Origin: Halosimplex salinum
Lineage (GTDB): Archaea; Halobacteriota; Halobacteria; Halobacteriales; Haloarculaceae
DNA length: 64,000 bases
Assembly: GCF_003730195.1 (NCBI RefSeq)
Contig: NZ_QWGG01000003.1
Location: 372,001 to 436,000, forward strand
Direction of reading: 5' to 3'
The position numbers and the translations under genes were made by a program. How positions within the stretch are numbered: position 1 is the stretch's first letter; each line of letters opens with the position of its first letter. Under the pieces are notes generated by a model. The model made no database searches and was not told where the DNA came from. It saw nothing but the letters and a program-made list of their open reading frames with translations. Shown piece by piece: positions 1 through 64,000 of the stretch.

Positions 1-146
1 TTCGACCCGTCCCAGCGACGGGCTCGCCCGTGACCCGCGACCAGTAACCGCGCTCCGACGACCGCCGGGCCCGAGCCGTCGCTACCGAACTCTCGTCGAC
101 GCGCGTCGTGTCACGAAAAAACGGTAGAACGGTTCGTCGTCGTGTC

Positions 147-323
147 TCAGGCCGGAGACCAGCCGCATACCGAGCACTCTGTCGCGGCCGTTTCGTGCAG
201 TCCTCCGCAGTCGGGGCACTGCTTCTTGTTGTAGTTCTCTTCCCAGCCCGTCGCCTCGACGTCGTGTCCACGGTCGGTCAAGAACTCGTCGAACATGTCG
301 TCGGTGCTCGGTGCGGACGCCAT
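147..323 (-). CDS. Small CPxCG zinc-finger protein, HVO_0416-like
   Basis: A 58-residue protein with two zinc knuckles near its C-terminus, CPDCG and CSVCG, separated by 10 residues. It belongs to the tiny CPxCG-related zinc-finger proteins that are abundant in haloarchaea. Their roles are mostly unknown, though some affect biofilm formation and motility. I place the start at the ATG of MASAPST rather than at an in-frame ATG 27 bases upstream, because a TATA-like stretch (tatatg, about 350-356) lies the right distance before it for a leaderless mRNA. It is transcribed away from the beta-propeller lipoprotein gene. The 146 bases beyond its stop, to the window edge, show no gene. Confidence 0.8.
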   Translation of the reverse strand: MASAPSTDDMFDEFLTDRGHDVEATGWEENYNKKQCPDCGGLHETAATECSVCGWSPA

Positions 324-464
324 ACGTGCTAAGGTATACCACACCAGCATATAGGTCTATTGGTATGCGAAACCCTTGCACAGTATCGATCGGTTCGGCG
401 GGACGGCGTCGTCGACGGTCGGTCCGTTTCGGAGCGGAGCGTCGCCGAAGGAACCCAAGAGCAT

Positions 465-1814
465 ATGAGTCAGTTCACCGATACCACGGCTATGTCACGG
501 AAACGGGCGGATCGTCGTCAGTTCCTGGCGGCAGTGGCGGCCGCGTCGACGGTCGGGTTGAGCGGATGTGGGTCCGACGACGACCCGACGGCGAGCGAGG
601 GGGGCGGTAGCACGGGCGCGGGCACGCCGACCGAGTCACCGACGGACGCACCGACAGACACGCCGGAAGCGACCGACACGCCGGACCCGACGGACACGCC
701 GGAAGCGACCGACACGCCGGACCCGACGGACACGCCGACCGCGACGCCGGGCGCCGAATCGTTCGCCTCGTGGCCCACGTTCATGCGCAACAACGAACAC
801 TGGGGCCACCACGCCGACGCGGAGGCACCCCACGAGGACGTCTCGGTCGACTGGTCGAGGGAGTTCGAACAGGACCAGGTCAACGCGACACCGGTGCTGT
901 CCGACGGGACGCTGTACATCGGCGCGGGCGGTGCCGGTGACCCGAACGGGTCCTTCCACGCGCTGGACCCCGTCACCGGCGAGACGAAGTGGTCGAAAGA
1001 CACCGCGGCACCGGTCACGAGCGCGGCGGCGGTCGACGAGGGACTGCTCTACATCGGCACCAGCGGCGGCATCATCTACGCGCTCCAGACCGCCGACGGG
1101 TCGGAGCTCTGGGACTGGGACCTCACGTCGACGGAGGCGGTCACCGCGCCCGTCGTCGCCGGCCGTCACGTCTACGTCGGCACCACCGGCAGCGACGTCT
1201 ACAAGTTCGACGCGTACAACGGCGAACTGAAGTGGAACCAGAACACCTACGGCGCGATCACGTCGTCGCCGGTGTTCACCGACGACATGGTCTACGCCAC
1301 CAGCGCCGACCACGACCTCTACGCGGTGACCGCGTCCGGCAGCCTCGAGTGGCAGAAATCGCTGGGCTCGAGCGCCAACGGCGTCTCCTACCGCGACCGA
1401 CGGCTCTACGTTACCAGCGAGGACGGCCGACTCACCCAGATCAACACCCGCGGGAGCGTCGACTGGGAGACCTCCTTCGCCGGCAACGTCGCCGCTACCC
1501 CCGCGGTCACCGAAGACCGGGTGTTCGTCGGGACGCGGGACAACACGCTGTACGCCGTCGACGCCAGCGACGGGATCGAGCTCTGGCGGTTCACCCACCC
1601 GAGCGACGGCGTCACCGCGCCCCCGGTCGTCGCGGACGGCACCGTCTACGTCGGCAGTCGCGACGACAACGTCTACGCCGTCGACGCTGAGACCGGTGAC
1701 CTCGAGTGGTCGTTCGAGACCGGCAACAACATCGAGACGGCCGCCCCCGTCGTCGCCGGCGGCCGCGTCTATATCGGGAGTCAGGACGGGACCTTCTACG
1801 CTCTCAGCGAGTAG
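465..1814 (+). CDS. PQQ-type beta-propeller lipoprotein
   Basis: An exported protein of about 450 residues. The N-terminus has a twin-arginine motif (RRQFL) followed by a lipobox ending GLSGC, so it should cross by the Tat route and be lipid-anchored outside the cell. A Thr/Pro/Asp-rich linker follows, with repeats of TDTPEATDTPDP that are also repeats in the DNA. The rest consists of PQQ-like blades (patterns such as VYVGSRDDNVYAVDAETG) that build an eight-bladed propeller. Such haloarchaeal proteins need not bind PQQ, and the substrate is unknown. An ATG at 492, directly before the Tat motif, is an equally possible start. A 16-bp tandem repeat follows the stop. Confidence 0.85.
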   Translation: MSQFTDTTAMSRKRADRRQFLAAVAAASTVGLSGCGSDDDPTASEGGGSTGAGTPTESPTDAPTDTPEATDTPDPTDTPEATDTPDPTDTPTATPGAESFASWPTFMRNNEHWGHHADAEAPHEDVSVDWSREFEQDQVNATPVLSDGTLYIGAGGAGDPNGSFHALDPVTGETKWSKDTAAPVTSAAAVDEGLLYIGTSGGIIYALQTADGSELWDWDLTSTEAVTAPVVAGRHVYVGTTGSDVYKFDAYNGELKWNQNTYGAITSSPVFTDDMVYATSADHDLYAVTASGSLEWQKSLGSSANGVSYRDRRLYVTSEDGRLTQINTRGSVDWETSFAGNVAATPAVTEDRVFVGTRDNTLYAVDASDGIELWRFTHPSDGVTAPPVVADGTVYVGSRDDNVYAVDAETGDLEWSFETGNNIETAAPVVAGGRVYIGSQDGTFYALSE

Positions 1815-1830
1815 CGGAGCGCGATATCGA

Positions 1831-1878
1831 CCGCCGACCCGTCTCTCCGCCGACTCGTCTCTCCGCCGACTCGTCTCG
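1831..1878. repeat. 16-bp tandem repeat, three copies
   Basis: Three head-to-tail copies of ccgccgactcgtctct. The first copy has one mismatch and the last differs only in its final base. The array starts 17 bp after the stop of the beta-propeller lipoprotein gene and ends just before the stop of the convergent crcB gene. It looks like slippage-type expansion in a shared 3' region. Confidence 0.85.
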
Positions 1879-1887
1879 CCGTCCGCC

Positions 1888-2244
1888 TCACCACGCCAGT
1901 CCCGCGACCGTCGATCCGATCCACACCGCGAGCAGCGCGCCGACCAGGTTGACGAGCGCGTTCGCCAGCGCGCGCCGACGCTCACCGGTCTCGAACAGCC
2001 GCACCGTCTCGAACGCGAACGTCGAGAACGTCGTGAACGCGCCACAGAAGCCAGTGCCCAGCGCGAGCACGACCGGGTCGCCGACCGGCGCGGCCAGCAC
2101 GGCCCCCAGCGCGAGGCTTCCGAGGACGTTCACCGCCAGCGTGTCCCCCGTCCGCGCGTCGATCCGCTCGCCGAGCAGGTGTCGCGCCAGCGCGCCCGCG
2201 GCGCCGCCCAGCCCGACGAGGACCAGCGAGTTCACGAGAGCCAC
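1888..2244 (-). CDS. crcB: Fluoride channel FluC/CrcB, second of a pair
   Basis: A four-helix membrane protein of about 115-118 residues that exports fluoride as part of a dual-topology dimer. It has the family hallmarks: GGAAGALARH near the N-terminus, the N-x-x-G helix (VNVLGS) and the FTTFSTF signature that lines the pore. The start is a GTG, either here or at 2235. The 2235 GTG forms a GTGA overlap with the upstream crcB stop, so the two genes are translationally coupled. Paired crcB genes often encode heterodimeric channels, and the overlap suggests that here. Confidence 0.85.
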   Translation of the reverse strand: MALVNSLVLVGLGGAAGALARHLLGERIDARTGDTLAVNVLGSLALGAVLAAPVGDPVVLALGTGFCGAFTTFSTFAFETVRLFETGERRRALANALVNLVGALLAVWIGSTVAGLAW

Positions 2245-2624
2245 CTCGCGACCCAGCGGCCACAGAGGACGCCGACGAGCCCGAGCGCGTAGTTCGCCGC
2301 GACGTTCGCCGCCGCCAGCACCGGCGCCTGTCCGCCCGCGAGCGCCGTCGTCTCGGCCGCGAACGTGCTGTAGGTCGTGAACGAGGAGAGAAAGCCCGTC
2401 CCGACCAGCAGTCTGGTCTCCACGCTCAGCGCGTCCGCGAAGTGACGCTCGTACAGCAGGACGCCGAGTGCGAAACTCCCCAGGCCGTTGGCCGCGAGCG
2501 TCCCCCACGGGAAGGCCCCCGGGAGCGCCGACGCGAGCGCGTACCGGAGCACCGCACCGGCGAACCCGCCCGCGACGACGAGCGCGAGCGGTCCCAGACG
2601 AGTCAGCGTTCGGTCCCCGGACAT
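2232..2624 (-). CDS. crcB: Fluoride channel FluC/CrcB, first of a pair
   Basis: About 130 residues with GGFAGAVLRYAL, the pore-helix Asn in AANGLGS, and the FTTYSTF signature of fluoride exporters. Four hydrophobic helices fill the length, which is normal for the family. ATG codons at 2624 (MSGDRT) and 2642 (MGTVER) are both possible, and I prefer the shorter form, which starts closer to the first helix. The stop codon is embedded in the start of the second crcB copy. No fluoride riboswitch is apparent upstream. Confidence 0.85.
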   Translation of the reverse strand: MSGDRTLTRLGPLALVVAGGFAGAVLRYALASALPGAFPWGTLAANGLGSFALGVLLYERHFADALSVETRLLVGTGFLSSFTTYSTFAAETTALAGGQAPVLAAANVAANYALGLVGVLCGRWVARWLS

Positions 2625-2796
2625 CCGTTCGACAGTACCCATCGGGCGGGGGTACTCCTGCCTTTCCGTTTGCTCGCGAGACCGTGGACACGCCCGCGGC
2701 CCCCTCGAAACAGTCGCCGAAGTCGGAGCTGCCCCCTCACTCCCATGTAAACCCTCGTCCGAGCGTTTATGACCCAGACCGGGACCAGGGCCGCCC

Positions 2797-3246
2797 ATGG
2801 AGCCACGAGCGCTCACCGGAGACGAACGCGCGATCGAAGGACTGCCGATCAGACTCGTCATCGCACTGGTCGTCGGCGTCGCCAGCCTGAGCGTCATGAT
2901 GAACACGCTCGGCGGGATCCAGACGCTCGGCGTCACCGAACTCGACGTGCGCCCGACGCCCGAAGTCGTCGGCGAGGACCCGACGGACCTCTCGGTCGAA
3001 GTCGTCGGTCCACAGGGCGACCGCGTCGCCAACGCGACCGTCGTCGCCTCGGGCGGCACCGCCACGCTCGACTCGGTGACCACCGCGCGGACGAACGCCA
3101 ACGGAACGGCGACGCTGTCGCTCTCGCCGTCGCTCGGGCCGAATCAACGTGAGGGGACGATACAGTTCGACGTGAAGCCGCCCGCCGGCGGGCAGTACGC
3201 GGACGAACGCGGGAACACGGAGGTGCTGGTCGTGGACGGGAAGTGA
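2797..3246 (+). CDS. Membrane-anchored protein with a carboxypeptidase-regulatory-like domain
   Basis: 149 residues. An N-terminal segment (about residues 14-40, GLPIRLVIALVVGVASLSVMM) forms one transmembrane helix and resembles haloarchaeal pilin-type anchors. The remaining roughly 100 residues look like an Ig-like or carboxypeptidase-regulatory beta-sandwich exposed outside the cell (pattern GDRVANATVVASGGTATLDSV... NGTATLSL). No catalytic motif is visible. It is convergent with the PIMT paralogue, whose stop is only 15 bp away. The specific function is unknown. Confidence 0.7.
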   Translation: MEPRALTGDERAIEGLPIRLVIALVVGVASLSVMMNTLGGIQTLGVTELDVRPTPEVVGEDPTDLSVEVVGPQGDRVANATVVASGGTATLDSVTTARTNANGTATLSLSPSLGPNQREGTIQFDVKPPAGGQYADERGNTEVLVVDGK

Positions 3247-3261
3247 CGGCCGTTCGGTGAC

Positions 3262-4008
3262 TCAGCGGCCGACGGCGTCGTCCCAGTCGATCCACTCCTG
3301 CTCCCAGCCGGTGCGACCCTGGGCGTTCCGTCGGGCGAACTCGCGGTCCTCGCGACGGGTGCGATTGCGCTCGACCGTGTCGGCCTGTTCGCCCTCGACG
3401 AGCATCGGCTGGAACGCCACGCCGCCCAGTCGCTCGGTGACGTCCCCGTCCTCTACGACGACGAGGCTCTGGTCCCCGGCGCCCAGGGGCATGACCAGCC
3501 GGCCGTCCTCGGCCAGCTGGTCGACCAGCGCCGCCGGCGGGCTGATCGCCGCCGCTTCGAGCAGCACGCGGTCGAAGGGCGCGTACTCGGGGAGCCCCTC
3601 CGCGCCGTCGCGGCGGTCGACGAGGACGCCGTCGTAGCCGGCCTCGGCGAGGTTCTGGCGCGCGTCGATCACTAACCGGCGGGCGATGTCGATAGCGTGG
3701 ACGTGCTGTTCGCCGGCGAGTTCCGCGACGACCGCGGCGGTGTACCCGACGCCCGCGCCCACGACGAGCACGGAATCCCCCTCCTGCACGTCGAGCGCTT
3801 CGAGGAGGCGTGCGACGGTGCTCGGCGCGAGCACGCGCGTCCCGAGTCGTTCGAACGGGCGGTCGGCGTACGCCCCGCGGTCCTCGGCGACGAACGCCTC
3901 TCGCGGGACCTCCCGCATCGCGACGGAGAGGCGTTCGCTCCGGAGACAGCCCTTGCTCTCGTGTTCCAGGCTGTCGACCATGTCGTCACGCACCACCGCG
4001 GGGTCCAT
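3262..4008 (-). CDS. Divergent protein-L-isoaspartate O-methyltransferase paralogue
   Basis: A 248-residue SAM-dependent methyltransferase of the PIMT family, which repairs isoaspartyl residues in aged proteins. The SAM-binding motif is VLVVGAGVGYTAAVVAELAG. The N-terminal PIMT region (AMREVPREAFVAEDRGAYADRP) is recognisable, but the canonical substrate region is altered and there is a charged C-terminal extension ending in a Trp-rich tail. It lies directly downstream of a more typical pcm gene on the same strand. I infer an ancient duplication with a possible change of substrate. Confidence 0.85.
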   Translation of the reverse strand: MDPAVVRDDMVDSLEHESKGCLRSERLSVAMREVPREAFVAEDRGAYADRPFERLGTRVLAPSTVARLLEALDVQEGDSVLVVGAGVGYTAAVVAELAGEQHVHAIDIARRLVIDARQNLAEAGYDGVLVDRRDGAEGLPEYAPFDRVLLEAAAISPPAALVDQLAEDGRLVMPLGAGDQSLVVVEDGDVTERLGGVAFQPMLVEGEQADTVERNRTRREDREFARRNAQGRTGWEQEWIDWDDAVGR

Positions 4009-4059
4009 GGTTTTCGGTCCGCCCTCGACGGTAATGAATGGCGCGGCTTCGGGGGTGCG

Positions 4060-4686
4060 TTACTGCAACTCCACGAACCGAACCCCGCCGTGGTCCTCCC
4101 GGTCGAGCGAGCCGTCGGCCCGCCGCCGGGCACGGACGAGCGTCTGTCGGCGGTTCCCGATCGGTCCCAGCACGTACCCGCCGGGGCGGACCTGCTCGAC
4201 GACGGACTGGGGGAACTCGGAGGCGGCGCAGGTCAGGTACGCGCGGTCGTAGGGCGCGTGCTCGGGCCACCCCTCCTTGCCGTCGCCGGCGCGGACCGAC
4301 ACCTCGTCGTAGCCCAGTTCAGCCAGTTGCTCGCGGGCGTCCTCGGCGAGGTCGTCGTGGTACTCGACGGAGTAGACGCCCTCGCTCCCGACGGTCTCGG
4401 CGGTGACGGCGGCGTGGTACCCGCAACCGGTGCCGATCTCCAGCACAGCGTCGCCGGGGCGCAGGTCGAGCAGGTCGGCCATGATCGCGACCATGTGCGG
4501 AGCGCTGATGGTCTGGCCCTGGCCGATGGGGAGCGGGCGGTCGCGGTAGGCGCCCTCGCGGTGGCTCTCGGGGACGAACTCGTGGCGGGGAACGATGGCC
4601 AGCGCGTCGAGGACGCGCTCGTCGTCGACTCGACCGCGCTCGCGGAGGTGGTCGACTAACCGCTGGCGGGCGGCCGCGAAGTCCAT
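4060..4686 (-). CDS. pcm: Protein-L-isoaspartate O-methyltransferase
   Basis: 208 residues, the usual PIMT length. It methylates L-isoaspartyl and D-aspartyl side chains with SAM so that they revert to aspartate. Visible motifs are the substrate-loop region (GQTISAPHMVAIMADLL) and motif I (VLEIGTGCGYHAAV). The start lies one base beyond the stop of the upstream zinc-finger gene, and the divergent paralogue lies 51 bp downstream, so the three genes probably form one transcript. Confidence 0.92.
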   Translation of the reverse strand: MDFAAARQRLVDHLRERGRVDDERVLDALAIVPRHEFVPESHREGAYRDRPLPIGQGQTISAPHMVAIMADLLDLRPGDAVLEIGTGCGYHAAVTAETVGSEGVYSVEYHDDLAEDAREQLAELGYDEVSVRAGDGKEGWPEHAPYDRAYLTCAASEFPQSVVEQVRPGGYVLGPIGNRRQTLVRARRRADGSLDREDHGGVRFVELQ

Positions 4687-4687
4687 G

Positions 4688-5341
4688 CTACCACGCGGAC
4701 CAGGCCGTCGACGACTCGTCGCGGGCGTACAACCGGTTGATGTCCTTCGCGAACGCGCTGTCGCCGTCGAAGTCCAGCTTGTCGTGGTGGTATCCGTGGG
4801 CGTCGTCGCGGACGTGGATCCCCTCGACGGTGAACTCCTCGCCGCCGAGTTCGTCCGTCTCGCCGACCGTGAACTCGTAGTCGCCGGGCACCTGCACCGT
4901 CAGCGAGCGCGTCTCGTCGTGGCGCCCGTCTTTCGGGTGGAGCGTCAGGTTGACGCTGACGTTCCCGACGGCGCGGGTCCAGATGGTCTGGACCTCCTCG
5001 GCCGTGGTCTCCTCGACGCGCCCCTCGTCGTCGAGTTCGAGGCTGGTGATCCGGACGGTCATGATCGCCTCGTCGGTGTCGAGCAGGAACTCCTCGCCGA
5101 CGGCCAGTTCCTCGCCCTCGGGGACGTCGGCCGTGGCGGTGAACGACTCGTCGTCCTGGGAGACGACCACGTCGCGCTCGTACTCGGTGGTGGCGTCGAG
5201 CGCGTGTTTGTGGGTGTGACTGCACTCGGTACAGCGGATCGTGGCGTGCCCGCCGCCGGTCGTGAGCACCTCGTGAACCGTCTCGAGGTCCGGCGAACAC
5301 GAGGGGCAGGCGACGGCGACCCGCTCCGTGGACTCTGTCAT
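4688..5341 (-). CDS. HVO_0476-family zinc-finger protein
   Basis: 217 residues. An N-terminal zinc ribbon has two Cys pairs (CPSC and CTEC, with TH and KH around the second pair). It is followed by an acidic beta-rich domain that probably binds RNA or protein. The family is conserved across haloarchaea and is often found beside pcm, as here. The start is the ATG of MTESTERV. A much longer in-frame extension upstream is a GC-driven artefact overlapping the CPBP protease gene. Molecular function is not established. Confidence 0.85.
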   Translation of the reverse strand: MTESTERVAVACPSCSPDLETVHEVLTTGGGHATIRCTECSHTHKHALDATTEYERDVVVSQDDESFTATADVPEGEELAVGEEFLLDTDEAIMTVRITSLELDDEGRVEETTAEEVQTIWTRAVGNVSVNLTLHPKDGRHDETRSLTVQVPGDYEFTVGETDELGGEEFTVEGIHVRDDAHGYHHDKLDFDGDSAFAKDINRLYARDESSTAWSAW

Positions 5342-5428
5342 ACCCCTACGTAGCCCGCGAGCGCGTAAAAGTCCGCTGAGTCGATCCGCGGGCGAATATT
5401 CACGTAGTCCCGTTGCGAAGACCGGAGC

Positions 5429-6430
5429 ATGGTCACCGGATCGGGACGAGCGGGTGACGAACGATTCGGACCGGGAACCGACGAGGGGGGGCTGGAACGG
5501 CGCCGGCTCGGCGTCTTCCTCGGGGTGGCGTTCGCCGTCTCCTGGGCGACGGCGGGCGTCATTTACGCACTCGGGGGTATCGGAGCGGGACCGACGCTCG
5601 CGCTGGGGATCCCGCTGTGGCTGGTCCTGCTCGCCGGGCCGTACATGTGGGGCCCCGCGGTCGGCCACGTCGCCGCGCGGTGGGTCACCGACGAGGGGTT
5701 CGACCGCGGCGAGATGCTGCTCCGCGTCCGGACGCCCGCGCTCCCGTGGCTGCTGGGGTGGCTCGGTCCCGTGGTCCTGATCGTGGCCGGTGCCGGACTC
5801 TACTTCCTGCTGTTTCCCGGGCGGTTCGGCGGGATGGCCGCGGTCGCCGACCTGCTGGCGACGCTGGAGGAACAGACGGGACAGGAGATACCGCTCTCGC
5901 CGACGGCGTTTCTGGCCGTCCAGTTCGTCCAGGCGCTCGTCGCCGCGCCGCTGTTGAACAGCCTCGCGACGTTCGGCGAGGAGTTCGGCTGGCGGGCGTA
6001 CCTCCTGCCGAAGCTCGCACCGATGGGGTGGCAGCGGGCGCTCGCGGCCCACGGCGTCGTGTGGGGCGTCTGGCACTGGCCAGTGATCGCGATGGGGTAC
6101 AACTACGGCGTCGGCTACCCGGGCGCGCCGTGGCTCGGGCTCCTGGCGATGGTCGTCGCGACGGTCGGCCTGGGCGTGTTCCTCGGGTGGCTCACCCTCC
6201 GGAGCGGGAGCGTCTTCCCCGCCGTCGTCGGCCACGCGATGATAAACGGGAGCGCCGGGCTGGCGACGCTGTTCGCGACCGACATCCCGAACCAGGTGTT
6301 CGGCCCGACGCCGGTGGGGCTGATCGGCGTCGTCCCCTGGTTCGTCGTCGCGGCCGTCCTGATCGCCCGCACCGAGTGGCTCTTCCCGAGCGAACGCGGT
6401 GCGGCGGAACAGACCGCCGAACGGACGTGA
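5429..6430 (+). CDS. CPBP-family intramembrane metalloprotease
   Basis: 333 residues with about eight hydrophobic helices. It carries the CPBP (Abi/Rce1-like) motifs in order: EE-x-x-x-R as GEEFGWR (residues 183-189), a WH pair in GVWHWP (about 215-216) and a third conserved His in VVGHAMIN. Bacterial and archaeal members are membrane proteases or act in bacteriocin immunity, and the substrate here is unknown. It is divergent from the zinc-finger gene and convergent with the aminopeptidase, with stops one base apart. Confidence 0.9.
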   Translation: MVTGSGRAGDERFGPGTDEGGLERRRLGVFLGVAFAVSWATAGVIYALGGIGAGPTLALGIPLWLVLLAGPYMWGPAVGHVAARWVTDEGFDRGEMLLRVRTPALPWLLGWLGPVVLIVAGAGLYFLLFPGRFGGMAAVADLLATLEEQTGQEIPLSPTAFLAVQFVQALVAAPLLNSLATFGEEFGWRAYLLPKLAPMGWQRALAAHGVVWGVWHWPVIAMGYNYGVGYPGAPWLGLLAMVVATVGLGVFLGWLTLRSGSVFPAVVGHAMINGSAGLATLFATDIPNQVFGPTPVGLIGVVPWFVVAAVLIARTEWLFPSERGAAEQTAERT

Positions 6431-6431
6431 C

Positions 6432-7394
6432 TCAGTTCTCGTTCGCGCTCGGCAGGTCTACGACCTCCCCGTCAGCGTACACCGTCGGCTCCGTGATGAT
6501 CCCGTCGAGGTGGATCGGCGCGTGCGTGTCGCCGCCGATGCCGTGGTCGTCGCCGATGGCGATGTGCACGGTACCCGCGGCCTTCTCGTCCAGCAGGACC
6601 GAGCCGACGAGGTCCTCGACGGCGAGGTTCGAGCCGATCCCGAGCTCCGCGAGGTTGTAGGCGTCGTCGCCCACTTCCTCGGCCGCCTCCTCGACGTCGG
6701 CGCGGACCGCGTCGTCCGAGATGTCGGTGACGTACCCGTCTTCGACCTCGAAAGCGAGGGTCTGGCCCTCGTCGAGTTTCCCGTGGGGCATCATCGTCCC
6801 GTCGACGACGAACCGACCGTTGGCGTCCTCGGGACTGTGGAATATCTCGCCGGCGGGGAGGTTGGACATGTCGCCGGCCTCGTGGACGATGCCGGTGTCG
6901 AGTTGCCACTCGCGGTCGCCCGGCTCGAACGTGATGTCGGTACCCAGTTCCGTCGTCACCCGGACCTCCGCCGCGCCCGCGACCTGTTCGAGGAGGCGCT
7001 CGGACTCGGCGGCGATGGACTCGTAGTCGGCGTCCAGCCCCATCAGGAAAACGCCGTCGGTGATGCCGGGGAGCGTCGCGACCCGGGCGCCGGCCTCGTT
7101 GGCGTCCGTGCGGGCCGCCGTGTGGGTCAGGCTCTTCGTGGTCGGTGCGAGCACCACGTCGGCGCTGGCCATCGCGGCCGCGACCGGTTCGGGCGGCTCC
7201 TCGCCGTGCTGGTCGCCGGGCGGGTAGCGGACGATGGCGGCGTCGTCGGTTATCTCGCTCGCGACGGCGTACAGCGCCTCGCCGATGGCCTGGCGCTCGT
7301 CGTCGGTGACGACCGCACAGGACTCGTCGCTCCCGAGGTTCATGCACTGTTTCACGGCGGTCTCTGCCGGCGCTCGCAGGGACGAATCGCTCAT
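6432..7394 (-). CDS. Aminopeptidase, AmpS/thermophilic M29-like
   Basis: 320 residues. The overall pattern matches the COG2309 leucyl-aminopeptidase-like proteins common in archaea: an N-terminal domain with VVLAPTTKSLTHTAAR, a middle region with SNLPAGEIFHSPEDANGRFVVDG, and a C-terminal GIGSNLAV...LLDEKAAGTVHIAIGDDHGIGG. The Glu in NLPAGEIF and the His in HIAIGDDHGIGG sit where the M29 metal ligands occur. It probably trims N-terminal residues from peptides in the cytoplasm. Confidence 0.8.
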   Translation of the reverse strand: MSDSSLRAPAETAVKQCMNLGSDESCAVVTDDERQAIGEALYAVASEITDDAAIVRYPPGDQHGEEPPEPVAAAMASADVVLAPTTKSLTHTAARTDANEAGARVATLPGITDGVFLMGLDADYESIAAESERLLEQVAGAAEVRVTTELGTDITFEPGDREWQLDTGIVHEAGDMSNLPAGEIFHSPEDANGRFVVDGTMMPHGKLDEGQTLAFEVEDGYVTDISDDAVRADVEEAAEEVGDDAYNLAELGIGSNLAVEDLVGSVLLDEKAAGTVHIAIGDDHGIGGDTHAPIHLDGIITEPTVYADGEVVDLPSANEN

Positions 7395-7675
7395 GTCCGG
7401 GAGCGACGCGCTGACGGCGGTTAGGTCTTGTCCCCGGCGCGCGACCGGTCCCGAGTCCGGCGGATTCCGGGCCGCTCGCCGAAGGGTTCAATCGCTCTTT
7501 GAGTCTCGACAAGGGGTTTAAGAAGTCCGGGTGTAGCACCTGACGCCTTCCGAACCCGCCCCCTCCCCGCTGTCGGCCCTCCACCTTCGTCCGTCCCCGT
7601 CTCCGTTTCGACCGCCGGCCTCCTCGATTCCCGTCGTTCCAGAAAGCATTTGTTCGGTTTGTAACAGTATCCGAT

Positions 7676-9139
7676 ATGCCCTCTCGCAGATCCGTCCTGG
7701 CCGCCCTCTCGGCCGGCGCCGCGAGCGCGCTGACCGGGTGTCGCTTCGGGTCGAACGACCGGCCCTCCGAGACACCGCCCGCGGACGGCACTGGATCACC
7801 GACCGGGGAGTCGAGCGCGACATCCGACGCGACGGCGACGCGGACGCCTACGGCGACGCTGACGCCAACCGGGACGCCGGCGCCGACGCCGACGGACAGG
7901 CGGACTCCCTCACCGACCGCCACGCAGACCCCTCCCCCGACGCCGACGGAGACGGAGACGGAGACGACCTCGCCGCCCCCGACGGCTGTCGCGTCTCTCA
8001 CCGCCAGCGACGCCGAATCGTACGCCGAGTTCGGCGGCTCGCTCGCGTCGGTGGGAGACGCGGTGCTCGTCGGGGCCGAAGGCGCGGACGCTCCCGGGGC
8101 CGAGGACGCCGTCGGCGCGGCGTACGCGTTCGAGCGAGTCGACGGTACGTGGACACAGACCGCCCGCCTCGCGCCGGAGTCGGGTGACCCGGAGGGACGG
8201 TTCGGCCACGCCGGTGCGCTCTCCGGCGACCGGGCGCTGATCGCCGCGTCAGAGCTCTCCGGCACGCACACCATCTCCTCGGGCGCGGCGTACGTCTACG
8301 ATCGGAGTGGAGACGACTGGACTCGCGCCGGGACGCTCTCGACGCCCGACGACGACCGGGACGCCTTCGGCGACGACGTCGCACTGAGCGGCGACACCGT
8401 CGTCGCCGGCGCACCGCACGCCCGAACCGGCGACGACGCCGTGTCCGGGGCGGCCCACGTCTTCGAGCGAGTCGACGGCGGGTGGGAGCGGACGGCGACG
8501 CTCGCACCCGACGACGGCGGCGACCACGACGACTTCGGTCGAGCGGTCGTCCTCGACGGTGACAGGGCGCTCGTCGGCGCCCCCGGCGAACCCGACGGCA
8601 CGGGACAGGGAGCGGTGTACGCGTTCGCGCGGTCGGACGGGTCGTGGACGCAGCGGGCGAAACTCGTCCCGCCGGAGCGCGACAGTGAGGACTACGTCGG
8701 GGCCAGCCTCTCGCTGGAGGGCGACCGCGTGCTCGTCGCCGCGCCCGGGGAGGACGACCCCAACGGCTACTTCGGGGGCGCGGCGCACACCTTCGTCGCG
8801 TCCGACGGCGAGTGGACCCACGAGGCGAAACTCCTGCCCGACGACGGCGACGAGAGCGACGCCTTCGGCGAGTCCGTCGCACTCCGCGGCGATACGGCGC
8901 TCGTCGGTGCGGAACACGACGAGGAGCCGAACGGCGAGGACGCCGGGTCGGCGTTCCTGTTCTCGCGGGCAGGCGCCGAGTGGGCGCAGGAAGCGAAGCT
9001 ACTGCCACCGGACGGCGGGCCCGGCGAACTGTTCGGCAGCGCCGCGACGCTGACCGACGAGTTCGGCGTCGTGGGCGCCTTCTACGACGACCACTCCGAT
9101 ATCGAGACGGCCGGGAGCGCCTTCGTCTTCGAAGTGTAG
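7676..9139 (+). CDS. FG-GAP-repeat lipoprotein
   Basis: 487 residues. A Tat-type signal (SRRSVLAALSAGAASALTGC) with a lipobox is followed by a long Thr/Pro linker (about residues 35-105, repeats of TPTPT) and then about seven FG-GAP-type repeats of roughly 50 residues, such as DAFGDDVALSGDTVVAGAPHA. These fold as an integrin-alpha-like propeller outside the cell. The function is unknown, with adhesion or surface binding likely. The 281 bp before it hold no gene. A possible promoter element (gtttaagaa, about 7515-7523) lies rather far upstream. Confidence 0.85.
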   Translation: MPSRRSVLAALSAGAASALTGCRFGSNDRPSETPPADGTGSPTGESSATSDATATRTPTATLTPTGTPAPTPTDRRTPSPTATQTPPPTPTETETETTSPPPTAVASLTASDAESYAEFGGSLASVGDAVLVGAEGADAPGAEDAVGAAYAFERVDGTWTQTARLAPESGDPEGRFGHAGALSGDRALIAASELSGTHTISSGAAYVYDRSGDDWTRAGTLSTPDDDRDAFGDDVALSGDTVVAGAPHARTGDDAVSGAAHVFERVDGGWERTATLAPDDGGDHDDFGRAVVLDGDRALVGAPGEPDGTGQGAVYAFARSDGSWTQRAKLVPPERDSEDYVGASLSLEGDRVLVAAPGEDDPNGYFGGAAHTFVASDGEWTHEAKLLPDDGDESDAFGESVALRGDTALVGAEHDEEPNGEDAGSAFLFSRAGAEWAQEAKLLPPDGGPGELFGSAATLTDEFGVVGAFYDDHSDIETAGSAFVFEV

Positions 9140-9160
9140 TCCGTCGCGCGCCGGTTCCCG

Positions 9161-9218
9161 GCGAATCCGCTCACTCCTCGCGGTCGGCCGCGAACCCGCT
9201 CACTCCTCGCGGTCCGCG
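9161..9218. repeat. 29-bp tandem duplication over the mgsA stop codon
   Basis: Two near-identical 29-bp units, 9161-9189 and 9190-9218, each containing cgctcactcctcgcggtc. The right-hand unit includes the last codons and stop of mgsA, and the left-hand unit is an extra copy beyond the stop that recreates the same tail and stop. Confidence 0.85.
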
Positions 9219-9580
9219 GCGAGGCCGTCGAGTACGTACTCCGCGCTGGTCCGGGTCGTCGCGAGCGGCGTGTCGTGGACGTCGCAGATCCGCAGCAGGG
9301 CGGTGATATCGGGCTCGTGGGGCTGGGCGGAGAGCGGGTCGCGGAGGAAGATGATGCCGTCGAGTCGGTCCTCGGCCACCTCGGCGGCGATCTGGGCGTC
9401 GCCGCCGATCGGTCCCGACTCCTTGCGCTCCACCGAGAGGCCGGTCTCCTCGGTGATCCGCTTGCCGGTCGTCCCGGTCCCGACGAGGTCGAACGTCGAG
9501 AGGAGCGACTCGTATGTCTCGGCGAGGTCGATCATCTCCGCTTTCTCGTCGTCGTGGGCGATGAGCGCCAGACGCGTCAT
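9200..9580 (-). CDS. mgsA: Methylglyoxal synthase
   Basis: 126 residues. It converts dihydroxyacetone phosphate to methylglyoxal and phosphate, a bypass of lower glycolysis that relieves triose-phosphate overload. Conserved active-site features are ALIAHD near the start, the phosphate-binding GTGTTG loop, SGPIGGD (catalytic Asp) and QPHEPD (catalytic His). I start at MTRLAL, since the in-frame Met five codons upstream (MRTVC) is less family-like. The C-terminal codons are part of a tandem duplication. Confidence 0.93.
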   Translation of the reverse strand: MTRLALIAHDDEKAEMIDLAETYESLLSTFDLVGTGTTGKRITEETGLSVERKESGPIGGDAQIAAEVAEDRLDGIIFLRDPLSAQPHEPDITALLRICDVHDTPLATTRTSAEYVLDGLAADREE

Positions 9581-9662
9581 ACAGACGGTTCTCACCCCGG
9601 GGGGTTAGGTCTGTCCCGGGGCGACCCCGGGACCGTTCACGGGGCGGACCGCCTGTCGCCGG

Positions 9663-9950
9663 TCACTCGGCCGGTTCGACCGTTACGTGTCCGCCGCCGT
9701 CGATAGTGACCTCGTGGCCCTCGACCGTGAACGTGATCGACTCCGCTTCGCCGTCGCCGTCGAGCAGCGCCGCGACCTCGTCGAGGTCGGCGTAACTACC
9801 GGCCTCGTCGACGTCCCCGGCGTCCAGATCGGTGGCGTCGGCGACCGCCGTCTGTACTGCCTCGTCGATCGGTCGTGGACTGACCCACCCTTCGCTCTCG
9901 TCCTCGCCCTCCCCGGGGGCGAGTACGTACAGATCCTCGCTGGCTGGCAT
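9663..9950 (-). CDS. HalOD1 output-domain protein
   Basis: 95 residues. The C-terminal beta-hairpin region (SITFTVEGHEVTIDGGGHVTVEP) is the haloarchaeal output domain HalOD1, thought to be a signalling output module in halophilic archaea. The upstream half (DEAVQTAVADATDLDAGDVDEAG) is typical of stand-alone members. A TATA-like sequence (ctataagg, read on the minus strand, about 9974-9981) lies some 25 bp before the ATG. There is a second HalOD1 protein at 42.8-43.1 kb. The partner is unknown. Confidence 0.75.
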   Translation of the reverse strand: MPASEDLYVLAPGEGEDESEGWVSPRPIDEAVQTAVADATDLDAGDVDEAGSYADLDEVAALLDGDGEAESITFTVEGHEVTIDGGGHVTVEPAE

Positions 9951-10322
9951 ACCCCGTACGTCACCGTACCGCCTTATAGAACTACGACTGCGGTTTCACG
10001 CTCTGAAAGAACTGCACGCCACCGTCTGTCGACTGGCGCCCGTGACGGCGGTCGGCTCGCGGCCGTTTTTCAGGCGGTCTCGTGCACGAAAGCGTCGCCA
10101 CTCGCGGGCGTACGAGCAGAAATCGGGGATCTCCCCGAAGACCGGTGTTGGAGACCTCGTCCGGGAGTTGGATGTCAGAGGCACTGTCCGGTCGGGCTCC
10201 CCCCAACACCGTTCGTACCTTTCACGACAGGTTCGATTAATCTTACGGCATGGTAGAACAAGCACGTTTAATAGGCAGTTCTCACCGCGTCGCAGTGCTC
10301 GGTACGGAGAGTCGGCGTCCGG
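9951..10322. other. 372-bp stretch without a recognised gene
   Basis: It lies between the HalOD1 gene (start side) and the dUTPase gene (stop side), both on the minus strand. The left edge holds the HalOD1 promoter. An AT-rich patch at about 10232-10276 (gattaatctt, and gtttaatagg further on) resembles promoter elements but no gene starts nearby. Only short, poorly supported open frames are present. Confidence 0.6.
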
Positions 10323-10802
10323 TCAGTCGATTCGCTCGCGCTGGTAGGAGCCGTCGTAGGTGTCCGCGTGGTTCGCCTCGGCGAGGACGAGTTGTGCGAT
10401 CCGGGCACCCCGTTCGAGTTCGACCGGGTGGTACACCTCCAGGAGCCCCTCGCCGCGGCCCTCGTAGCCGGCGTCCCAGACGGCCGTGTCGAGCATACAG
10501 GAGTTTCGCAACAGCGACGAGCGCGGGTAGAGGAAGCCGATATGTCCCTCCGGGATCGCGACGGTGTCCGCGTACTGGACGACGTATCCGCCGGCGTCGA
10601 GGCGGTAGACGTCCTTCCCGTCGTCGGTCTCGCCGGGGTCGAGTTCGCGCCGGTCGCCGACCGTCTTGCCCTCGCGGCCGACCCGGCCGGGCTCGACCTG
10701 TTCGAAGACCGAACCGAGCCGCAGGTCGACGCCGTTTGGCTGGACCTGGTCGCCGTCAACGTCACCGAGCACGTCCGCGACGAACCGCCCGCTCCTGAAC
10801 AT
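10323..10802 (-). CDS. dut: dUTP diphosphatase (dUTPase/dCTP-deaminase fold)
   Basis: 159 residues. It hydrolyses dUTP to dUMP, keeping uracil out of DNA and feeding dTMP synthesis. The conserved trimeric-dUTPase motifs are visible: QPNGVDLRLG near the N-terminus, the phosphate-binding PRSSLLRN (93-100), and DTAVWDAGYEGRGEG, which holds the catalytic Asp region. The C-terminal segment is the usual haloarchaeal form. It is a single gene, divergent from aconitase with a 262-bp spacer. Confidence 0.9.
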   Translation of the reverse strand: MFRSGRFVADVLGDVDGDQVQPNGVDLRLGSVFEQVEPGRVGREGKTVGDRRELDPGETDDGKDVYRLDAGGYVVQYADTVAIPEGHIGFLYPRSSLLRNSCMLDTAVWDAGYEGRGEGLLEVYHPVELERGARIAQLVLAEANHADTYDGSYQRERID

Positions 10803-11030
10803 ACCAGTCGTGGTCCGTTCGCCGGCATAGTCGTTTCGCTCCCCGTACTACCCGCCCACGGTGGCCGTCGCCGGCCGTCTCCCGCGCCGAGCGGATCGTC
10901 GAACCGTCTGACGGCGTTCGTCGAAGCCGAACGCGAGACGGCGCTGCGAAACGTGACTGCGAGCCGTCACGACGGAGATCGCAAGACGGCGCGGCGGTGG
11001 TAACTGACAACATTCGCGGCGACTCGCGGG

Positions 11031-11038
11031 TTTTATAT
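11031..11038 (+). promoter_or_regulatory. TATA box of aconitase
   Basis: ttttatat lies 27 bp before the aconitase ATG (11065) in otherwise GC-rich DNA. This is consistent with an archaeal TBP site and a leaderless or near-leaderless mRNA. Confidence 0.6.
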
Positions 11039-11064
11039 CTGCTCGTGTGCCATTGTGGGACGTT

Positions 11065-13026
11065 ATGGGACAGACACTTACGGAAAAAATTCTCGACGAC
11101 CACCTCGTCGAGGGCGAACTCGAGCCCGGCGAGGAGATCGGGATCGAGATCGACCAGGTCCTCACCCAGGACACCACGGGAACGCTCGTCTGGCTGCAGT
11201 TCGACGCGCTCGATCTGGACAACGTCCAGACCGAGGTCGCCGCGCAGTACTGTGACCACCAGACCTACCAGTTCGACTTCAAGAACACGGACGACCACCG
11301 CTTCCTGCGCTCGGCGGCGGGCAAGTTCGGCGCGCACTTCTCGCGCCCGGGCAACGGTATCTGTCACAACGTCCACAAGGAGAACTTCGCCGCGCCGGGC
11401 AAGACGATGCTCGGTTCGGACTCCCACACGCCGACGCCCGGCGGGATAGGCGAACTCGCCATCGGTGCCGGCGGCCTCGACGTCGCCGTCGCGATGGGCG
11501 GGGGCGCCTACTACATCGACATGCCGGAGGTCGTCAACGTCCACCTCGAAGGCGAACTGCCGGAATGGGCCACCGCGAAGGATGTCATCCTCGAGCTCCT
11601 CCGACGCCTCTCCGTGAAGGGCGGCGTCGGCAAGATCTTCGAGTACACCGGCCCCGGCGTCGAGAGCCTCTCGGTGCCCGAGCGGACGACGATCACCAAC
11701 ATGGGGACGGAGCTCGGCGCGACCTCTTCGATCTTCCCGACCGACGAGAAGACCGAGGAGTACCTCGAAGCCGTCGGCCGCCCCGAGGACTTCGAGGCGG
11801 TCGCGCCCGACGAGGACGCCGAATACCACGACCAGATCACGGTCGACCTCTCGGACCTCGAGCCGCTCATCGCCGAGCCCTCGATGCCCGACAACGTCGT
11901 CCCCGTCCGCGAGGTCGAGGGCGTCGACGTCGACCAGGTCATGATCGGCTCCTGTACGAACGGCGCCTACGAGGACATCCTCCCGGCCGCGAAGATGCTC
12001 GAAGGCCGCGAGATCAACAAGACGACGGAGATGATCGTCGCGCCCGGCTCCAAGCAGGCATCCGAGATGCTCGCCCGCGAGGGCTGGACGGCCGAGCTGA
12101 TGGCCGCCGGCGTCAACTTCTCCGAGGCGACCTGCGGCGCGTGTATCGGTAACGGCCACGTGCCCGCCTCCGACTCGGTCTCGCTGCGCACCTTCAACCG
12201 CAACTTCGAGGGTCGCTCCGGTATCGAGGACGACTCCGTCTACCTCTGTTCGCCGGAGGTCGCCGCGGCGGCCGCCCTCACGGGCGAGATCGTCGACCCG
12301 CGCGACCTCGACGTCGAGGACCCCGGCTTCGAACTCGCCGACAACTACGTCGGCGTGAGCAACTCCGACCTCATCACGCCCGACGAGGCCGTCGACGACG
12401 AGCTCATCAAGGGCCCGAACATCGGCGACGTGCCGCTGAAGGACCCGCTCCCGGCCGACCTGCAGGGCGAGATCCTGCTGAAGATGCCGGACAACATCAC
12501 GACCGACCACATCAGCCCGGCCAACGCCGACGTGCTGATGTACCGGTCGAACATCCCGAAGCTCTCCGAGTTCACGCTCACCCGCGTCGACGAGACGTTC
12601 CCCGAGCGCGCGCTCGAGAACGACGGCGGCATCCTGCTCGCCGGCGAGAACTACGGACAGGGCTCCTCCCGCGAGCACGCGGCGCTGTGCCCGATGTACC
12701 TCGGTATCGACGCCGTCCTCGCACAGAGCTTCGCCCGCATCCACAAGGCGAACCTCTTCAACTTCGGCATCGTCCCGCTGACGATCGACGAGGACACCTA
12801 CGAGGACATCGACCAGGGCGACGACGTCGAGATCGTCGACGACGTGGCCGAGGCGGTCCGCACCGGCCAGGAGGAGTTCACCATCCGCGTGAACGGCGAC
12901 TGGGAGGCGACCGCCAACCTCGACGCCTCCGAACGCGAGCGCGAGATCCTCGCCGACGGCGGGAAGCTCACCCACGTCAAACAGCAGCACGAGTCCGGCG
13001 ACTCCGGCGCGCCCGCCGACGACTGA
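11065..13026 (+). CDS. acn: Aconitate hydratase
   Basis: 653 residues. This TCA-cycle enzyme interconverts citrate and isocitrate. The three Fe-S cluster ligands are present: Cys297 in GSCTNG, and Cys357 and Cys360 in ATCGACIG. The C-terminal swivel domain contains GENYGQGSSREHAA and the nearby MPDNITTDHISPA. The length and order fit the short archaeal aconitase related to LeuC plus LeuD. I start at MGQTLTEK, just after a TATA box, and reject an ATG-like start six codons upstream. A T-run terminator follows. Confidence 0.96.
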   Translation: MGQTLTEKILDDHLVEGELEPGEEIGIEIDQVLTQDTTGTLVWLQFDALDLDNVQTEVAAQYCDHQTYQFDFKNTDDHRFLRSAAGKFGAHFSRPGNGICHNVHKENFAAPGKTMLGSDSHTPTPGGIGELAIGAGGLDVAVAMGGGAYYIDMPEVVNVHLEGELPEWATAKDVILELLRRLSVKGGVGKIFEYTGPGVESLSVPERTTITNMGTELGATSSIFPTDEKTEEYLEAVGRPEDFEAVAPDEDAEYHDQITVDLSDLEPLIAEPSMPDNVVPVREVEGVDVDQVMIGSCTNGAYEDILPAAKMLEGREINKTTEMIVAPGSKQASEMLAREGWTAELMAAGVNFSEATCGACIGNGHVPASDSVSLRTFNRNFEGRSGIEDDSVYLCSPEVAAAAALTGEIVDPRDLDVEDPGFELADNYVGVSNSDLITPDEAVDDELIKGPNIGDVPLKDPLPADLQGEILLKMPDNITTDHISPANADVLMYRSNIPKLSEFTLTRVDETFPERALENDGGILLAGENYGQGSSREHAALCPMYLGIDAVLAQSFARIHKANLFNFGIVPLTIDEDTYEDIDQGDDVEIVDDVAEAVRTGQEEFTIRVNGDWEATANLDASEREREILADGGKLTHVKQQHESGDSGAPADD

Positions 13027-13042
13027 TCCGACACCTTCTCCG

Positions 13043-13048
13043 TTTTTT
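13043..13048 (+). terminator. T-run terminator after aconitase
   Basis: A run of six Ts lies 17 bp past the aconitase stop, with another T-rich stretch (gattttta) at about 13086-13093. Short T-tracts are the main intrinsic termination signal in archaea. Confidence 0.5.
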
Positions 13049-13126
13049 CACGGCTCGTGAGCGGCGGCGCCGTCGGCCGCTCTGCGATTTTTAGGCCCGC
13101 CAAAGATTCGAAAGCGGTTTATTGGT

Positions 13127-13145
13127 TTAGGTTAGCCTAATCCAT
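13127..13145. promoter_or_regulatory. DtxR/IdeR-type iron box
   Basis: TTAGGTTAGCCTAATCCAT. The first 14 bases match the DtxR/IdeR/SirR consensus (TTAGGTTAGSCTAACCTAA), and the core TTAGGTTAGCCTAA is a near-palindrome. It ends immediately before the ATG of the metal-binding lipoprotein, so a bound iron-dependent repressor would block the transcription start. Confidence 0.8.
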
Positions 13146-14420
13146 ATGGTAGACGACGACGCGACGCGCGAGTCACGGACGCGACGAGAGTATCTGACGT
13201 ACGCCGGTGCGCTCGTCGGCGGCGGCCTGCTGGCCGGCTGTAGCGGCGATGGCGCAGAGCCGGCGGGCGGGTCGACGGCGGCGGACGAGTCGACGGCGAC
13301 CGACACGCCGACCCCGATCGCGACTGCGACGGAGTCTGACGCCGAGGAAACGGAGACGGAAACGGGGACGGCCACCGACGCGGGCCCCTACTCGGTGAGC
13401 ATGTCTCCGATGGGGTCCGTCGAGTTCGATTCGCCGCCGGAGACCGTCTTCACGCGACTGACCCATCACGCCGACATGGCGTTCGCGCTCGGCCGCGGCG
13501 ACGCCATCACCGCGATGCACGCACCCGACTACTACGACGGGCTGTGGAACCAGTTCGTCGAACGGCTCCCGGGCGTCTCGCTCGACTGGACGGGCCTGTA
13601 CTCCTCGTGGCAGCCGACCAAGGAGAAACTGTACGAACTCGATAGTGATATTCACCTCGCGGACCCGGCGTGGATAACGAAACAGGACGCGTGGGACGAA
13701 GCGGACATCGACGAGATCGCCGACGGCGTCGCACCGTGGTTCGGCAACTCGCTCAGCGACCGACACGCCGAACCAGCCGAGGCCTACGCCGACGGCTACG
13801 AGTACTACACCCTCTGGGAGCAGTTCGAACTCGTCGCGGAGGCGTTCCGGGAGCGGGCCCGCTATCGCGAACTCGCGGCGGTTCACGACGAACTGCTGGC
13901 GACTATCGACGACAACCTCCCGCCCGAGTCGGAGCGTCCGTCGGCAGTGATGATCGCCGCGGCCGACGTCGAGGAGATCTACGCGTATACGCTGGACAAT
14001 CCGGGATTCCTGACCTCGCACACGCGGCCCTTCGGCGCGAAAGACGCCTTCGAGGGCGAGGTCGAGACGAACTCCGTCGTCGATTTCGAGGCGCTTGTCG
14101 AAGCGGACCCGGACGTTATCCTCCATCTGGGCGGCTTCGAGCCCGGGACCGACCTGCCGAAGCGTCGCGAAACGCTCGAGTCCGACCCGGTCGCCTCCGA
14201 GATCACCGCAGTGAAACAGGGGCGCGTGTATCCACAGGGCGCCAGGTATCAGGGGCCGATCCTCAATCTCTTCCAGCTAGAGATGACCGCGAAGCAGCTG
14301 TACCCCGACGCGTTCGGCGAGTGGCCCACCTACGAGTCCGGTCCGTACCCCGAGATCCCGGCCGAGGAACGGCTGTTCGACCGCCAGCGGGTGGCGGACG
14401 CGATCAACGGAGACCTGTAA
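13146..14420 (+). CDS. ABC-type iron/siderophore-binding lipoprotein
   Basis: 424 residues. A Tat motif (TRREYL) and lipobox (GLLAGC) are followed by a Thr/Glu-rich linker and a TroA/FepB-like periplasmic-binding fold from about residue 80: SVEFDSPPETVFTRLTHHADMAFALG, then a long helix and a C-terminal lobe with FEALVEADPDVILHLGG. It should capture Fe(III), a siderophore or a related metal complex at the cell surface. No permease or ATPase gene is nearby, so it must use a transporter encoded elsewhere. The adjacent iron box indicates repression when iron is plentiful. Confidence 0.85.
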   Translation: MVDDDATRESRTRREYLTYAGALVGGGLLAGCSGDGAEPAGGSTAADESTATDTPTPIATATESDAEETETETGTATDAGPYSVSMSPMGSVEFDSPPETVFTRLTHHADMAFALGRGDAITAMHAPDYYDGLWNQFVERLPGVSLDWTGLYSSWQPTKEKLYELDSDIHLADPAWITKQDAWDEADIDEIADGVAPWFGNSLSDRHAEPAEAYADGYEYYTLWEQFELVAEAFRERARYRELAAVHDELLATIDDNLPPESERPSAVMIAAADVEEIYAYTLDNPGFLTSHTRPFGAKDAFEGEVETNSVVDFEALVEADPDVILHLGGFEPGTDLPKRRETLESDPVASEITAVKQGRVYPQGARYQGPILNLFQLEMTAKQLYPDAFGEWPTYESGPYPEIPAEERLFDRQRVADAINGDL

Positions 14421-14477
14421 CGAGTCGACGACCGCCCCTCCGGTCGGGGAATCGACGAACCGCTCGTCCGACCGCGC

Positions 14478-15395
14478 TCAGCCCGCTCTGTCCTGGAACT
14501 CGTCGACGACCGCGAAGAACTCCTGTCGTCGGTCGCTGTGCATCGGGTAGTGGTCGACGCCGGCCAGTTCCACGTAATCCGCCGTCTCGACGGTCAACTC
14601 GTCGAAGTGGTCGAGCGAGCCGGGGCGGTCGGCGATGGCGTCCTCGGTCCCGCGGACGACGAGCGTCGGGACGTCGATGGCGGCGGGGTCCCAGACGGGG
14701 TCCCCCTCGCACGAGGCGCGCCAGTCGGCCAGCGCGCCGGTCTGGGCCCTGTAGGTGGTGTCGTCGATCCCCTGGTTGGACTCCACCTGTGCGCGCCAGA
14801 TCGCCTCGAAGAGGGCGTCGTCGCCGCCCTGGCGCTCGCGGACGGTCTCCCTGTCCTGCGTGTACCACGCCACGTCGACGCTGTCGAGGCCGAGCGCGGC
14901 CATCCCCTCGTCGAAGTCGTAACGAGGTTTGTACACCGGCGCACACTGCGTGAGCGACGCCAGTTCGGGGTCGTCGCGCTCGACGAAGCGGCCGCAGGTG
15001 TGACAGCCCCACGAGACGCCGACGAGGTGGACGCCGTCGTACTCCTCGCGGACGGAGTCGACGGCGGCGGCGACGTCGTCGGCCGCCCGGTCGGCGCGGA
15101 CCGGTGGGCCGCTAGCCTCGGGTGGCTCGTCCATCTCCGGCGGGAGGTCGCTGTCCCCGTACCCTCGAACGTCGAGGGCGAACGCCGCGCGGCCGCGGTC
15201 GGCGACCGCGTGGAGCCAGGAGTACGAGTCGTCGTCGCGGACGGGCGTCGCGAACAGCGCGCGGGCGTTCGTGATGCTCCCGTGGACGAGCACCACCGCC
15301 TCCGTCGCGTCGTCGGGGACGCGCTCCAGGCAGTGCAGCGTCGCCCCGTCGCGGGCCTCGACGGTTCTCGAGTCGACGTTCACGTTCGGAGACAC
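14478..15395 (-). CDS. Alpha/beta-fold hydrolase
   Basis: 305 residues. Features of the fold in order: oxyanion region VLVHGSITNAR (about 36-46), DVRGYGDSD (75-83), nucleophile elbow GVSWG with Ser128, and a C-terminal VVRGTEDAIADRPGS and AGVDHYPMH supplying the acid and His. Two Cys lie directly after the nucleophile elbow (CHTC). The substrate cannot be predicted; esterase or lipase-like activity is most likely. It is divergent from rimI. Confidence 0.88.
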   Translation of the reverse strand: MSPNVNVDSRTVEARDGATLHCLERVPDDATEAVVLVHGSITNARALFATPVRDDDSYSWLHAVADRGRAAFALDVRGYGDSDLPPEMDEPPEASGPPVRADRAADDVAAAVDSVREEYDGVHLVGVSWGCHTCGRFVERDDPELASLTQCAPVYKPRYDFDEGMAALGLDSVDVAWYTQDRETVRERQGGDDALFEAIWRAQVESNQGIDDTTYRAQTGALADWRASCEGDPVWDPAAIDVPTLVVRGTEDAIADRPGSLDHFDELTVETADYVELAGVDHYPMHSDRRQEFFAVVDEFQDRAG

Positions 15396-15502
15396 GATCC
15401 GCGGGCGGAAATACCCGGTGGCGCACTGCGTTCGATAGCGGGGAGCGGACCGCTCCGGTACTCGGGGCGCCGCTCACGAGTGAGAGCGAAGAGAGAGTAG
15501 AT

Positions 15503-15523
15503 GGGGTGGGGAGGGTGGGGTGG
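15503..15523 (+). other. G-quadruplex motif
   Basis: Four G-runs (4, 4, 3 and 4 bases) are separated by single-base loops, followed by a further GG. It lies in the divergent region between the hydrolase and rimI starts. Directly after it, GCACCC-AATC-GGGTGC (15524-15539 approx.) can form a small hairpin. Confidence 0.7.
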
Positions 15524-15560
15524 CACCCAATCGGGTGCGTTCGGTCGTGCGTGTGAAGCG

Positions 15561-15570
15561 GTTAAGAATT
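15561..15570 (+). promoter_or_regulatory. Putative rimI promoter element
   Basis: gttaagaatt is the only AT-rich box before rimI. It would start transcription around 15590, giving a leader of about 95 bases. That leader contains a perfect 8-bp hairpin (CTGCCGGC/GCCGGCAG, 15632-15654). Confidence 0.35.
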
Positions 15571-15689
15571 TTGTGTCTCCCGGCGGGGTCGTGCGGTTTG
15601 CGGTCGTCGGACGGACGCGAGACGGCGGTCGCTGCCGGCAGCCCACGCCGGCAGTAGACATTTGTACGGCCACACCCTATCCGGCGGTA

Positions 15690-16208
15690 GTGACGACGGT
15701 CGCACGGGACGAGGAGTCGGGGCCGGACGTGCGTATTCGCGAGGCCGAGCGCGCCGACCTGCTCGCAGTCTTCCACATCGAACAGGAGGCGTTCCCACAG
15801 CCGTGGCCGTTTTCGGCGTTCGAGCGGTTCCTCGGAGAGTCGGGATTCCTCGTCGCGCAGGTCCGCGACGACGAGGACTCCCGGGAGACGGCGACGGTCG
15901 GCGACGACGGACGCGTCGTCGGCTACGTCGTCGCCGACGTGGTCCCCAACCACGGCGAGTCGCTCGGCCACATCAAGGACATCGCCGTCGCCGAGGAGCG
16001 CCGGAGCGAGGGCATCGGCCGCCGCCTCCTCCAGCGGGGCCTGACCGCGCTCGCCGCCCAGAACGTCGCGTCGGTGAAACTCGAGGTCAGAGAGTCCAAC
16101 GACACCGCGAAGCGGCTCTACGAGGGCTTCGGCTTCGAACGGAAGGGAACCCTCCCGCGCTACTACTCCAACGGCGAGGACGCCTTCGTGATGGTCCGCG
16201 AGTTCTGA
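15690..16208 (+). CDS. rimI: Ribosomal-protein-alanine N-acetyltransferase RimI
   Basis: 172 residues with the GNAT fold. It acetylates protein N-termini using acetyl-CoA; archaeal RimI/Ard1 enzymes modify many proteins. The acetyl-CoA loop R-x-x-G-x-G is RSEGIG (105-110), preceded by the beta-4 strand HIKDIAVAEE and followed by LEVRESNDTAKRLYEGFGF. The start is a GTG (VTTVARDEE). The frame is open further upstream, but that part is Gly/Trp-rich, covers the G-quadruplex and looks non-coding. Confidence 0.9.
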   Translation: MTTVARDEESGPDVRIREAERADLLAVFHIEQEAFPQPWPFSAFERFLGESGFLVAQVRDDEDSRETATVGDDGRVVGYVVADVVPNHGESLGHIKDIAVAEERRSEGIGRRLLQRGLTALAAQNVASVKLEVRESNDTAKRLYEGFGFERKGTLPRYYSNGEDAFVMVREF

Positions 16209-16215
16209 GTCGGCG

Positions 16216-16497
16216 CTACTGGTCGTCGTCCCGGAGCGCCTCTGCGATCGCCTGCAGGTCGGCTTTCCTGAAGCTGTCGCCGCTGTCTTCGCTATCGCCG
16301 TCGAGCCCGTCGACGGCCGCGCGGATCGCGGTCCGCATCGCCGGCTTCGACGGCTGTCCGCTCGTGTCGATATCGGCGTCCACGGCGTCGCAGATGGCCG
16401 CGAGCGCCTCCTTGGTGAAGGCGCTGGAGACTTCTCGCTCGAATCGGTCGACCGAGACGCGGATCTCGTTGCGTAGGGCGTGGACCGTCGGTGACAT
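16216..16497 (-). CDS. Small acidic protein of unknown function
   Basis: 93 residues. Predicted helical, with segments such as VHALRNEIRVSVDRFEREVSSAFTKEALAAICDAV and FRKADLQAIAEALRDDD. There is no signal peptide, membrane segment or known motif. The length and acidic composition suggest a haloarchaea-specific cytosolic protein. It is convergent with rimI (stops 7 bp apart). The start is the ATG of MSPTVH, and the cloverleaf element lies upstream of it. Confidence 0.65.
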   Translation of the reverse strand: MSPTVHALRNEIRVSVDRFEREVSSAFTKEALAAICDAVDADIDTSGQPSKPAMRTAIRAAVDGLDGDSEDSGDSFRKADLQAIAEALRDDDQ

Positions 16498-16903
16498 GGT
16501 GTGCCAGTGGTCGGGGTCCGTGGTGTACGTTGTGGTCGACGAGTTGGAGGGGGCTTCGAAACGGATCCGGGCGACTGCAGTCCCGCAACCGCACTCACCG
16601 TCGTAGCCGCGAACAGCCTGAAAGCCCCCGCTCGCTCCGGGAAGCACGACGACGTAAGCACTGGAGCGAGCGGCCCCTTTCATTCCCACCCGCACAGACT
16701 GACCGGCCGGCCGACACGGGTGGGAATGAAAGGGGCCGCCGTCTCGACGAACCCGGACGAGGCAAGCACCGCAGGCCGCCAGGCCGAGGAGCGCAGCGAG
16801 GCCCGGAAGTCGAGACGGCGGGGGCTTTCAGGCTGTTCTCGGCACCGATCGAGCCGGCGGTCGCGGTATCGGTATCGATGCCACCGGAACCACCAACTCC
16901 CGA
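16498..16903. other. 406-bp non-coding stretch holding the cloverleaf element
   Basis: No supported gene. It runs from the start of the 93-residue protein gene to the stop of the MFS gene. Most of it (16611-16838) is the structured element described separately. The flanks show no repeat and no clear promoter. Confidence 0.7.
16611..16838. repeat. Cloverleaf-like element of nested inverted repeats
   Basis: A closing stem of 19 perfect base pairs joins gaacagcctgaaagccccc (16611-16629) and its complement at 16820-16838. Inside are three consecutive perfect hairpins: arm 1, 11 bp (16628-16638 with 16663-16673, 24-base loop); arm 2, 23 bp (16670-16692 with 16717-16739, 24-base loop containing ccggccggccgg); arm 3, 13 bp (16736-16748 with 16809-16821, about 60-base loop). 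Both the outer stem and arm 2 contain a tGAAAG/CTTTCa core beside a run of Gs or Cs. It could be a structured RNA, a non-autonomous mobile element or a protein-binding DNA cruciform. There is no coding frame. Confidence 0.85.
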
Positions 16904-18151
16904 TCACCACGCCGTGAGCGCGTCGCGGCCGTGGTTATAGGAGAGGATGCCGAGGAAGGCGAACACGCCGGTGAAGGCGAAGGCGCCGCCGAGGTAGAAC
17001 ACCCAGTCGATGCCGACGTTACTCGTCAGCCACCCGCCGGCGAGCGGCGCGAGGACAGACCCCGGCCGCCAGACGAGGTCGCGCACCCCGAAACTGGAGG
17101 CGACGCCCTTGCCCTTCCCCTCGTCGGCGAACAGCGCCATGCTCGCGGGCTCGCGGATCGAGTCCGCGACGCCGAGCAGGCCGTTGAGCACGACGAGCGG
17201 CAGGAAGGCGGCGGAGAGTTCGCCGAGGAACGGGAAGGTGGTCGGGAGCGCGAGCGTCCCGCCGATGACCGGCGTGAACGGGACGGCCAGGGCGACGGTG
17301 CCGTAGAACAGGCCGCCGACGAACACGAAGCGAGCGCGGCCGAACCGGTCGGAGAGGCCGCCCGTGTACGGCTGGCAGAGCATGTTCGTGAACTTCTCGG
17401 CGGCGATGACGACCGCGACCGCCGTCGCGCTGTTGACGTAGCCGAGGCCGCCGTCCGCTGCCGCGAGGCCGGCGTAGATTGGCACCCACGTCCGCACGAG
17501 CGTCACCGCGACTGCGTACTGTGCGCGGAAACTCGTCATCGTGAGGATGCGCTTGTTGAACGCCAGATCGGTGAAGGGGAACCCGTGGATCCGGGTGTCG
17601 TCGGGCTCGACCCAGAGCCAGACGACGACGAACGCCGCCGCGGCGACGATCATCAGCAGCGTGAACACCGCCTCGAACCCGAACAGGTCGTACAGCGCCC
17701 CGGCGGAGAACGTCCCGCCGATGGCAGCCGCGAACCGCCAGGCGTTGGACGTCCCGATGGTGTTGGCCCGCTCGGACTCGCGGGCCAGGTCGCCCACGAG
17801 CGCCAGCGCGATGAGCCCGGCCGCGGTGGCGGCGATGCCCTGGACGGCTCTGACGGCGATGAACTGCCAGCTCGTCTCGACGAGGGCGAACCCGAAGTAG
17901 ACGAACACGGAGAGGCCGAGCCCGCCCAGGAGCACCGTGCGCTTGTCGTAGCGGTCGCCCGCCCACGAGATGGGGATGATCCCGACCGCCTGCGCGAACG
18001 TCAGCCCGGTCGCGAACAGCCCCAGGACGAACCCCTCCGCGCCGAGTTCGTTGATGAACGTCGGCAGGAGCGTCAGCAGGGTCACCAGCCCGAACGAACT
18101 CGCGAATCGCGTGAAGTAGAGCGCACGCAACTGCCGACCTGTGTCTGTCAC
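16904..18151 (-). CDS. Major facilitator superfamily transporter
   Basis: 415 residues with twelve predicted membrane helices. The MFS loop 2-3 motif is GDRYDKRTVLLGG (motif G-x-x-x-D-R-x-G-R-R variant), and its half-repeat is GGLSDRFGRARFVFVGG. It is a secondary carrier driven by an ion gradient. The sequence is closest in style to drug or metabolite efflux members, but the substrate cannot be inferred. It lies 117 bp downstream of ileS on the opposite side of no obvious partner, so is probably transcribed on its own. Confidence 0.9.
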   Translation of the reverse strand: MTDTGRQLRALYFTRFASSFGLVTLLTLLPTFINELGAEGFVLGLFATGLTFAQAVGIIPISWAGDRYDKRTVLLGGLGLSVFVYFGFALVETSWQFIAVRAVQGIAATAAGLIALALVGDLARESERANTIGTSNAWRFAAAIGGTFSAGALYDLFGFEAVFTLLMIVAAAAFVVVWLWVEPDDTRIHGFPFTDLAFNKRILTMTSFRAQYAVAVTLVRTWVPIYAGLAAADGGLGYVNSATAVAVVIAAEKFTNMLCQPYTGGLSDRFGRARFVFVGGLFYGTVALAVPFTPVIGGTLALPTTFPFLGELSAAFLPLVVLNGLLGVADSIREPASMALFADEGKGKGVASSFGVRDLVWRPGSVLAPLAGGWLTSNVGIDWVFYLGGAFAFTGVFAFLGILSYNHGRDALTAW

Positions 18152-18268
18152 TGGTCGACCGGTTACCGTATGCGTAAAAAGGGCTTCCGATACTCGAAGA
18201 ACTCTCTCCCATCGGCGACAGGTCGGCGGTGGCCGCGACGCCGGTTCGGCCGCCGGCTCTCGGACCGC

Positions 18269-21200
18269 TCAGTCCGACGCTTCCGCGGCCGCCAGCGGTT
18301 CGATCGCTATCTCCACCTCGATCTCCTCGACGTCCCAGGTCTTGCGGTGGCCGTCCGAGACCGCACCGACCTCCTCGGCGCGGACCTCGTCGGCGATGAG
18401 GGCCTCGTGTTCCGAGACGAGGTCGGCGATGCGGTCGTCCTGCACGTCGTACTCCAGGCGGATCGGCTCCTCCATGTCCAGTTCGAGCTCCTTTCGCATC
18501 TCCTGGACGCGGCGGATGACCTCGCGGGCGTACCCCTCGCTCTCGATGTCCTCGGTGAGCGTGGTGTCGACGTAGACGACGCCCTCGCCGTCGAGCGCCT
18601 GGAACTCCGCGCCGGCGACACCGTCGGGCGTGTGACGGACGAACTCGACCATCTCCTCGTCGAGGTCGACCGGTTCGTCGAGGGCGGTGGCGACCGCCGA
18701 TTCGAGCGCTTCGACGGTCGGCTCGGCCACGCGGGCGTCGTTGAGCGCGCCCATGACGCGACCGGCGTCGTCGCCGAACGCCGGTCCGAGGAGGCTCATG
18801 TCCGCCTCGGCGGAGTAGGTGAGTTCGCCCCACTCGCCGTCGGGGCCGACGACCTCGATCTCGCGAGCGTTGAGCCGGTCGGCTAGCATGTCCGCGCGGA
18901 GGTCGACCGTCCCGGCCACGTCGGTGGCGTCGGCCTCGCCCACGTCGTCGACGTCGACGACGACGCGTTTGACCGGCCAGCGGAGCTTGCGTTCGGCCTG
19001 CTGGCGGGCGTTCGACCCCGCTTCCTCGACGGCGCGGACGATCTCGACGTCCTGCTCGAGGCCCACGTCGCGCCACTGGTCGTCGGCCTCGGGCCAGTCG
19101 CACATGTGGACCGTCGGGTGCCCGGCGTCACCGGTCAGGGAGCCGTACACTTCCTCGGCGACGAAGGGCGTGAACGGCGCGAACAGCGTCGCGACTTCTT
19201 CGAGGACGGTGTAGAGCGTGGTGTAGGCCGCGCGCTTGCTCGGGGAGTCCGACTCGTCCCACATGCGCTCGCGGACCACCTGCACGTAGAACCGGGAGAC
19301 GTCCTCGACGACGAAGTCGATGAGGGTGTTGACCGCGCGGCCGTTCTCGAACTCCTCCATCGCGTCGGTCATCTCCGCCTCCACCGTCTGGAGCCGGGAG
19401 AGCACCCACTCGTCGACGAGTTCGAGGTCGTCTTCGACGTCCGCCAGCGAGACCGCGTCGGGGTCGAAGTCGTCGGCGCGCATGTACGGGAGCGGGAAGC
19501 GCGCGACGTTCCAGAGGATGTTGAGGCGGCGCTGCATCTCCTGGGTCTCGTCCCAGGAGAAGTTCATGTCCTCGCCCTGCGCGGTGACCGAGAGCAGGAA
19601 CAGGCGCATCGGGTCGACGCCGTACTCGTCGATGACCTCGTGGGGGTCCACGAGGATGCCCTTCGACTTGGACATGCCGCGACCGTCGGGCATGTTGGCG
19701 TAGCCGTGCATCAGGACCTGCTTGTACGGGATCTCGCCGGTCGCGGCGGTGGACATCCCGAGTTGCGACCAGAACCACCCGCGGGTCTGGTCGTGGGCCT
19801 CCATGATGAGGTCGGCGGGCCACAGCTCGTCGAATCGGCTCTCGTCTTCGGGGTAGTTCAGCGTGCCCCACGTCGCGACCGAGGAGTCCAGCCACACGTC
19901 GAACACGTCCGGGACGCGCTCGTAGGTCGTCCCGTCTTCGGTGATCGTCAGGTCGTCGACGGTGTCCTTGTGGAGGTCGACGCTGTCGGGATCGATCTCC
20001 TGATCGACCCGCTCTGCGAGCTCCTCGCGGTCACCGACGACGATGGCCTGCTCCATGCTCCCGTCCCAGTCGTCGCTCGGGATCCAGATCGGGATCGGGA
20101 TGCCCCAGTAGCGCTGTCGGGAGACGTTCCAGTCGGGCGCGTCCTCGACGAAGTCGCGGAAGCGGTTGTCGCGGGCCCACTGCGGGTACCACTCGGAGTC
20201 CTCGATGTTCGCGAGGAGTTCCTCTTTGATGTCGGTGACCGTGATGAACCACTGGTCGGTGACGATCTGGATGATCCCCGTGTCACAGCGCCAGCAGTGC
20301 CCGTAACTGTGAGACGTGGTCTGCTCGGCGAGGAGCGCGCCGTTGTCCTCGAGGTCGTCCATGATGTCCCGATCCGCGTCCTTGACGAACTCGCCGGCGT
20401 ACGCGCCGGCGCTGTCGTCGTAGACGCCGTCGGCGCCGACGGGACAGAAGATGTCCAGTCCGAGTTCGGTGCCGCGCTCGAAGTCCTCCTCACCGTGACC
20501 CGGCGCGGAGTGGACGAGCCCCGTGCCCTCGCCCTCGGTGTCGACGTAGTCGCCGGTGTAGACCTCCAGCGCGCCCTCGCCGCTGGGCGCGTCGGGCACT
20601 TCCTCGCGGAGCGGGTGCTCGTAGCTCCAGCCCACTAGGTCCTCGCCGGTCAGCTCCTCGACGACCTCGTAGTCGTCGTAGCGCCCGGTCGAGAGCACGC
20701 TGTCGACCTTCGCCTCGGCGACGTACAGCCGTTCGGTCTCGCCGTCCTTCGTGGCGTCGACGCCGACGTAACTCCCCTCGCCGTCGACGGCGACGAACGT
20801 GTTGGCGGGGATGGTCCACGGCGTCGTTGTCCAGATGACGAGGTATCCGTCCCGGTCTTCGAGGTCGAACTTGACGTAGATCGAGGGGTCCTCGACGTCC
20901 TCGTACTCGACCTCGTTGTTGGCGATGGCGGTCTCGCAGCGCGGGCACTGGGAGATGGAGCGCTGGCCCTGCTCGACGAGGCCGCGCTGGTGGGCCTGCT
21001 CGAAGCCCCACCACGCCGCTTCCATGTACTCCGGCGTGACCGTCTTGTACGGGTCGTCCCAGTCCATCCAGACGCCGAAGGACTTGAAGTCCGCCTGGAG
21101 CCCTTCGAGCTGCTCGTCGGCGTAGGCCTTGCACTCGTCGATGAAGTTCTGCTCGCCGAACTCCTCGATGTCCTTCTTGTTCTCGAAGTCCAGGCGCTCC

Positions 21201-21541
21201 TCGACGCGCGTCTCGATGGGCAGGCCGTGCATGTCGTAGCCCGGCCGGTCGGTCACGTCGTAGCCCTGCATGCGGAGGTAGCGGATGTAGCAGTCCTTCA
21301 GCGTCTTGTTCCAGGTGGTGCCCATGTGGGCGGACCCGGAGGTGTACGGCGGGCCGTCGACGAAGAAGTAGTCCTCGCCCTCGGATCGGTGCTCGACCGT
21401 CTGCTCGTAGGCGTCGACGGCGTCCCAGTAGTCGAAGACGCGGTCCTCGACCGCGTCCGGGTCGTACTGGTCGGGCACGTCCGCGAACCGCTCCGTGCGG
21501 GCCGCGGCGTCCCCGTCTCCGTCGGCGTCGTCCGTGCTCAT
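18269..21541 (-). CDS. ileS: Isoleucyl-tRNA synthetase
   Basis: 1090 residues. It charges tRNA-Ile with isoleucine. The class I signatures are present: the HIGH-type motif appears as SGSAHMGTTWNK (HMGT variant, as usual in archaeal IleRS), the KMSKS loop is GMSKSKG, and the CP1 editing domain and anticodon-binding C-terminal region follow. Zinc-type Cys pairs (CPRCET and CWRCDTG) are in the expected inserts. The start is MSTDDADGDGD; an open frame upstream is not family-like. It is divergent from the fucosidase gene. Confidence 0.97.
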   Translation of the reverse strand: MSTDDADGDGDAAARTERFADVPDQYDPDAVEDRVFDYWDAVDAYEQTVEHRSEGEDYFFVDGPPYTSGSAHMGTTWNKTLKDCYIRYLRMQGYDVTDRPGYDMHGLPIETRVEERLDFENKKDIEEFGEQNFIDECKAYADEQLEGLQADFKSFGVWMDWDDPYKTVTPEYMEAAWWGFEQAHQRGLVEQGQRSISQCPRCETAIANNEVEYEDVEDPSIYVKFDLEDRDGYLVIWTTTPWTIPANTFVAVDGEGSYVGVDATKDGETERLYVAEAKVDSVLSTGRYDDYEVVEELTGEDLVGWSYEHPLREEVPDAPSGEGALEVYTGDYVDTEGEGTGLVHSAPGHGEEDFERGTELGLDIFCPVGADGVYDDSAGAYAGEFVKDADRDIMDDLEDNGALLAEQTTSHSYGHCWRCDTGIIQIVTDQWFITVTDIKEELLANIEDSEWYPQWARDNRFRDFVEDAPDWNVSRQRYWGIPIPIWIPSDDWDGSMEQAIVVGDREELAERVDQEIDPDSVDLHKDTVDDLTITEDGTTYERVPDVFDVWLDSSVATWGTLNYPEDESRFDELWPADLIMEAHDQTRGWFWSQLGMSTAATGEIPYKQVLMHGYANMPDGRGMSKSKGILVDPHEVIDEYGVDPMRLFLLSVTAQGEDMNFSWDETQEMQRRLNILWNVARFPLPYMRADDFDPDAVSLADVEDDLELVDEWVLSRLQTVEAEMTDAMEEFENGRAVNTLIDFVVEDVSRFYVQVVRERMWDESDSPSKRAAYTTLYTVLEEVATLFAPFTPFVAEEVYGSLTGDAGHPTVHMCDWPEADDQWRDVGLEQDVEIVRAVEEAGSNARQQAERKLRWPVKRVVVDVDDVGEADATDVAGTVDLRADMLADRLNAREIEVVGPDGEWGELTYSAEADMSLLGPAFGDDAGRVMGALNDARVAEPTVEALESAVATALDEPVDLDEEMVEFVRHTPDGVAGAEFQALDGEGVVYVDTTLTEDIESEGYAREVIRRVQEMRKELELDMEEPIRLEYDVQDDRIADLVSEHEALIADEVRAEEVGAVSDGHRKTWDVEEIEVEIAIEPLAAAEASD

Positions 21542-21717
21542 ACAGTGACGAACCCGCCCGACGCTCTTGGAAACTTCGATTACGTGGTCGCGACGACCGG
21601 CCCCACTGAGCAGAGCGTCCGCCTCACAGTCGGCGACGCGGTGGCCGGGTCCACGGACTGCGGACGGCGTGGGAACGTGTCGCAAGCTATTTGCGATCGA
21701 GTGACGGGGCTACGCGC

Positions 21718-23133
21718 ATGTCGAACTACGAACCGACGTGGGAGTCGCTGGACGCCCACGAGGTCCCCGAGTGGTTCCGCGACGCGAAACTCGGCATCTT
21801 CGTCCACTGGGGGCTCTACTCGGTCCCCGCGTGGGCGCCGCCCGACGCGGACATCGGCGGCGAGGACGCCTCCCCGTACGCCGAGTGGTACCCCTACTAC
21901 ATGTACGAGGACGGGTCGCCGACCCGGGAGTACCACCGCGAGACGTACGGCGAAGACGTGGAGTACATCGACTTCGCCGAGGAGTTCACCGCCGAGGACT
22001 GGGACCCCGGCCGCTGGGCGGACTTCTTCGCCGACGTGGGCGCTGGATACGTCGTCCTGACCGCGGAACACCACGACGGCTACCCGCTGTGGGACTCCCA
22101 CTACGCCAGCCACACCGCCGCGACCAGCGGGCCCGAACGCGACCTCGTCGGCGACCTCTGCGAGGCGGTCCGGGAACGCGACCTCCGGTTCGCGGCGTCC
22201 TACCACGCCAACTTCAACTACTACCAGCCCGGGTTCGAGGGCCAGTTCGGCCACCCCGACTTCGCGGCGGGGCACCCGTTCGACGACGACGCAGGTCCCG
22301 GCCCGGAGTACGTCGACTTCATGAACGCCAAACACCGGGAACTGATCCGGAAGTACCGGCCGGACCTGCTGTGGTTCGACGTACCCAAAGCCCACAGCGA
22401 CCACCTCGAAGCGAAGGAACTCGTCGCCGACTACTACAACGCGGCCGAGCAGTGGGGCAAGGAAGTGGCGGTCAACGACCGCGCGTCGACGGACTCGATC
22501 GGGGGCCCCCTGGCCGAGGACGACAGCGACGACGTGACCCACGGCGACTTCGAGACGCCGGAGTACTACACGTACGACGAGATCCGCGACGACCCCTGGG
22601 AGGCGACCCGCGGCATCGGTCACTCGTTCGGGTACAACCAGGTGGAAGACGAGGAGGACCATCTCGCTCCCGTCGAACTCGTCCGCTCGTTCGTCGACGT
22701 CGTCTCGAAGAACGGCAACCTCCTCCTGAACGTCGGTCCCAGAGCCGACGGCACGATCCCCGAGATCCAGCGCGAGCGGCTGGCGGCACTGGGCGACTGG
22801 CTCGCGGTCAACGGCACCGCGATCTTCGGAACCAGGCCCTGGGTCGTCTCGGCGGACGACGACGGCGAGACACAGATCCGATACACGTGGCGCGACGGTG
22901 ACCTGTTCGCGATCGCCCTCGAGTGGCCCGGCGACCGCCTCGAACTCTCGGTCCCGGCCCACGTCTCGCTCGCCGACGCGCCCGACGCGGCGCTGCTGAC
23001 CGGCGACGGCGACGCCGAGGCGTCCGCGACGCTGCGCGACGACGCGCTCGTCGTCTCGCTCCCGGAACGACCCGACCACGACCACGCCTACGCGGTCCGG
23101 CTCTCGGGCGTCACCAACCCCCGGCAGGAGTGA
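21718..23133 (+). CDS. Alpha-L-fucosidase, glycoside hydrolase family 29
   Basis: 471 residues. A retaining GH29 enzyme releasing alpha-linked L-fucose. The N-terminal KLGIFVHWGLYSVPAW (24-39) and VVLTAEHHDGYPLWDS are classic; the likely nucleophile is Asp221 in PDLLWFD. A C-terminal beta-sandwich follows the KNGNLLLNVGPRADGTIP strand. There is no signal peptide, so it should act on imported oligosaccharides in the cytoplasm. No other fucose genes are beside it. The start (MSNYEP) gives a leaderless-like spacing. Confidence 0.93.
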   Translation: MSNYEPTWESLDAHEVPEWFRDAKLGIFVHWGLYSVPAWAPPDADIGGEDASPYAEWYPYYMYEDGSPTREYHRETYGEDVEYIDFAEEFTAEDWDPGRWADFFADVGAGYVVLTAEHHDGYPLWDSHYASHTAATSGPERDLVGDLCEAVRERDLRFAASYHANFNYYQPGFEGQFGHPDFAAGHPFDDDAGPGPEYVDFMNAKHRELIRKYRPDLLWFDVPKAHSDHLEAKELVADYYNAAEQWGKEVAVNDRASTDSIGGPLAEDDSDDVTHGDFETPEYYTYDEIRDDPWEATRGIGHSFGYNQVEDEEDHLAPVELVRSFVDVVSKNGNLLLNVGPRADGTIPEIQRERLAALGDWLAVNGTAIFGTRPWVVSADDDGETQIRYTWRDGDLFAIALEWPGDRLELSVPAHVSLADAPDAALLTGDGDAEASATLRDDALVVSLPERPDHDHAYAVRLSGVTNPRQE

Positions 23134-23306
23134 CCCCCTCCACCGCCCGCCGTCGACCGCTGTCGACGCGACCGGGCCGCTCGCCCCTGTGAGTCCACGG
23201 CTGACGGCGACGAGCGACGCGCACTCGAGTGGTCGGGCGACGCCGCGACTGTCCGGCTCGGCGACACAGATATTTCACGTCGGCGGCCCTACGATGCCGG
23301 CAACGG

Positions 23307-24146
23307 ATGGCGGACTCGGTGGAGGCCTCCGATGCCGTACACGACCGCGACGAGCACCACGAGCGCAGCCGCTGGCCGGTGATCGGTGCCGCGGGAGCGG
23401 CCGCGCTCTACGTCGGGGTCGCGCTGGTCTTCGTCTCGGAGTCGGTCCCGATGGTGCCGACGGCGCTCGGACTCGCCGTCGCCGTCGCCGGCACCGTCGG
23501 ACTCGTCGTCGGGTTACTCGGGTGGACCGACGAGGCGTTCCTCGACGGCTACCTGGCGCGGGGCGTCACGGACTACCCGACAGACGACGCGAACCGGATC
23601 AAGTACCGGGCGACGATGGTCGTCTTCCTGGCGACGGATCTCGCGACGTTCGCCGCCGGGTTCGTCTACTACTTCTTCGTCCGGGCGGGGACGTGGCCGC
23701 CCGCCGAACTCCCGCACCTGTTGACCTCGCTCGTGGCGGTCAACACGCTGGTCCTGCTCGCCAGCAGCGTCACGCTCCACTACGCCCACCACGCCCTGCA
23801 CGAGGGCGAGCGCCGCCGCTTCGAGACGCTACTGGGCGTGACGCTGCTCGCGGGCGTCCTCTTCGTCGCGGGGCAGGCCTACGAGTACTTCACCTTCGTC
23901 GTCGAGGAGGGATTCACGCTCACCGACGGCGTCTTCGCGAGCGCCTTCTACGGGCTGACGGGCCTGCACGGCCTGCACGTCTCCCTCGGCGTCGTGTTGC
24001 TCGGGCTGCTGGCCGTGCGCGCCCGCCGCGGGCACTTCGGCCCCGAGCGCGACACCGCGGTGGTGACCGTCTCGCTGTACTGGCACTTCGTCGACGCCGT
24101 CTGGGTCTTCCTCGTCGTCGTCCTGTACGTCGGCGCGTCGGTGTGA
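23307..24146 (+). CDS. coxC: Heme-copper oxidase subunit III
   Basis: 279 residues with about seven membrane helices. Subunit III stabilises the oxidase and its proton-delivery path. Recognisable features are the FVYYFFVRAGTWPP loop, LHYAHHALHEGERR, the EYF in GQAYEYFTF, and the C-terminal LTGLHGLHVSLGVVLL plus SLYWHFVDAVWVFLVVVLY, which is diagnostic. It begins at MADSVEAS. It lies on the plus strand at the edge of the oxidase locus, convergent with the small membrane-protein gene. Confidence 0.92.
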   Translation: MADSVEASDAVHDRDEHHERSRWPVIGAAGAAALYVGVALVFVSESVPMVPTALGLAVAVAGTVGLVVGLLGWTDEAFLDGYLARGVTDYPTDDANRIKYRATMVVFLATDLATFAAGFVYYFFVRAGTWPPAELPHLLTSLVAVNTLVLLASSVTLHYAHHALHEGERRRFETLLGVTLLAGVLFVAGQAYEYFTFVVEEGFTLTDGVFASAFYGLTGLHGLHVSLGVVLLGLLAVRARRGHFGPERDTAVVTVSLYWHFVDAVWVFLVVVLYVGASV

Positions 24147-24155
24147 GTGGTGGTC

Positions 24156-24758
24156 TCAGGCCCCCTGCTCGACGGCCGCGAGCCGGCGGTACATCGGGGG
24201 CGCGAGGATCCAGACGACGCCCAGCAGGATGGCGGCGACGCCCAGCGGGAACAATAGCGGGTCGACCGAGGCACACCGGTTGTTCGAGGTGAGCGTCGCG
24301 TACCGCGTCTCCCCGTCCTGGCGTATCAACACGCCGCTCTCGAAGGCCTCGCGGTGAGCGAACTCGCCGCGGACCGCCCCCTCCCGTTGCGGGTCCGACC
24401 GGGCCTCCTCGACGGCCGCCTGCTCCGCGGGCGTGAGCTCCTCGAACGCCAGTTCCGGCAGTTCGAGCGTCTCGTCGTCGGTCAGCTCGACCGTCTCTGC
24501 GGCGGTGTGGACGGTGACCGTCGGCGCGCCGCACAGGCCCAGTTCCTGCTGGAGCGGTGCGTAGCCGCCGACCACCCCCGCGCCGATGCCGACCGCGATG
24601 AGCAGCGACCCGGCGAAGGGGATGACGTAGGTCAGGAACCGCGACTCGGCGAAGGAGTCGTCCTCGGCCGCGTCGCCGGCGTCGCCGGGGGCGGCCGTGC
24701 TCCGCCGGTCGCTCCCGCCGGGGGCGTCCGGGTCGGTGGAGTCGGTCGGTCCGGTCAT
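24156..24758 (-). CDS. Two-helix membrane protein of the oxidase locus
   Basis: 200 residues. After a disordered N-terminus there is one membrane helix (about 50-70), an exposed acidic domain with two Cys (LGLCGAPTV and NNRCASVD) that may pair by a disulfide, and a second helix near the C-terminus. Its ATG overlaps the coxA stop as ATGA, so it is translationally coupled to subunit I. I infer an assembly or accessory role for the oxidase; no family function is known to me. Confidence 0.7.
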   Translation of the reverse strand: MTGPTDSTDPDAPGGSDRRSTAAPGDAGDAAEDDSFAESRFLTYVIPFAGSLLIAVGIGAGVVGGYAPLQQELGLCGAPTVTVHTAAETVELTDDETLELPELAFEELTPAEQAAVEEARSDPQREGAVRGEFAHREAFESGVLIRQDGETRYATLTSNNRCASVDPLLFPLGVAAILLGVVWILAPPMYRRLAAVEQGA

Positions 24759-27022
24759 CGGTCCTGGTGCCACCGCGCGGTGAGGGATCCGAAGGTGAAG
24801 CCGAGGCCGAAGCCGTAGGCCCAGTGGGCGACGACGGTGAAGACGAGGTAGCCGACGAGAGCCAGGTCGGACTGCCCGGTGTAGAACGCGACCGCGAACC
24901 CCGGTGCGGCGATGGACGCGAACCAGATGCCCGTGACGAACTCGTAGCGACCGGGCAGGAAGCCCGACATCGCACCGTACAGCAGCGGCCAGGTCAGGAC
25001 GCCGCCGACGACGAACAGCCCGACGCCCACGGCGAGCGAGGCGTCGAGGCCGACCAGTTCCGACAGTTCCGCGAACGCCGCGGGGTCGAGAAGGCCGATG
25101 ACGACGGCGACGACCAGCACCGGTGCCATCAACACGAGGCCGACGACCCCGCCGGCCGCCGCGAACCCCGCGTCCTCAAGGAAGAGGCCGACGGTGTCCG
25201 AGAACTGCCCGAGGACGGCCGGGCTCCCGCGCTCGGCCGTCGTCGTCGCCGACGGCCGCGTCTCCTCGGGTTCGGGCGTCTCGATGGCGTACCGCGATTC
25301 GAGGCGGCGCTCGAACCACTGCCACTCGCGGGTGAACTGGTCGGTCTCCTTGAGGTCCCAGGGGTCGGCGTCGGCGACCGGTTCGCCGAAGCGAGCCGAC
25401 CAGACCATGTTGTAGAGCCACAGCAGGACGCTCAGCCCGATAACGTAGGCGCCGATGGTCGCCGCCTGCTGGAGCGGCGCGTACGCGGCCGGGTAGTTGG
25501 CGTACCGCCGCGGGAGTTCGAGCAGCCCCAGCACGAGCAGGGTTCCGAAGGTGACGACGACGCCGAACACGAGCAGCCCCGACTGGAACAGCGCGAGTTT
25601 CCGGTCGTAGAGCCGTCCCGTCAGGATGGGGTACCAGTAGTAACTGGCCGCGAACATCATGAACGGGATGATCCCCATGAGGATGAGGTGGAAGTGGCCG
25701 ACGACGTAGTAGGTGCCGTGGTAGACGACGTCGACGGGGACCGCTGCGAGGAAGACGCCGGTGACGCCGCCGACGACGAACACGCCGATGGCGGAGACAC
25801 AGAGGACGAGCGGTGCGGTGACCCTGACGTCGCCGTCCCACATCGTCGTCAGCCAGTTGAACACCTTGATCGCCGAGGGAACGGCGATGGCGATGGAGAC
25901 GGCCATGAAGCTCGACTGGAGGCGCGGGTCCATGGTCGTCGTGAACATGTGATGCGCCCAGACGCCGAAGCTCATGACGCCGATGGCCAGCGTCGAGTAG
26001 ACGATGAAGCGGAAGCCGAACAGTTTGCGGCCGACGAACTTCGGGAGGATGGTGCTCATCAGCCCCGTCGCCGGGAGGAAGATGATGTACACCTCGGGGT
26101 GGCCGAAGAACCAGAACAGGTGCTGCCAGAGCATCGGTGACCCGCCGTCGACGGCGAAGAAGGTCGTCCCGAGGTTGCGGTCGAGCAGGAGCATCACGAC
26201 GGCGCTCCCCAGCAGCGGGAACGCGAAGACGATCAGCCCGCTGGTGGTCAGCATGTTCCACGAGAAGATGTCGAGATTCGCCCACGTGACGCCCTCCGCG
26301 CGCTCGTAGACGATGGTGACGATGAAGTTGATCGCGCCGATGGTCGTCGCGATGCCGCTGAGGTGGAGGCCGAGCAGCAGGAGGTCGATCTGTGGGTTCG
26401 CCGTCGTCGCGGACAGCGGCGTGTACAGCGTCCACCCGACGGACACCTCCTCAAGCGTCGCGGCGGCGCTGGCGAGTTCGCCGACGCCGACGGCCCCGAG
26501 CGCCTGCGCGGTTACCTGCGCGAACAGGCCCGCGCGGGCGAGAACCAGCGCCGGCGGGAGCAGCCAGAACCCGATGGCGTTCAGTCGCGGGAAGGCCATG
26601 TCGTCGGCGCCGAGCACCAGCGGCAGGAAGTAGTTCCCGAGGCCGAAGAAGACGGGCGTGACGAAGAAAAACAGCATCGTCAGCCCGTGCATGGTGAAGA
26701 GGGCGTTGTAGGTCCGCTCGGACCAGATGTCGGCCGCGGGGGTGAGCAGTTCCGTCCGGAGCATCATGCCGTCGATCCCGCCCCACAGCGCGGCGACGGT
26801 CCCCAGCGCGATGTACAGCAGGCCGATGTCGCGGTGGTTCGTCGTCGTCAGCCACCGGAGTACCTGTGATTTGATCACGTCGGCGTCGACGACGACGCGA
26901 CGCCGCGGCGGATACCCGCCGTCGGGTTCGCGGCCCGCCCGGCGCCACGGCTGCCAGTAGACGAGCGCGACCCCCGACAGGACCGCACAGAGCGCGACGA
27001 CCTCGACGAGTGCGCGGTTCAT
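24755..27022 (-). CDS. coxA: Heme-copper oxidase subunit I
   Basis: About 755 residues, long for the family. The catalytic core has the Cu-B and heme ligands in order: His in TMHGLTMLFFFV, the HPEVY motif with the His-Tyr pair (FFGHPEVYIIFLP), the HH pair in WAHHMFTTTMD, and GHFHLILMG near the proximal heme ligands. It is preceded by an extra N-terminal helix and followed by a linker and about four to five more helices (after about residue 590). It is an electron-input terminal oxidase reducing O2. A GTG two codons upstream (27028) is an alternative start. Confidence 0.95.
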   Translation of the reverse strand: MNRALVEVVALCAVLSGVALVYWQPWRRAGREPDGGYPPRRRVVVDADVIKSQVLRWLTTTNHRDIGLLYIALGTVAALWGGIDGMMLRTELLTPAADIWSERTYNALFTMHGLTMLFFFVTPVFFGLGNYFLPLVLGADDMAFPRLNAIGFWLLPPALVLARAGLFAQVTAQALGAVGVGELASAAATLEEVSVGWTLYTPLSATTANPQIDLLLLGLHLSGIATTIGAINFIVTIVYERAEGVTWANLDIFSWNMLTTSGLIVFAFPLLGSAVVMLLLDRNLGTTFFAVDGGSPMLWQHLFWFFGHPEVYIIFLPATGLMSTILPKFVGRKLFGFRFIVYSTLAIGVMSFGVWAHHMFTTTMDPRLQSSFMAVSIAIAVPSAIKVFNWLTTMWDGDVRVTAPLVLCVSAIGVFVVGGVTGVFLAAVPVDVVYHGTYYVVGHFHLILMGIIPFMMFAASYYWYPILTGRLYDRKLALFQSGLLVFGVVVTFGTLLVLGLLELPRRYANYPAAYAPLQQAATIGAYVIGLSVLLWLYNMVWSARFGEPVADADPWDLKETDQFTREWQWFERRLESRYAIETPEPEETRPSATTTAERGSPAVLGQFSDTVGLFLEDAGFAAAGGVVGLVLMAPVLVVAVVIGLLDPAAFAELSELVGLDASLAVGVGLFVVGGVLTWPLLYGAMSGFLPGRYEFVTGIWFASIAAPGFAVAFYTGQSDLALVGYLVFTVVAHWAYGFGLGFTFGSLTARWHQDR

Positions 27023-27164
27023 CGCCACCGGCGACTCACCTCCGTCGAGGAGGTGTTGCGGAGTGGTACCACGCCACGTCCCATGTCCGCACGTGACGCC
27101 CGGAACGATAATAAAACCAGTCTGTCCGATAACACTATTGGCGTGCTATGCGTTGACTCGAAAC

Positions 27165-27902
27165 ATGGACCGGCACAGAGCGGCGTGCGTCCTCTGTTTC
27201 GGATGGGTGGCGGTGCTGGTGCTGTCGACGCCGGCGGCGGCCCAGTCGGTCGGCCGGCAACTGTTCGACGATCTGAACGTGCAGTTGCTCTACGTCGCGC
27301 TCCCGCTCGCCCTCCTGGTCGAGGTGATTCTCGTCACCGCCGTCGTCCGCTTCCGCGACAACGACGACCCGAAGCCGACGGCGTCGGACCCGACCCTGGA
27401 GATCACCTGGACGGCGGCGACGGCAGTCATCCTGGTGTTCGCCGGCTTCTCCGCGTACGTCGTCCTCGGGAGCCCGTACATCTCCGCCACCGCGGACGCC
27501 GGCCCCGCCGTCGAGGGGACTCCCGACGAGGCGACGACCGTCGAGGTGGTCGCCTATCAGTGGAGCTGGCAGATGCACTACCCCGAGGCCGACGTCACGA
27601 CGCGGGCGCTGCTGGTCGTGCCGAACGGCACCGACGTGTATCTCCGCATATCGTCCGAAGACGTGGTCCACTCCCTGTTCGTCCCGGCGTTCGGCCTCAA
27701 GCAGGACGCCTTCCCCGGCCAGGAGACGACCGCGCTGGCCCGTCCGACCGCGACCGGGACTCACCGGCTGTACTGCACGGAGTTCTGCGGCGAGGGCCAC
27801 TCGCGGATGGACGGGACGGTCCACGTCGTCAGCCCCGAGCGGTACCGGACCTGGCTCGACGCCCACCGCGGGCAGACCAACGTCACCGAACCGCCCGCGT
27901 GA
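27165..27902 (+). CDS. coxB: Heme-copper oxidase subunit II
   Basis: 245 residues. An N-terminal signal or helix is followed by two membrane helices and a cupredoxin domain outside the cell. The complete dinuclear Cu-A site is visible: His169 (VVHSLF), Cys204, Glu206, Cys208, His212 and Met215 in CTEFCGEGHSRM. The aromatic YQWSWQMHYP segment forms the electron entry. It is divergent from coxA (143-bp spacer). A TATA-like cgataataaaacc at about 27106-27118 lies well upstream of this ATG. Confidence 0.95.
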   Translation: MDRHRAACVLCFGWVAVLVLSTPAAAQSVGRQLFDDLNVQLLYVALPLALLVEVILVTAVVRFRDNDDPKPTASDPTLEITWTAATAVILVFAGFSAYVVLGSPYISATADAGPAVEGTPDEATTVEVVAYQWSWQMHYPEADVTTRALLVVPNGTDVYLRISSEDVVHSLFVPAFGLKQDAFPGQETTALARPTATGTHRLYCTEFCGEGHSRMDGTVHVVSPERYRTWLDAHRGQTNVTEPPA

Positions 27903-27948
27903 ACGGGACAGGCTGGCATGCTGGTCTCGGACGATTCGCCGCGGCCAC

Positions 27949-28491
27949 TCACTCGAACTCGACGCCGACAGTCATCTCGTAGCGAACCAGCGACTCGCCG
28001 TCGTCGCTCAGTACGAACTCCCCTACGAACGTCTCCCCGTCGACGAGATGCGGCAGCCACACCCTGTCGTCGACCCACATCTCGTCGTAGGGCACCTCGT
28101 CCACGGCCCACCACTCCGGCACCGCCTCCTCGGTCGCCTCGGGCTCGCCCTCGATGCCGTCGGCGGCGAACACGTGGACGTGCATCGAATCGCTGTCGAC
28201 CTCGCCGCTCGCGGGTCCTTCGTCCCCGCTCGCTCCGGCCGAGGCCTCACTCCGTTCGGCCTCGCGGTCCCGAAAGTGAAAGTCGAACTCGCCGCGCTTG
28301 ACAACTCCCGTGGGCTCCACCCGCAACTCCTCGCGGACCTCCCGCCGCGCCGCCTCGCGGACCGTCTCGTCGGCCTCGACCTTCCCACCCGGTCCCACGA
28401 GTTTCCCGGCGCCCAGGCCGCGCTGCTTGCGGATCAACAGCAGTTCCCCGTCGACGATGGGATGACACAGCGTCGCCTCGGTCGCGTCCAT
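27949..28491 (-). CDS. NUDIX hydrolase, MTH1-like
   Basis: 180 residues. It probably removes oxidised nucleotides such as 8-oxo-dGTP. The Nudix box is GPGGKVEADETVREAARREVREELRV, with the catalytic REVREE helix intact. The family features MHVHVFAADGIEGEP and PEWWAVDEVPYDEMW follow. About 22 residues between RDREAE and DSDSMHVHV look like an insertion (Ser/Ala/Gly/Glu-rich), and the DNA there is palindromic, as in small mobile palindromes. The start is MDATEATLCH. Confidence 0.9.
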   Translation of the reverse strand: MDATEATLCHPIVDGELLLIRKQRGLGAGKLVGPGGKVEADETVREAARREVREELRVEPTGVVKRGEFDFHFRDREAERSEASAGASGDEGPASGEVDSDSMHVHVFAADGIEGEPEATEEAVPEWWAVDEVPYDEMWVDDRVWLPHLVDGETFVGEFVLSDDGESLVRYEMTVGVEFE

Positions 28492-28786
28492 ATCGGTCTC
28501 GACGGAGCGTCGCTCGGCCCGGACTTCAGTCCATCGGGCGCGACAGGCGCCGGCCGACCCGCTCCGAGCGCTCACCCCTCCTCCACCGAGCCGAATCGCG
28601 GCCGCTCCACTTTCGCTCCGGGGTGAAGACGGGGTGGTCGCCGCCGGGGCGGTCGCAGCGATTTCACGAGACGTCGGCCAGTTTTCGACGGTGCAGTTTC
28701 GGAAACGTACCGCTTCCGACGGAACGCGTTCCACTTTCGCCCCGACTGGCAAACGGTTAAGTGGTGCGCGGAGCGTGGTGAAAGTA
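28492..28786. promoter_or_regulatory. Intergenic region upstream of orc: repeats and possible replication signals
   Basis: 295 bp with no gene. Two direct copies of TCCACTTTCGCYCCG lie at 28606-28620 and 28730-28744. A palindrome GTTTCGGAAAC is at 28696-28706 and another, GGAACGCGTTCC, at 28721-28732. A TATA-like ggttaag is about 27 bp before the orc start. Haloarchaeal origins usually sit beside an orc gene and carry repeated origin recognition boxes, so this could be a minor or inactive origin, but no long AT-rich unwinding element is visible. Confidence 0.45.
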
Positions 28787-29914
28787 ATGACGGAGGACCC
28801 CGAGGAGGGGATGCTGTCGTGGGACGAATCGGTGTTCCGCGACGAACACGTCTTCGAGATCGACTACCTGCCGGAGACGTTTCTCCACCGCGACACGCAG
28901 ATGGAGACGCTGAAGTACGCGCTGCGCCCCGCCGTCCGGGGCTCTCGGCCGCTGAACGTCGTCGCGCGCGGGCCGCCCGGCACCGGCAAGACCACCGCCG
29001 TCCAGAAGATGTTCGGCGAGTTGCGCGCCCAGACCGACGTGAAGACGGTGCGGGTGAACTGCCAGGTGAACTCGACGCGCTACTCCGTGTTCTCGCGGCT
29101 GTTCGAGGGCGTGTTCGACTACGAGCCGCCCTCCTCGGGCATCTCGTTCAAGAAGCTGTTCTCGCAGATCACCGACCAGCTGGTCGCCGACGACCGCGTC
29201 CTGGCCGTGGCGCTCGACGACGTGAACTACCTCTTCTACGAGGACGAGGCCTCCGACACGCTGTACTCGCTGTTGCGCGCCCACGAGGAGCAGGGCGGCG
29301 CGAAGATCGGCGTCCTCTGTATCTCCTCGGACCTCGACCTGGACGTGATCGACGAACTCGACACGCGCGTCCAGAGCGTCTTCCGGCCCGAGGACGTCTA
29401 CTTCCCGAACTACGACCAGCCGGAGATCGTCGACATCCTGCAGGAGCGCGTGGACCGGGGGTTCCACGAGGGCGTGATGAGCGCGCCCGTCCTCGACCTG
29501 GCCGCGGAGTACACCGAGGAGCAGGGCGGGGACCTCCGGGTCGGTATCGACCTCCTCCGGCGCGCCGGGCTCAACGCCGAGATGCGCGCCAGCCGGGAGA
29601 TCGAGATGCAGGACGTCGAGGAGGCCTACGACAAGTCGAAGTACGTCCACCTCTCCCGGCGCTTGCAGGAGCTCTCGGAGTCCGAGAGCGCCCTCCTCGA
29701 AGTGATCGCCGAACACGACGGCAAGCGCGCCGGCGACATCTACGACGTGTTCAACGACGAGACCGGGCTGGGCTACACCCGCTACTCCGAAGTGACGAAC
29801 AAGCTCGATCAGCTGGGGATCATCGACGCCCGCTACGCCGACGTCGACGGGCGCGGGCGCTCCCGCGAGCTGACGCTCAACTACGACGCCGACGCCGTCC
29901 TCGACCGGCTGTGA
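28787..29914 (+). CDS. orc1: Orc1/Cdc6 replication initiator
   Basis: 375 residues. AAA+ ATPase with Walker A GPPGTGKTT (62-70) and a Walker B-like ALDDVNYL, sensor region and an arginine finger region in DLRVGIDLLRRAG. A C-terminal winged helix (ESALLEVIAEHDGKRAGDIYDVFND..SEVTNKLDQLGIID) binds origin repeats. Haloarchaea carry many orc paralogues, and this one's own origin is not proven. The start MTEDPEEG is supported by the TATA position. Divergent from the NUDIX gene. Confidence 0.93.
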   Translation: MTEDPEEGMLSWDESVFRDEHVFEIDYLPETFLHRDTQMETLKYALRPAVRGSRPLNVVARGPPGTGKTTAVQKMFGELRAQTDVKTVRVNCQVNSTRYSVFSRLFEGVFDYEPPSSGISFKKLFSQITDQLVADDRVLAVALDDVNYLFYEDEASDTLYSLLRAHEEQGGAKIGVLCISSDLDLDVIDELDTRVQSVFRPEDVYFPNYDQPEIVDILQERVDRGFHEGVMSAPVLDLAAEYTEEQGGDLRVGIDLLRRAGLNAEMRASREIEMQDVEEAYDKSKYVHLSRRLQELSESESALLEVIAEHDGKRAGDIYDVFNDETGLGYTRYSEVTNKLDQLGIIDARYADVDGRGRSRELTLNYDADAVLDRL

Positions 29915-29976
29915 ACGCGTAGCTGGTGGCGACGTGCGGGCGAAGGTTTATCGCCGAGACCGGGCAACGTCGACGT

Positions 29977-30255
29977 ATGGCAAGTGCGACCGACGACCCG
30001 GAGGGCGACGGTCCCGACGGCGTGGAGTTCGTCTGCGAGGACGACGGAACGATCACCGCCCGGGACCTCGAAACGGGGCTCGCTCGGGGTGGTGCCAGTC
30101 GTGCAGAGGCGCTCGCACAACTGGCGGAGGTGCTCGAACTTCACGAGGGCGGCGGTGAGCCCATCGAGAACCCTGACGAGTTCCTGCGAGAGGAACTCGG
30201 CGTCGACCCCGACGAGCGCGACGGCGACGAGTCGCTCCCGGAGTTTCTCCGCTGA
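29977..30255 (+). CDS. hicB: HicB-family antitoxin
   Basis: 92 residues. The degenerate RNase H-like HicB fold is recognised from EFVCEDDGTITARDLETGLARGGASRAEALAQLAEVLELHEGG. HicB binds and inhibits the HicA mRNA interferase and represses the operon. A TATA-like gtttat (29946-29951) lies 26 bp before the ATG. The gene is followed 6 bp later by the hicA frame. There is no obvious DNA-binding HTH tail; the C-terminus is acidic (DERDGDESLPEFLR). Confidence 0.88.
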   Translation: MASATDDPEGDGPDGVEFVCEDDGTITARDLETGLARGGASRAEALAQLAEVLELHEGGGEPIENPDEFLREELGVDPDERDGDESLPEFLR

Positions 30256-30261
30256 CTTCGG

Positions 30262-30556
30262 ATGGTGCGGACGACGTTCTCCGGCCGGGAGATCATCGCG
30301 GTCCTGACTGATTTCGGATACGAACCGGTCTCCCGGTCCGGGAGCCACGTTCGACTCCGGTACGAAAATGCCGACACCGGGGAGGTCAGAAACGTAGACG
30401 TTCCGATGCACTCCGAGGTCCGGATCGGAACACTCCACTCTATCGCCGACCAGTGCGGCGCAGAGGACTTCGAGGCGAGCGTTGCGGCGAAGCCGCAACG
30501 AAACAGAGGCGGCGAAGCCGCCGACGTGGTGTCGCTGGATCGACGGCCACGCATAG
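30262..30556 (+). pseudogene. hicA: HicA-family toxin, frameshifted by a palindromic insert
   Basis: The first 72 codons encode a normal HicA mRNA interferase with the conserved catalytic His in SRSGSHVRLRY and the strand VRNVDVPMHSEVRIGTLHSIADQCGAEDFEA. The natural ending WCRWIDGHA plus stop is present at 30527-30556, but in another frame. The two are separated by 49 extra bases (30478-30526). As it stands, translation reads through the insert into unrelated sequence antisense to the usp gene. The catalytic core is intact, so whether the toxin is dead is not certain. Confidence 0.8.
30478..30526. repeat. 49-bp palindromic insert within hicA
   Basis: Two perfect small hairpins with the same GAA loop: GTTGCGGC-GAA-GCCGCAAC (30481-30499) and GGCGGC-GAA-GCCGCC (30508-30522). 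Its length leaves a remainder of one on division by three, which explains the hicA frameshift. It resembles small REP-like palindromic elements. Confidence 0.75.
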
Positions 30557-30557
30557 G

Positions 30558-30959
30558 CTACAACTCAGGCAGGGGCACGACCACGACGGGCACGTCTACA
30601 GCCCCGAGGAGCGCGCGGACTGTCGACCCGGGAACGGCGCCGTCCGCGGAACCGTCCGAGCCGCTCTCCTCGGGGTCGCCCCGTCGGGGGCCCGTCACGA
30701 GCACGTCAGTGTCGCGCTCGGCGAGAACGGAGCGGATTTCTTCGACAGGCTCGCCCTCTCGTTCGACCACCTCGACGGTCGCGGGGAGCAGGCGCGTCCG
30801 GGCGACGTTGGCCGCGTCGCCGGCGTCCCGTTCGTCCAGGTCCGGTTCCGAGACGGTCACCACGACCACCTCGTCGTCGGCGGTGAGCCGGTCGCCGAGG
30901 TAGTCCGCGGCCGCGGCGGTCGTGTGGACCGACGCCGTCGCGAGCAGGTAGCGGGTCAT
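30558..30959 (-). CDS. Universal stress protein (UspA family)
   Basis: 133 residues with the Rossmann-like Usp fold: N-terminal YLLATASVHTTAAAADYLGDRL, EEIRSVLAERDTDVLVTGPRRGD and C-terminal STVRALLGAVDVPVVVVP. The ATP-binding G-2x-G-9x-G(S/T) motif is only partly kept (GPRRGD...GSTVRALL). It could be an ATP- or AMP-sensing stress protein. Its stop faces the hicA remnant 1-2 bp away. Confidence 0.85.
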   Translation of the reverse strand: MTRYLLATASVHTTAAAADYLGDRLTADDEVVVVTVSEPDLDERDAGDAANVARTRLLPATVEVVEREGEPVEEIRSVLAERDTDVLVTGPRRGDPEESGSDGSADGAVPGSTVRALLGAVDVPVVVVPLPEL

Positions 30960-30980
30960 ACCCGAAGGATCCCGCCGAAC

Positions 30981-31901
30981 TCACTCGAAGGCGGCGAACT
31001 GCGCGCGACACGCCGTGCAGACGAGCGCCTGCAGCGGGTGCCCCTCCGCGTCGGTTCGCGGTGGGCCGCAACAGCCGCCCGCTTTCCGTTCGACGAGGGC
31101 GCTCTCGCAGACCGGACAGGTGTCGAGGAAGACGGCGAGCCCGTGCGCGCCGACGGCGCGCCGGCCGGGGTCGAGGTCGGTCGTCTCGGCCAGCGCCCGC
31201 GCGGCGGCCGTCTCGGCGACTGCGACGGGCCGCCGGAGCCACACCTCGCCCGCGGGTTCGCCGGAGCCGTCCGAGAGCACGACGTAGGTCTGCCCGCGCT
31301 CGGTCGTCGCCGCCGCGGTCGACGCGGCGGGCGCCTCGTCGAGCGTCGCGGCGGCGAGGTCTGCCGGCGATAGCTCCCGGAGCGTCCGGATCGCCGCCCA
31401 CCAGCGCCGCTCGAAGGCGTCCGTCGGTCGCACGTCGTCGCCGGTCGCGTCCACGACGCCCGCCTCGATCAGGTCGGACAGCACCGCCTCGGCGTCCGCG
31501 GTCGTCGCGTCGGCGAGCGTCGCCGGCGTTCGCTCGGCGGTCTCGTCCCCGTCACGGTCGCCGTCGCCGCGGCCGGTCGACTTCGACCGTCCGCCCCCGG
31601 ACGCGTCGGCGGGTGCCGCTCGCGACGCGGGCTGGTGGCCGGCGCTGGCCGGGAGGGGGTCCCACGGCAGCGCTTCGACCAGTCGAGGCGCGAACCGCGG
31701 CGTGTACGGGACGAGATACCCGCGGCGCCAGACGGCGACCGCCCCGACGACGGCCAGGAGCCCGCTCGCGGCCGGTGAAACGGCGACTGCGAGGGCGAGA
31801 CAGGCTCCGGCGAGCACGAGGAGATTCACCGTCGTACAGGGCCAGCAACGGTCGGCACCGGTGTGTTCCGGTCGCGCGAGGATCGACGAGAAACGTCGCA
31901 T
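30981..31901 (-). CDS. Membrane protein with a C-terminal zinc ribbon
   Basis: 306 residues. Two helices near the N-terminus (about 24-58), a Ser/Gly/Asp-rich linker, a helical middle (ADAEAVLSDLIEAGVVDATGDDVRPTDAFERRWW) and a C-terminal zinc ribbon with CPVC, GGCCG and CTAC. An N-terminal CWPC pair also occurs. It appears to be a haloarchaea-specific conserved membrane protein and its function is unknown. It lies 21 bp upstream of usp on the same strand, so the two may be co-transcribed. Confidence 0.75.
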   Translation of the reverse strand: MRRFSSILARPEHTGADRCWPCTTVNLLVLAGACLALAVAVSPAASGLLAVVGAVAVWRRGYLVPYTPRFAPRLVEALPWDPLPASAGHQPASRAAPADASGGGRSKSTGRGDGDRDGDETAERTPATLADATTADAEAVLSDLIEAGVVDATGDDVRPTDAFERRWWAAIRTLRELSPADLAAATLDEAPAASTAAATTERGQTYVVLSDGSGEPAGEVWLRRPVAVAETAAARALAETTDLDPGRRAVGAHGLAVFLDTCPVCESALVERKAGGCCGPPRTDAEGHPLQALVCTACRAQFAAFE

Positions 31902-31982
31902 AGCCGCCCGTTCGGCGGTCGCTCAGTTGAGCGTGTCGTCGGTTTCGCCCCGTAGGATCGTGTTATCGACCGTAGCCACGTA

Positions 31983-32675
31983 TTACGGGTGAGGGAGGTC
32001 CCACGTGTCGGTCGTGACGCCGTCGACGCCGCGCTCGGCGAGCGCGCGGACGGTCGCGGCCCTGTTCGACGGGTCGCCGGCCGCTTCGGCCAGTCCCCAG
32101 GCGTAGACACCGAACCCGGCGTCGTGAGCGCGCGCGACCACGTCCGTGTCGAGGCACTGTCGGGCGTGCGGATGGACGTTCGCACAGCCCAACACCGCCG
32201 CCAGGTCCAGGTTCGCGCCCGGGTAGTCGCCGAACAGCCACCCGACCTCGGGCTCCCAGTCCGACCGGGCGATCTCGGCCAGCGCCGGCGCCGAGAAACT
32301 GGTGAGTCGGACGGCCGGCTCGCCGCGCTCGGCCAGTGCGGCCCGCACGTCTGCCCACAGTCCGGGTTCTTTGAGTTCGACGTGGAGCGTCACGTCGGCG
32401 GGGACGGCGTCGAGGATCTCGCCGAACGTGGCGACCGGTTCCTCGGAGCCGTCGACGCGCAGTTCCCGCAGGCTCGCGAGGTCCAGGTCCGCGACGCGAC
32501 CGCTCCCGTCCGTGAATCCGTCGACGCGAGCGTCGTGTGCGGCGACGAGTTCGCCCGATCCACACCGGCGGAGGTCGACTTCGACCGCGGGCAGGCGACG
32601 GGCCGCCGCCGCACACGCTCGGGCCGTGTTCTCGGGACCGTGGTCCGCGCAACCACGATGGCCGACGAGTTCCAT
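31983..32675 (-). CDS. Glycerophosphodiester phosphodiesterase
   Basis: 230 residues. It hydrolyses glycerophosphodiesters to glycerol-3-phosphate and an alcohol. The GDPD TIM-barrel catalytic residues are visible: GHRG (His6, Arg7), PENT (Glu15), VEVDLRRCGSGELVAAHD (Glu32, Asp34, His47) and HVELKEPG. It has no signal peptide, so is cytosolic, like E. coli UgpQ. It is divergent by 136 bp from an ABC importer of the matching class, which suggests joint use of glycerophosphodiesters. The start is MELVGHRG. Confidence 0.92.
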   Translation of the reverse strand: MELVGHRGCADHGPENTARACAAAARRLPAVEVDLRRCGSGELVAAHDARVDGFTDGSGRVADLDLASLRELRVDGSEEPVATFGEILDAVPADVTLHVELKEPGLWADVRAALAERGEPAVRLTSFSAPALAEIARSDWEPEVGWLFGDYPGANLDLAAVLGCANVHPHARQCLDTDVVARAHDAGFGVYAWGLAEAAGDPSNRAATVRALAERGVDGVTTDTWDLPHP

Positions 32676-32774
32676 ACCGTATGTCGGGGACTCGTCATCA
32701 AAGCGACGGCGACCGTTTCGACACCGGGGGCGCCGGTAACCCGGAACTATTGCGGACGTGTCAGCGTTTGGCGG

Positions 32775-32803
32775 ACTATACCTTAGTCTGTCACAAGGTA
32801 ACA
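32775..32803 (+). promoter_or_regulatory. Promoter and operator-like palindrome of the ABC importer
   Basis: A TATA-like actatacc (32775-32782) is followed by the imperfect palindrome TGTCAC-AAG-GTAACA (32789-32803), which ends 8 bp before the start codon. Its position over the expected transcription start suits a repressor site. Confidence 0.45.
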
Positions 32804-32811
32804 TATGTGGT

Positions 32812-34350
32812 ATGTCGAACGACTCAACGTCGTCGAACGCGCGCGAGTCCGCGTCGTCGAGTTCCCGCCGCCGGTTCGTGAAAGCCGTGGGCGTCGCCGG
32901 GGCGGTCGGGTTGGCCGGTTGTCCCGGCGAGTCGGGTGATGGAACGGACGGCGACGGGAACGGTGGCGACGGAGACGGAGACGGCGGTGGAGGCGGCGGC
33001 GGAGGCGGGGACGGCGAGGGAGCGACGGTCGAACTGGCGATGCCATCGAACGTCACTGACCGCGCCGACGACACCCGTGACGCGCTGTACGACGCCGGAC
33101 TCTCACAGGACATCGAGATCGAGTTCCTCTCCACCTCGGAGATCTCCGGGGACGTCCGAAACCAGTACCAGAGCTGGATCAACGCCGGACGGGAGACGCC
33201 GGACGTGTTCCGGATGGACAGCGGGTGGACGATCCCCTTCATCGTCCGCGACCAGCTCGTGAACCTGAACGACTACCTCTCCGATGAAGCCACCTCGATG
33301 ATGGAGGAGAACTACTTCGAGGCGCCGCTCAGCACGGCGACCGGCCCCGACGACGGACTGTACGGCGTCCCGTGGCAGGTCGGTTTCCCGACGATCCAGT
33401 ACCGCAGGGACCTCGTCGAGGACGCCGGCTTCGACCCGGAGGGGGAGAACTGGGCGACCGAGCCGATGACCTGGCAGGAGTTCTCCGAGATGGTCGCCGA
33501 GACCCACAGTCAGGCCGACGTCGAGTACGGCTTCAACTGGCAGGGCAGCGACTACGAGGGGCTCTCCTGCTGTACGTTCAACGAGTTCATGACCTCGTGG
33601 GGCGGCGCGTACTTCGGCAGCCGTGAGAACCTCTTCGGCCCCGTCGGCGACCGCCCGATCACCGTCGAGGAGGAGCCGGTCCTCCAGGCGCTGCGGATGA
33701 TCCGCACGATCATCCACGGCAGTGACGACGAGTACGCGCTCGACGGCTACCAGCAGGTCTCGCCCAACGCAGTCCTCGAGTGGACGGAGGGCCCCTCGGC
33801 GACGCCGTTCTACGACGGCGACGCCGTGGCCCTGCGCTACTGGCCGAGCGGCATCTTCGAGGCCGCCGCGGCCTTCGAGGAGTCGGACGACCTCTCGACG
33901 GAGGACCTGGGCGCGATGCCCATCCCGTACGCCGTCTCCGAGGACGAGGCCGAGTACGAGGGGATGGGCGGCACCGCCTCGGCGCTCGGCGGCTGGCACC
34001 TGACCGTCAACCCCAACTCGTCGAACATCGAGGCCGCGGTCCAGGTGATCGAGGCGACCATGCAGGAGAGCTTCCGGGCGTTCCAGTTCAGCGAACTCGG
34101 CTACCTGACCGGCGACCGCCGGCTGTTCGACGAGGAGAACGTCGGCGACGTCGACCCCTGGGGCCCGTACCTCGACACGCTCCGGGTGGCCGGCGAGAAC
34201 GCCATCCCGCGGCCGGTCAGCGTCGTCTGGCCCGACGAATCGTCGCTCATCTCCGGCGCCGTCAGCAACGTCATCACCCAGCAACAGTCCCCCGAGGAGG
34301 GGATGGCGTCGCTCGCGAGCGACCTCGAAGACGTCGAGAACAGCGCCTGA
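32812..34350 (+). CDS. ABC importer solute-binding lipoprotein, sugar/glycerol-phosphate class
   Basis: 512 residues. Tat motif (SRRRFVKAVG) and lipobox (GLAGC), a Gly/Asp-rich linker, then a family 1 solute-binding fold (IEFLSTSEISGDVRNQYQSWINAGRETPDVFRMDSGW, then GVPWQVGFPTIQYRRDLVEDAGFDPE). It belongs to the CUT1 class that binds oligosaccharides or glycerol-3-phosphate. The divergent glycerophosphodiesterase gene points to a Ugp-like substrate, but the residues that bind phosphate cannot be confirmed here. First gene of a five-gene operon. Confidence 0.88.
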   Translation: MSNDSTSSNARESASSSSRRRFVKAVGVAGAVGLAGCPGESGDGTDGDGNGGDGDGDGGGGGGGGGDGEGATVELAMPSNVTDRADDTRDALYDAGLSQDIEIEFLSTSEISGDVRNQYQSWINAGRETPDVFRMDSGWTIPFIVRDQLVNLNDYLSDEATSMMEENYFEAPLSTATGPDDGLYGVPWQVGFPTIQYRRDLVEDAGFDPEGENWATEPMTWQEFSEMVAETHSQADVEYGFNWQGSDYEGLSCCTFNEFMTSWGGAYFGSRENLFGPVGDRPITVEEEPVLQALRMIRTIIHGSDDEYALDGYQQVSPNAVLEWTEGPSATPFYDGDAVALRYWPSGIFEAAAAFEESDDLSTEDLGAMPIPYAVSEDEAEYEGMGGTASALGGWHLTVNPNSSNIEAAVQVIEATMQESFRAFQFSELGYLTGDRRLFDEENVGDVDPWGPYLDTLRVAGENAIPRPVSVVWPDESSLISGAVSNVITQQQSPEEGMASLASDLEDVENSA

Positions 34351-34356
34351 TCTCCG

Positions 34357-35334
34357 ATGGCGACCAGAGACGGGAGTTCGCGAAGTCGCCTGCGGTCCGC
34401 GGCGATAGCGCCGGCCAACTGGACCGAACGCCTCAGCGAACAGCAGTTCGCCTACGTCCTGCTCGTACCGACGTTCCTGCTCGTCTCGACGATGGCGGTC
34501 TGGCCGCTCCTGCGGACGTTCCAGATGTCCTTCCAGGCCGACGCGCTGTACACCGCCGACTACGTCGGCGAGTTCGTCGGCCTGTCGAACTACGTCGAAC
34601 TCCTCGACGGCACGCGCGACGCCGTCCTCGGGAGCCCGTTCGTCAGCCTCTCGAACCCGCTCGACAGCGCCGTCATGGTGACGCTCGTCTACGTCGCCAT
34701 CGCCGTCGTCCTGGAGACGGTCATCGGCTTCGGCCAGGCGCTCGTCCTCGACCAGGACTTCCGCGGCCGGCGCTGGGTCCGCGTGTCGATCCTCATCCCG
34801 TGGGCGGTCCCCATCGCGATCCAGGGGATGATCTTCTGGCTGTTCTTCCAGCCCGACATCGGATTCGCCACCGCTCTGTTGCAGGACCTCGGCGTCTTCG
34901 GACAGAACCCGCTCACCCGCACCGTCGACTCGATGGTCATCATCATCGTCGCCGACGTCTGGAAGACCAGCGCGTTCATGGCGCTGTTGATCCTCGCGGG
35001 CCTCCAGAGCGTCGACCGCAGTCTCTACGACGTGGCGCGGGTCGCCGGGGCGTCCACCTGGCAGCGGTTCAAGTACGTCACCTTCCCGCTGGTGTTGCCC
35101 GCGCTGCTCGTGGCGATGCTGTTCCGGACGATCCAGTCGATGCGCGTCTACGGGATCATCGAGACGACCGCCGGCTGTAACACGGTGCCGTCGCTGACCT
35201 GCCTCGTCGTCAGCACGTTCCGCGCCGGTCGGTACGGGACCGCCGCCGCCGTCGCGTTCATCACCGCCGGACTCGTCGCGCTGGTGGCGATGATCTACAT
35301 CGTCAAGTTCGCCGACCTGGAGGTGGGCGCCTGA
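34357..35334 (+). CDS. ABC importer permease, MalF/UgpA type
   Basis: 325 residues with six membrane helices. The EAA-type loop that contacts the ATPase is SLYDVARVAGASTWQRFKYVTFPLVLPALL. The N-terminal part before helix 1 is short (SEQQFAYVLLVPTFLLVS). It lies 6 bp after the binding-protein gene, and its stop overlaps the next permease start by one base. Confidence 0.9.
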   Translation: MATRDGSSRSRLRSAAIAPANWTERLSEQQFAYVLLVPTFLLVSTMAVWPLLRTFQMSFQADALYTADYVGEFVGLSNYVELLDGTRDAVLGSPFVSLSNPLDSAVMVTLVYVAIAVVLETVIGFGQALVLDQDFRGRRWVRVSILIPWAVPIAIQGMIFWLFFQPDIGFATALLQDLGVFGQNPLTRTVDSMVIIIVADVWKTSAFMALLILAGLQSVDRSLYDVARVAGASTWQRFKYVTFPLVLPALLVAMLFRTIQSMRVYGIIETTAGCNTVPSLTCLVVSTFRAGRYGTAAAVAFITAGLVALVAMIYIVKFADLEVGA

Positions 35335-36272
35335 TGTCCTCCGCGACCGACGAGGAGGAGGGCGGCCCGCTCCGCCGCTGGACCCGCGACGCGATCCAGA
35401 ACCCCGGCTCGACCTATCGGGGGCTGTTCTACGTCGTCACGCTCTTCTTCCTCGTGACGACGCTGTTCCCCTTCTACTGGCTGCTGGTGCTCGCGCTGAC
35501 GCCCGGCGACCAGATGCGCAACATCGGACTGCTGCCGAACGGGTTCAACCCCTACGCCTTCGTGGAGATGTTCGAGCGGCTTCCCTTCCACGTCTACATG
35601 TTCAACAGCATCGTCATCGCGCTGACGACGACGGTCATCGTCCTGCTGGTCGGGAGCTTCGCCGGCTACGCGTTCGGCCGCCTGCGGTTCCGCGGGAAGA
35701 CCCCGCTGCTCCTGCTCCTGCTGGCCATCTCCTACTTCCCGCCCGCGGCGTTCATCCTCCCGCTGTTCCAGCTGTTCACCGGGAACGTCACGCTCGTCAC
35801 CCTCCCGGTCGTCGGCGCCGTCCAGAGCCCGAACTGGTTCAACACTCCCGGCGCGATGGTGACCCCCTTCAGCGCCCTCTTCCTGCCGCTGTCTATCTTC
35901 ATCCTCACGACCTTCTACAGCCAGATCCCCGACGGACTGGAGGACGCCGCCCGCGTGGAAGGGACGACCCGGATCGGCGCGCTGTTCCGGGTCATCATCC
36001 CGCTGTCGGCGCCCGGCGTCGCGACCGCCGGCGTCCTCACGTTCATCGGCGTGTACAACGAGTTCTTCATCTCGTTCCTGATGACCGACGGACAGGCGGA
36101 GAACTGGGCGCCCATCGTCTGGGGCGTCGTCAACTACCAGGGCCAGTACCAGGCCTTCTACAACCTGATGGCGGCGGCGAGCATCGTCGGGGTCCTCCCC
36201 GTCGTGATCCTCGTCGTCGTCGCACAGGAACGCATCGTCAGCGGCCTCACCGCAGGCGCACTCAAGGAGTAA
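35334..36272 (+). CDS. ABC importer permease, MalG/UgpE type
   Basis: 312 residues with six membrane helices. EAA loop: PDGLEDAARVEGTTRIGALFRVIIPLSAPGVATAG. The helix 3 start ALTTTVIVLLVGSFAGYAFGRLRFRGK is typical of MalG-like permeases. It pairs with the upstream permease to form the channel of the importer. The TGATG junction with the preceding gene and the 3-bp gap to the ATPase gene indicate translational coupling. Confidence 0.9.
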   Translation: MSSATDEEEGGPLRRWTRDAIQNPGSTYRGLFYVVTLFFLVTTLFPFYWLLVLALTPGDQMRNIGLLPNGFNPYAFVEMFERLPFHVYMFNSIVIALTTTVIVLLVGSFAGYAFGRLRFRGKTPLLLLLLAISYFPPAAFILPLFQLFTGNVTLVTLPVVGAVQSPNWFNTPGAMVTPFSALFLPLSIFILTTFYSQIPDGLEDAARVEGTTRIGALFRVIIPLSAPGVATAGVLTFIGVYNEFFISFLMTDGQAENWAPIVWGVVNYQGQYQAFYNLMAAASIVGVLPVVILVVVAQERIVSGLTAGALKE

Positions 36273-36275
36273 CTC

Positions 36276-37481
36276 ATGGGAGACGTCATCCTCGACAACG
36301 TCACGAAACGCTACGCGGACGTCACGGCAGTGGACGACATGAACCTCGACATCCACGACGGCGAGTTCGTCACGCTCGTCGGCCCGTCGGGGTGTGGCAA
36401 GTCGACCACGCTCGAAACGATCGCCGGCCTCACCATCCCCTCCGAGGGGACGATCACCATCGCCGGCGTCGACGTGACCACCCGTCCGCCGAAAGACCGC
36501 GACATCGCGATGGTGTTCCAGAACATCGCGCTGTTCCCGCACATGGACGTCCACGACAACATGAGCTTCGGGCTCAGACTGCGGGACTACGCCAGCGACG
36601 AGATCGACCGCCGCGTGGCGAGCGCCGCCGACATCCTCCAGATCGAGGACCTGCTCGACCGGATGCCAGACGAGCTCTCCGGCGGCCAGCGCCAGCGCGT
36701 CGCCATCGGCCGCGCCATCGTCCGCGAGCCCGCCGTGTTCCTGATGGACGAGCCGCTCGCCAACCTCGACGCGAAGCTCAGGGTGCACATGCGCACCGAA
36801 CTCCAGCGCCTCCACAAGGAGCTGGAGACCACGATCATCTACGTCACACACGACCAGGCCGAGGCGATGACCATGTCCGACCGCATCGCCGTCATGAACG
36901 AGGGGCACCTCCAGCAGATCGCCCCGCCGCTGGTCTGTTACGACCAGCCCGCCAACCTGTTCGTCGCCGGGTTCATCGGCTCGCCGAGCATGAACTTCGT
37001 CGACGGCACCGTCCGCGCCACCGAGATAGAGACCGAGGGGTTCGACGTCGAGTTCGACCCCTCGTACGTCGACGAACTCGGCGAGGGCGACGAGGTGACC
37101 GTCGGCATCCGCCCGGAGGACGTCTACCCCGCCGAGGATGCCGGCGAACTCGCCAACCCGACCCGCCCCATCCGCGCCCGGACGGACGTGCTCGAACCGA
37201 TGGGCGACGAGATATTCGTCTACATCATCCTCCGGGGCGAGGACGCCAGCGACACCGACGCAGACACCGGCGCCGCCGGCGCCGCCAGCGCCCACGGCGT
37301 CGACGAACTCCTGATGAGCGTCGAACCCGACAGCACACTGACCGACGACGAGGACCTGGAGGTCGTCCTCGACCGCGAGAAGGTCCACCTCTTCGACACC
37401 GCCAGCGGCGACGCCGTCTCTCACGACATCGTCCACTCCGGGTCCGTCGGCGAACAGCGCAGCGCCTGGGAGGGCGGGTGA
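36276..37481 (+). CDS. ugpC: ABC importer ATPase, UgpC/MalK type
   Basis: 401 residues. Walker A GPSGCGKST (36-44), ABC signature LSGGQRQR (134-141), Walker B FLMDEP (155-160) and the switch His in YVTHDQAEAM. A C-terminal TOBE domain (about 240-400) has a DTDADTGAAGAA-rich insertion around residues 325-345, absent from typical UgpC, in repetitive DNA. It energises import by the two upstream permeases. The stop overlaps the start of a small membrane-protein gene (GTGA). Confidence 0.92.
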   Translation: MGDVILDNVTKRYADVTAVDDMNLDIHDGEFVTLVGPSGCGKSTTLETIAGLTIPSEGTITIAGVDVTTRPPKDRDIAMVFQNIALFPHMDVHDNMSFGLRLRDYASDEIDRRVASAADILQIEDLLDRMPDELSGGQRQRVAIGRAIVREPAVFLMDEPLANLDAKLRVHMRTELQRLHKELETTIIYVTHDQAEAMTMSDRIAVMNEGHLQQIAPPLVCYDQPANLFVAGFIGSPSMNFVDGTVRATEIETEGFDVEFDPSYVDELGEGDEVTVGIRPEDVYPAEDAGELANPTRPIRARTDVLEPMGDEIFVYIILRGEDASDTDADTGAAGAASAHGVDELLMSVEPDSTLTDDEDLEVVLDREKVHLFDTASGDAVSHDIVHSGSVGEQRSAWEGG

Positions 37482-37687
37482 CCGTGGTCTCCACCGGCAC
37501 CCTCCTCTACTTCGGGATGGGCACCCTGCTCTTTTTCTTCTGGGCCTACGGCATCTACGCGTTCGTCCGCGACTGCCGGCGGACCTACATCCCGGGCCTC
37601 CGCCGACTGCTCGCCCGCCGCCGCGAGCAGACGGACGAGCGAGACCGCGAGCAGGAGCGCGACGAGAAGGAGAAACAGCTGTACTGA
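37478..37687 (+). CDS. Small single-helix membrane protein at the end of the ABC operon
   Basis: 69 residues from a GTG that overlaps the ugpC stop as GTGA. Residues about 6-29 (TGTLLYFGMGTLLFFFWAYG) form a hydrophobic helix. A strongly charged cytosolic tail follows, rich in Arg, Glu and Lys (RRREQTDERDREQERDEKEK). The coupled start and shared GC usage suggest a true gene. It may be a stabilising subunit of the importer; I know no named family. Confidence 0.65.
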   Translation: MTVVSTGTLLYFGMGTLLFFFWAYGIYAFVRDCRRTYIPGLRRLLARRREQTDERDREQERDEKEKQLY

Positions 37688-37742
37688 CGGACGGGACGTT
37701 CGTCACGGGAGACCGACCCCTCGACACCGAACCCCCCGACGC

Positions 37743-38498
37743 TTACTCCGAAGACGCCCCGGACAGCCGAAACTCCTCGACGACGGACTCGTCGCCGTCG
37801 CGCCGCCAGAGCACGGAGACGGTGTCGACGAACCCGATCTCGACGCGGATCGTCTCGCCGGCGACGCCCGCGCCCGGGCCGATGTCGCCGAGTTCGTGCC
37901 AGGCCGCTGTCCGCCCCGTCTCCGGGTCGGGCGGATACTCGGAGGCGACGCCGGTCAGGTACACCTCGCGCGCCGGCAGGTCGCGGCCGGCGACGTGGCG
38001 AACGACGAGGTGGTCCGGGTTGTCGTCGGCGCCCTGGTGGATGGACTCGAAGCAGGCGACGTGGCGGTCGCAGGTCGAGACCCGGAACGCGTCGAGTTCG
38101 ACGGGGTCGCCGTCGCGGTCCCACGAGAGCCGAACCGCGTCGACGAGCGCGGGGTTGACCCGGAGGGACCGGCCGCCGATACCGTCCGAGGGGTCGAGGT
38201 CGCTCATGGCGGCCCACGAGTAGGCGTACCCCGGCTCTCGGACCGGCGGCCAGTCGAACGCGATCCCCGAGACGGTGACCTCGCCCGCCGGGAGGTCCCG
38301 ACCGGCGGCGTGCCGGACGGTGAGCGTGTCCGGGCCGCTCTCGGCCCGCTCGTGGGAGAACTCGAAGCAGGCGACGTCACACGACGGCGTGGACTCGCGC
38401 CCGCCGAGCGCGCTACAGCCACCGAGCCCGGCGAGCGAGGAGGCCCCGAGCGTCCCCAGGACGGTTCGGCGAGTCGGCGTCACGGTTCGACGTGTCAC
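37743..38498 (-). CDS. Tat lipoprotein with two tandem repeat domains
   Basis: 251 residues. Twin-arginine signal (TRRTVLGTLG) and lipobox (GLGGC). The mature part consists of two domains of about 100 residues that repeat each other: both begin VACFE and contain VRHxAGRDLPAxEVxxxG, then a segment with VDxVxxxWxRDGD. The repeats resemble the C-terminal beta-sandwich of haloarchaeal type IV pilin-like proteins. The role is unknown; a surface-exposed binding protein is likely. Confidence 0.75.
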   Translation of the reverse strand: MTRRTVTPTRRTVLGTLGASSLAGLGGCSALGGRESTPSCDVACFEFSHERAESGPDTLTVRHAAGRDLPAGEVTVSGIAFDWPPVREPGYAYSWAAMSDLDPSDGIGGRSLRVNPALVDAVRLSWDRDGDPVELDAFRVSTCDRHVACFESIHQGADDNPDHLVVRHVAGRDLPAREVYLTGVASEYPPDPETGRTAAWHELGDIGPGAGVAGETIRVEIGFVDTVSVLWRRDGDESVVEEFRLSGASSE

Positions 38499-38687
38499 TC
38501 CGAGAAGAAATAATTGTGGGCGGAACGGGACCGGTCTGGATCGCCGATCGCCCGACGCTTCACGTCCGGTCCGAACCAGTCACTCGAACCGCTAGCGAGT
38601 GCGCCAGGGGATCGACGAGATCGCGTGCCAAACAGACCCACACCGCCACAGCGGCTTTCCCGCACCCGGCAGTCACGTCCTGTAACG

Positions 38688-38867
38688 ATGTCGGACCCGT
38701 TCGCACAGGCGCTCCGCGACCGCCAGTTCGGCGAGCAGCGGGGGCCGCTCCGCTACCGGAACGGCGAACAGACCGAGGAACCGGGGATCGATATCTACTT
38801 CGAGGAGGTACGCTACGGGGACGAGGGGTGGCGGCACAACTACCAGCTACTGTTGCGCAAGCGGTGA
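38688..38867 (+). CDS. Small acidic/basic mixed protein of unknown function
   Basis: 59 residues. Sequence features: MSDPFAQALRDRQFGEQRGPLRYRNGEQ, IDIYFEEVRYGDEGWRHNYQLLLRKR. There is no membrane segment and no motif. The start has a sensible upstream spacing, and codon bias matches neighbours. Small standalone haloarchaeal proteins like this are common, but I cannot name a family. Confidence 0.5.
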   Translation: MSDPFAQALRDRQFGEQRGPLRYRNGEQTEEPGIDIYFEEVRYGDEGWRHNYQLLLRKR

Positions 38868-38964
38868 CCGGGAGGTCGAGGCACGACCGGTGCGGGCCGT
38901 CTCCGTACAGCACCCAATTCGAGACGGCGAAGACTTTTCTACGCGGTTTTCCAACGGGCACCTC

Positions 38965-39120
38965 GTGAACGTCCGAACGAATTCGTACCCGCTCTGGCTG
39001 CTCGTCTTCATGGTCCCGGCCCTCGTGGTCGGCGTGGTGAACGACTCGGTCGTCGCGGCGTCGCTGACTGCGGTCGTGCTGGCCGGCCTCGCGTATCTCT
39101 ACTTCAACTATCCGTTCTGA
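38965..39120 (+). CDS. Small membrane protein
   Basis: 51 residues from a GTG start. It is almost wholly two hydrophobic helices (SYPLWLLVFMVPALVVGVV and VVAASLTAVVLAGLAYLYF) separated by a short polar turn (NDS). A T-rich stretch (cttttctacg) about 25-30 bp before the start could be its promoter. Function unknown. The open frame extends upstream, but that part is not membrane-like. Confidence 0.5.
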   Translation: MNVRTNSYPLWLLVFMVPALVVGVVNDSVVAASLTAVVLAGLAYLYFNYPF

Positions 39121-39143
39121 GCGAGCGCGCCCGGCCGCGCCCG

Positions 39144-39737
39144 CTACGCTCGCTCCGAGGGCCGCAGCAGGTGCGCCCGGCCGGCGAGCAGTCCGATCAG
39201 CAGGCCGGTGAAGTGGGCGGTGAGCGCCACGCCCGGGCCGCCCGTCGCGACGGTCACCGCGGCGGCGACGACGACGAATATCGCCAGTTGTTCGTTAGGG
39301 CTCAGCGGCAGTCGGTCGAGGACCGTATCGCTCATCCGGTTGCCGGCGAACAGGTAGCCGACGAGGCCGGCGATGCCGCCGCTGGCGCCGAGCACCCCCA
39401 CGGACGGGCCGACGAGGTCTGTGACCCACACCTGCGTGAGACCGGCGATCACGCCGGTCCCGAGGAAGAACGCGTGGAAGCGCAGGCGGGAGGTCTGCCG
39501 TTCGAGGTAGAGGCCGACGAGCAGGAGGACGACGGCGTTGCCGACGAGGTGGCCGACGCTGACGTGGGCGTAGACGCTGGTGACGAGCGTCCACGGCTGG
39601 TGACCGACCGGCGCCGAGAGGGCGAACGCGAGCGGGATCTGGAGGAGCGCCACCGCTCGCTGGAGGAGGAAGACGACGACGAACACGCCGACGAGCGTCA
39701 GCGTCGGACTGCGTGACACGTCAGTGGGTTCGGCCAC
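39144..39737 (-). CDS. Rhomboid-family intramembrane serine protease
   Basis: 197 residues, six helices. The catalytic Ser is in GASG (Ser119), and the catalytic His is His175 in ALTAHFTGLLIG. The conserved His-Asn region of helix 2 appears as HVSVGHLVGNAVVLL. It cleaves membrane proteins within the bilayer. Haloarchaeal rhomboids affect cell-surface glycosylation and motility. Divergent from the DUF123 gene. Confidence 0.9.
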   Translation of the reverse strand: MAEPTDVSRSPTLTLVGVFVVVFLLQRAVALLQIPLAFALSAPVGHQPWTLVTSVYAHVSVGHLVGNAVVLLLVGLYLERQTSRLRFHAFFLGTGVIAGLTQVWVTDLVGPSVGVLGASGGIAGLVGYLFAGNRMSDTVLDRLPLSPNEQLAIFVVVAAAVTVATGGPGVALTAHFTGLLIGLLAGRAHLLRPSERA

Positions 39738-39803
39738 CGACTACAAGAAAGGTCGGGCCCGTGACGGAACGCACTTGCCGACCGCCGCCGAACCCCGGTG
39801 ACG

Positions 39804-40313
39804 ATGACGGAGGAGGCCGACGAGGGGACGTACACGCTCGTGGTCGAACTGAGCGAACCGGCGACGATCGAGGTGGGCGCGCTCGGCGCTCGGGCGTTCG
39901 AAGCGGGGTGGTACGCCTACACCGGGAGCGCGTTCGGCCCGGGCGGGTTCGCGCGGGTCGAGCGCCACCGGGAACTCTCGACGGGCGACCGCGACGCCCG
40001 CCACTGGCACGTCGACTACCTGCTCGGCCACCCCGCGGCGACCGTCGAGACGGTCGTCCGCACGCCCGGCGAAGACGTGGAGTGCGCGGTCAGCCGCGCG
40101 CTCGCGGGCGACGGAAGCGAGGACGGCGAGGACGGCGAGGGCGGAGAAGACGGCGAGGGCGGAGAAAACGGCGAGAACGAACGCGAGAACGGGGTCCAAG
40201 TCGAACGGATCCCGGCCTTCGGCGCGTCGGACTGCGACTGCGAGTCCCATCTCGTCCACGCCGCCGACGGCGAGGCGCTCCGGCGGGCGGTCGAGCGGGC
40301 GCACGGCACGTAG
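39804..40313 (+). CDS. DUF123 (GIY-YIG-like) nuclease-type protein
   Basis: 169 residues. The DUF123/Uri-superfamily pattern is YTLVVELSEPATIEVGALGARAFEAGWYAYTGSAFG, then HWHVDYLLGHPAA and FGASDCDCESHLVH. The domain is predicted to be a small GIY-YIG-type nuclease, sometimes fused to endonuclease III. It is interrupted by about 25 residues of Gly/Glu/Asp/Asn repeats (around 105-130) encoded by a short tandem repeat in the DNA. A GTG two codons upstream (39798) is an alternative start. Confidence 0.8.
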   Translation: MTEEADEGTYTLVVELSEPATIEVGALGARAFEAGWYAYTGSAFGPGGFARVERHRELSTGDRDARHWHVDYLLGHPAATVETVVRTPGEDVECAVSRALAGDGSEDGEDGEGGEDGEGGENGENERENGVQVERIPAFGASDCDCESHLVHAADGEALRRAVERAHGT

Positions 40314-40397
40314 TGTTTGTCTATCGGAATGAAAGCCGCAAGAAACTCACACCCTTATGGTCCACGTCCGATAACGTGTCGTAGACCGACCACGAGA

Positions 40398-42713
40398 ATG
40401 AGCGGGACAGAGAGAGCGATCCGAGTGCTCCACGTCGACGACGACCCGGACCTGGGCGACCTCGTCGCGGCGGCGCTCGAACGCGAGGATAGCCGGTTCG
40501 AGGTCACCACGGCGACCAGCCCCGCCGACGGACTGGACGTGCTCGACGACGACCGGATCGACTGCGTCGTCTCGGACTACGACATGCCGGGCACCAACGG
40601 GATCGGCTTCCTCGAGGCCGTCCGCGCCGACTACCCCGACCTCCCCTTCATCCTCTACACGGGGAAGGGGAGCGAGGAGGTCGCGAGCGAGGCCGTCTCC
40701 GCCGGCGTCACCGACTACCTCCAGAAGGGGACGGGCACCGACCAGTACGCGCTGCTGGCCAACCGCGTCGGCAACGCGGTCGCGGCCGCGCGGTCCCAGC
40801 GAGCGCTCGAAGAGCGCAACCGTCGGCTGGAGACGCTGATCAGCAACCTCCCGGGGATCGTCTACCGGTGTCGGAACGAACCGGGATGGCCGCTGGAGTT
40901 CGTCGCCGGCGAGTGCGCCAGTATCACCGGCTACACGACCGACGAACTGACCGACGGAGCCGTCGACTGGGGCGAGGACGTCCTCCACCCCGACGACCGC
41001 GAACAGATGTGGGAGCGCGTCCAGTCGGCGCTCGACGCGGGCGAGTCCTTCGAGGTGAGCTACCGCATCCGAACGGCCGACGGCGGGATTCGCTGGATGT
41101 GGGAACGCGGGCAGGGGATCGGCGACGAGACGGCCGACCGCATCGAGGGGTTCATCGCCGACGTGACCGACCGCAAGGAGCGCGAGCAGACGCTGGAGCG
41201 CTACCGGTCGATGGTCGACGCGATGCCCGACTCGGCGTGTATCTACGACGCCGAGGGGCGGTTCGCCGTCGTCAACGACTACCTCGTCGACTTCCTCGAC
41301 ACGACCGCCGAGGAGCTGGTGGGCGAACCGAGCACGCTCGTCGAGAAGATCCGGACGGCGGCCGGCGCCGGCGAGGACCCGTTCCAGGCGCTGGTCGACG
41401 GCGACCGCGAGGAGTTGCGCGGCGAGGTCGACGGACAGTTCCCCAGCCGGGGCTACGCGGCCGTCGACTACCGGCTCGCGCGCCTGGAGATCGACGGCGA
41501 GTTCGACGGCGTCGTCGCCGTCGCCCGGGACATCACCGAGCGCAAGCGCCGCGAGGACGCCCTGAGCGCGCTCACGGAGGCGACCCGCCGGTTCATGACT
41601 GCGCCCGACCGGGAGACGGTCGCCGAGCACGCGGTCGAGACGGCGCGGGCCGTGCTCGGCCACGACATCAACGGCGTCTGGCTGATCGACGCCGACGGGA
41701 GCGCCCTCCGACCGGTCGCGTGGACCGACGACGCGGACGCCCTGTTCGACGAGGTCCCGACGTACACCGGCGGCGAGAGTCTCGCCTGGCGGACCTACGA
41801 GAGCGGCGACCTCACCGTCTCCGAGAGCCTGCAGAACGAGGCCGACCGGTACAACCCCGAAACCCCGATAGAGAGCGAGGTCGTCCTGCCGCTCGGCGAG
41901 TACGGCGTCATGATCGTCGGTGCGACCGACCCGGCGAGCTTCGGCGACGCCGACGTCTCGCTGGCACGGATCCTCGCCAACACCGTGGAAGCCGCGCTCG
42001 ACCGCGCCGACCGCGAGCAGGCGTCCCGGCGCCACCGGCGGGAACTCGAACGCCAGAACGAACGGTTAGACGAGTTCGCCGCCATCGTCAGCCACGACCT
42101 GCGCAACCCGCTCCAGGTCGCGACCGCCCGCCTGGGGTTCGCACGAGCGGAGTGCGACAGCGACCACCTCGACGCCGTCGAGCGCGCCCACGACCGGATG
42201 GAAGCGCTCATCGAAGACCTCCTGACGCTCGGCCGCGAGGGGAAGACCGTCCTCGAGATCGAACCGGTCCCCCTCGCGTCCGTCGCCGAGTCCTGCTGGG
42301 AGAGCGTCGCCACGCCAGGCGCCCGACTCGTCGTCGACGCCGACGCCGACACCACCGTCCGCGCCGACCGCCGCCGCCTCCAGCAACTGCTCGAGAACCT
42401 CGTCGGCAACAGCGTCGAACACGGGACGACCGGGCTTGCCTCGCAACCGCCCGACGAGTCCGCCGTGACGGTCACCGTCGGGACGCTCGCGGGCGGAACC
42501 GGCATCTTCGTCGCGGACGACGGTCCCGGGATCGACCCCGAGGAGCGCGAGCGGGTGTTCTCCAGCGGCTACTCGACGAGCGCCGACGGGACCGGATTCG
42601 GGCTCTCCATCGTCGAACAGATCGCCGACGCGCACGGCTGGTCGGTCGACGTCACAGAGAGCGTCGAGGGGGGAGCGCGCTTCGAGGTCACCGGCGTCGA
42701 CGTCGACGACTGA
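40398..42713 (+). CDS. Hybrid sensor histidine kinase (REC-PAS-PAS-GAF-HisKA-HATPase)
   Basis: 771 residues without a membrane segment. Domain order: receiver domain (about 8-125) with phosphorylatable Asp60 in VVSDYDMPG; PAS (about 140-265) and a second PAS (about 270-380); GAF (about 395-530); HisKA with His565 in SHDLRNPLQ; HATPase with LLENLVGNSVEHG, DDGPGIDPE and TGFGLSIVEQI. Cytoplasmic signals should control its autophosphorylation. No response-regulator gene is adjacent. A HalOD1 gene lies 93 bp away, convergent. The stop lies within a 16-bp tandem repeat. Confidence 0.92.
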   Translation: MSGTERAIRVLHVDDDPDLGDLVAAALEREDSRFEVTTATSPADGLDVLDDDRIDCVVSDYDMPGTNGIGFLEAVRADYPDLPFILYTGKGSEEVASEAVSAGVTDYLQKGTGTDQYALLANRVGNAVAAARSQRALEERNRRLETLISNLPGIVYRCRNEPGWPLEFVAGECASITGYTTDELTDGAVDWGEDVLHPDDREQMWERVQSALDAGESFEVSYRIRTADGGIRWMWERGQGIGDETADRIEGFIADVTDRKEREQTLERYRSMVDAMPDSACIYDAEGRFAVVNDYLVDFLDTTAEELVGEPSTLVEKIRTAAGAGEDPFQALVDGDREELRGEVDGQFPSRGYAAVDYRLARLEIDGEFDGVVAVARDITERKRREDALSALTEATRRFMTAPDRETVAEHAVETARAVLGHDINGVWLIDADGSALRPVAWTDDADALFDEVPTYTGGESLAWRTYESGDLTVSESLQNEADRYNPETPIESEVVLPLGEYGVMIVGATDPASFGDADVSLARILANTVEAALDRADREQASRRHRRELERQNERLDEFAAIVSHDLRNPLQVATARLGFARAECDSDHLDAVERAHDRMEALIEDLLTLGREGKTVLEIEPVPLASVAESCWESVATPGARLVVDADADTTVRADRRRLQQLLENLVGNSVEHGTTGLASQPPDESAVTVTVGTLAGGTGIFVADDGPGIDPEERERVFSSGYSTSADGTGFGLSIVEQIADAHGWSVDVTESVEGGARFEVTGVDVDD

Positions 42714-42775
42714 CCGGCGCTATCGTTGACCGGCGCTATCGTTGACCAGCGCTGTCGTCGACCAGCGCTGTCGCT
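42712..42775. repeat. 16-bp tandem repeat, four copies, at the kinase stop
   Basis: Four 16-bp units of gaccrgcgctrtcgyy run from the last bases of the kinase stop codon. Units 1 and 2 are identical; units 3 and 4 share three changes. A degenerate fifth unit follows (gaacggcg). Confidence 0.85.
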
Positions 42776-42806
42776 GAACGGCGTGGTGACCTCGACCGAC
42801 GCGCGG

Positions 42807-43094
42807 CTACCGACCTGCTCTGGTCTGGTTGGCCGCGTCTTCGGCGGAGTCGCCGACGGCGCCCGACGGGGTGACCGTCACCTCGCCGGCCCCGTCGACG
42901 ACCACGTCGTATCCGTAGTACGTGAACTGGACCTCGAGAGACCCACCGCCCCGATCGTCGGCTCCCTCTACCAGTGTCTCGAGCGCGCTCACGTCTATCA
43001 CGTCGTAGAGCGGCTCGTCTAGTTGCATCGGGTCGACGCCTTCCCGCGTCGCGATCTCCGTACTCACTTTCGAACTCAGCATTTCACCCATCAC
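42807..43094 (-). CDS. HalOD1 output-domain protein
   Basis: 95 residues. The core SLEVQFTYYGYDVVVDGAGEVTVTP is the HalOD1 beta-hairpin, preceded by a helical part (EGVDPMQLDEPLYDVIDVSALETLV), a common two-part arrangement in haloarchaea. It may be an output or regulator linked to the neighbouring kinase; that is inference. The tail after the hairpin (GAVGDSAEDAANQTRAGR) is probably disordered. The start could also be the second Met (43091). Confidence 0.75.
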   Translation of the reverse strand: MMGEMLSSKVSTEIATREGVDPMQLDEPLYDVIDVSALETLVEGADDRGGGSLEVQFTYYGYDVVVDGAGEVTVTPSGAVGDSAEDAANQTRAGR

Positions 43095-43640
43095 CGTGAG
43101 AGCGGTCGACAGGGACCGGCTTAATGATGGCGGTGCGTGTGCAACATCCAGAAAATAATTCCGACATATTTAGGATTATCGCAAATTCCTACCGCCGCTG
43201 ATTGGTGATCGTAACTACCTGGTCGGAAACGTGTCGCGAGGACGTGAGTTCGAGCGGTCGGGGAGAGAAACCGAAGTGCGAGTCGCGTTCGACGGTGCCG
43301 CAGGGAGGGGGTCGACTCCGCCGGCCACGACTGCAATCGCGTGTCAACGAGAGAGTGTATACGCGAACGGGACAGGAACCGAACTCGGAGCGGCGGAGTC
43401 CGAACGTGAGAGTGCGCCCTCGGCGGCTGAAATCGGCCCGCAGGCGTTTTCGCCGCTGAACTCCCGCCGGTGAAGCGGGTCGGGACAATGTCGACTCCCG
43501 AACCGCTCCGGGAGGCCTGCGACGGCGTCGACACGCTCCCGCGACTCCCGGTCGAGTGACTCGGGGCGGACGGGACGAGACGGGACTCGGCAGACTCCCG
43601 AGGGTCGCTTTTTTCCCGTATCGGACGGAGATTCGACGTG
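43095..43640. other. 546-bp stretch with no firm gene
   Basis: The first 100 bp are AT-rich (for example gacatatttaggattatcgcaa near 43160-43180) and probably hold the promoter of the HalOD1 gene. A 23-codon frame at 43488-43559 (MSTPEPLREACDG...), with strong GC3 bias, is followed by a hairpin (CTCGG/CCGAG) and six Ts at about 43584-43614 that look like a terminator. The remainder is featureless. Confidence 0.5.
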
Positions 43641-44474
43641 ATGGCGAGTGACGACGCCGCGACGGGCGAGTGGCCGGACTGCCGTCCCGGACAGGTGCGC
43701 GTGATGCTCCTCGGGACGTACCACATGGACAACCCGGGGCTCGACGAGGTGAACCTCGAAGCCGACGACGTGCTCGCCGAGCCGCGGCAGGCCGAACTGC
43801 GGGCGCTCGTGGATTCGCTCGCCGAGTGGGAGCCCGATCGGATCGCCGTCGAGCGCCCTCACGACCGCGCCGACGAACTGAACGACCGATACGCCGAGTA
43901 CCACGACGGCGAGCGCGCGTACGACGCCGAGGAGCGGTTCCCCGCTCCCCACCCCGATCGGCCGGAACCGGCGACCGAGTGCCGGAGCGAGGTCGTCCAG
44001 GTCGGGTTCCGACTGGCCGACAGGCTGGACCACGACCGGGTCGCAGCCGTGGACGAACACCCGGACCCGCCCGAGACCGACCCGTTCGCCGACCGCGAGG
44101 TCGACTCGGCGCGGAAGGCGCCCGTCGACCTGCCCGACCCGCAGGCGGTCGAGCGCGAGGAGACCGAACGGCTCGCGTCGTCGACCGTCCCGGAGTTCCT
44201 CGCCTGGCTCAACCGGGGCGACGCCCTCGAGACGAACCACGACCTCATGTTCGACCGCGGGGTTCGAGCGACCGACGACAGTTTCGGGAGCCCAGTCGCG
44301 CTCGCCCACTGGTACGACCGCAACATCCGAATGGTCCACCACCTCTGGCGGACGATGGACCCGGACGACGAGCGGGTCCTGTTCCTCGTCGGGTCCGGGC
44401 ACGTCCGCGCCCTCAGACACCTGCTCACCGAGGCGCCGATGTTCTGCCCCGTGACGCCGCTCGACTACCTCTGA
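43641..44474 (+). CDS. DUF5694-family protein
   Basis: 277 residues. Opens with VMLLGTYHMDNPGLDE and closes with VLFLVGSGHVRALRHLLTE, the hallmarks of the DUF5694 family (related in pattern to TraB/GumN-type proteins with a GTYHM...GSGH pair). Conserved Glu/His residues (GTYH, RIAVERPH, GSGH) could bind a metal or form an active site. Biochemical function unknown. A T-run lies about 27 bp before the start. An ATG is used rather than the GTG just before it. Confidence 0.8.
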   Translation: MASDDAATGEWPDCRPGQVRVMLLGTYHMDNPGLDEVNLEADDVLAEPRQAELRALVDSLAEWEPDRIAVERPHDRADELNDRYAEYHDGERAYDAEERFPAPHPDRPEPATECRSEVVQVGFRLADRLDHDRVAAVDEHPDPPETDPFADREVDSARKAPVDLPDPQAVEREETERLASSTVPEFLAWLNRGDALETNHDLMFDRGVRATDDSFGSPVALAHWYDRNIRMVHHLWRTMDPDDERVLFLVGSGHVRALRHLLTEAPMFCPVTPLDYL

Positions 44475-44510
44475 CCGCGAGACGACGACGAACCGTCGCC
44501 GGCCGGTGCG

Positions 44511-45323
44511 CTACCAGCCGAGCTTCGACCTGATGAGGTCGACCGTCCCGCCCTGTTCGGCCAGTTCTCGCATCTCGTCGGCAGTCAACTGGAAGTCGAA
44601 GACGTCCAGGTTCGCCCTGATGTGCTCCGGCGTGGTCGACATCGGGATAGCCGAGACCATCGGCTGCTGGATCAGCCACCGGATCGCGACCTGTGAGGCC
44701 GTCTTGCCCACGCGCTCGCCGATCTGGTCGAGCAGGGGGTCGTCGGCCAGGTCGCCGACCGCGAGCGGGCTGTACGCAGTCAGCATCACGTCGTTGTCGA
44801 CGCAAAAGGAGAGCAGGTCGTCCTGCCGCTCGCGGACGTTGTACTTGACCTGGTTCGTCAGGATCGGCGCGTCGGACAGTTCCACGGCCTCGCGCAACTG
44901 GTCGACGGAGAAGTTCGAGACGCCGACGTGACGGACGAACCCGTCGTCGCGGAGTTCGTTCATCGCGTCGAGCGTCTCCGCGTGGGGCACGTCGTCGTTC
45001 GGCGAGTGGATCAGGAGGAGGTCGACAGTGTCGAGGCCGAGGCGGTCGAGGCTCCCACCGGTCGACTCGATCACGTCGTCGTACGCCCGGTTGTCGCCGG
45101 CGAGTTTGGTCGTGACGAACACGTCCTCCCGGTCGACGTCGGACGCCGCGAGCGCCTCGCCCACGGCGGCCTCGCTGCCGTAGATCTGGGCGGTGTCGAC
45201 GTGGCGATATCCCGCCGCGAGCGCCGTCTCGACGGCGCGGCGGCGTTCCTCGTCGGTATCCATCCGGGCCGTCCCGAATCCCAGTGCCGGCACGTCGACG
45301 CCGTCGACCGTGACGTACTCCAT
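44511..45323 (-). CDS. Aldo/keto reductase
   Basis: 270 residues, the compact bacterial/archaeal AKR5-like length. NADPH-dependent reductase with the catalytic tetrad Asp43 (HVDTAQIYG), Tyr48, Lys73 (VTTKLAG) and His106 (LLIHSPND). C-terminal coenzyme-binding residues are in IPMSTTPEHIRANLDVFDF. The substrate is probably small aldehydes or keto sugars; methylglyoxal is one possibility since mgsA is in the window, but they are not adjacent. Confidence 0.92.
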   Translation of the reverse strand: MEYVTVDGVDVPALGFGTARMDTDEERRRAVETALAAGYRHVDTAQIYGSEAAVGEALAASDVDREDVFVTTKLAGDNRAYDDVIESTGGSLDRLGLDTVDLLLIHSPNDDVPHAETLDAMNELRDDGFVRHVGVSNFSVDQLREAVELSDAPILTNQVKYNVRERQDDLLSFCVDNDVMLTAYSPLAVGDLADDPLLDQIGERVGKTASQVAIRWLIQQPMVSAIPMSTTPEHIRANLDVFDFQLTADEMRELAEQGGTVDLIRSKLGW

Positions 45324-45398
45324 GGCCGCGGTTCGGTGTCACCGGCGAAAAGGGATCGGCAGGTTCTCGCAGGCCGTCGATCCGCCGTCGTCGGCCGA

Positions 45399-45752
45399 TC
45401 AGTCCCGCGGTTCCCAGTCGGGCGCCTCGGCCAGCGCCGGCAGGGCCGACTCCAGCCCGCCGGCCTCGGTCTCGTAGAACAGTTCCCGTCCGACGGGGGT
45501 TCGGACGCGGACGACGGCGGTGTGGTCGGCCACGTCGAAGACGGCCAGTTCCCACGGCGCGGTCACACACTGCCATCGACCGCGCAGGGCCGCCTCCCCT
45601 GTACGGGTCACGCGCTCGCCCAGCTCCCAGCTGAGCCGGGTCGTTCGCTCCAGCGAGACGGGCACCGCGTCCGGGAGCCCGCCGTCCCCGCGCCCCGCCG
45701 CCCCGTCGCGAGAGCACTGTGTGGACATATCACAGTCGTCAACGCTCACCAT
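45399..45752 (-). CDS. Small protein of unknown function
   Basis: 117 residues if the ATG at 45752 is used, or 109 with the ATG at 45728 (MSTQCSRD). The body looks like a beta-rich single domain: VSLERTTRLSWELGERVTR...WQCVTAPWELAVFDVADHTAVVRVRTPVGRELFYETE. No motif, signal peptide or helix bundle. It resembles small haloarchaeal conserved proteins. It lies between the aldo/keto reductase and the nucleoside ABC genes, with its own AT-rich promoter (tgattttt) upstream. Confidence 0.6.
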   Translation of the reverse strand: MVSVDDCDMSTQCSRDGAAGRGDGGLPDAVPVSLERTTRLSWELGERVTRTGEAALRGRWQCVTAPWELAVFDVADHTAVVRVRTPVGRELFYETEAGGLESALPALAEAPDWEPRD

Positions 45753-45835
45753 GAAAAATCAACCGACTTCTGCGCGACTCCGTCACGTGGGTCGCGGGAC
45801 GGCGGCGGATCGAGGGGGCCGAGCCGCGGTCGCCG

Positions 45836-46963
45836 TCACTCCTCGCCGGACTCGTAGTGCTCGCCCGCGGCTTCGGGGATGCGGGTTCGACCGACGAGCG
45901 CGAGGACGACGATGACCGCGACGAAGGGGATGGTCTGGACGAGCGAGTCGGGGACGCCGAGGATCTGCCGGGTCTGGAGGCGGAGTTGCACCGCGTCGAG
46001 GCCGGCGAACAGCATCGTCGACCCCAGCGCGCCGACGGGGTTGTAGTTACCGAAGAGGTAGGCGACGATGGCGATGAACCCCTTCCCGTTGACCATCGTC
46101 GGCCCGTTGCCCGTGAACTGCCCGATGTTGAACGCGAGCGCCGCGCCGCCGATGCCGGAGAGCACTCCCGAGATGAGGACGGCGGCGTAGCGCACGCGCG
46201 AGACGTCGACGCCGGCGGTGTCGAGCGCGCGTGGGTTCTCGCCGGCCGCACGGACCCACCGACCGAAGGCCGTCCGGTTCAGGACGTACCACGCACCGGC
46301 GACGGTGACGAACATCAGGTACACCGGCGGCGCGGCGTCGAACAGCGCGCCAAGCAGCGGGATGTCCGCGAGGACGGGGATCGTCCACGTCCCGAGCGTC
46401 CCGACGCTGTCGGTGTTTGGACTGCCGTAGACGACCTGTGAAGCGAAGGGCGCGAGCCCGAGGGCGATGAGCCAGACGGCGAGACCGGCGATGATCTGGT
46501 CGGCGCGGTACTCGATGCAGACCACCGCGAACACGGCGGCGAGCACCGTCGACGCCAGCACGCCGATCAGCAGCCCCGCGAGCATCGACCCCGTCACGTC
46601 CGCCCCGTAGACGGCGCTGAACGCCGATATGATGAGCAGCCCCTCGAGGCCGATGTTGATGACGCCCGACTTCTCCGCGAAGATCCCCCCGATGGCCGCG
46701 AAGACGATCGGGACCGACAGCCGGAGCGTCGCCGAGAGCGTCGACGTCGAGACGACGATCCCGAACAGCCGTCCGACCGACGACTCGGGCGCGACGACCG
46801 CGGCGACGCCCAGCAACGCCAGCAGCGCCGCCGTGGCGAGCGCGACCAGCAGCCGCCCCGAGAGCCGGCGGAGACCGGCTCCGAGTCCGTCCCCGGTCCG
46901 CTCGCGGTCGGCGGTCTCGCCGCCGTCGGCGGCGGCCTCACCGCTGTCCGCGTCGTCAGTCAT
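45836..46963 (-). CDS. BMP-type ABC importer permease 2
   Basis: 375 residues, about nine membrane helices, of the branched-chain-amino-acid-like permease class (FAAIGGIFAEKSGVINIGLEGLLIISAF is the family signature). Pairs with the upstream permease. Members with BMP-type binding proteins, such as B. subtilis NupQ and related YufQ, import nucleosides. Overlaps the upstream permease stop by 8 bp; the start is MTDDAD. Last gene of the operon. Confidence 0.88.
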   Translation of the reverse strand: MTDDADSGEAAADGGETADRERTGDGLGAGLRRLSGRLLVALATAALLALLGVAAVVAPESSVGRLFGIVVSTSTLSATLRLSVPIVFAAIGGIFAEKSGVINIGLEGLLIISAFSAVYGADVTGSMLAGLLIGVLASTVLAAVFAVVCIEYRADQIIAGLAVWLIALGLAPFASQVVYGSPNTDSVGTLGTWTIPVLADIPLLGALFDAAPPVYLMFVTVAGAWYVLNRTAFGRWVRAAGENPRALDTAGVDVSRVRYAAVLISGVLSGIGGAALAFNIGQFTGNGPTMVNGKGFIAIVAYLFGNYNPVGALGSTMLFAGLDAVQLRLQTRQILGVPDSLVQTIPFVAVIVVLALVGRTRIPEAAGEHYESGEE

Positions 46964-48260
46964 CGGCGGCACCTCCGGGGGCGGCGGCGGGCCCTCGGTC
47001 CTCGGGCGTGATCCGGCGGCCGACCAGTCGGAAGAACTCCGGCATCGCGACGAAGAGGATGATCAGCCCGCGGAGGACGCCGACGAGCTGTGGCGGCACG
47101 TCGGTCGCGAAGTCGACGACCGAGGACCCGGACTGGAGGACGCCGAACAGGAACGCCGCGAAGATAGCGCCGATCGGGTTGTTGCCGGCGAGGATCGAGA
47201 CGGTGATGCCGTCGAACCCGTAGGACGGGACGCCCGTCTGGAACTTCCCGAGGATCATCAGCACGTACACCGCGCCGCCGAGGCCGCCCAGCGCGCCCGA
47301 GAGCGTCAGCGACGCGACGACCGTCCGCGCCGAGTCGACGCCGCCGTACTCGGCCGCGGCCGGCTGGAGCCCCGCCGTCCGCAGGTCGAACCCGAACGAC
47401 GTGTGCGACAGCAAGTAGTAGATGCCGACGACGACGGCCAGCGCGAACCCCAGCGCCACCAGCGAGAAGTCCAGTCGCGGGTCGAACAGCAGCGCCGGGA
47501 ACTGGGCGTACTCGGGCAGCGACGCCGTCTGGATGGCCTGACTCCCCGGGTCCTGGAAGTGGTCGCTCACGAGATACCGTACCACCAGCACGGCGACGAA
47601 GTTCAACATGATCGTCGTGATGACCTCGTTGGCCTCCGCGTAGGCCTTCAACACGCCGGGGATTGCTCCGTAGAACCCGCCCCCGACCGCACCGGCGAGC
47701 AGTCCAAGCGGGATCAGCACGACCGTTCCGGCGGTCCCCGAGAGCGCCGGTGCGGCCCACAGCACCGTCAGCGCCGAGACGAGCGCGCCGACGACGAGCT
47801 GGCCCTGCGTCCCGATGTTGAAGATGCCCGCGCGGAACGCGAGCGCCACCGACAGTCCGGTGAAGATCAGGACCGTGGTCTCGCGGAGCGTCACCGCGAA
47901 CTGGGCGTTCAGCGGCGACCAGCCGCCCGAGAGCGGGTCGCCCAGCGCGCCGAAGAACAGTCGGTCGTAGACGGCGACGGGGTCGTAACACAGCGCCAGG
48001 TCGCCGACCGTCAGCACCGGCGTCCGACAGGTCGCGATCAGCCCGCCGGCGACGACGATGACCGTCCCGACCAGTATCGACAGCGCGATCGCCGCGAGCG
48101 CGATCAGCAGTCGCTCGCCGCCCGAGGCGCCGGCCATCGAGACCGCGTACTCGCGGAGGCGGTCCGGTAGTACCGAGCCGTCGTCGGCGTCGCTGCCGCC
48201 GGGTCCGTCGGTGTCGTCCGCGTCGTCGCCCCGACCGCGTCCGCCGCCGTCGGCGCTCAC
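46956..48260 (-). CDS. BMP-type ABC importer permease 1
   Basis: 434 residues. Around ten helices; contains SVALAFRAGIFNIGTQGQLVVGALVSAL and AYAEANEVITTIMLNFVAVLVVRYLV, diagnostic of NupP/YufP-like permeases. Long charged N-terminal tail (Asp/Gly-rich). Its ATG overlaps the stop of the ATPase gene. Forms the membrane channel with permease 2. Confidence 0.88.
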   Translation of the reverse strand: MSADGGGRGRGDDADDTDGPGGSDADDGSVLPDRLREYAVSMAGASGGERLLIALAAIALSILVGTVIVVAGGLIATCRTPVLTVGDLALCYDPVAVYDRLFFGALGDPLSGGWSPLNAQFAVTLRETTVLIFTGLSVALAFRAGIFNIGTQGQLVVGALVSALTVLWAAPALSGTAGTVVLIPLGLLAGAVGGGFYGAIPGVLKAYAEANEVITTIMLNFVAVLVVRYLVSDHFQDPGSQAIQTASLPEYAQFPALLFDPRLDFSLVALGFALAVVVGIYYLLSHTSFGFDLRTAGLQPAAAEYGGVDSARTVVASLTLSGALGGLGGAVYVLMILGKFQTGVPSYGFDGITVSILAGNNPIGAIFAAFLFGVLQSGSSVVDFATDVPPQLVGVLRGLIILFVAMPEFFRLVGRRITPEDRGPAAAPGGAADD

Positions 48261-49834
48261 TGCGACACCTCCCCGACGCTCACGTCGGCGTCGGGCTGCT
48301 CGCCGGCCATGAGCAGTCCGAGCTGTTCCTCGGTGACGGCGTCGGGGTCGACCACGTCGACGAACGACCCCTCGTAGATCACGGCGAGCCGGTCCGAGAG
48401 CGACTGGACCTCGTCGAGCTTCGACGAGACGAGCAGGACGGCGCGCCCGTCGCTCCGGAGGTCGTTGATGCGGTCGTGGATGAACTCGGTCGAGCCCACG
48501 TCGACGCCGCGCGTGGGGTGGGAGGCGACGACCAGCCGCGGGTCACGCGCGAACTCGCGGCCGACGACGAACTTCTGCTGGTTGCCGCCCGACAGCGACG
48601 CCGCCCGGGCGTCGACGTTCGCCGGCCGAACGTCGTACTCCGCGACGATCTCCTCGGCGTGCTCGCGGGCCGCGTCCCAGTCGATGCGCCCGTTCTCAGC
48701 GAAGGGACGGGCGTGCTGGCTGCCGAGCAGTCCGTTGCTCACCAGGTCGAAGTCCATCACCAGCCCGCTCTCCTGGCGGTCCTCCGGGACGTACGCCATC
48801 CCGGCGTCGATGCGGTCGCGCCGACTCGCGTCCGTGGCGTCCCACCCGCCGAGTGAGATCGCGCCGCCGTCGACCTCGCGCAGCCCCGCGATCGCCTCGA
48901 CGAGTTCGGCCTGCCCGTTCCCGTCGACCCCGGCGATGCCGAACACCTCGCCTTCCCGGACCGACAGCGAGACGTCGTCGACCGCGCGGACGCCGCGCGT
49001 GTCTTCGACGGTCAGGTCGCGCACGTCGAGGACGGTCTCGCCCGGATCCGCGGCGGGCCGGTCGACGTCCAGCAGGATCTCGCGGCCGACCATCAGCTCG
49101 GCCAGTCGCTCGCGAGAGGCGTCGGCCGCCCCGAGGGTGCCGACGGTCTTCCCGGCGCGGAGGACGGTGATATCGTCGGCGGCCGTCATCGCCTCCCGGA
49201 GCTTGTGGGTGATGAAGATGATCGTCTTCCCCTGTGCGGTCAGCTCTTCGAACACTCCGAACAGCTCCCGGACCTCTTGCGGCGTGAGCACGGCCGTCGG
49301 CTCGTCGAGGATCAGCACGTCGGCGCCTCGATACAGCGCCTTGAGGATCTCGACGCGCTGCTGGACGCCGACGCCGACGTCCTCGATGCGGGCATCCGGG
49401 TCCACGTCGAAGCCGTAGCGCTCGGAGAGGTCCACGACCTCCTCGCGAGCACGCTCGCGGTCGATCGACAGCCCGAGCCAGCGCTCGGGCTCGTTCCCGA
49501 GCGTGATGTTCTCGGTGACCGTCATCGGGTCGACCAGCATGAAGTGCTGGTGGATCATGCCGACGCCCGCGTCGATGGCGTCCCGCGGCGAGTCGAAGTC
49601 GCGCGGCGTGCCGTCGACGACGACTCGCCCCTCGTCGGGCTCGTAGAGCCCGTAGAGGACGTTCATCAGCGTCGTCTTGCCGGCGCCGTTCTCGCCCAGC
49701 AACGCGTGGACGCTCCCGCGCTCCACCTGCAGATCCACGTCGTCGTTGGCGACGACGCCCGGGAATCGCTTGGTGATGCCGTCGAGGTGGACGGCGTCAG
49801 TCGCTGTTCGGCCCGTCTCGCCGCTGTCGGTCAC
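48257..49834 (-). CDS. BMP-type ABC importer ATPase, double nucleotide-binding domain
   Basis: 525 residues with two ABC domains. First half: Walker A GENGAGKTT (about 43-51) and Walker B LILDEPTAVL, with a signature-like VGVGVQQRVEI. Second half: FGIAGVDGNGQAELVEA replaces the canonical Walker A, and its signature is SLSGGNQQKF. This asymmetric arrangement matches NupO/YufO/RbsA-type ATPases, in which one half is catalytically weak. Powers nucleoside-type import. Confidence 0.92.
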   Translation of the reverse strand: MTDSGETGRTATDAVHLDGITKRFPGVVANDDVDLQVERGSVHALLGENGAGKTTLMNVLYGLYEPDEGRVVVDGTPRDFDSPRDAIDAGVGMIHQHFMLVDPMTVTENITLGNEPERWLGLSIDRERAREEVVDLSERYGFDVDPDARIEDVGVGVQQRVEILKALYRGADVLILDEPTAVLTPQEVRELFGVFEELTAQGKTIIFITHKLREAMTAADDITVLRAGKTVGTLGAADASRERLAELMVGREILLDVDRPAADPGETVLDVRDLTVEDTRGVRAVDDVSLSVREGEVFGIAGVDGNGQAELVEAIAGLREVDGGAISLGGWDATDASRRDRIDAGMAYVPEDRQESGLVMDFDLVSNGLLGSQHARPFAENGRIDWDAAREHAEEIVAEYDVRPANVDARAASLSGGNQQKFVVGREFARDPRLVVASHPTRGVDVGSTEFIHDRINDLRSDGRAVLLVSSKLDEVQSLSDRLAVIYEGSFVDVVDPDAVTEEQLGLLMAGEQPDADVSVGEVSQ

Positions 49835-49909
49835 GGGACGCCTCCGCGAGGGCTGTCGGGCGCAGTTCGTCCGCGGCTGTCTGTCGCGTCGGCCGGGCTA
49901 CTCATCCCT

Positions 49910-51043
49910 TCAGGGCTCTTCTGGCACGTCGATCTCGCCGTCGATGATGCCCTGCCGGGCCTCGCCGATGGCGTCTTTGACGTCCTGTGGGATCTCCGAG
50001 CCGAGCTGGTCGCCGTAGACAGCGGCGACGCCGTCGTCCTCGAGACCGAGCGCGGTCGTCGACCCGCCCTCCAGCGACCCGTCGACGGTGGCCTCGACCG
50101 AGTTGTACACGGCCGTGTCGACGCGCTTGACCATGCTGGCGAGGATGACGTCGCTGAACGACTCGCGAGTCACCGACTGGTCGCGGTCGACGCCGATCGC
50201 GAACTTGCCTTCCTCCTGGGCGGCCTGGAAGACGCCGGTCCCGGTGTTCCCGGCGGCGTGGTAGACGATGTCCGACCCCGAGTCGTACATCGACAGCGCG
50301 GCCTCCTTCCCGCCGGAGGGGTCGTCGAAGCCGCCGACGTAGGCGGTCTGGACGTCCACGTCCTCGTTCGCGTGGGCGGCACCGGCGACGAACCCGGCCT
50401 CGAAGCGTTTGATCAGCGGCGACTCGACGCCGCCGACGAACCCGACGTTCGTCGAGTCGCCGGTCGTCGCGCCGGCGCCCGCCTCGAAGTCCATCGTCGT
50501 CAGCGCGCCGGCGAGGTGGCCGACGAGGAACGACCCCTCGTGCTCGGCGAACACGTACGAGGCGACGTTGTCGGCGTCGACCGTCTCGTCGACGATCATG
50601 AACTGCTGGTCGGGGTACTCGCTCGCCGTGTCGCTCAGCGGGTCCGCCTGCAGGAAGCCGATACAGCAGACCAGGTCGTAGTCCGGGTCCGTCTCCCGGG
50701 CGAACTGTCGCTGGAAGTTCCCGAACTCCGACGGCGACTCCGGCTGTGACTCCCTGTACTCGATACCGAACTCGTCGGCGGCCTGCTCGATACCCTCCTG
50801 TGCCTGGTCGTTGAACGACCCGTCGCCCAGCCCGCCGGCCGCGTACACCATCCCGACGTTGGTGGTGTCGTCACCGCCGTCACCACCGTCGCCGCTGGTG
50901 CCGTCGCCGCCGCCATCGCCGCCATCGCCACCGCTGCCGTCCCCACCGTCACCGTCACCGTCGCCGTTTCCGGTACAGCCCGCGAGCGCGAGCGCTCCAG
51001 CGGTCCCGACGCCCCTGATGAATCGCCGCCTGTCGAGTGACAT
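49910..51043 (-). CDS. BMP-family solute-binding lipoprotein
   Basis: 377 residues. Tat signal (DRRRFIRGVG), lipobox (LALAGC), Gly/Asp-rich linker, then the BMP/PnrA-type fold (VGMVYAAGGLGDGSFNDQAQEGIEQAADEFG...DLVCCIGFLQ...VGFVGGVESPLIKRFEAGFVAGAAH). Relatives bind purine or other nucleosides. A T-rich box (about 51070-51078 on the minus strand) lies 27-35 bp before the ATG, so it begins the operon of four genes. Confidence 0.9.
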   Translation of the reverse strand: MSLDRRRFIRGVGTAGALALAGCTGNGDGDGDGGDGSGGDGGDGGGDGTSGDGGDGGDDTTNVGMVYAAGGLGDGSFNDQAQEGIEQAADEFGIEYRESQPESPSEFGNFQRQFARETDPDYDLVCCIGFLQADPLSDTASEYPDQQFMIVDETVDADNVASYVFAEHEGSFLVGHLAGALTTMDFEAGAGATTGDSTNVGFVGGVESPLIKRFEAGFVAGAAHANEDVDVQTAYVGGFDDPSGGKEAALSMYDSGSDIVYHAAGNTGTGVFQAAQEEGKFAIGVDRDQSVTRESFSDVILASMVKRVDTAVYNSVEATVDGSLEGGSTTALGLEDDGVAAVYGDQLGSEIPQDVKDAIGEARQGIIDGEIDVPEEP

Positions 51044-51142
51044 ATCCCTGTAGGCGTCCGGAATTGGGGTAAAAATTGCGGTTACCGAAGCTGTCGGCGT
51101 ATCGATCCGAACTCGGCGACCGTCGAGCGCGGGGCCGGCCGC

Positions 51143-51913
51143 TCACAGCACGCCGTACTCCTCGTACACCTCGTCGATCGGCATCCCCTCCTCGATCTTC
51201 CGGCGTTCCTCCTGTTCCTCCTCGTAGATCGCCTCGACGCGCAGGAGCACCTCGTCGACGACCTCCCGGGGGATCACCTGTGCGCCGTCGAAGTCGGCGA
51301 ACACGAAGTCGCCCGGTCGGACGGTCACGTAGTGGGAGAGGTGGCCCGGCATGTGGATCGGCTGTTCGATCTCGATGATCTCCCAGCCGCCGTGCCAGTT
51401 CGGGACGGTGCCCTGCGTGTAGACGGGGAAGTCGTCGAGTTCCCTGATGTAGCGCGTGTCGCGGACGTTGCCCGCACAGAGCATCCCGCGAGCGCCGTGG
51501 GCCTTCGCCAGCGTACAGCTCATCTCACCGAAGTGGGCCGGTTGCGCGTCGCCACCGGTGTCGAAACAGAGGACACTGCCGTCCTCCGCCTCCTCGACGG
51601 TCCGCATCAGCTGTTTCTGCGGGTGGACGCCGTCGTTCTCCTCTTCCCACTTTCGTTCGAGGAACGCCTCGACCTCGTCGGTCTTCGGGTAGGTGTGGAG
51701 TTTGACGGGGAGGGCGCGACCGACCAGCGTCTCGCCGCGCTCGACGGCGAAGAAGTCCTGGTCGAAGACGAACCGGCGGACGCCGACGTTGTACAGCGCG
51801 TCCGCGACGCTCCCGCCGTACCCCGCCTCCTCGAACCGCTCGATGCGCTCGAGGTCCGAGATATCGAGCGTTCGGGGCTCCTCGTCCAGGTCGAAGTCGT
51901 ATTCGGGACCCAT
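51143..51913 (-). CDS. RraA-family protein (hydroxymethyl-oxoglutarate aldolase-like)
   Basis: 256 residues. RraA-fold core: GSVADALYNVGVRRFV, GGDAQPAHFGEMSCTLAKAHGARGMLCAGNVRDTRYIRELDDFPVYTQGTVPNWHGG and VRPGDFVFADFDGAQVIPREVVDEVL. The family covers 4-hydroxy-4-methyl-2-oxoglutarate aldolases and oxaloacetate decarboxylases, with the R-D-x-x-x-I region as active site. The name regulator of RNase E does not apply in archaea. It lies upstream of the BMP operon on the same strand; a functional link is not shown. Start MGPEYD; an ATG ten codons upstream is less likely. Confidence 0.82.
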   Translation of the reverse strand: MGPEYDFDLDEEPRTLDISDLERIERFEEAGYGGSVADALYNVGVRRFVFDQDFFAVERGETLVGRALPVKLHTYPKTDEVEAFLERKWEEENDGVHPQKQLMRTVEEAEDGSVLCFDTGGDAQPAHFGEMSCTLAKAHGARGMLCAGNVRDTRYIRELDDFPVYTQGTVPNWHGGWEIIEIEQPIHMPGHLSHYVTVRPGDFVFADFDGAQVIPREVVDEVLLRVEAIYEEEQEERRKIEEGMPIDEVYEEYGVL

Positions 51914-52045
51914 GCCCCTCGAATCAGACGGCTGACTCTTCACTCTGTGGGTGGTCGAAGTGCTCTCCGGGGAGTGGCCGAACGGCCGGACGAACGGGTG
52001 ATCCTCCGACGCTTCGGACTGCCGTCTGCGAGCCGCCGACCGGCC

Positions 52046-52405
52046 TCAGAGCGCTATCGCGCCCGCGAGAACGGGGTCGGCGTCGAGGATAGCCGACAGG
52101 TGCGGCTCTATCCGGTCGAACGCCGCCGTCGGCTCGACCAGCCCCCGCTCCGGGTCGTACTCGACGAGCCCGGCCGCTTCCAGCCGCGGGACGTGAGCGT
52201 GATGCAGGCGGATCTTGACGTCCGTGACCGCCTCGCCGGACACGTCGGCCAGCGGCGTGTCGTGGGTGTGTTTGACGACCGTCTTCGTCAGATCGTCCAG
52301 CGTCAGCGGCCGCCGTTCGTCCGCGAGCACCGCGAGGACGATCCGCCGCTCCGTGTCCGCACAGAGCTCCAGAACCGCGTCGAAGTCGAGTCCGGTCCCA
52401 ACCAT
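52046..52405 (-). CDS. DUF7344-type winged-helix protein
   Basis: 119 residues. Winged-helix pattern: FDAVLELCADTERRIVLAVLADERRPLTLDDLTKTVV, then VKIRLHHAHVPRLEAAGLVEYDPERGLVEPT. Haloarchaea have many such small DNA-binding regulators, often with unknown ligands. AT-rich sequence (gtatac, tttataaatg, read on the minus strand) lies between this gene and the next upstream, giving its promoter. Confidence 0.8.
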   Translation of the reverse strand: MVGTGLDFDAVLELCADTERRIVLAVLADERRPLTLDDLTKTVVKHTHDTPLADVSGEAVTDVKIRLHHAHVPRLEAAGLVEYDPERGLVEPTAAFDRIEPHLSAILDADPVLAGAIAL

Positions 52406-52471
52406 TAGACTCCTGTAGCGCACCCGTTCGGTTCCGATCTTCTTTTTAGTATACAACCCATTTATAAGGAG

Positions 52472-53128
52472 TCAGCCCGGCGGTCGCGTCTCGGGGAGCG
52501 TCGTGCCGAGGATCTTCTCGATCCCGCGGCGGAGGCGGGACGCGACGGCCTGCTGTGTGATACCGAGTTCGTCGCCGATGTCGGCCATCGTCACCTCGCG
52601 GGGCGTCTCGAAGTAGCCGCGCCTGTACGCGAGTACCAGCGCCTCCCGTTGCGTGTCGGTGAGCGCCGTCTCGGTGTCGGACTCGATCGGCGTGAGCGCG
52701 TGGAGTTTCGTGAGCGTGATCGGGACGTCGCGGTCTCGACAGCGCTGCTGGAACGACGCGATGTCCTGCTGGTCGTCGCCGCGGACGTGGAACGTCCACT
52801 GCTCGCTCGTCCCGACGGCTTCGATGAGCGGGACGCCCGTCTCCATCAGCGTACTCAGGACGCCGTCGTGCTCCAGTCGCCACTCGACGCGCAGCAGGTA
52901 CTGGTCTTCCACGGAGTCGACGAGGCGGATGTTCTCGACGCCCGGGTGGTCGAGGAACGCGCTCTCGACGTCGTCGGATTCGGCCCCGCGGACCCAGAAG
53001 TAGGGGATCACGACGTCCTGTGCCGGGATGATCCGCTCCAGTTCGACCGTCACGTGGGGTCGCCGTTCGAAGACGGTCCCCAGCGGAAACTCGTCCGACG
53101 GGACCGTGAACGTCGCCTCGGTAGCCAT
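52472..53128 (-). CDS. HTH-10 family (Bat-like) regulator
   Basis: 218 residues. The C-terminal HTH-10 domain is LTDTQREALVLAYRRGYFETPREVTMADIGDELGITQQAVASRLRRGIEKIL (about 163-215), typical of the bacterio-opsin-activator family of haloarchaeal regulators. The N-terminal half (VTVELERIIPAQDVVIPYFWV..., then VEDQYLLRVEWRLEHDGVLSTLMETGVPLIEAVG) is the usual sensory/inactive GAF-like partner. Target genes unknown. Start at MATEATF. Confidence 0.88.
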   Translation of the reverse strand: MATEATFTVPSDEFPLGTVFERRPHVTVELERIIPAQDVVIPYFWVRGAESDDVESAFLDHPGVENIRLVDSVEDQYLLRVEWRLEHDGVLSTLMETGVPLIEAVGTSEQWTFHVRGDDQQDIASFQQRCRDRDVPITLTKLHALTPIESDTETALTDTQREALVLAYRRGYFETPREVTMADIGDELGITQQAVASRLRRGIEKILGTTLPETRPPG

Positions 53129-53238
53129 CGGTTGAAGTCTCGCGCGCGACCTGTAAAGGGCTACTGTCGGCATCCCGGGTTCCCTCGCGGGCACGTTCGT
53201 ACAGCAGACTCAAGCGACAGGCGACCGATCCGTCGACC

Positions 53239-53850
53239 ATGGAAGTCGTCAACGTCACCGAAGACGCGGACACGTTCACGTGCAACGCCTACCTCGCGCT
53301 GGGCGAGTCGCCGACGCTCGTCGACGCGGGCGCGATGACCGGCGTCACAGACGTGCTCCGCGACCACACCGACGAGATCGACCGCGTGGTCCTCACGCAC
53401 CAGCACGGCGACCACGTCTCGCAACTCGACGCCGTCCTGGACGAGTTCGACGCGGACCTCTACGCGTACGCCGACCACCCGCGACGCACCCACGAACTCG
53501 CCGAGGGCGACACCGTCACCGTGGGCGACGAGACCTGTGACGTGGTGTACACGCCGGGTCACGCCGACGACCACGTCTCGCTGGTCTCCGACTCGTCGCT
53601 GTTCTCCGGCGACGTGGTCGTCCACGACGACGGCGCGTTCGACGACGGCAGTTTCGGCCGCACCGACATGGCCGGCCAGTCGCGCGAGCGCCTGATCGAG
53701 TCGATCCGGGACCTCCTCGAACAGATGCCCGGCACTGTCGAACACATGTACAGCGGTCACGGAAGCGTGTTCCACGGCGACGTGCGCGAGGTCGTCGAAC
53801 GAGCGCTCGAACGCGCGGAGCGACGCGAGCCGAAGTACCCCGACGAGTAA
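53239..53850 (+). CDS. MBL-fold metallo-hydrolase
   Basis: 203 residues. Zinc motif THQHGDH (His54, His56, Asp58, His59), then GHADDH, SGDVVVHDD and the C-terminal SGHGS (metal-binding His). This is the glyoxalase II / lactonase-like branch; hydrolysis of a thioester or small ester is likely, substrate not assigned. Divergent from the HTH-10 gene. The stop lies in a 21-bp tandem duplication. Confidence 0.9.
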   Translation: MEVVNVTEDADTFTCNAYLALGESPTLVDAGAMTGVTDVLRDHTDEIDRVVLTHQHGDHVSQLDAVLDEFDADLYAYADHPRRTHELAEGDTVTVGDETCDVVYTPGHADDHVSLVSDSSLFSGDVVVHDDGAFDDGSFGRTDMAGQSRERLIESIRDLLEQMPGTVEHMYSGHGSVFHGDVREVVERALERAERREPKYPDE

Positions 53851-53880
53851 ACAGAGCTACCGGACGAGTACCCAGAACTA
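53839..53880. repeat. 21-bp tandem duplication over the MBL hydrolase stop
   Basis: Unit 1 (53839-53859) holds the last codons and TAA; unit 2 (53860-53880) repeats it with four changes. A partial third copy begins at 53881 (ccggacgagg). The stop codon of unit 1 has become tac in unit 2. Confidence 0.75.
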
Positions 53881-53965
53881 CCGGACGAGGAGATCGAACG
53901 GTCGTTTCCACTCGAAACGGTGCCGTCGCTCGACAGTCGGAAAGTGAGAGAGAAGACGGGCCGAA

Positions 53966-54115
53966 TCAGGCGTTGCGGCGCTCTTTGCTCTTGCGCCGGA
54001 GGTTCTTGTAGCCGCACTTGCGGCAGCTCTCGGCGTCGACGGAGTTGCGAGCGTTACAGCGCATGCAGATCTGCTTCTCGAGCTCTCGGTGTTCGGCCGG
54101 ATCGAACTTGGGCAT
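53966..54115 (-). CDS. rpl40e: Ribosomal protein L40e
   Basis: 49 residues: begins [20 protein letters not shown] and ends [13 protein letters not shown]. The zinc site is four cysteines (Cys17, Cys20, Cys31, Cys34) of the C-x-x-C...C-x-x-C type. In eukaryotes this protein is made as a ubiquitin fusion; in archaea it is free, as here. It binds the large ribosomal subunit. Too short to appear in most ORF listings but unmistakable. Confidence 0.95.
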
Positions 54116-54247
54116 ACCCGCCCTTCCTCGTCACCGCGTTTAAACGTTGTCTCTCCGCCCCGGCGGTGCTCGACTGCACCGCGCGCCCGACCGCGACAGT
54201 TCGCCGGTTGAGTCACGGTTAACCGCGCCGCGTCCGACTACCCGTCC

Positions 54248-55324
54248 ATGAGCGACCTCTACGACCGCGTCGCGGACCTCCCCCTCGAAATCGACGAGTT
54301 CGACCTCGCACGCCACGAGATGGACACCTCCGCGGGGTTCACGCGCGTCACGACGGAGATAGAGCTCGACGGCGGCGACGAACGCGGCCGTGGCGAGGAC
54401 GTCACTTACGACACCGAGGATCACGACCGGTTGCAGTCGGCCCACGCCGCGGACGACCTCGACTGGGACCTGTCCGGCGAGTACACGTTCGACGAGTTCT
54501 CGGCGATGCTGGCGGACATCGACCTGTTCCCCGAACCGCCGGAGCGGGAGGTCTCACGGCACTACCGCCGCTGGGCCGTCGAGAGCGCGGCGCTGGACCT
54601 CGCACTCCGGCAGGCCGACACCACTTTCGCCGCGGCGCTCGACCGCCGCTACGACCCCGTCCGGTTCGTCGTCTCGACGCGATTGGACACCGAGGGCGAC
54701 CCCTCCGCCGACCGGATCCACCGGTGGCTCGACGTCGACCCCGAGATGGAGTTCAAACTCGACCCCACGGCCGCGTGGACGCCCGACCTGATGGACGAGC
54801 TCGCGGCGACCGACAGCGTGCGCATCCTCGACCTGAAGAGCTACTACGAGGGGACGGACGTGGACACCGACGCCGACCCCGAGCGCTACCGGCAGGTGCT
54901 CGCGGCGTTCCCCGACGCCGTCGTCGAGGACGCGAAGTTCACCGCGGAGACGCGACCGGTCCTGGCGGGCGCCGAGGACCGCCTCTCGTGGGACTACCCC
55001 GTAACCGACGTGGACAGCGTCGAGGCCCTGCCGATCGAACCACAGTGGCTCAATATCAAGCCCTCGCGGTTCGGCACGGTGGCGGACCTGCTCGACACGG
55101 TCGAGTACTGTCTGGAACGCAGGATCTCGCTGTACGGCGGCGGCCAGTACGAACTCGGCGTCGGGCGCGAACACCTCCACGCCGTCGCGTCGGCGTGCTA
55201 CCCCGACGGGCCGAACGACATCGCGCCCAGCGCCTACCACGCGCCAGAACCCCACTCCGACGTGCCCGCGAGCCCGCTCGACCCGCCCGCGGAGCCGACG
55301 GGACTGCGCTGGGCTCGGGAGTGA
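54248..55324 (+). CDS. Enolase-superfamily (MLE/MR-like) protein
   Basis: 358 residues. The barrel motifs are in order: MEFKLDP (about 178), VRILDLKSYY (about 200), VVEDAKF (about 227), RLSWDYPVTD (about 250) and LNIKPSRFG (about 275). These match the acidic metal ligands and Lys positions of the enolase superfamily (mandelate racemase / muconate lactonising), though the acid at the second position is not certain. The N-terminal capping domain is unusually Asp-rich. Substrate unknown. Confidence 0.75.
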   Translation: MSDLYDRVADLPLEIDEFDLARHEMDTSAGFTRVTTEIELDGGDERGRGEDVTYDTEDHDRLQSAHAADDLDWDLSGEYTFDEFSAMLADIDLFPEPPEREVSRHYRRWAVESAALDLALRQADTTFAAALDRRYDPVRFVVSTRLDTEGDPSADRIHRWLDVDPEMEFKLDPTAAWTPDLMDELAATDSVRILDLKSYYEGTDVDTDADPERYRQVLAAFPDAVVEDAKFTAETRPVLAGAEDRLSWDYPVTDVDSVEALPIEPQWLNIKPSRFGTVADLLDTVEYCLERRISLYGGGQYELGVGREHLHAVASACYPDGPNDIAPSAYHAPEPHSDVPASPLDPPAEPTGLRWARE

Positions 55325-55369
55325 CTCGGTCGGGGATCGAGCGCTCCCGCCCCGGACCCCGCCCGTCGC

Positions 55370-56437
55370 TCAATCCGTGATCGATTCGACGCGGACGATC
55401 TCCGCCTCGATGTCCTCGCCGACCGCGCCCCAGCCGCCGACCTCGACCTCGCCGCTTTCCGTCGCGACGACGATGCTGACGGTTCCGCCGAGTTCGTCGT
55501 AGGAGGGGTCGGTGACGGACCCGTTGCCGTCGCCGAGTCGGACGTCGACGAGTCGCCCCCGGACGTCGACGGGGTCGCCGGTGTCGGTGTCGCGGCCGTG
55601 GACGGCGACGGTGACGGTCGCGCCCTCGTCGGCGACGACCGCGGCGTGGCGGACGAACTCCTCGATGCTGACGTAGACGGTGTCGTCCTCGTCGGCGACG
55701 TGGACCCGCTCTGCGGGGACCCACCCGCAGGTGAGAAACGACCAGTGAAAGAGGAAGGTCAGGAGGTCGTCGCCGACCTGGACGCCGTACTCCTCGTCGG
55801 CGTGGACGTTCGGCGAGAGGAAGCCCTGCCGGCGGTCGACGACGGTGAGGAACGAGCCGGGCGACCGGGAGTGGCGCACCTCGGTGATGGGGCTGCCGAC
55901 GAGGTCCTCGGGACCGATCTCGGAGTCGGCGATCGGCCCGTTGATCGACGCGTGGACGACGACGCCGCGCCCGGCGGCGGACTCCAGCGCGGGGCGGAGT
56001 TCCGTGAACTGCTCTGCGGTCCCGCCGAACTCGACGGAGACGTTCGCCGCTTCGATGGCGGCGCGAGCGTTCTCGACGACCGTCCGCTGGCGTTTGACGA
56101 CGCTGACGCGGTGCTCGCTCGGGTCCGGCCGCTCCCAGCGCTCCTCGATCTCGTCGGCCGCGTCGGCCAGTAACTCCCCCGTCGACCGGAGTTCGTCGAG
56201 TACCGTCCCCGGTTCGTCCGCCCGGGCGTGCAACCGGTCGCGCTCGACGGCCTCCACGAAGCCGCGGTCCTCCAGCGTCCGCACGACGTCGTACACCTGC
56301 GAGGTGGGCACACCGGCCTGCTCGGCCACGTCGACGACCGGCGCCGTCCCCTTGTCGAGCAGCCCCAGATACACGGCCGCCTGGTACTCCGTCAGGCCCG
56401 CGCGCTCCAGCGCCTCGCGGAGTCGATCCGTCTCCAT
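55370..56437 (-). CDS. TrmB-family transcriptional regulator
   Basis: 355 residues. N-terminal winged helix (LERAGLTEYQAAVYLGLLDKGTAPVVDVAEQAGVPTSQVYDVVRTLEDRGFVE, about 8-60), then a coiled linker and a C-terminal TrmB sugar-sensing domain (about 130-350). TrmB proteins bind sugars and control sugar metabolism or uptake genes in archaea. It is divergent from a GH9 cellulase (156-bp spacer) and probably controls it. Start METDRL. Confidence 0.9.
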   Translation of the reverse strand: METDRLREALERAGLTEYQAAVYLGLLDKGTAPVVDVAEQAGVPTSQVYDVVRTLEDRGFVEAVERDRLHARADEPGTVLDELRSTGELLADAADEIEERWERPDPSEHRVSVVKRQRTVVENARAAIEAANVSVEFGGTAEQFTELRPALESAAGRGVVVHASINGPIADSEIGPEDLVGSPITEVRHSRSPGSFLTVVDRRQGFLSPNVHADEEYGVQVGDDLLTFLFHWSFLTCGWVPAERVHVADEDDTVYVSIEEFVRHAAVVADEGATVTVAVHGRDTDTGDPVDVRGRLVDVRLGDGNGSVTDPSYDELGGTVSIVVATESGEVEVGGWGAVGEDIEAEIVRVESITD

Positions 56438-56558
56438 GCCCGACGATGCTCCCCGCCGGAGTAAAGCGTTCCCCTGCCCCCAGGCGATCCACCGCCGATC
56501 GCTCTGGACCTCACTACACAACAACGCGCTGTAAATTTCTCAGAGTTATTGTGGGAAA

Positions 56559-56570
56559 ATTATTAGTATA
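56559..56570 (+). promoter_or_regulatory. Promoter element of the cellulase gene
   Basis: attattagtata is a strong AT-rich TATA-type stretch 23-34 bp before the GH9 ATG (56593), with a T/A-rich flank (ttattgtggg). It fits a leaderless transcript. Confidence 0.55.
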
Positions 56571-56592
56571 CCGTCCCGAATACGTGTTGGAT

Positions 56593-58539
56593 ATGGTGGA
56601 CGACAGCGAGCGGGTGTCGCGACGGGCGATGCTCGCCGCGGGCGTGACCGGGGTGGCCGCGTTCGCGGGGTGTCCCGGACAGGGTGGATCGACTGCGACA
56701 CAGGGCGAGCGCGACGGCGACGCGGCGGGCGACGGGTCGGACGCGGACGGTGAGCCCTCGACTGACGCGGACACCGACGCCGACGGCGACCCCGGGTCGA
56801 CGGAGGTGAACGAGCCCCCGGAGACGGCGGCCGACCCGCCGACGGAACTCGACCCGGCGGAGTCCGGCGAGTCGGTCCTCGTCGACCAGGTCGGGTACCG
56901 GCCGCCAGACCCGAAGGGAGCGGTCGTGCGGGCGGACGCGACGGCGTTCACCGTCTTCGACGCCGAGAGCGGCGACGCCGTCACGAGCGGCGAACTCTCG
57001 GACCCCTCCGAGGACGCCGCCTCCGGCGACACGGTGCGCCACGCCGACTTCAGTGGCGTGAGCCAACCGGGGACCTACCAGTTGGCACTCGGCGACGGTA
57101 GCGTCGCCTCCCACGAATTCGAAGTTGCGGACGGCGTCTGGGGCCGGACGCTCGCCGAACTGTGCCGGCGATACACGCTCCGCCGGGCGAACACCCGCAT
57201 CGAGGACCCCGTCACGGGTCTCGAGTTCGGGCCGGGCCACCCGCAGGACGCCGAGGCCCGGATGTACTTCGGCGACGAGTTCCGCGACGAGGGGGACACA
57301 GTCGACGTGAGCGGCGGCTGGTACGACGCCGGCGACTACGGCAAGTACGTCACGCCGGGCGCGATCACCGCCGGTCAGCTGCTGCTGGCCTACGAGCAGC
57401 ACCCGGACACCTTCGAGACGGGGCAACTCGCCATGCCCGACGGCGTGTCGACGGCTGGACGCGAGACGGGCATGCCGGACCTGCTGGCGGAGGTGAAGTT
57501 CAAACTCGAGTGGCTGGAGAAGATGCAGCGGCCCGACGGCGCCGTCTATCACAAGGTCTCGGGGACGAACTGGCCGGGGATGGACACGAGTCCGACCGAA
57601 GACGACCAGACCCGCTACGTGTTCGGGCTCTCGACGTACGGGACGGGGATGGTCGCCGGCGTGATGGCGATGGCCGCCCGGATCTACCGCGAGTTCGACG
57701 CCGACTTCGCCGATCGGATGCTGGAGAACGCCCGGAATGCCCAGTCGTACCTCGAAGCGAACCCCGATTCGGAGTTTCGCCGCGACGAGGGGCAGGACGA
57801 CGGCTCGGGCGGGTACGCGAAGACCAGCGACCGCGAGGAGCGGTTCTGGGCCGCCGCCGAACTGCTGAAGACCACCGGGGAGAGTCGCTACGCCGACTAC
57901 CTCGAATCGGAACTCGCCGACCGCTTCGGAATCGCCCCGCCGGCGGTGACCTGGGGCAACGCGCTCCTGCTGGGCCACTGGGCGTACTACACGGCCGAGG
58001 CGGGGGACGAGGACCGGCAGTCGACCATCGCCGAGCAGCTGGTCGCCGACGCGGACGAACTGGTCGAGCACGTCGGCTCGGAGGGGTACCGCGTCTCGCT
58101 GTCGACCGACCAGTACTACTGGGCGTCGGCGAAGGTCGCCGTCGCGAAGGGCAACAAGCTCCTCCTCGCCAACGAGATCGAGCCGAACGAGGCGTACGTC
58201 GAGGCGGCGCTCGACCAGATTCACTACGTGCTCGGGCGGACGCCCACGACCTACTCCTACGTCACGGGGTCGGGCGAGACCGCCCCGCAGAACCCCCACA
58301 GCCGGACCGTCGAGAGCACGGGAATCAACGTCCCGGGGAACCTCGTCGGCGGCCCGAACGCCAGCGCGGACGACCCCGAGCTCGCGGAGCTGATCGAAGA
58401 CGAGAGCCCGCCGCCCGCGAAGTGCTATCTCGACGTGACCGGCTCCTACGCCTCGAACGAGCCCGCCATCGACTACGCGGCGCCGCTCGTGTTCGCGCTC
58501 GCGGCGTTCACCCCGGCGTCGGCCATCGGCGTCGAATAG
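56593..58539 (+). CDS. Glycoside hydrolase family 9 cellulase, lipoprotein
   Basis: 648 residues. Tat signal (VSRRAMLAAGV) and lipobox (AFAGC), acidic linker (about 20-95), CelD_N Ig-like domain (about 95-205; VLVDQVGYRPPDPKGAVVR), then the GH9 catalytic (alpha/alpha)6 barrel. The catalytic Asp pair is Asp245 and Asp248 in GGWYDAGDYGKY and the proton donor is Glu623 in SNEPAIDYAAP. An inverting endo- or processive beta-1,4-glucanase acting outside the cell. No cellulose-binding module is seen. Divergent from trmB. Confidence 0.95.
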   Translation: MVDDSERVSRRAMLAAGVTGVAAFAGCPGQGGSTATQGERDGDAAGDGSDADGEPSTDADTDADGDPGSTEVNEPPETAADPPTELDPAESGESVLVDQVGYRPPDPKGAVVRADATAFTVFDAESGDAVTSGELSDPSEDAASGDTVRHADFSGVSQPGTYQLALGDGSVASHEFEVADGVWGRTLAELCRRYTLRRANTRIEDPVTGLEFGPGHPQDAEARMYFGDEFRDEGDTVDVSGGWYDAGDYGKYVTPGAITAGQLLLAYEQHPDTFETGQLAMPDGVSTAGRETGMPDLLAEVKFKLEWLEKMQRPDGAVYHKVSGTNWPGMDTSPTEDDQTRYVFGLSTYGTGMVAGVMAMAARIYREFDADFADRMLENARNAQSYLEANPDSEFRRDEGQDDGSGGYAKTSDREERFWAAAELLKTTGESRYADYLESELADRFGIAPPAVTWGNALLLGHWAYYTAEAGDEDRQSTIAEQLVADADELVEHVGSEGYRVSLSTDQYYWASAKVAVAKGNKLLLANEIEPNEAYVEAALDQIHYVLGRTPTTYSYVTGSGETAPQNPHSRTVESTGINVPGNLVGGPNASADDPELAELIEDESPPPAKCYLDVTGSYASNEPAIDYAAPLVFALAAFTPASAIGVE

Positions 58540-58610
58540 CACGACATCAGCCGCTCGACCCGCCGTTCGCGGCGTTCGGACGCCGCAAATATGTGATCGG
58601 CTAGTGAAAA

Positions 58611-58714
58611 GTATTACAAGAGGTGCTTTCGCTCTTGCTGACATGGTTGGTACACACCGACCCAGGGGAATCGGGCAGGAACGCGGCGCGCGCGTCGTGG
58701 AGGTGGGCGCATGA
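58611..58714 (+). promoter_or_regulatory. Promoter and possible leaderless upstream ORF of the DUF4870 gene
   Basis: TATA-like gtattacaag (58611-58620) is followed at 58643 by an ATG-initiated 23-codon frame (MVGTHRPRGIGQERGAR...) ending in TGA at 58712-58714, overlapping the DUF4870 ATG as ATGA. This would be a leader peptide coupled to the main gene. Confidence 0.4.
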
Positions 58715-59484
58715 GCGACGAACAGCCGGACGGCTCCGACCCGAGCGAGAACGGACAGTCGACGGACGACCAGTCCGTCGAGGAACGGACGGTCGACGGA
58801 CAGACGGTGGAAGGCCAGTCGACTGGCGGGCAGTCGGTGGAGGGTCAATCCACGGGCGGTCAGTCGGCCGACGGGCAACCCGCCGAGAACGGTTCGACTG
58901 ACGAGCAATCTACCGACGGCCAGTCGACCGGCGGTCAGTCCACGGGTGGTCAATCCACGGGTGGCCAGTCGACCGAGGACCGGAGTGCAGGCCAGACGGG
59001 CGGGCAGAGCACGGGCCAGACGGGCGGCCAGAGCGCCGGTCAGCCCAGTGGACAGACCGCGGGGCAGTCGGGCGGGCAGAGCGGGCAGACGGTTCAGCGG
59101 GGCGATTCGATGACCGGCCCGGCGGCCGGGGGGACCGACCTCGAGCCGAACGTCGCGGCGGCCATCGCGTACGTGGTCGCGCCGCTGACGGGCGTCCTCA
59201 TGCTGCTGCTCGAAGGCGACGAGGACGACTTCGTGCGCTTTCACTCGATTCAGAGCATCGGCTTCGGGGTCGCCGTAATCGGCGTCTACATCGTCATCGG
59301 AATGATCGTCGGCGTCCTCACCGCGATACCGTTCGTGGGCGACTTCTTCGCGTTACTGGTGCTCCCGCTGAACGGGTTCGTCGGCCTCGCGGCGTTCGTC
59401 GGCTGGGCGCTGCTGATCCTGAAGGCTCACCAGGGCGAGCGCTACGCGCTCCCGATCATCGGGCCGATCGCCGCGTCGAACTGA
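58711..59484 (+). CDS. DUF4870 (Tic20-like) membrane protein with a Gln/Ser/Gly-rich tail
   Basis: 257 residues. The first 130 or so are low-complexity repeats of QSTGGQS type (about 20 copies), predicted disordered. The C-terminal part has three to four helices (AAIAYVVAPLTGVLMLLLEGDEDDFVRFHSIQSIGFGVAVIGVYIVIGMIVGVL..) of the DUF4870 family, small membrane proteins of unknown function. The repeats are not typical of the family. Confidence 0.82.
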   Translation: MSDEQPDGSDPSENGQSTDDQSVEERTVDGQTVEGQSTGGQSVEGQSTGGQSADGQPAENGSTDEQSTDGQSTGGQSTGGQSTGGQSTEDRSAGQTGGQSTGQTGGQSAGQPSGQTAGQSGGQSGQTVQRGDSMTGPAAGGTDLEPNVAAAIAYVVAPLTGVLMLLLEGDEDDFVRFHSIQSIGFGVAVIGVYIVIGMIVGVLTAIPFVGDFFALLVLPLNGFVGLAAFVGWALLILKAHQGERYALPIIGPIAASN

Positions 59485-59532
59485 CGCCGACCGCAATTCT
59501 TCCGGGCCCGGTCACCCGCCGCCAGCGACGGC

Positions 59533-60042
59533 TCACTCGTCGGCGAGATAGTCGTCCTGCACGGCGAGCACGTCCGTCGAGTCCGCGCAGTCGGCGTAGC
59601 GCGCGAGCGGTTCCTCGTTGAGTTCGAGGAAGGTGTGTCCCCACGAGAACACGGAGAGGATCTCCTCGGCCTGTTCGCGCTCGCCGAGGATACAGAGCGC
59701 GCCCGCGAACGCCTCGACGGTGTTCAACTGGAAGGCGGTCCCGTAGTTGACGGGGTTCCCGGCGACGAGGAAGGGGAGCGAGCGGTGGATCCCCTCCAGG
59801 TCGAAGGCCTCGCGCTCGGCGGTCTCCCACGAGCAGTCGAGGGCGACGAGGCGGTCGCGGCGAGCGCCCGTCCCCTCGCGGTCTGCGGGCGAGAGCGCCT
59901 GGTCGGCGAAGGGGTTGAGGACGATCCCCGGCGGCGTCGACCGCGTCGCGCGGTGTAACTCGGCGTGGTCGAACTTCGCGAGCCGCCGCGCCGAACACTT
60001 GTCGGGGTCGTCGTCCCCCTCGTACCGGACGTGTAACTCCAC
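59533..60042 (-). CDS. tsr3: rRNA aminocarboxypropyltransferase Tsr3
   Basis: 169 residues from a GTG. Transfers the aminocarboxypropyl group of SAM to N1-methylpseudouridine in helix 31 of the small-subunit rRNA. Typical DUF367/Tsr3 features are the start [50 protein letters not shown] and [20 protein letters not shown] (SAM pocket region). Conserved across archaea. Convergent with the DUF4870 gene, divergent from the peroxiredoxin gene. Confidence 0.92.
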
Positions 60043-60177
60043 GGGCGGGGTACTCGCCGCGGTGGCAAAAGCCGCTCGGACCGGCGACACCGCCCGAGCG
60101 GTCGACCGGCGAACGCCGATTCTGTCCGTGAAAACGCTGGGAACACCTATATACGATAACTCGTGTGTTATGGTACA

Positions 60178-61731
60178 ATGCTCTCGGAGGGCGCCGACGC
60201 ACCCGCGGTCAGCCTGCCCGCCTACGTCGACGGCGAACGGCGACAGGTCGACCTCGACGAGTACCTCGGTGACGGGATCGTCGTCCTCGCGTTCTACCCC
60301 GCGGACTTCAACCCCGCCTGCACGATGCAGACCTCCGACCTGGGCGATCTGGATCTCTTCACGATGCAGAAAGACGTCTCCGTGTTCGGGGTCTCGCCCG
60401 ACAGCACCTACAGCCACGAGGCGTTCGCCGAGCGGTACGGGCTGAACGTCCCGCTGTTGAGCGACCGGGCGGGGACGGCCGCCGACGCCTACGACGTGGC
60501 GATGGAGACCGAGACCGGCGAGTCGCTCGTCCAGCGGGCGGTGTTCGTCGTCGACCACCGCGGAACGGTCCAGTACGCCTGGGGGACCGACGACCTCGAA
60601 GCGACCATCGACGTGCGGCCGGTGAAAGAAGCCGTCGGCGACATCGGCGGCGACGACACCGCGCTCGAACGCTACCGGGTCGGCCACGAGAAGTACGTCG
60701 CCGGTCGCCAGGCGTTCACCGACGCGATGGCCGAGTACGAGGACCGCGAGTGGATGGACGCCCGCAGCGGGTTCGAGGCGGCCGAGCCCCACTTCACGGC
60801 CGCCGCGGACCACTTCGACACGGCCGTCAGGTTCGCCGAGACCGCCGACTTCGAGACCGTGGTCGACCGCACTCAGGAGAAGGCCGACACGCTCTCACAC
60901 GCCGCCAGCTGGCTGGCCGACTCCGCCGACGCCCTCTCCAGCGGCCGCGGCAAACAGGGCTCGCAGTATCGCGACGACGCCCAGCGCCTCCTCGACACCG
61001 CGAGCGACCTCTCCGAACCCCCCGAACCGGACGCGTTCGCGCTCACGGGCGACGGGATCGACATCGGCGACGCAGTGGTCGTCGAACCCGAGGACGACGG
61101 CGACTACGACTGGCGGGCCGACGACGGCGACCCCGTCGACGCCGACCTCGCAGTCGACGACGCTGACCTCGACGCGGCCGTCGCCGAGGGGACCGACGAG
61201 TACGCCGAGACGGCGGGTGAGTCCGACACGGTGGAGGGCGACCTGGAGATGAACCTCGACGCCGTCGACGCGACCGACGACGACGCGCTGGACGCGGCCG
61301 ACGCGGCGGACGCCGACAGCGAGTCGAGCGTCGAGGGAGACACGGTGGAAGGCGACCTGGAGATGAACCTCTACGCCGTCGAGGCGTCCGAGGGCGAGGG
61401 GACGGACGGTGACGCGGAGACGACAGCCGGCGACGCGGAGACCTCCGGCGGTCCCACGACGGCCGGCGGAGCCCCCGACGGACCGACCGGAGAGGGCGAC
61501 GGCGCTGGGGTGGAGACGACCGCTTCCGGCGACGAGACAGGAGCCGAAAGCGGCGATGCGGTCGGCGAGGACGGCGAGACGGGCGATGACGGACCGGGAG
61601 CCGACGGATCGGGGGACGCCGACGCGGACGACGACGAGGACGTGGAGGAACTCGACCTCGTCGACCCGACCGAGGGAGCGGACGAGGAGGAGACGGACGA
61701 ACGCGCCGACTGGGACATCCCCGGTCGGTGA
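60178..61731 (+). CDS. Peroxiredoxin-like protein with a long acidic tail
   Basis: 517 residues. N-terminal thioredoxin-fold peroxiredoxin (residues 1-150) with peroxidatic Cys48 in [12 protein letters not shown]. No obvious resolving Cys elsewhere. Then a helical segment (about 165-290; alpha-rich, [39 protein letters not shown]) and about 220 residues of acidic, disordered sequence with two copies of [16 protein letters not shown]. A TATA-like ctatatacg (60148-60156) lies before the ATG. The tail is not part of known peroxiredoxins. Confidence 0.82.
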
Positions 61732-61794
61732 GGGCGTGCGGCGGAGCCGTGGAGTGACCGGCGTCCTCTTGTCGCGGCCCCGCCAAACACGCCT

Positions 61795-62160
61795 ATGAGC
61801 GACCGCGCCGTCGAGCGGGCGCGCGCCTACTACCGCGCGCTCGACGACCACGACTACGACGCCCTCGCGGACCTGCTCGCCGACGGGTTCGTCCACGACC
61901 GTCCCGATCTGACCCTCGACGGGTGCGAGCGCTTCGTCGCGTTCATGCGCGAAGAACGACCACAGAAAGACACGACCCACCGCGTCGAAGCGGTGTATCG
62001 CGTTCATGAAGACGAGAGAGGGTACGAACGTGAGACAGGCGGCGCCGTCGCAGTCCGCGGCCGCTTGCTCGACGCCGACGGCGAGCAGATCACGGCGTTC
62101 GTCGACGTGTTCACCGTCGGCGATCCCGGTCTCGAACGGATCGACACCTACACGCACTAA
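61795..62160 (+). CDS. NTF2-like (SnoaL-type) protein
   Basis: 121 residues with the cone-shaped fold: helix RAVERARAYYRALDDHDYDALADLLADGFVHDRPDLTLDGCERFVAFMREE, then strands RVEAVYRVHE, GAVAVRGRLLDADG and ITAFVDVFTVGDPGLERIDTYT. Members range from enzymes to binding proteins; no substrate can be given. Its stop lies 41 bp before a tandem-repeat array. Confidence 0.8.
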   Translation: MSDRAVERARAYYRALDDHDYDALADLLADGFVHDRPDLTLDGCERFVAFMREERPQKDTTHRVEAVYRVHEDERGYERETGGAVAVRGRLLDADGEQITAFVDVFTVGDPGLERIDTYTH

Positions 62161-62200
62161 AACGGTTCAAAAGGGGTGTTCGATGGCGTAGCGCCGCTAC

Positions 62201-62460
62201 TCTTTCTCGCCGGCGCCGAGCGCTGGATGTCGTCGGCGAGCATGACGCGTTCTCGTGCGCGTCAGTCCTTCTCGCCGGCGCCGACCGCTGGATGTCGTCG
62301 GCGAGCATGACGCGTTCTCGTGCGCGTCAGTCCTTCTCGCCGGCGCCGAGCGCTGGATGTCGTCGGCGAGCATGACGCGTTCTCGTGCGCGTCAGTCCTT
62401 CTCGCCGGCGCCGACCGCTGGGTGTCGTCGGCGAGCACGACGCGCTCCCGTGCGCGTCAC
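62201..62460. repeat. 65-bp tandem repeat, four copies, at the serS 3' end
   Basis: Units at 62201-62265, 62266-62330, 62331-62395 and 62396-62460, with a partial fifth inside serS from 62461. Each starts tcctt(c)tcgccggcgccga and repeats the last codons of serS (Gly-Ala-Gly-Glu-Lys-Glu/Asp) and its stop. Units 1 and 3 share gagcgctgg, units 2 and 4 gaccgctgg, so the array was made by doubling a 130-bp dimer. Confidence 0.95.
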
Positions 62461-63839
62461 TCCTTCTCGCCGGCGCCGACCGCGCTCTCGCCGACGGGGT
62501 CGTGGCCCTCGACGACCTCCTGGCCGTTCATGTACGGGCGCAGGGCCTCGGGGACGGTGATCGTCCCGTCGTCGTTCTGGTAGTACTCCATGATGGCGAC
62601 CATCACGCGCGGGACCGCGACGCCGCTCCCGTTGAGCGTGTGGAGGTACTCCGCGCTCTCGTGGCGCTCGGGTCGATAGCGGAGTCCGGCGCGGCGCGCC
62701 TGGAAGTCCTCGAAGTTCGAGACGCTGGAGACTTCGAGCCAGCGACCGCCCACGTCGGGGCCGTCCTCCATGTCGTCGGCGGGCGCCCACACCTCGATGT
62801 CGTACTTCTTGGCCTGCGTGAAGCCCATGTCGCCGGTGCACATGTCGAGGACGCGGTAGGGCAGGCCGAGGCGCTGGAGCACTTCCTCGGCCTCACCCAG
62901 GAGCGCTTCGAGGCGGTCGTAGCTCTCCTCCGGGCGGACGAAGTTGACGAGTTCCACCTTGTCGAACTGGTGAACGCGGACGTAGCCGCGCGTCTCCGTG
63001 CCGTGCTCGCCGGCCTCGCGCCGGAAGTTGGGCGAGAACGCCTGGTGTTTCAGCGGGAGGTCGTCGTCCAGCAGGATCTCGTCACGGTACATGTTCGTCA
63101 CGGGCACCTCCGCGGTGGGGAGGAGCCACAGGTCGTCGTCGTCGTAGTCGTCGTCCTGCCGGGCCTCGATGCGGTAGGCGTCCTCGGCGAACTTCGGGAG
63201 CTGTCCCGTCCCGCGCATCGACGCGGAGTTCACCGGGATCGGCGGGGACACCTCGACGTACTCCTGCTCGCGGTGTACGTCGAGGAAGAAGTCGACGAGC
63301 GCGCGTTTCAGGCGCGCGCCGTCGCCCTTGACGAACTGGAAGCCGCCCCCGGAGACCTTCGCGCCGCGCTCGAAGTCCAGCAGGTCGAGTTCCTCGCCCA
63401 GGTCGTAGTGGGGCACCACGTCGTCGGGGTCGACCCGCAGGTCGTCGAACCCCTCGCGGTAGCGCTCGATATTGTCGCTCTCGTCCTCGCCCGTCGGCAC
63501 GGAGTCGTGCGGGACGTTGGGGAGTTCGAGCAGTCGCTCCTCGAGTTCGTCCTCCAGTTCGTCCGCGCGGTCCTCGACCTCCTGGAGTTCGTCCTTGAGC
63601 TCCTGCGAGCGCTCGATGGCCGCCTGAGCCTCCTCCTCTTTGCCCTCCTGTTTGAGGTCGCCGATGTCGCTGGAGACCTCGTTGCGCTCGTGTCGGAGCC
63701 CGTCGCCGCGGGCCTTGAGTTCGCGCCACTCCTCGTCGATCTCGAGGATCTCGTCCAGGTCGACGCCCGTGACGCCCTTGCGCTCGATGGCGTCGCGGAC
63801 CGTCTCCGGGTTCTCCCGGACGAACTGCCTGCTTAGCAT
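62457..63839 (-). CDS. serS: Seryl-tRNA synthetase
   Basis: 460 residues. Class II enzyme charging tRNA-Ser. N-terminal coiled-coil arm (about 30-100; DGLRHERNEVSSDIGDLKQEGKEEEAQAAIERSQELKDELQEVEDRADELEDELEERL), then the catalytic domain with motif 2 (FSPNFRREAGEHGTETRGYVRVHQFDKVELV) and motif 3 (LNGSGVAVPRVMVAIMEYYQN). The last six residues are duplicated in the adjoining repeat array. Start MLSRQFV; the frame upstream is not conserved. Confidence 0.96.
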   Translation of the reverse strand: MLSRQFVRENPETVRDAIERKGVTGVDLDEILEIDEEWRELKARGDGLRHERNEVSSDIGDLKQEGKEEEAQAAIERSQELKDELQEVEDRADELEDELEERLLELPNVPHDSVPTGEDESDNIERYREGFDDLRVDPDDVVPHYDLGEELDLLDFERGAKVSGGGFQFVKGDGARLKRALVDFFLDVHREQEYVEVSPPIPVNSASMRGTGQLPKFAEDAYRIEARQDDDYDDDDLWLLPTAEVPVTNMYRDEILLDDDLPLKHQAFSPNFRREAGEHGTETRGYVRVHQFDKVELVNFVRPEESYDRLEALLGEAEEVLQRLGLPYRVLDMCTGDMGFTQAKKYDIEVWAPADDMEDGPDVGGRWLEVSSVSNFEDFQARRAGLRYRPERHESAEYLHTLNGSGVAVPRVMVAIMEYYQNDDGTITVPEALRPYMNGQEVVEGHDPVGESAVGAGEKE

Positions 63840-64000
63840 GAGCGAGGCTTCTCGACGCCCGGAATTATGGCTGTCGGTGTCGTGTGGGAGATTGTCGATC
63901 GGCCGTCGCGGTGCCGGGAGTCGCCCAGTGAGACCGTGAGAGCGAGTTCCACGGAGCGATACGGGTTTCAGTCCACGGCCCCCAACATGGCTACACATGA

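Follow-up and report, generated by a model that had tools for sequence, protein, structure and literature searches.

The cloverleaf at positions 16611–16838 of the window, a stretch of 64,000 nt from Halosimplex salinum (contig NZ_QWGG01000003.1), is one copy of a multi-copy repeat family. Family members display covarying stems and a wobble bias confined to one strand, are conserved at the same sites between species, and are built of a unit that also forms dimers. The family is taken to be a Halobacteria-wide, dispersed, non-coding structured repeat, carried by chromosomes and many large plasmids, that most likely acts as RNA, a reading for which the chances appear about even. That the folded strand is RNA, that protein binds it and that it has any physiological effect is inferred. 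The structured element is present in most of the sampled haloarchaeal genomes, with tens of copies in some, and haloarchaea are main archaeal models. If it acts as RNA it would represent a large new archaeal RNA family; if as DNA, a new kind of strand-specific site in archaeal chromosomes and plasmids. Either way the repeat is worth recognizing in genome annotation and assembly.

The cloverleaf and its half-units

In the RNA fold, the element consists of an outer stem and three hairpins around a four-way junction that has no unpaired bases. A preliminary description had reported a perfect 19-bp stem enclosing three perfect hairpins of 11, 23 and 13 bp. The perfect 19-bp inverted repeat and the three hairpins stand; counted from the junction, the inner perfect helices are 9–11, 20–22 and 11–13 bp, the range being due to assignment of shared junction pairs. 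Arm 1 has a G.T at the next pair beyond its perfect helix. The minimum free energy of the cloverleaf is −192.9 kcal/mol, compared with −125.5 ± 5.6 in dinucleotide shuffles (z = −12.1). Copy number and covariation led to rejection of a unique palindrome or chance fold. Inverted repeats of at least 15 bp with arms 100–300 bp apart number seven in the real window, five of which can be due to the 19-bp outer stem, and one in total in 20 mononucleotide shuffles.

The element lies between a transporter-like gene that ends at 16904 (minus strand) and a small gene that starts near 16497 (minus strand), whose orthologues begin MSPTVHALRNE. A 156-aa frame at 16216–16683 (minus strand) extends over arm 1; it was rejected as an over-extended start since orthologues begin at MSPTVHALRNE. 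No credible gene was found inside 16611–16838, in agreement with the non-coding character proposed at the outset. The covarying stems and conserved non-canonical loops resemble those of structured RNAs in Rfam 15, but at gathering thresholds neither the window nor any of five plasmid loci matches an Rfam family.

Matches on plasmids were confined to the right half of the element, and this shows that the cloverleaf is two inverted units of the form GGGYGGGANTGAAAGGGGC[arm]GGGGCTTTC (Table 1). The half-unit is about 110 nt and reads GGG-Y-GGG-ANT-GAAAG-GGG-C[arm]G-GGG-CTTTC. Its fold has a 5-bp GAAAG:CTTTC helix, a facing GGG pair, a C-G pair and a 12-bp arm; two extra GGG tracts (GGGYGGG) stand before the helix. 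The arm sequence drifts freely with pairing retained, and the arm end has two conserved non-canonical internal loops, GAA versus GA beside the stem and AA versus GCA deeper in the arm. The preliminary description had noticed GAAAG/CTTTC next to a run of G or C in the outer stem and again in arm 2. This core is real, and it recurs because the element consists of two inverted half-units. The half-unit covariance model R1 matches the right half-unit with E = 1e-17 (388718–388831 of the contig, plus strand), the window being among the 52 sequences of the model, and the left half-unit on the minus strand with E = 2e-7 (388618–388691).

Table 1. Positions of the features of the cloverleaf element in the window
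Feature	Position	Strand	Basis
Whole element, inverted dimer of two half-units, four-way-junction cloverleaf	16611..16838	.	Fold, homologous full-length copies
Outer stem, left strand GAACAGCCTGAAAGCCCCC; family consensus RAACAGCGTGAAAGCCCC	16611..16629	+	Inverted-repeat check
Outer stem, right strand GGGGGCTTTCAGGCTGTTC	16820..16838	+	Inverted-repeat check
Arm 1, belonging to the left half-unit; shortened to 42-44 nt and flipped relative to usual orientation	16630..16671	+	Orthologue arms, full at 80-90 nt
Arm 2, 5′ strand GGCCCCTTTCATTCCCACCCG	16672..16692	+	Helix check
Apical spacer separating half-units, consensus ACAGACTG..N..CAGCCGAC	16693..16716	+	Fold, family copies
Arm 2, 3′ strand CGGGTGGGAATGAAAGGGGCC	16717..16737	+	Fold, half-unit alignment
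GGG tracts in arm 2 3′ strand	16718-16720, 16722-16724; third 16733-16735	+	
Helix strand GAAAG in arm 2 3′ strand	16728-16732	+	
Right half-unit GGGTGGG AAT GAAAG GGG C[arm 3]G GGG CTTTC, G-rich strand on +	16718..16829	+	
Left half-unit, same frame with truncated flipped arm, G-rich strand on −	16620..16691	-	
Arm 3: stem GCCGTCTCGAC, GAA/GA internal loop, conserved GGCAAGCAC...GAGGAGCGCAGCGAG internal loop	16738..16819	+	

About 50 parsed Halosimplex copies share one plan, i.e. the outer stem RAACAGCGTGAAAGCCCC, variable arms 1 and 3, and a conserved arm 2, GCCCCTTTCATTCCCRCCCG, with the spacer ACAGACTG..CAGCCGAC. The earlier view that pairing is kept and sequence is not applies to arms 1 and 3; in the outer stem and arm 2 the sequence is conserved as well. 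Roughly one in four Halosimplex copies is truncated, thus not every site is strongly constrained, and some copies bear additional inserted hairpins. In many plasmids and in other genera the half-unit is also found alone. Among 199 units, 181 have the arm in its usual orientation with respect to the G frame, and clear flips are few.

Distribution and conservation at shared sites

The search for further copies that the preliminary description had proposed shows that the element is not single: its own genome has about 15 copies. The 16-mer ACAGCGTGAAAGCCCC (up to two mismatches) marks both ends of copies in 8 of 8 Halosimplex genomes. In the H. salinum genome this outer-stem 16-mer is present 15 times forward and 15 times reverse, paired about 100–320 bp apart, and the seven relatives are similar. 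The covariance model gives 29 half-unit matches in the same genome, and Blast against it also returns many copies of the window element.

Of 292 haloarchaeal genomes, 149 contain a strict half-unit pattern, as do 50 of the 77 genera; the reversed pattern, used as a control, matches none of the genomes listed. The half-unit covariance model has matches in 99 of 116 Halobacteriales genomes and none outside Halobacteriales in a 148-genome sample of the phylum. Matches to ACAGGGTGAAAGCCCC in other families were dropped, as on inspection they resemble 23S rRNA. The half-unit is also on 135 haloarchaeal plasmid records, including Halobacterium salinarum pHS2 (72013–72125 of NC_010369.1) and Haloarcula marismortui pNG600, usually at one to few places each. 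No phage match was found, and a virus or phage element was rejected; five IMG/VR pattern matches are devoid of the G frame and look like chance. In many haloarchaeal plasmids the half-unit is separated from a gene for an OB-fold-like “DNA-binding protein” of about 290 aa (L312 1671–2537) by some 450 bp of conserved, structured non-coding sequence (L312 2545–3160; 166 plasmid records have homologous stretches). This region, which has no Rfam match in five loci, may be a plasmid RNA or a replication/transfer region.

Comparison of 8-kb loci, whose flanks are about 75%–93% identical, shows that between two and four species have the element at the matching position. These same-site elements include the window copy (L212, L237, L250, L261). 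Stems at the same site in Halosimplex often differ by few pairs and the pairing is intact, e.g. 2 and 3 of 12 in L241/L244, 1 and 3 in L214/L243, and a few compensated differences in L224/L246. The background between unrelated copies is about six stem-pair differences, and at some shared sites the arms are as different as this. As same-site stems change but stay paired, pairing outlives sequence at fixed sites, and the folded shape appears to be what selection preserves. At several orthologous sites (L212/L250, L213/L253, L230/L248) the two arms match better when swapped, and here the inner cloverleaf block appears to be inverted within the outer stem.

A less likely but possible reading is that of a non-autonomous mobile DNA repeat of the REP/REPIN type, i.e. 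ssDNA hairpins, single or in inverted dimers, that a trans-acting transposase would spread and that would survive between genes. Copies are dispersed, intergenic, randomly oriented, variable in number, single or inverted dimers, and in part truncated. They also vary between species, and one Halosimplex copy is missing at the aligned site of a relative. However, many copies keep their site from one species to another while changes in their stems are compensated, unlike decaying insertions. Two comparisons with relatives gave no clean target-site duplication or empty site, the flanks being too diverged to define a joint. Moreover, Y1 (RAYT) transposase genes number 1–2 per Halosimplex genome, and in four Halosimplex genomes none is within 5 kb of a unit; the closest is about 9 kb away (G094). 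A REPIN-RAYT system was rejected as no Y1 gene is near the units in these genomes.

Halosimplex copies are intergenic, typically about 50–200 bp from neighboring genes. Among 53 of these, 34 are between co-directional genes, 12 between divergent and 7 between convergent genes. The distances and the co-directional majority are compatible with a cis-acting transcript element, a terminator or a BIME-like 3′-UTR stabilizer for whichever gene reads into it, but this is an improbable explanation. Convergent ends are not enriched, for which a transcription terminator was rejected, and the unit has no T tract. Single units fall randomly into the orientation classes relative to genes (11/8/8/6), and the random orientation of both dimers and singles argues against a terminator or leader.

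Covariation and the folded strand

Compensatory changes, which had been named as a check on the fold, are frequent. With these and with tens of copies per genome, the case that had been set to refute the first interpretation, a lone copy with neither compensatory changes nor a transcript, does not apply. In an alignment of 52 half-units 95% of cells pair, and 20 of 28 pairs have changed on both sides. The covariation score of this alignment is 0.568, as against 0.158 when shuffled and 0.059–0.075 when the pairings are slid. RNAalifold, with the structure not supplied, recovers the arm and adds the C-G pair that closes it; GGG is left opposite GGG between this pair and the GAAAG:CTTTC helix. 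In 49 units from other genera, which are outside the training of the model yet were aligned to its own structure, helix 1 has G-C in 26 and C-G in 22, and in three an A-T is replaced by G-C.

Wobble pairs are unequally distributed between the strands. On the G-rich strand of units outside the model, the ratio of G.T to A.C is 44:7 (p = 1e-7), and it is 42:12 in 180 unique arms, both counts being from related and thus non-independent sequences. One inner arm pair is CG in 35, TG in 14 and CA in none. This asymmetry and the orientation of the arm relative to the G frame indicate that the functional fold belongs to one strand. The wobble asymmetry and the conserved purine-rich internal loops argue that only the G-rich strand folds, as RNA or ssDNA, and disfavor a symmetric DNA cruciform. 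A function in ssDNA would yield much the same covariation and wobble bias. A structured RNA, a mobile palindrome and a protein-docking cruciform were all considered originally; RNA (or ssDNA) fits, whereas the symmetric dsDNA cruciform does not fit well.

The remaining alternative, an improbable one, is a dsDNA site, where a cruciform or four-way junction would dock an architectural, replication or recombination protein. It has in its favor that the dimer comes close to a perfect palindrome and that every base at its four-way junction is paired. The inner blocks that look inverted between several orthologues would reflect a process at the DNA level, and many plasmids hold the unit in a conserved locus next to the OB-fold-like gene. 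However the wobble bias is contrary to it, as is the restriction of the purine-rich GAA/GA and AA/GCA loops to a single strand, and many units have no near inverted partner, which makes a cruciform impossible for them. Equal selection on both strands seemed indicated at first, as 42 Halosimplex copies have G.T and A.C in balance, counts that are small and mix both orientations; the oriented half-units disfavor it. Chromosomal clustering is not significant (p 0.06–0.15), which is also contrary to a dsDNA site and for which a terminus or origin marker was rejected.

The basic unit is the strand-specific fold of about 110 nt, whose 12-bp arm drifts while pairing is kept. In Haloarculaceae such as Halosimplex two units are placed head to head, so that transcription from either side would produce a cloverleaf with one correctly oriented unit. 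Against an RNA role, the 5′ ends of the two half-units in inverted dimers are only about 24 bp apart, too close for the units to have promoters themselves. The RNA could be a free transcript, or a domain in read-through transcripts of flanking genes. Its G-tract frame and arm loops may be what a protein recognizes, and individual chromosomal sites would be retained by selection.

Conservation extends to all four GGG tracts and holds in 39 units that have no inverted partner close by, some of which may have a distant one as in G207. Of 42 parsed units, 34 have at least three G in each of the four; tract 2 is sometimes GG, and in one plasmid variant all four are reduced together to GG. The pattern is suggestive of a quadruplex but not strict, and formation of a G-quadruplex by the four tracts is speculative. 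A class-wide RNA family in the form of a hybrid G-quadruplex/duplex, where the facing GGGs between covarying helices and the upstream GGGYGGG form a three-layer quadruplex, is a rather doubtful proposition. Molar K+ in the haloarchaeal cytoplasm would favor such a structure. Surveys of haloarchaeal G-quadruplexes exist (PMC12873603).

Related repeats and variants of the unit

REP, BIME and REPIN sequences are bacterial repeats, short intergenic palindromic hairpin units that occur singly or as inverted dimers. The haloarchaeal unit resembles them in these properties, in palindromic folding and in tens of copies per genome. It differs in having no RAYT/Y1 gene nearby, in its greater length, conserved internal loops and four G tracts, and in being class-wide in archaea, at the same sites between species and strand-specific in its fold. 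AAV-type terminal repeats are cloverleaf palindromes at genome ends. These and other cloverleaf palindromes similarly have an outer stem around several hairpins, but the haloarchaeal element is internal and multi-copy and is not at genome ends.

The nearest described haloarchaeal repeats are the MITEs, PATEs and SMRs of Haloquadratum walsbyi. These are described as short, transposase-free mobile repeats of one species that are defined by their termini, and SMRs have prominent terminal inverted repeats without target duplication (PMC3119063). The cloverleaf family is likewise short and transposase-free; judging by these descriptions, it is set apart by class-wide sequence drift with pairing kept. 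The literature searched, which covered few subscription journals and included parts of PMC3119063 and PMC12873603, contained no description of the half-unit or cloverleaf. Thus the family is apparently undescribed and uncatalogued.

Several variants of the unit are found. A second arm type, CTATCC...GGATATG, which looks unrelated, occupies the same GAAAGGGG..GGGGCTTTC frame in several genera (L316, L318–L320, L325, L327, L330, L334, L336), and given its presence there the arm seems exchangeable. Three loci (L206 3931–4237, L210 3940–4261 and L214 3944–4318) have perfect hairpins inserted in arm loops, i.e. CGAGAGAGCNNNGCTCTCTCG joined via TCATCA to CGAAAGAGC..GCTCTTTCG, as if the arms were recipients of smaller hairpin modules.

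The half-unit forms the 3′ end of an element of about 230–260 bp in G213 and the genomes of genus g26, with conserved TGGCGCG..GCGAGGGA and TGGGGAGG motifs. Only some of the full-length elements of this type are preceded by TATA-like boxes, with 7 matches within 18 bp upstream among 29, which also speaks against an RNA role. Four g26 loci (L402, L404, L405, L407) have full-length elements with tandem repeats, each about 55 bp, after their 3′ end; the repeats contain CTGGGGCTTTGGAGGTGTTC and most also contain TTTATAAG.
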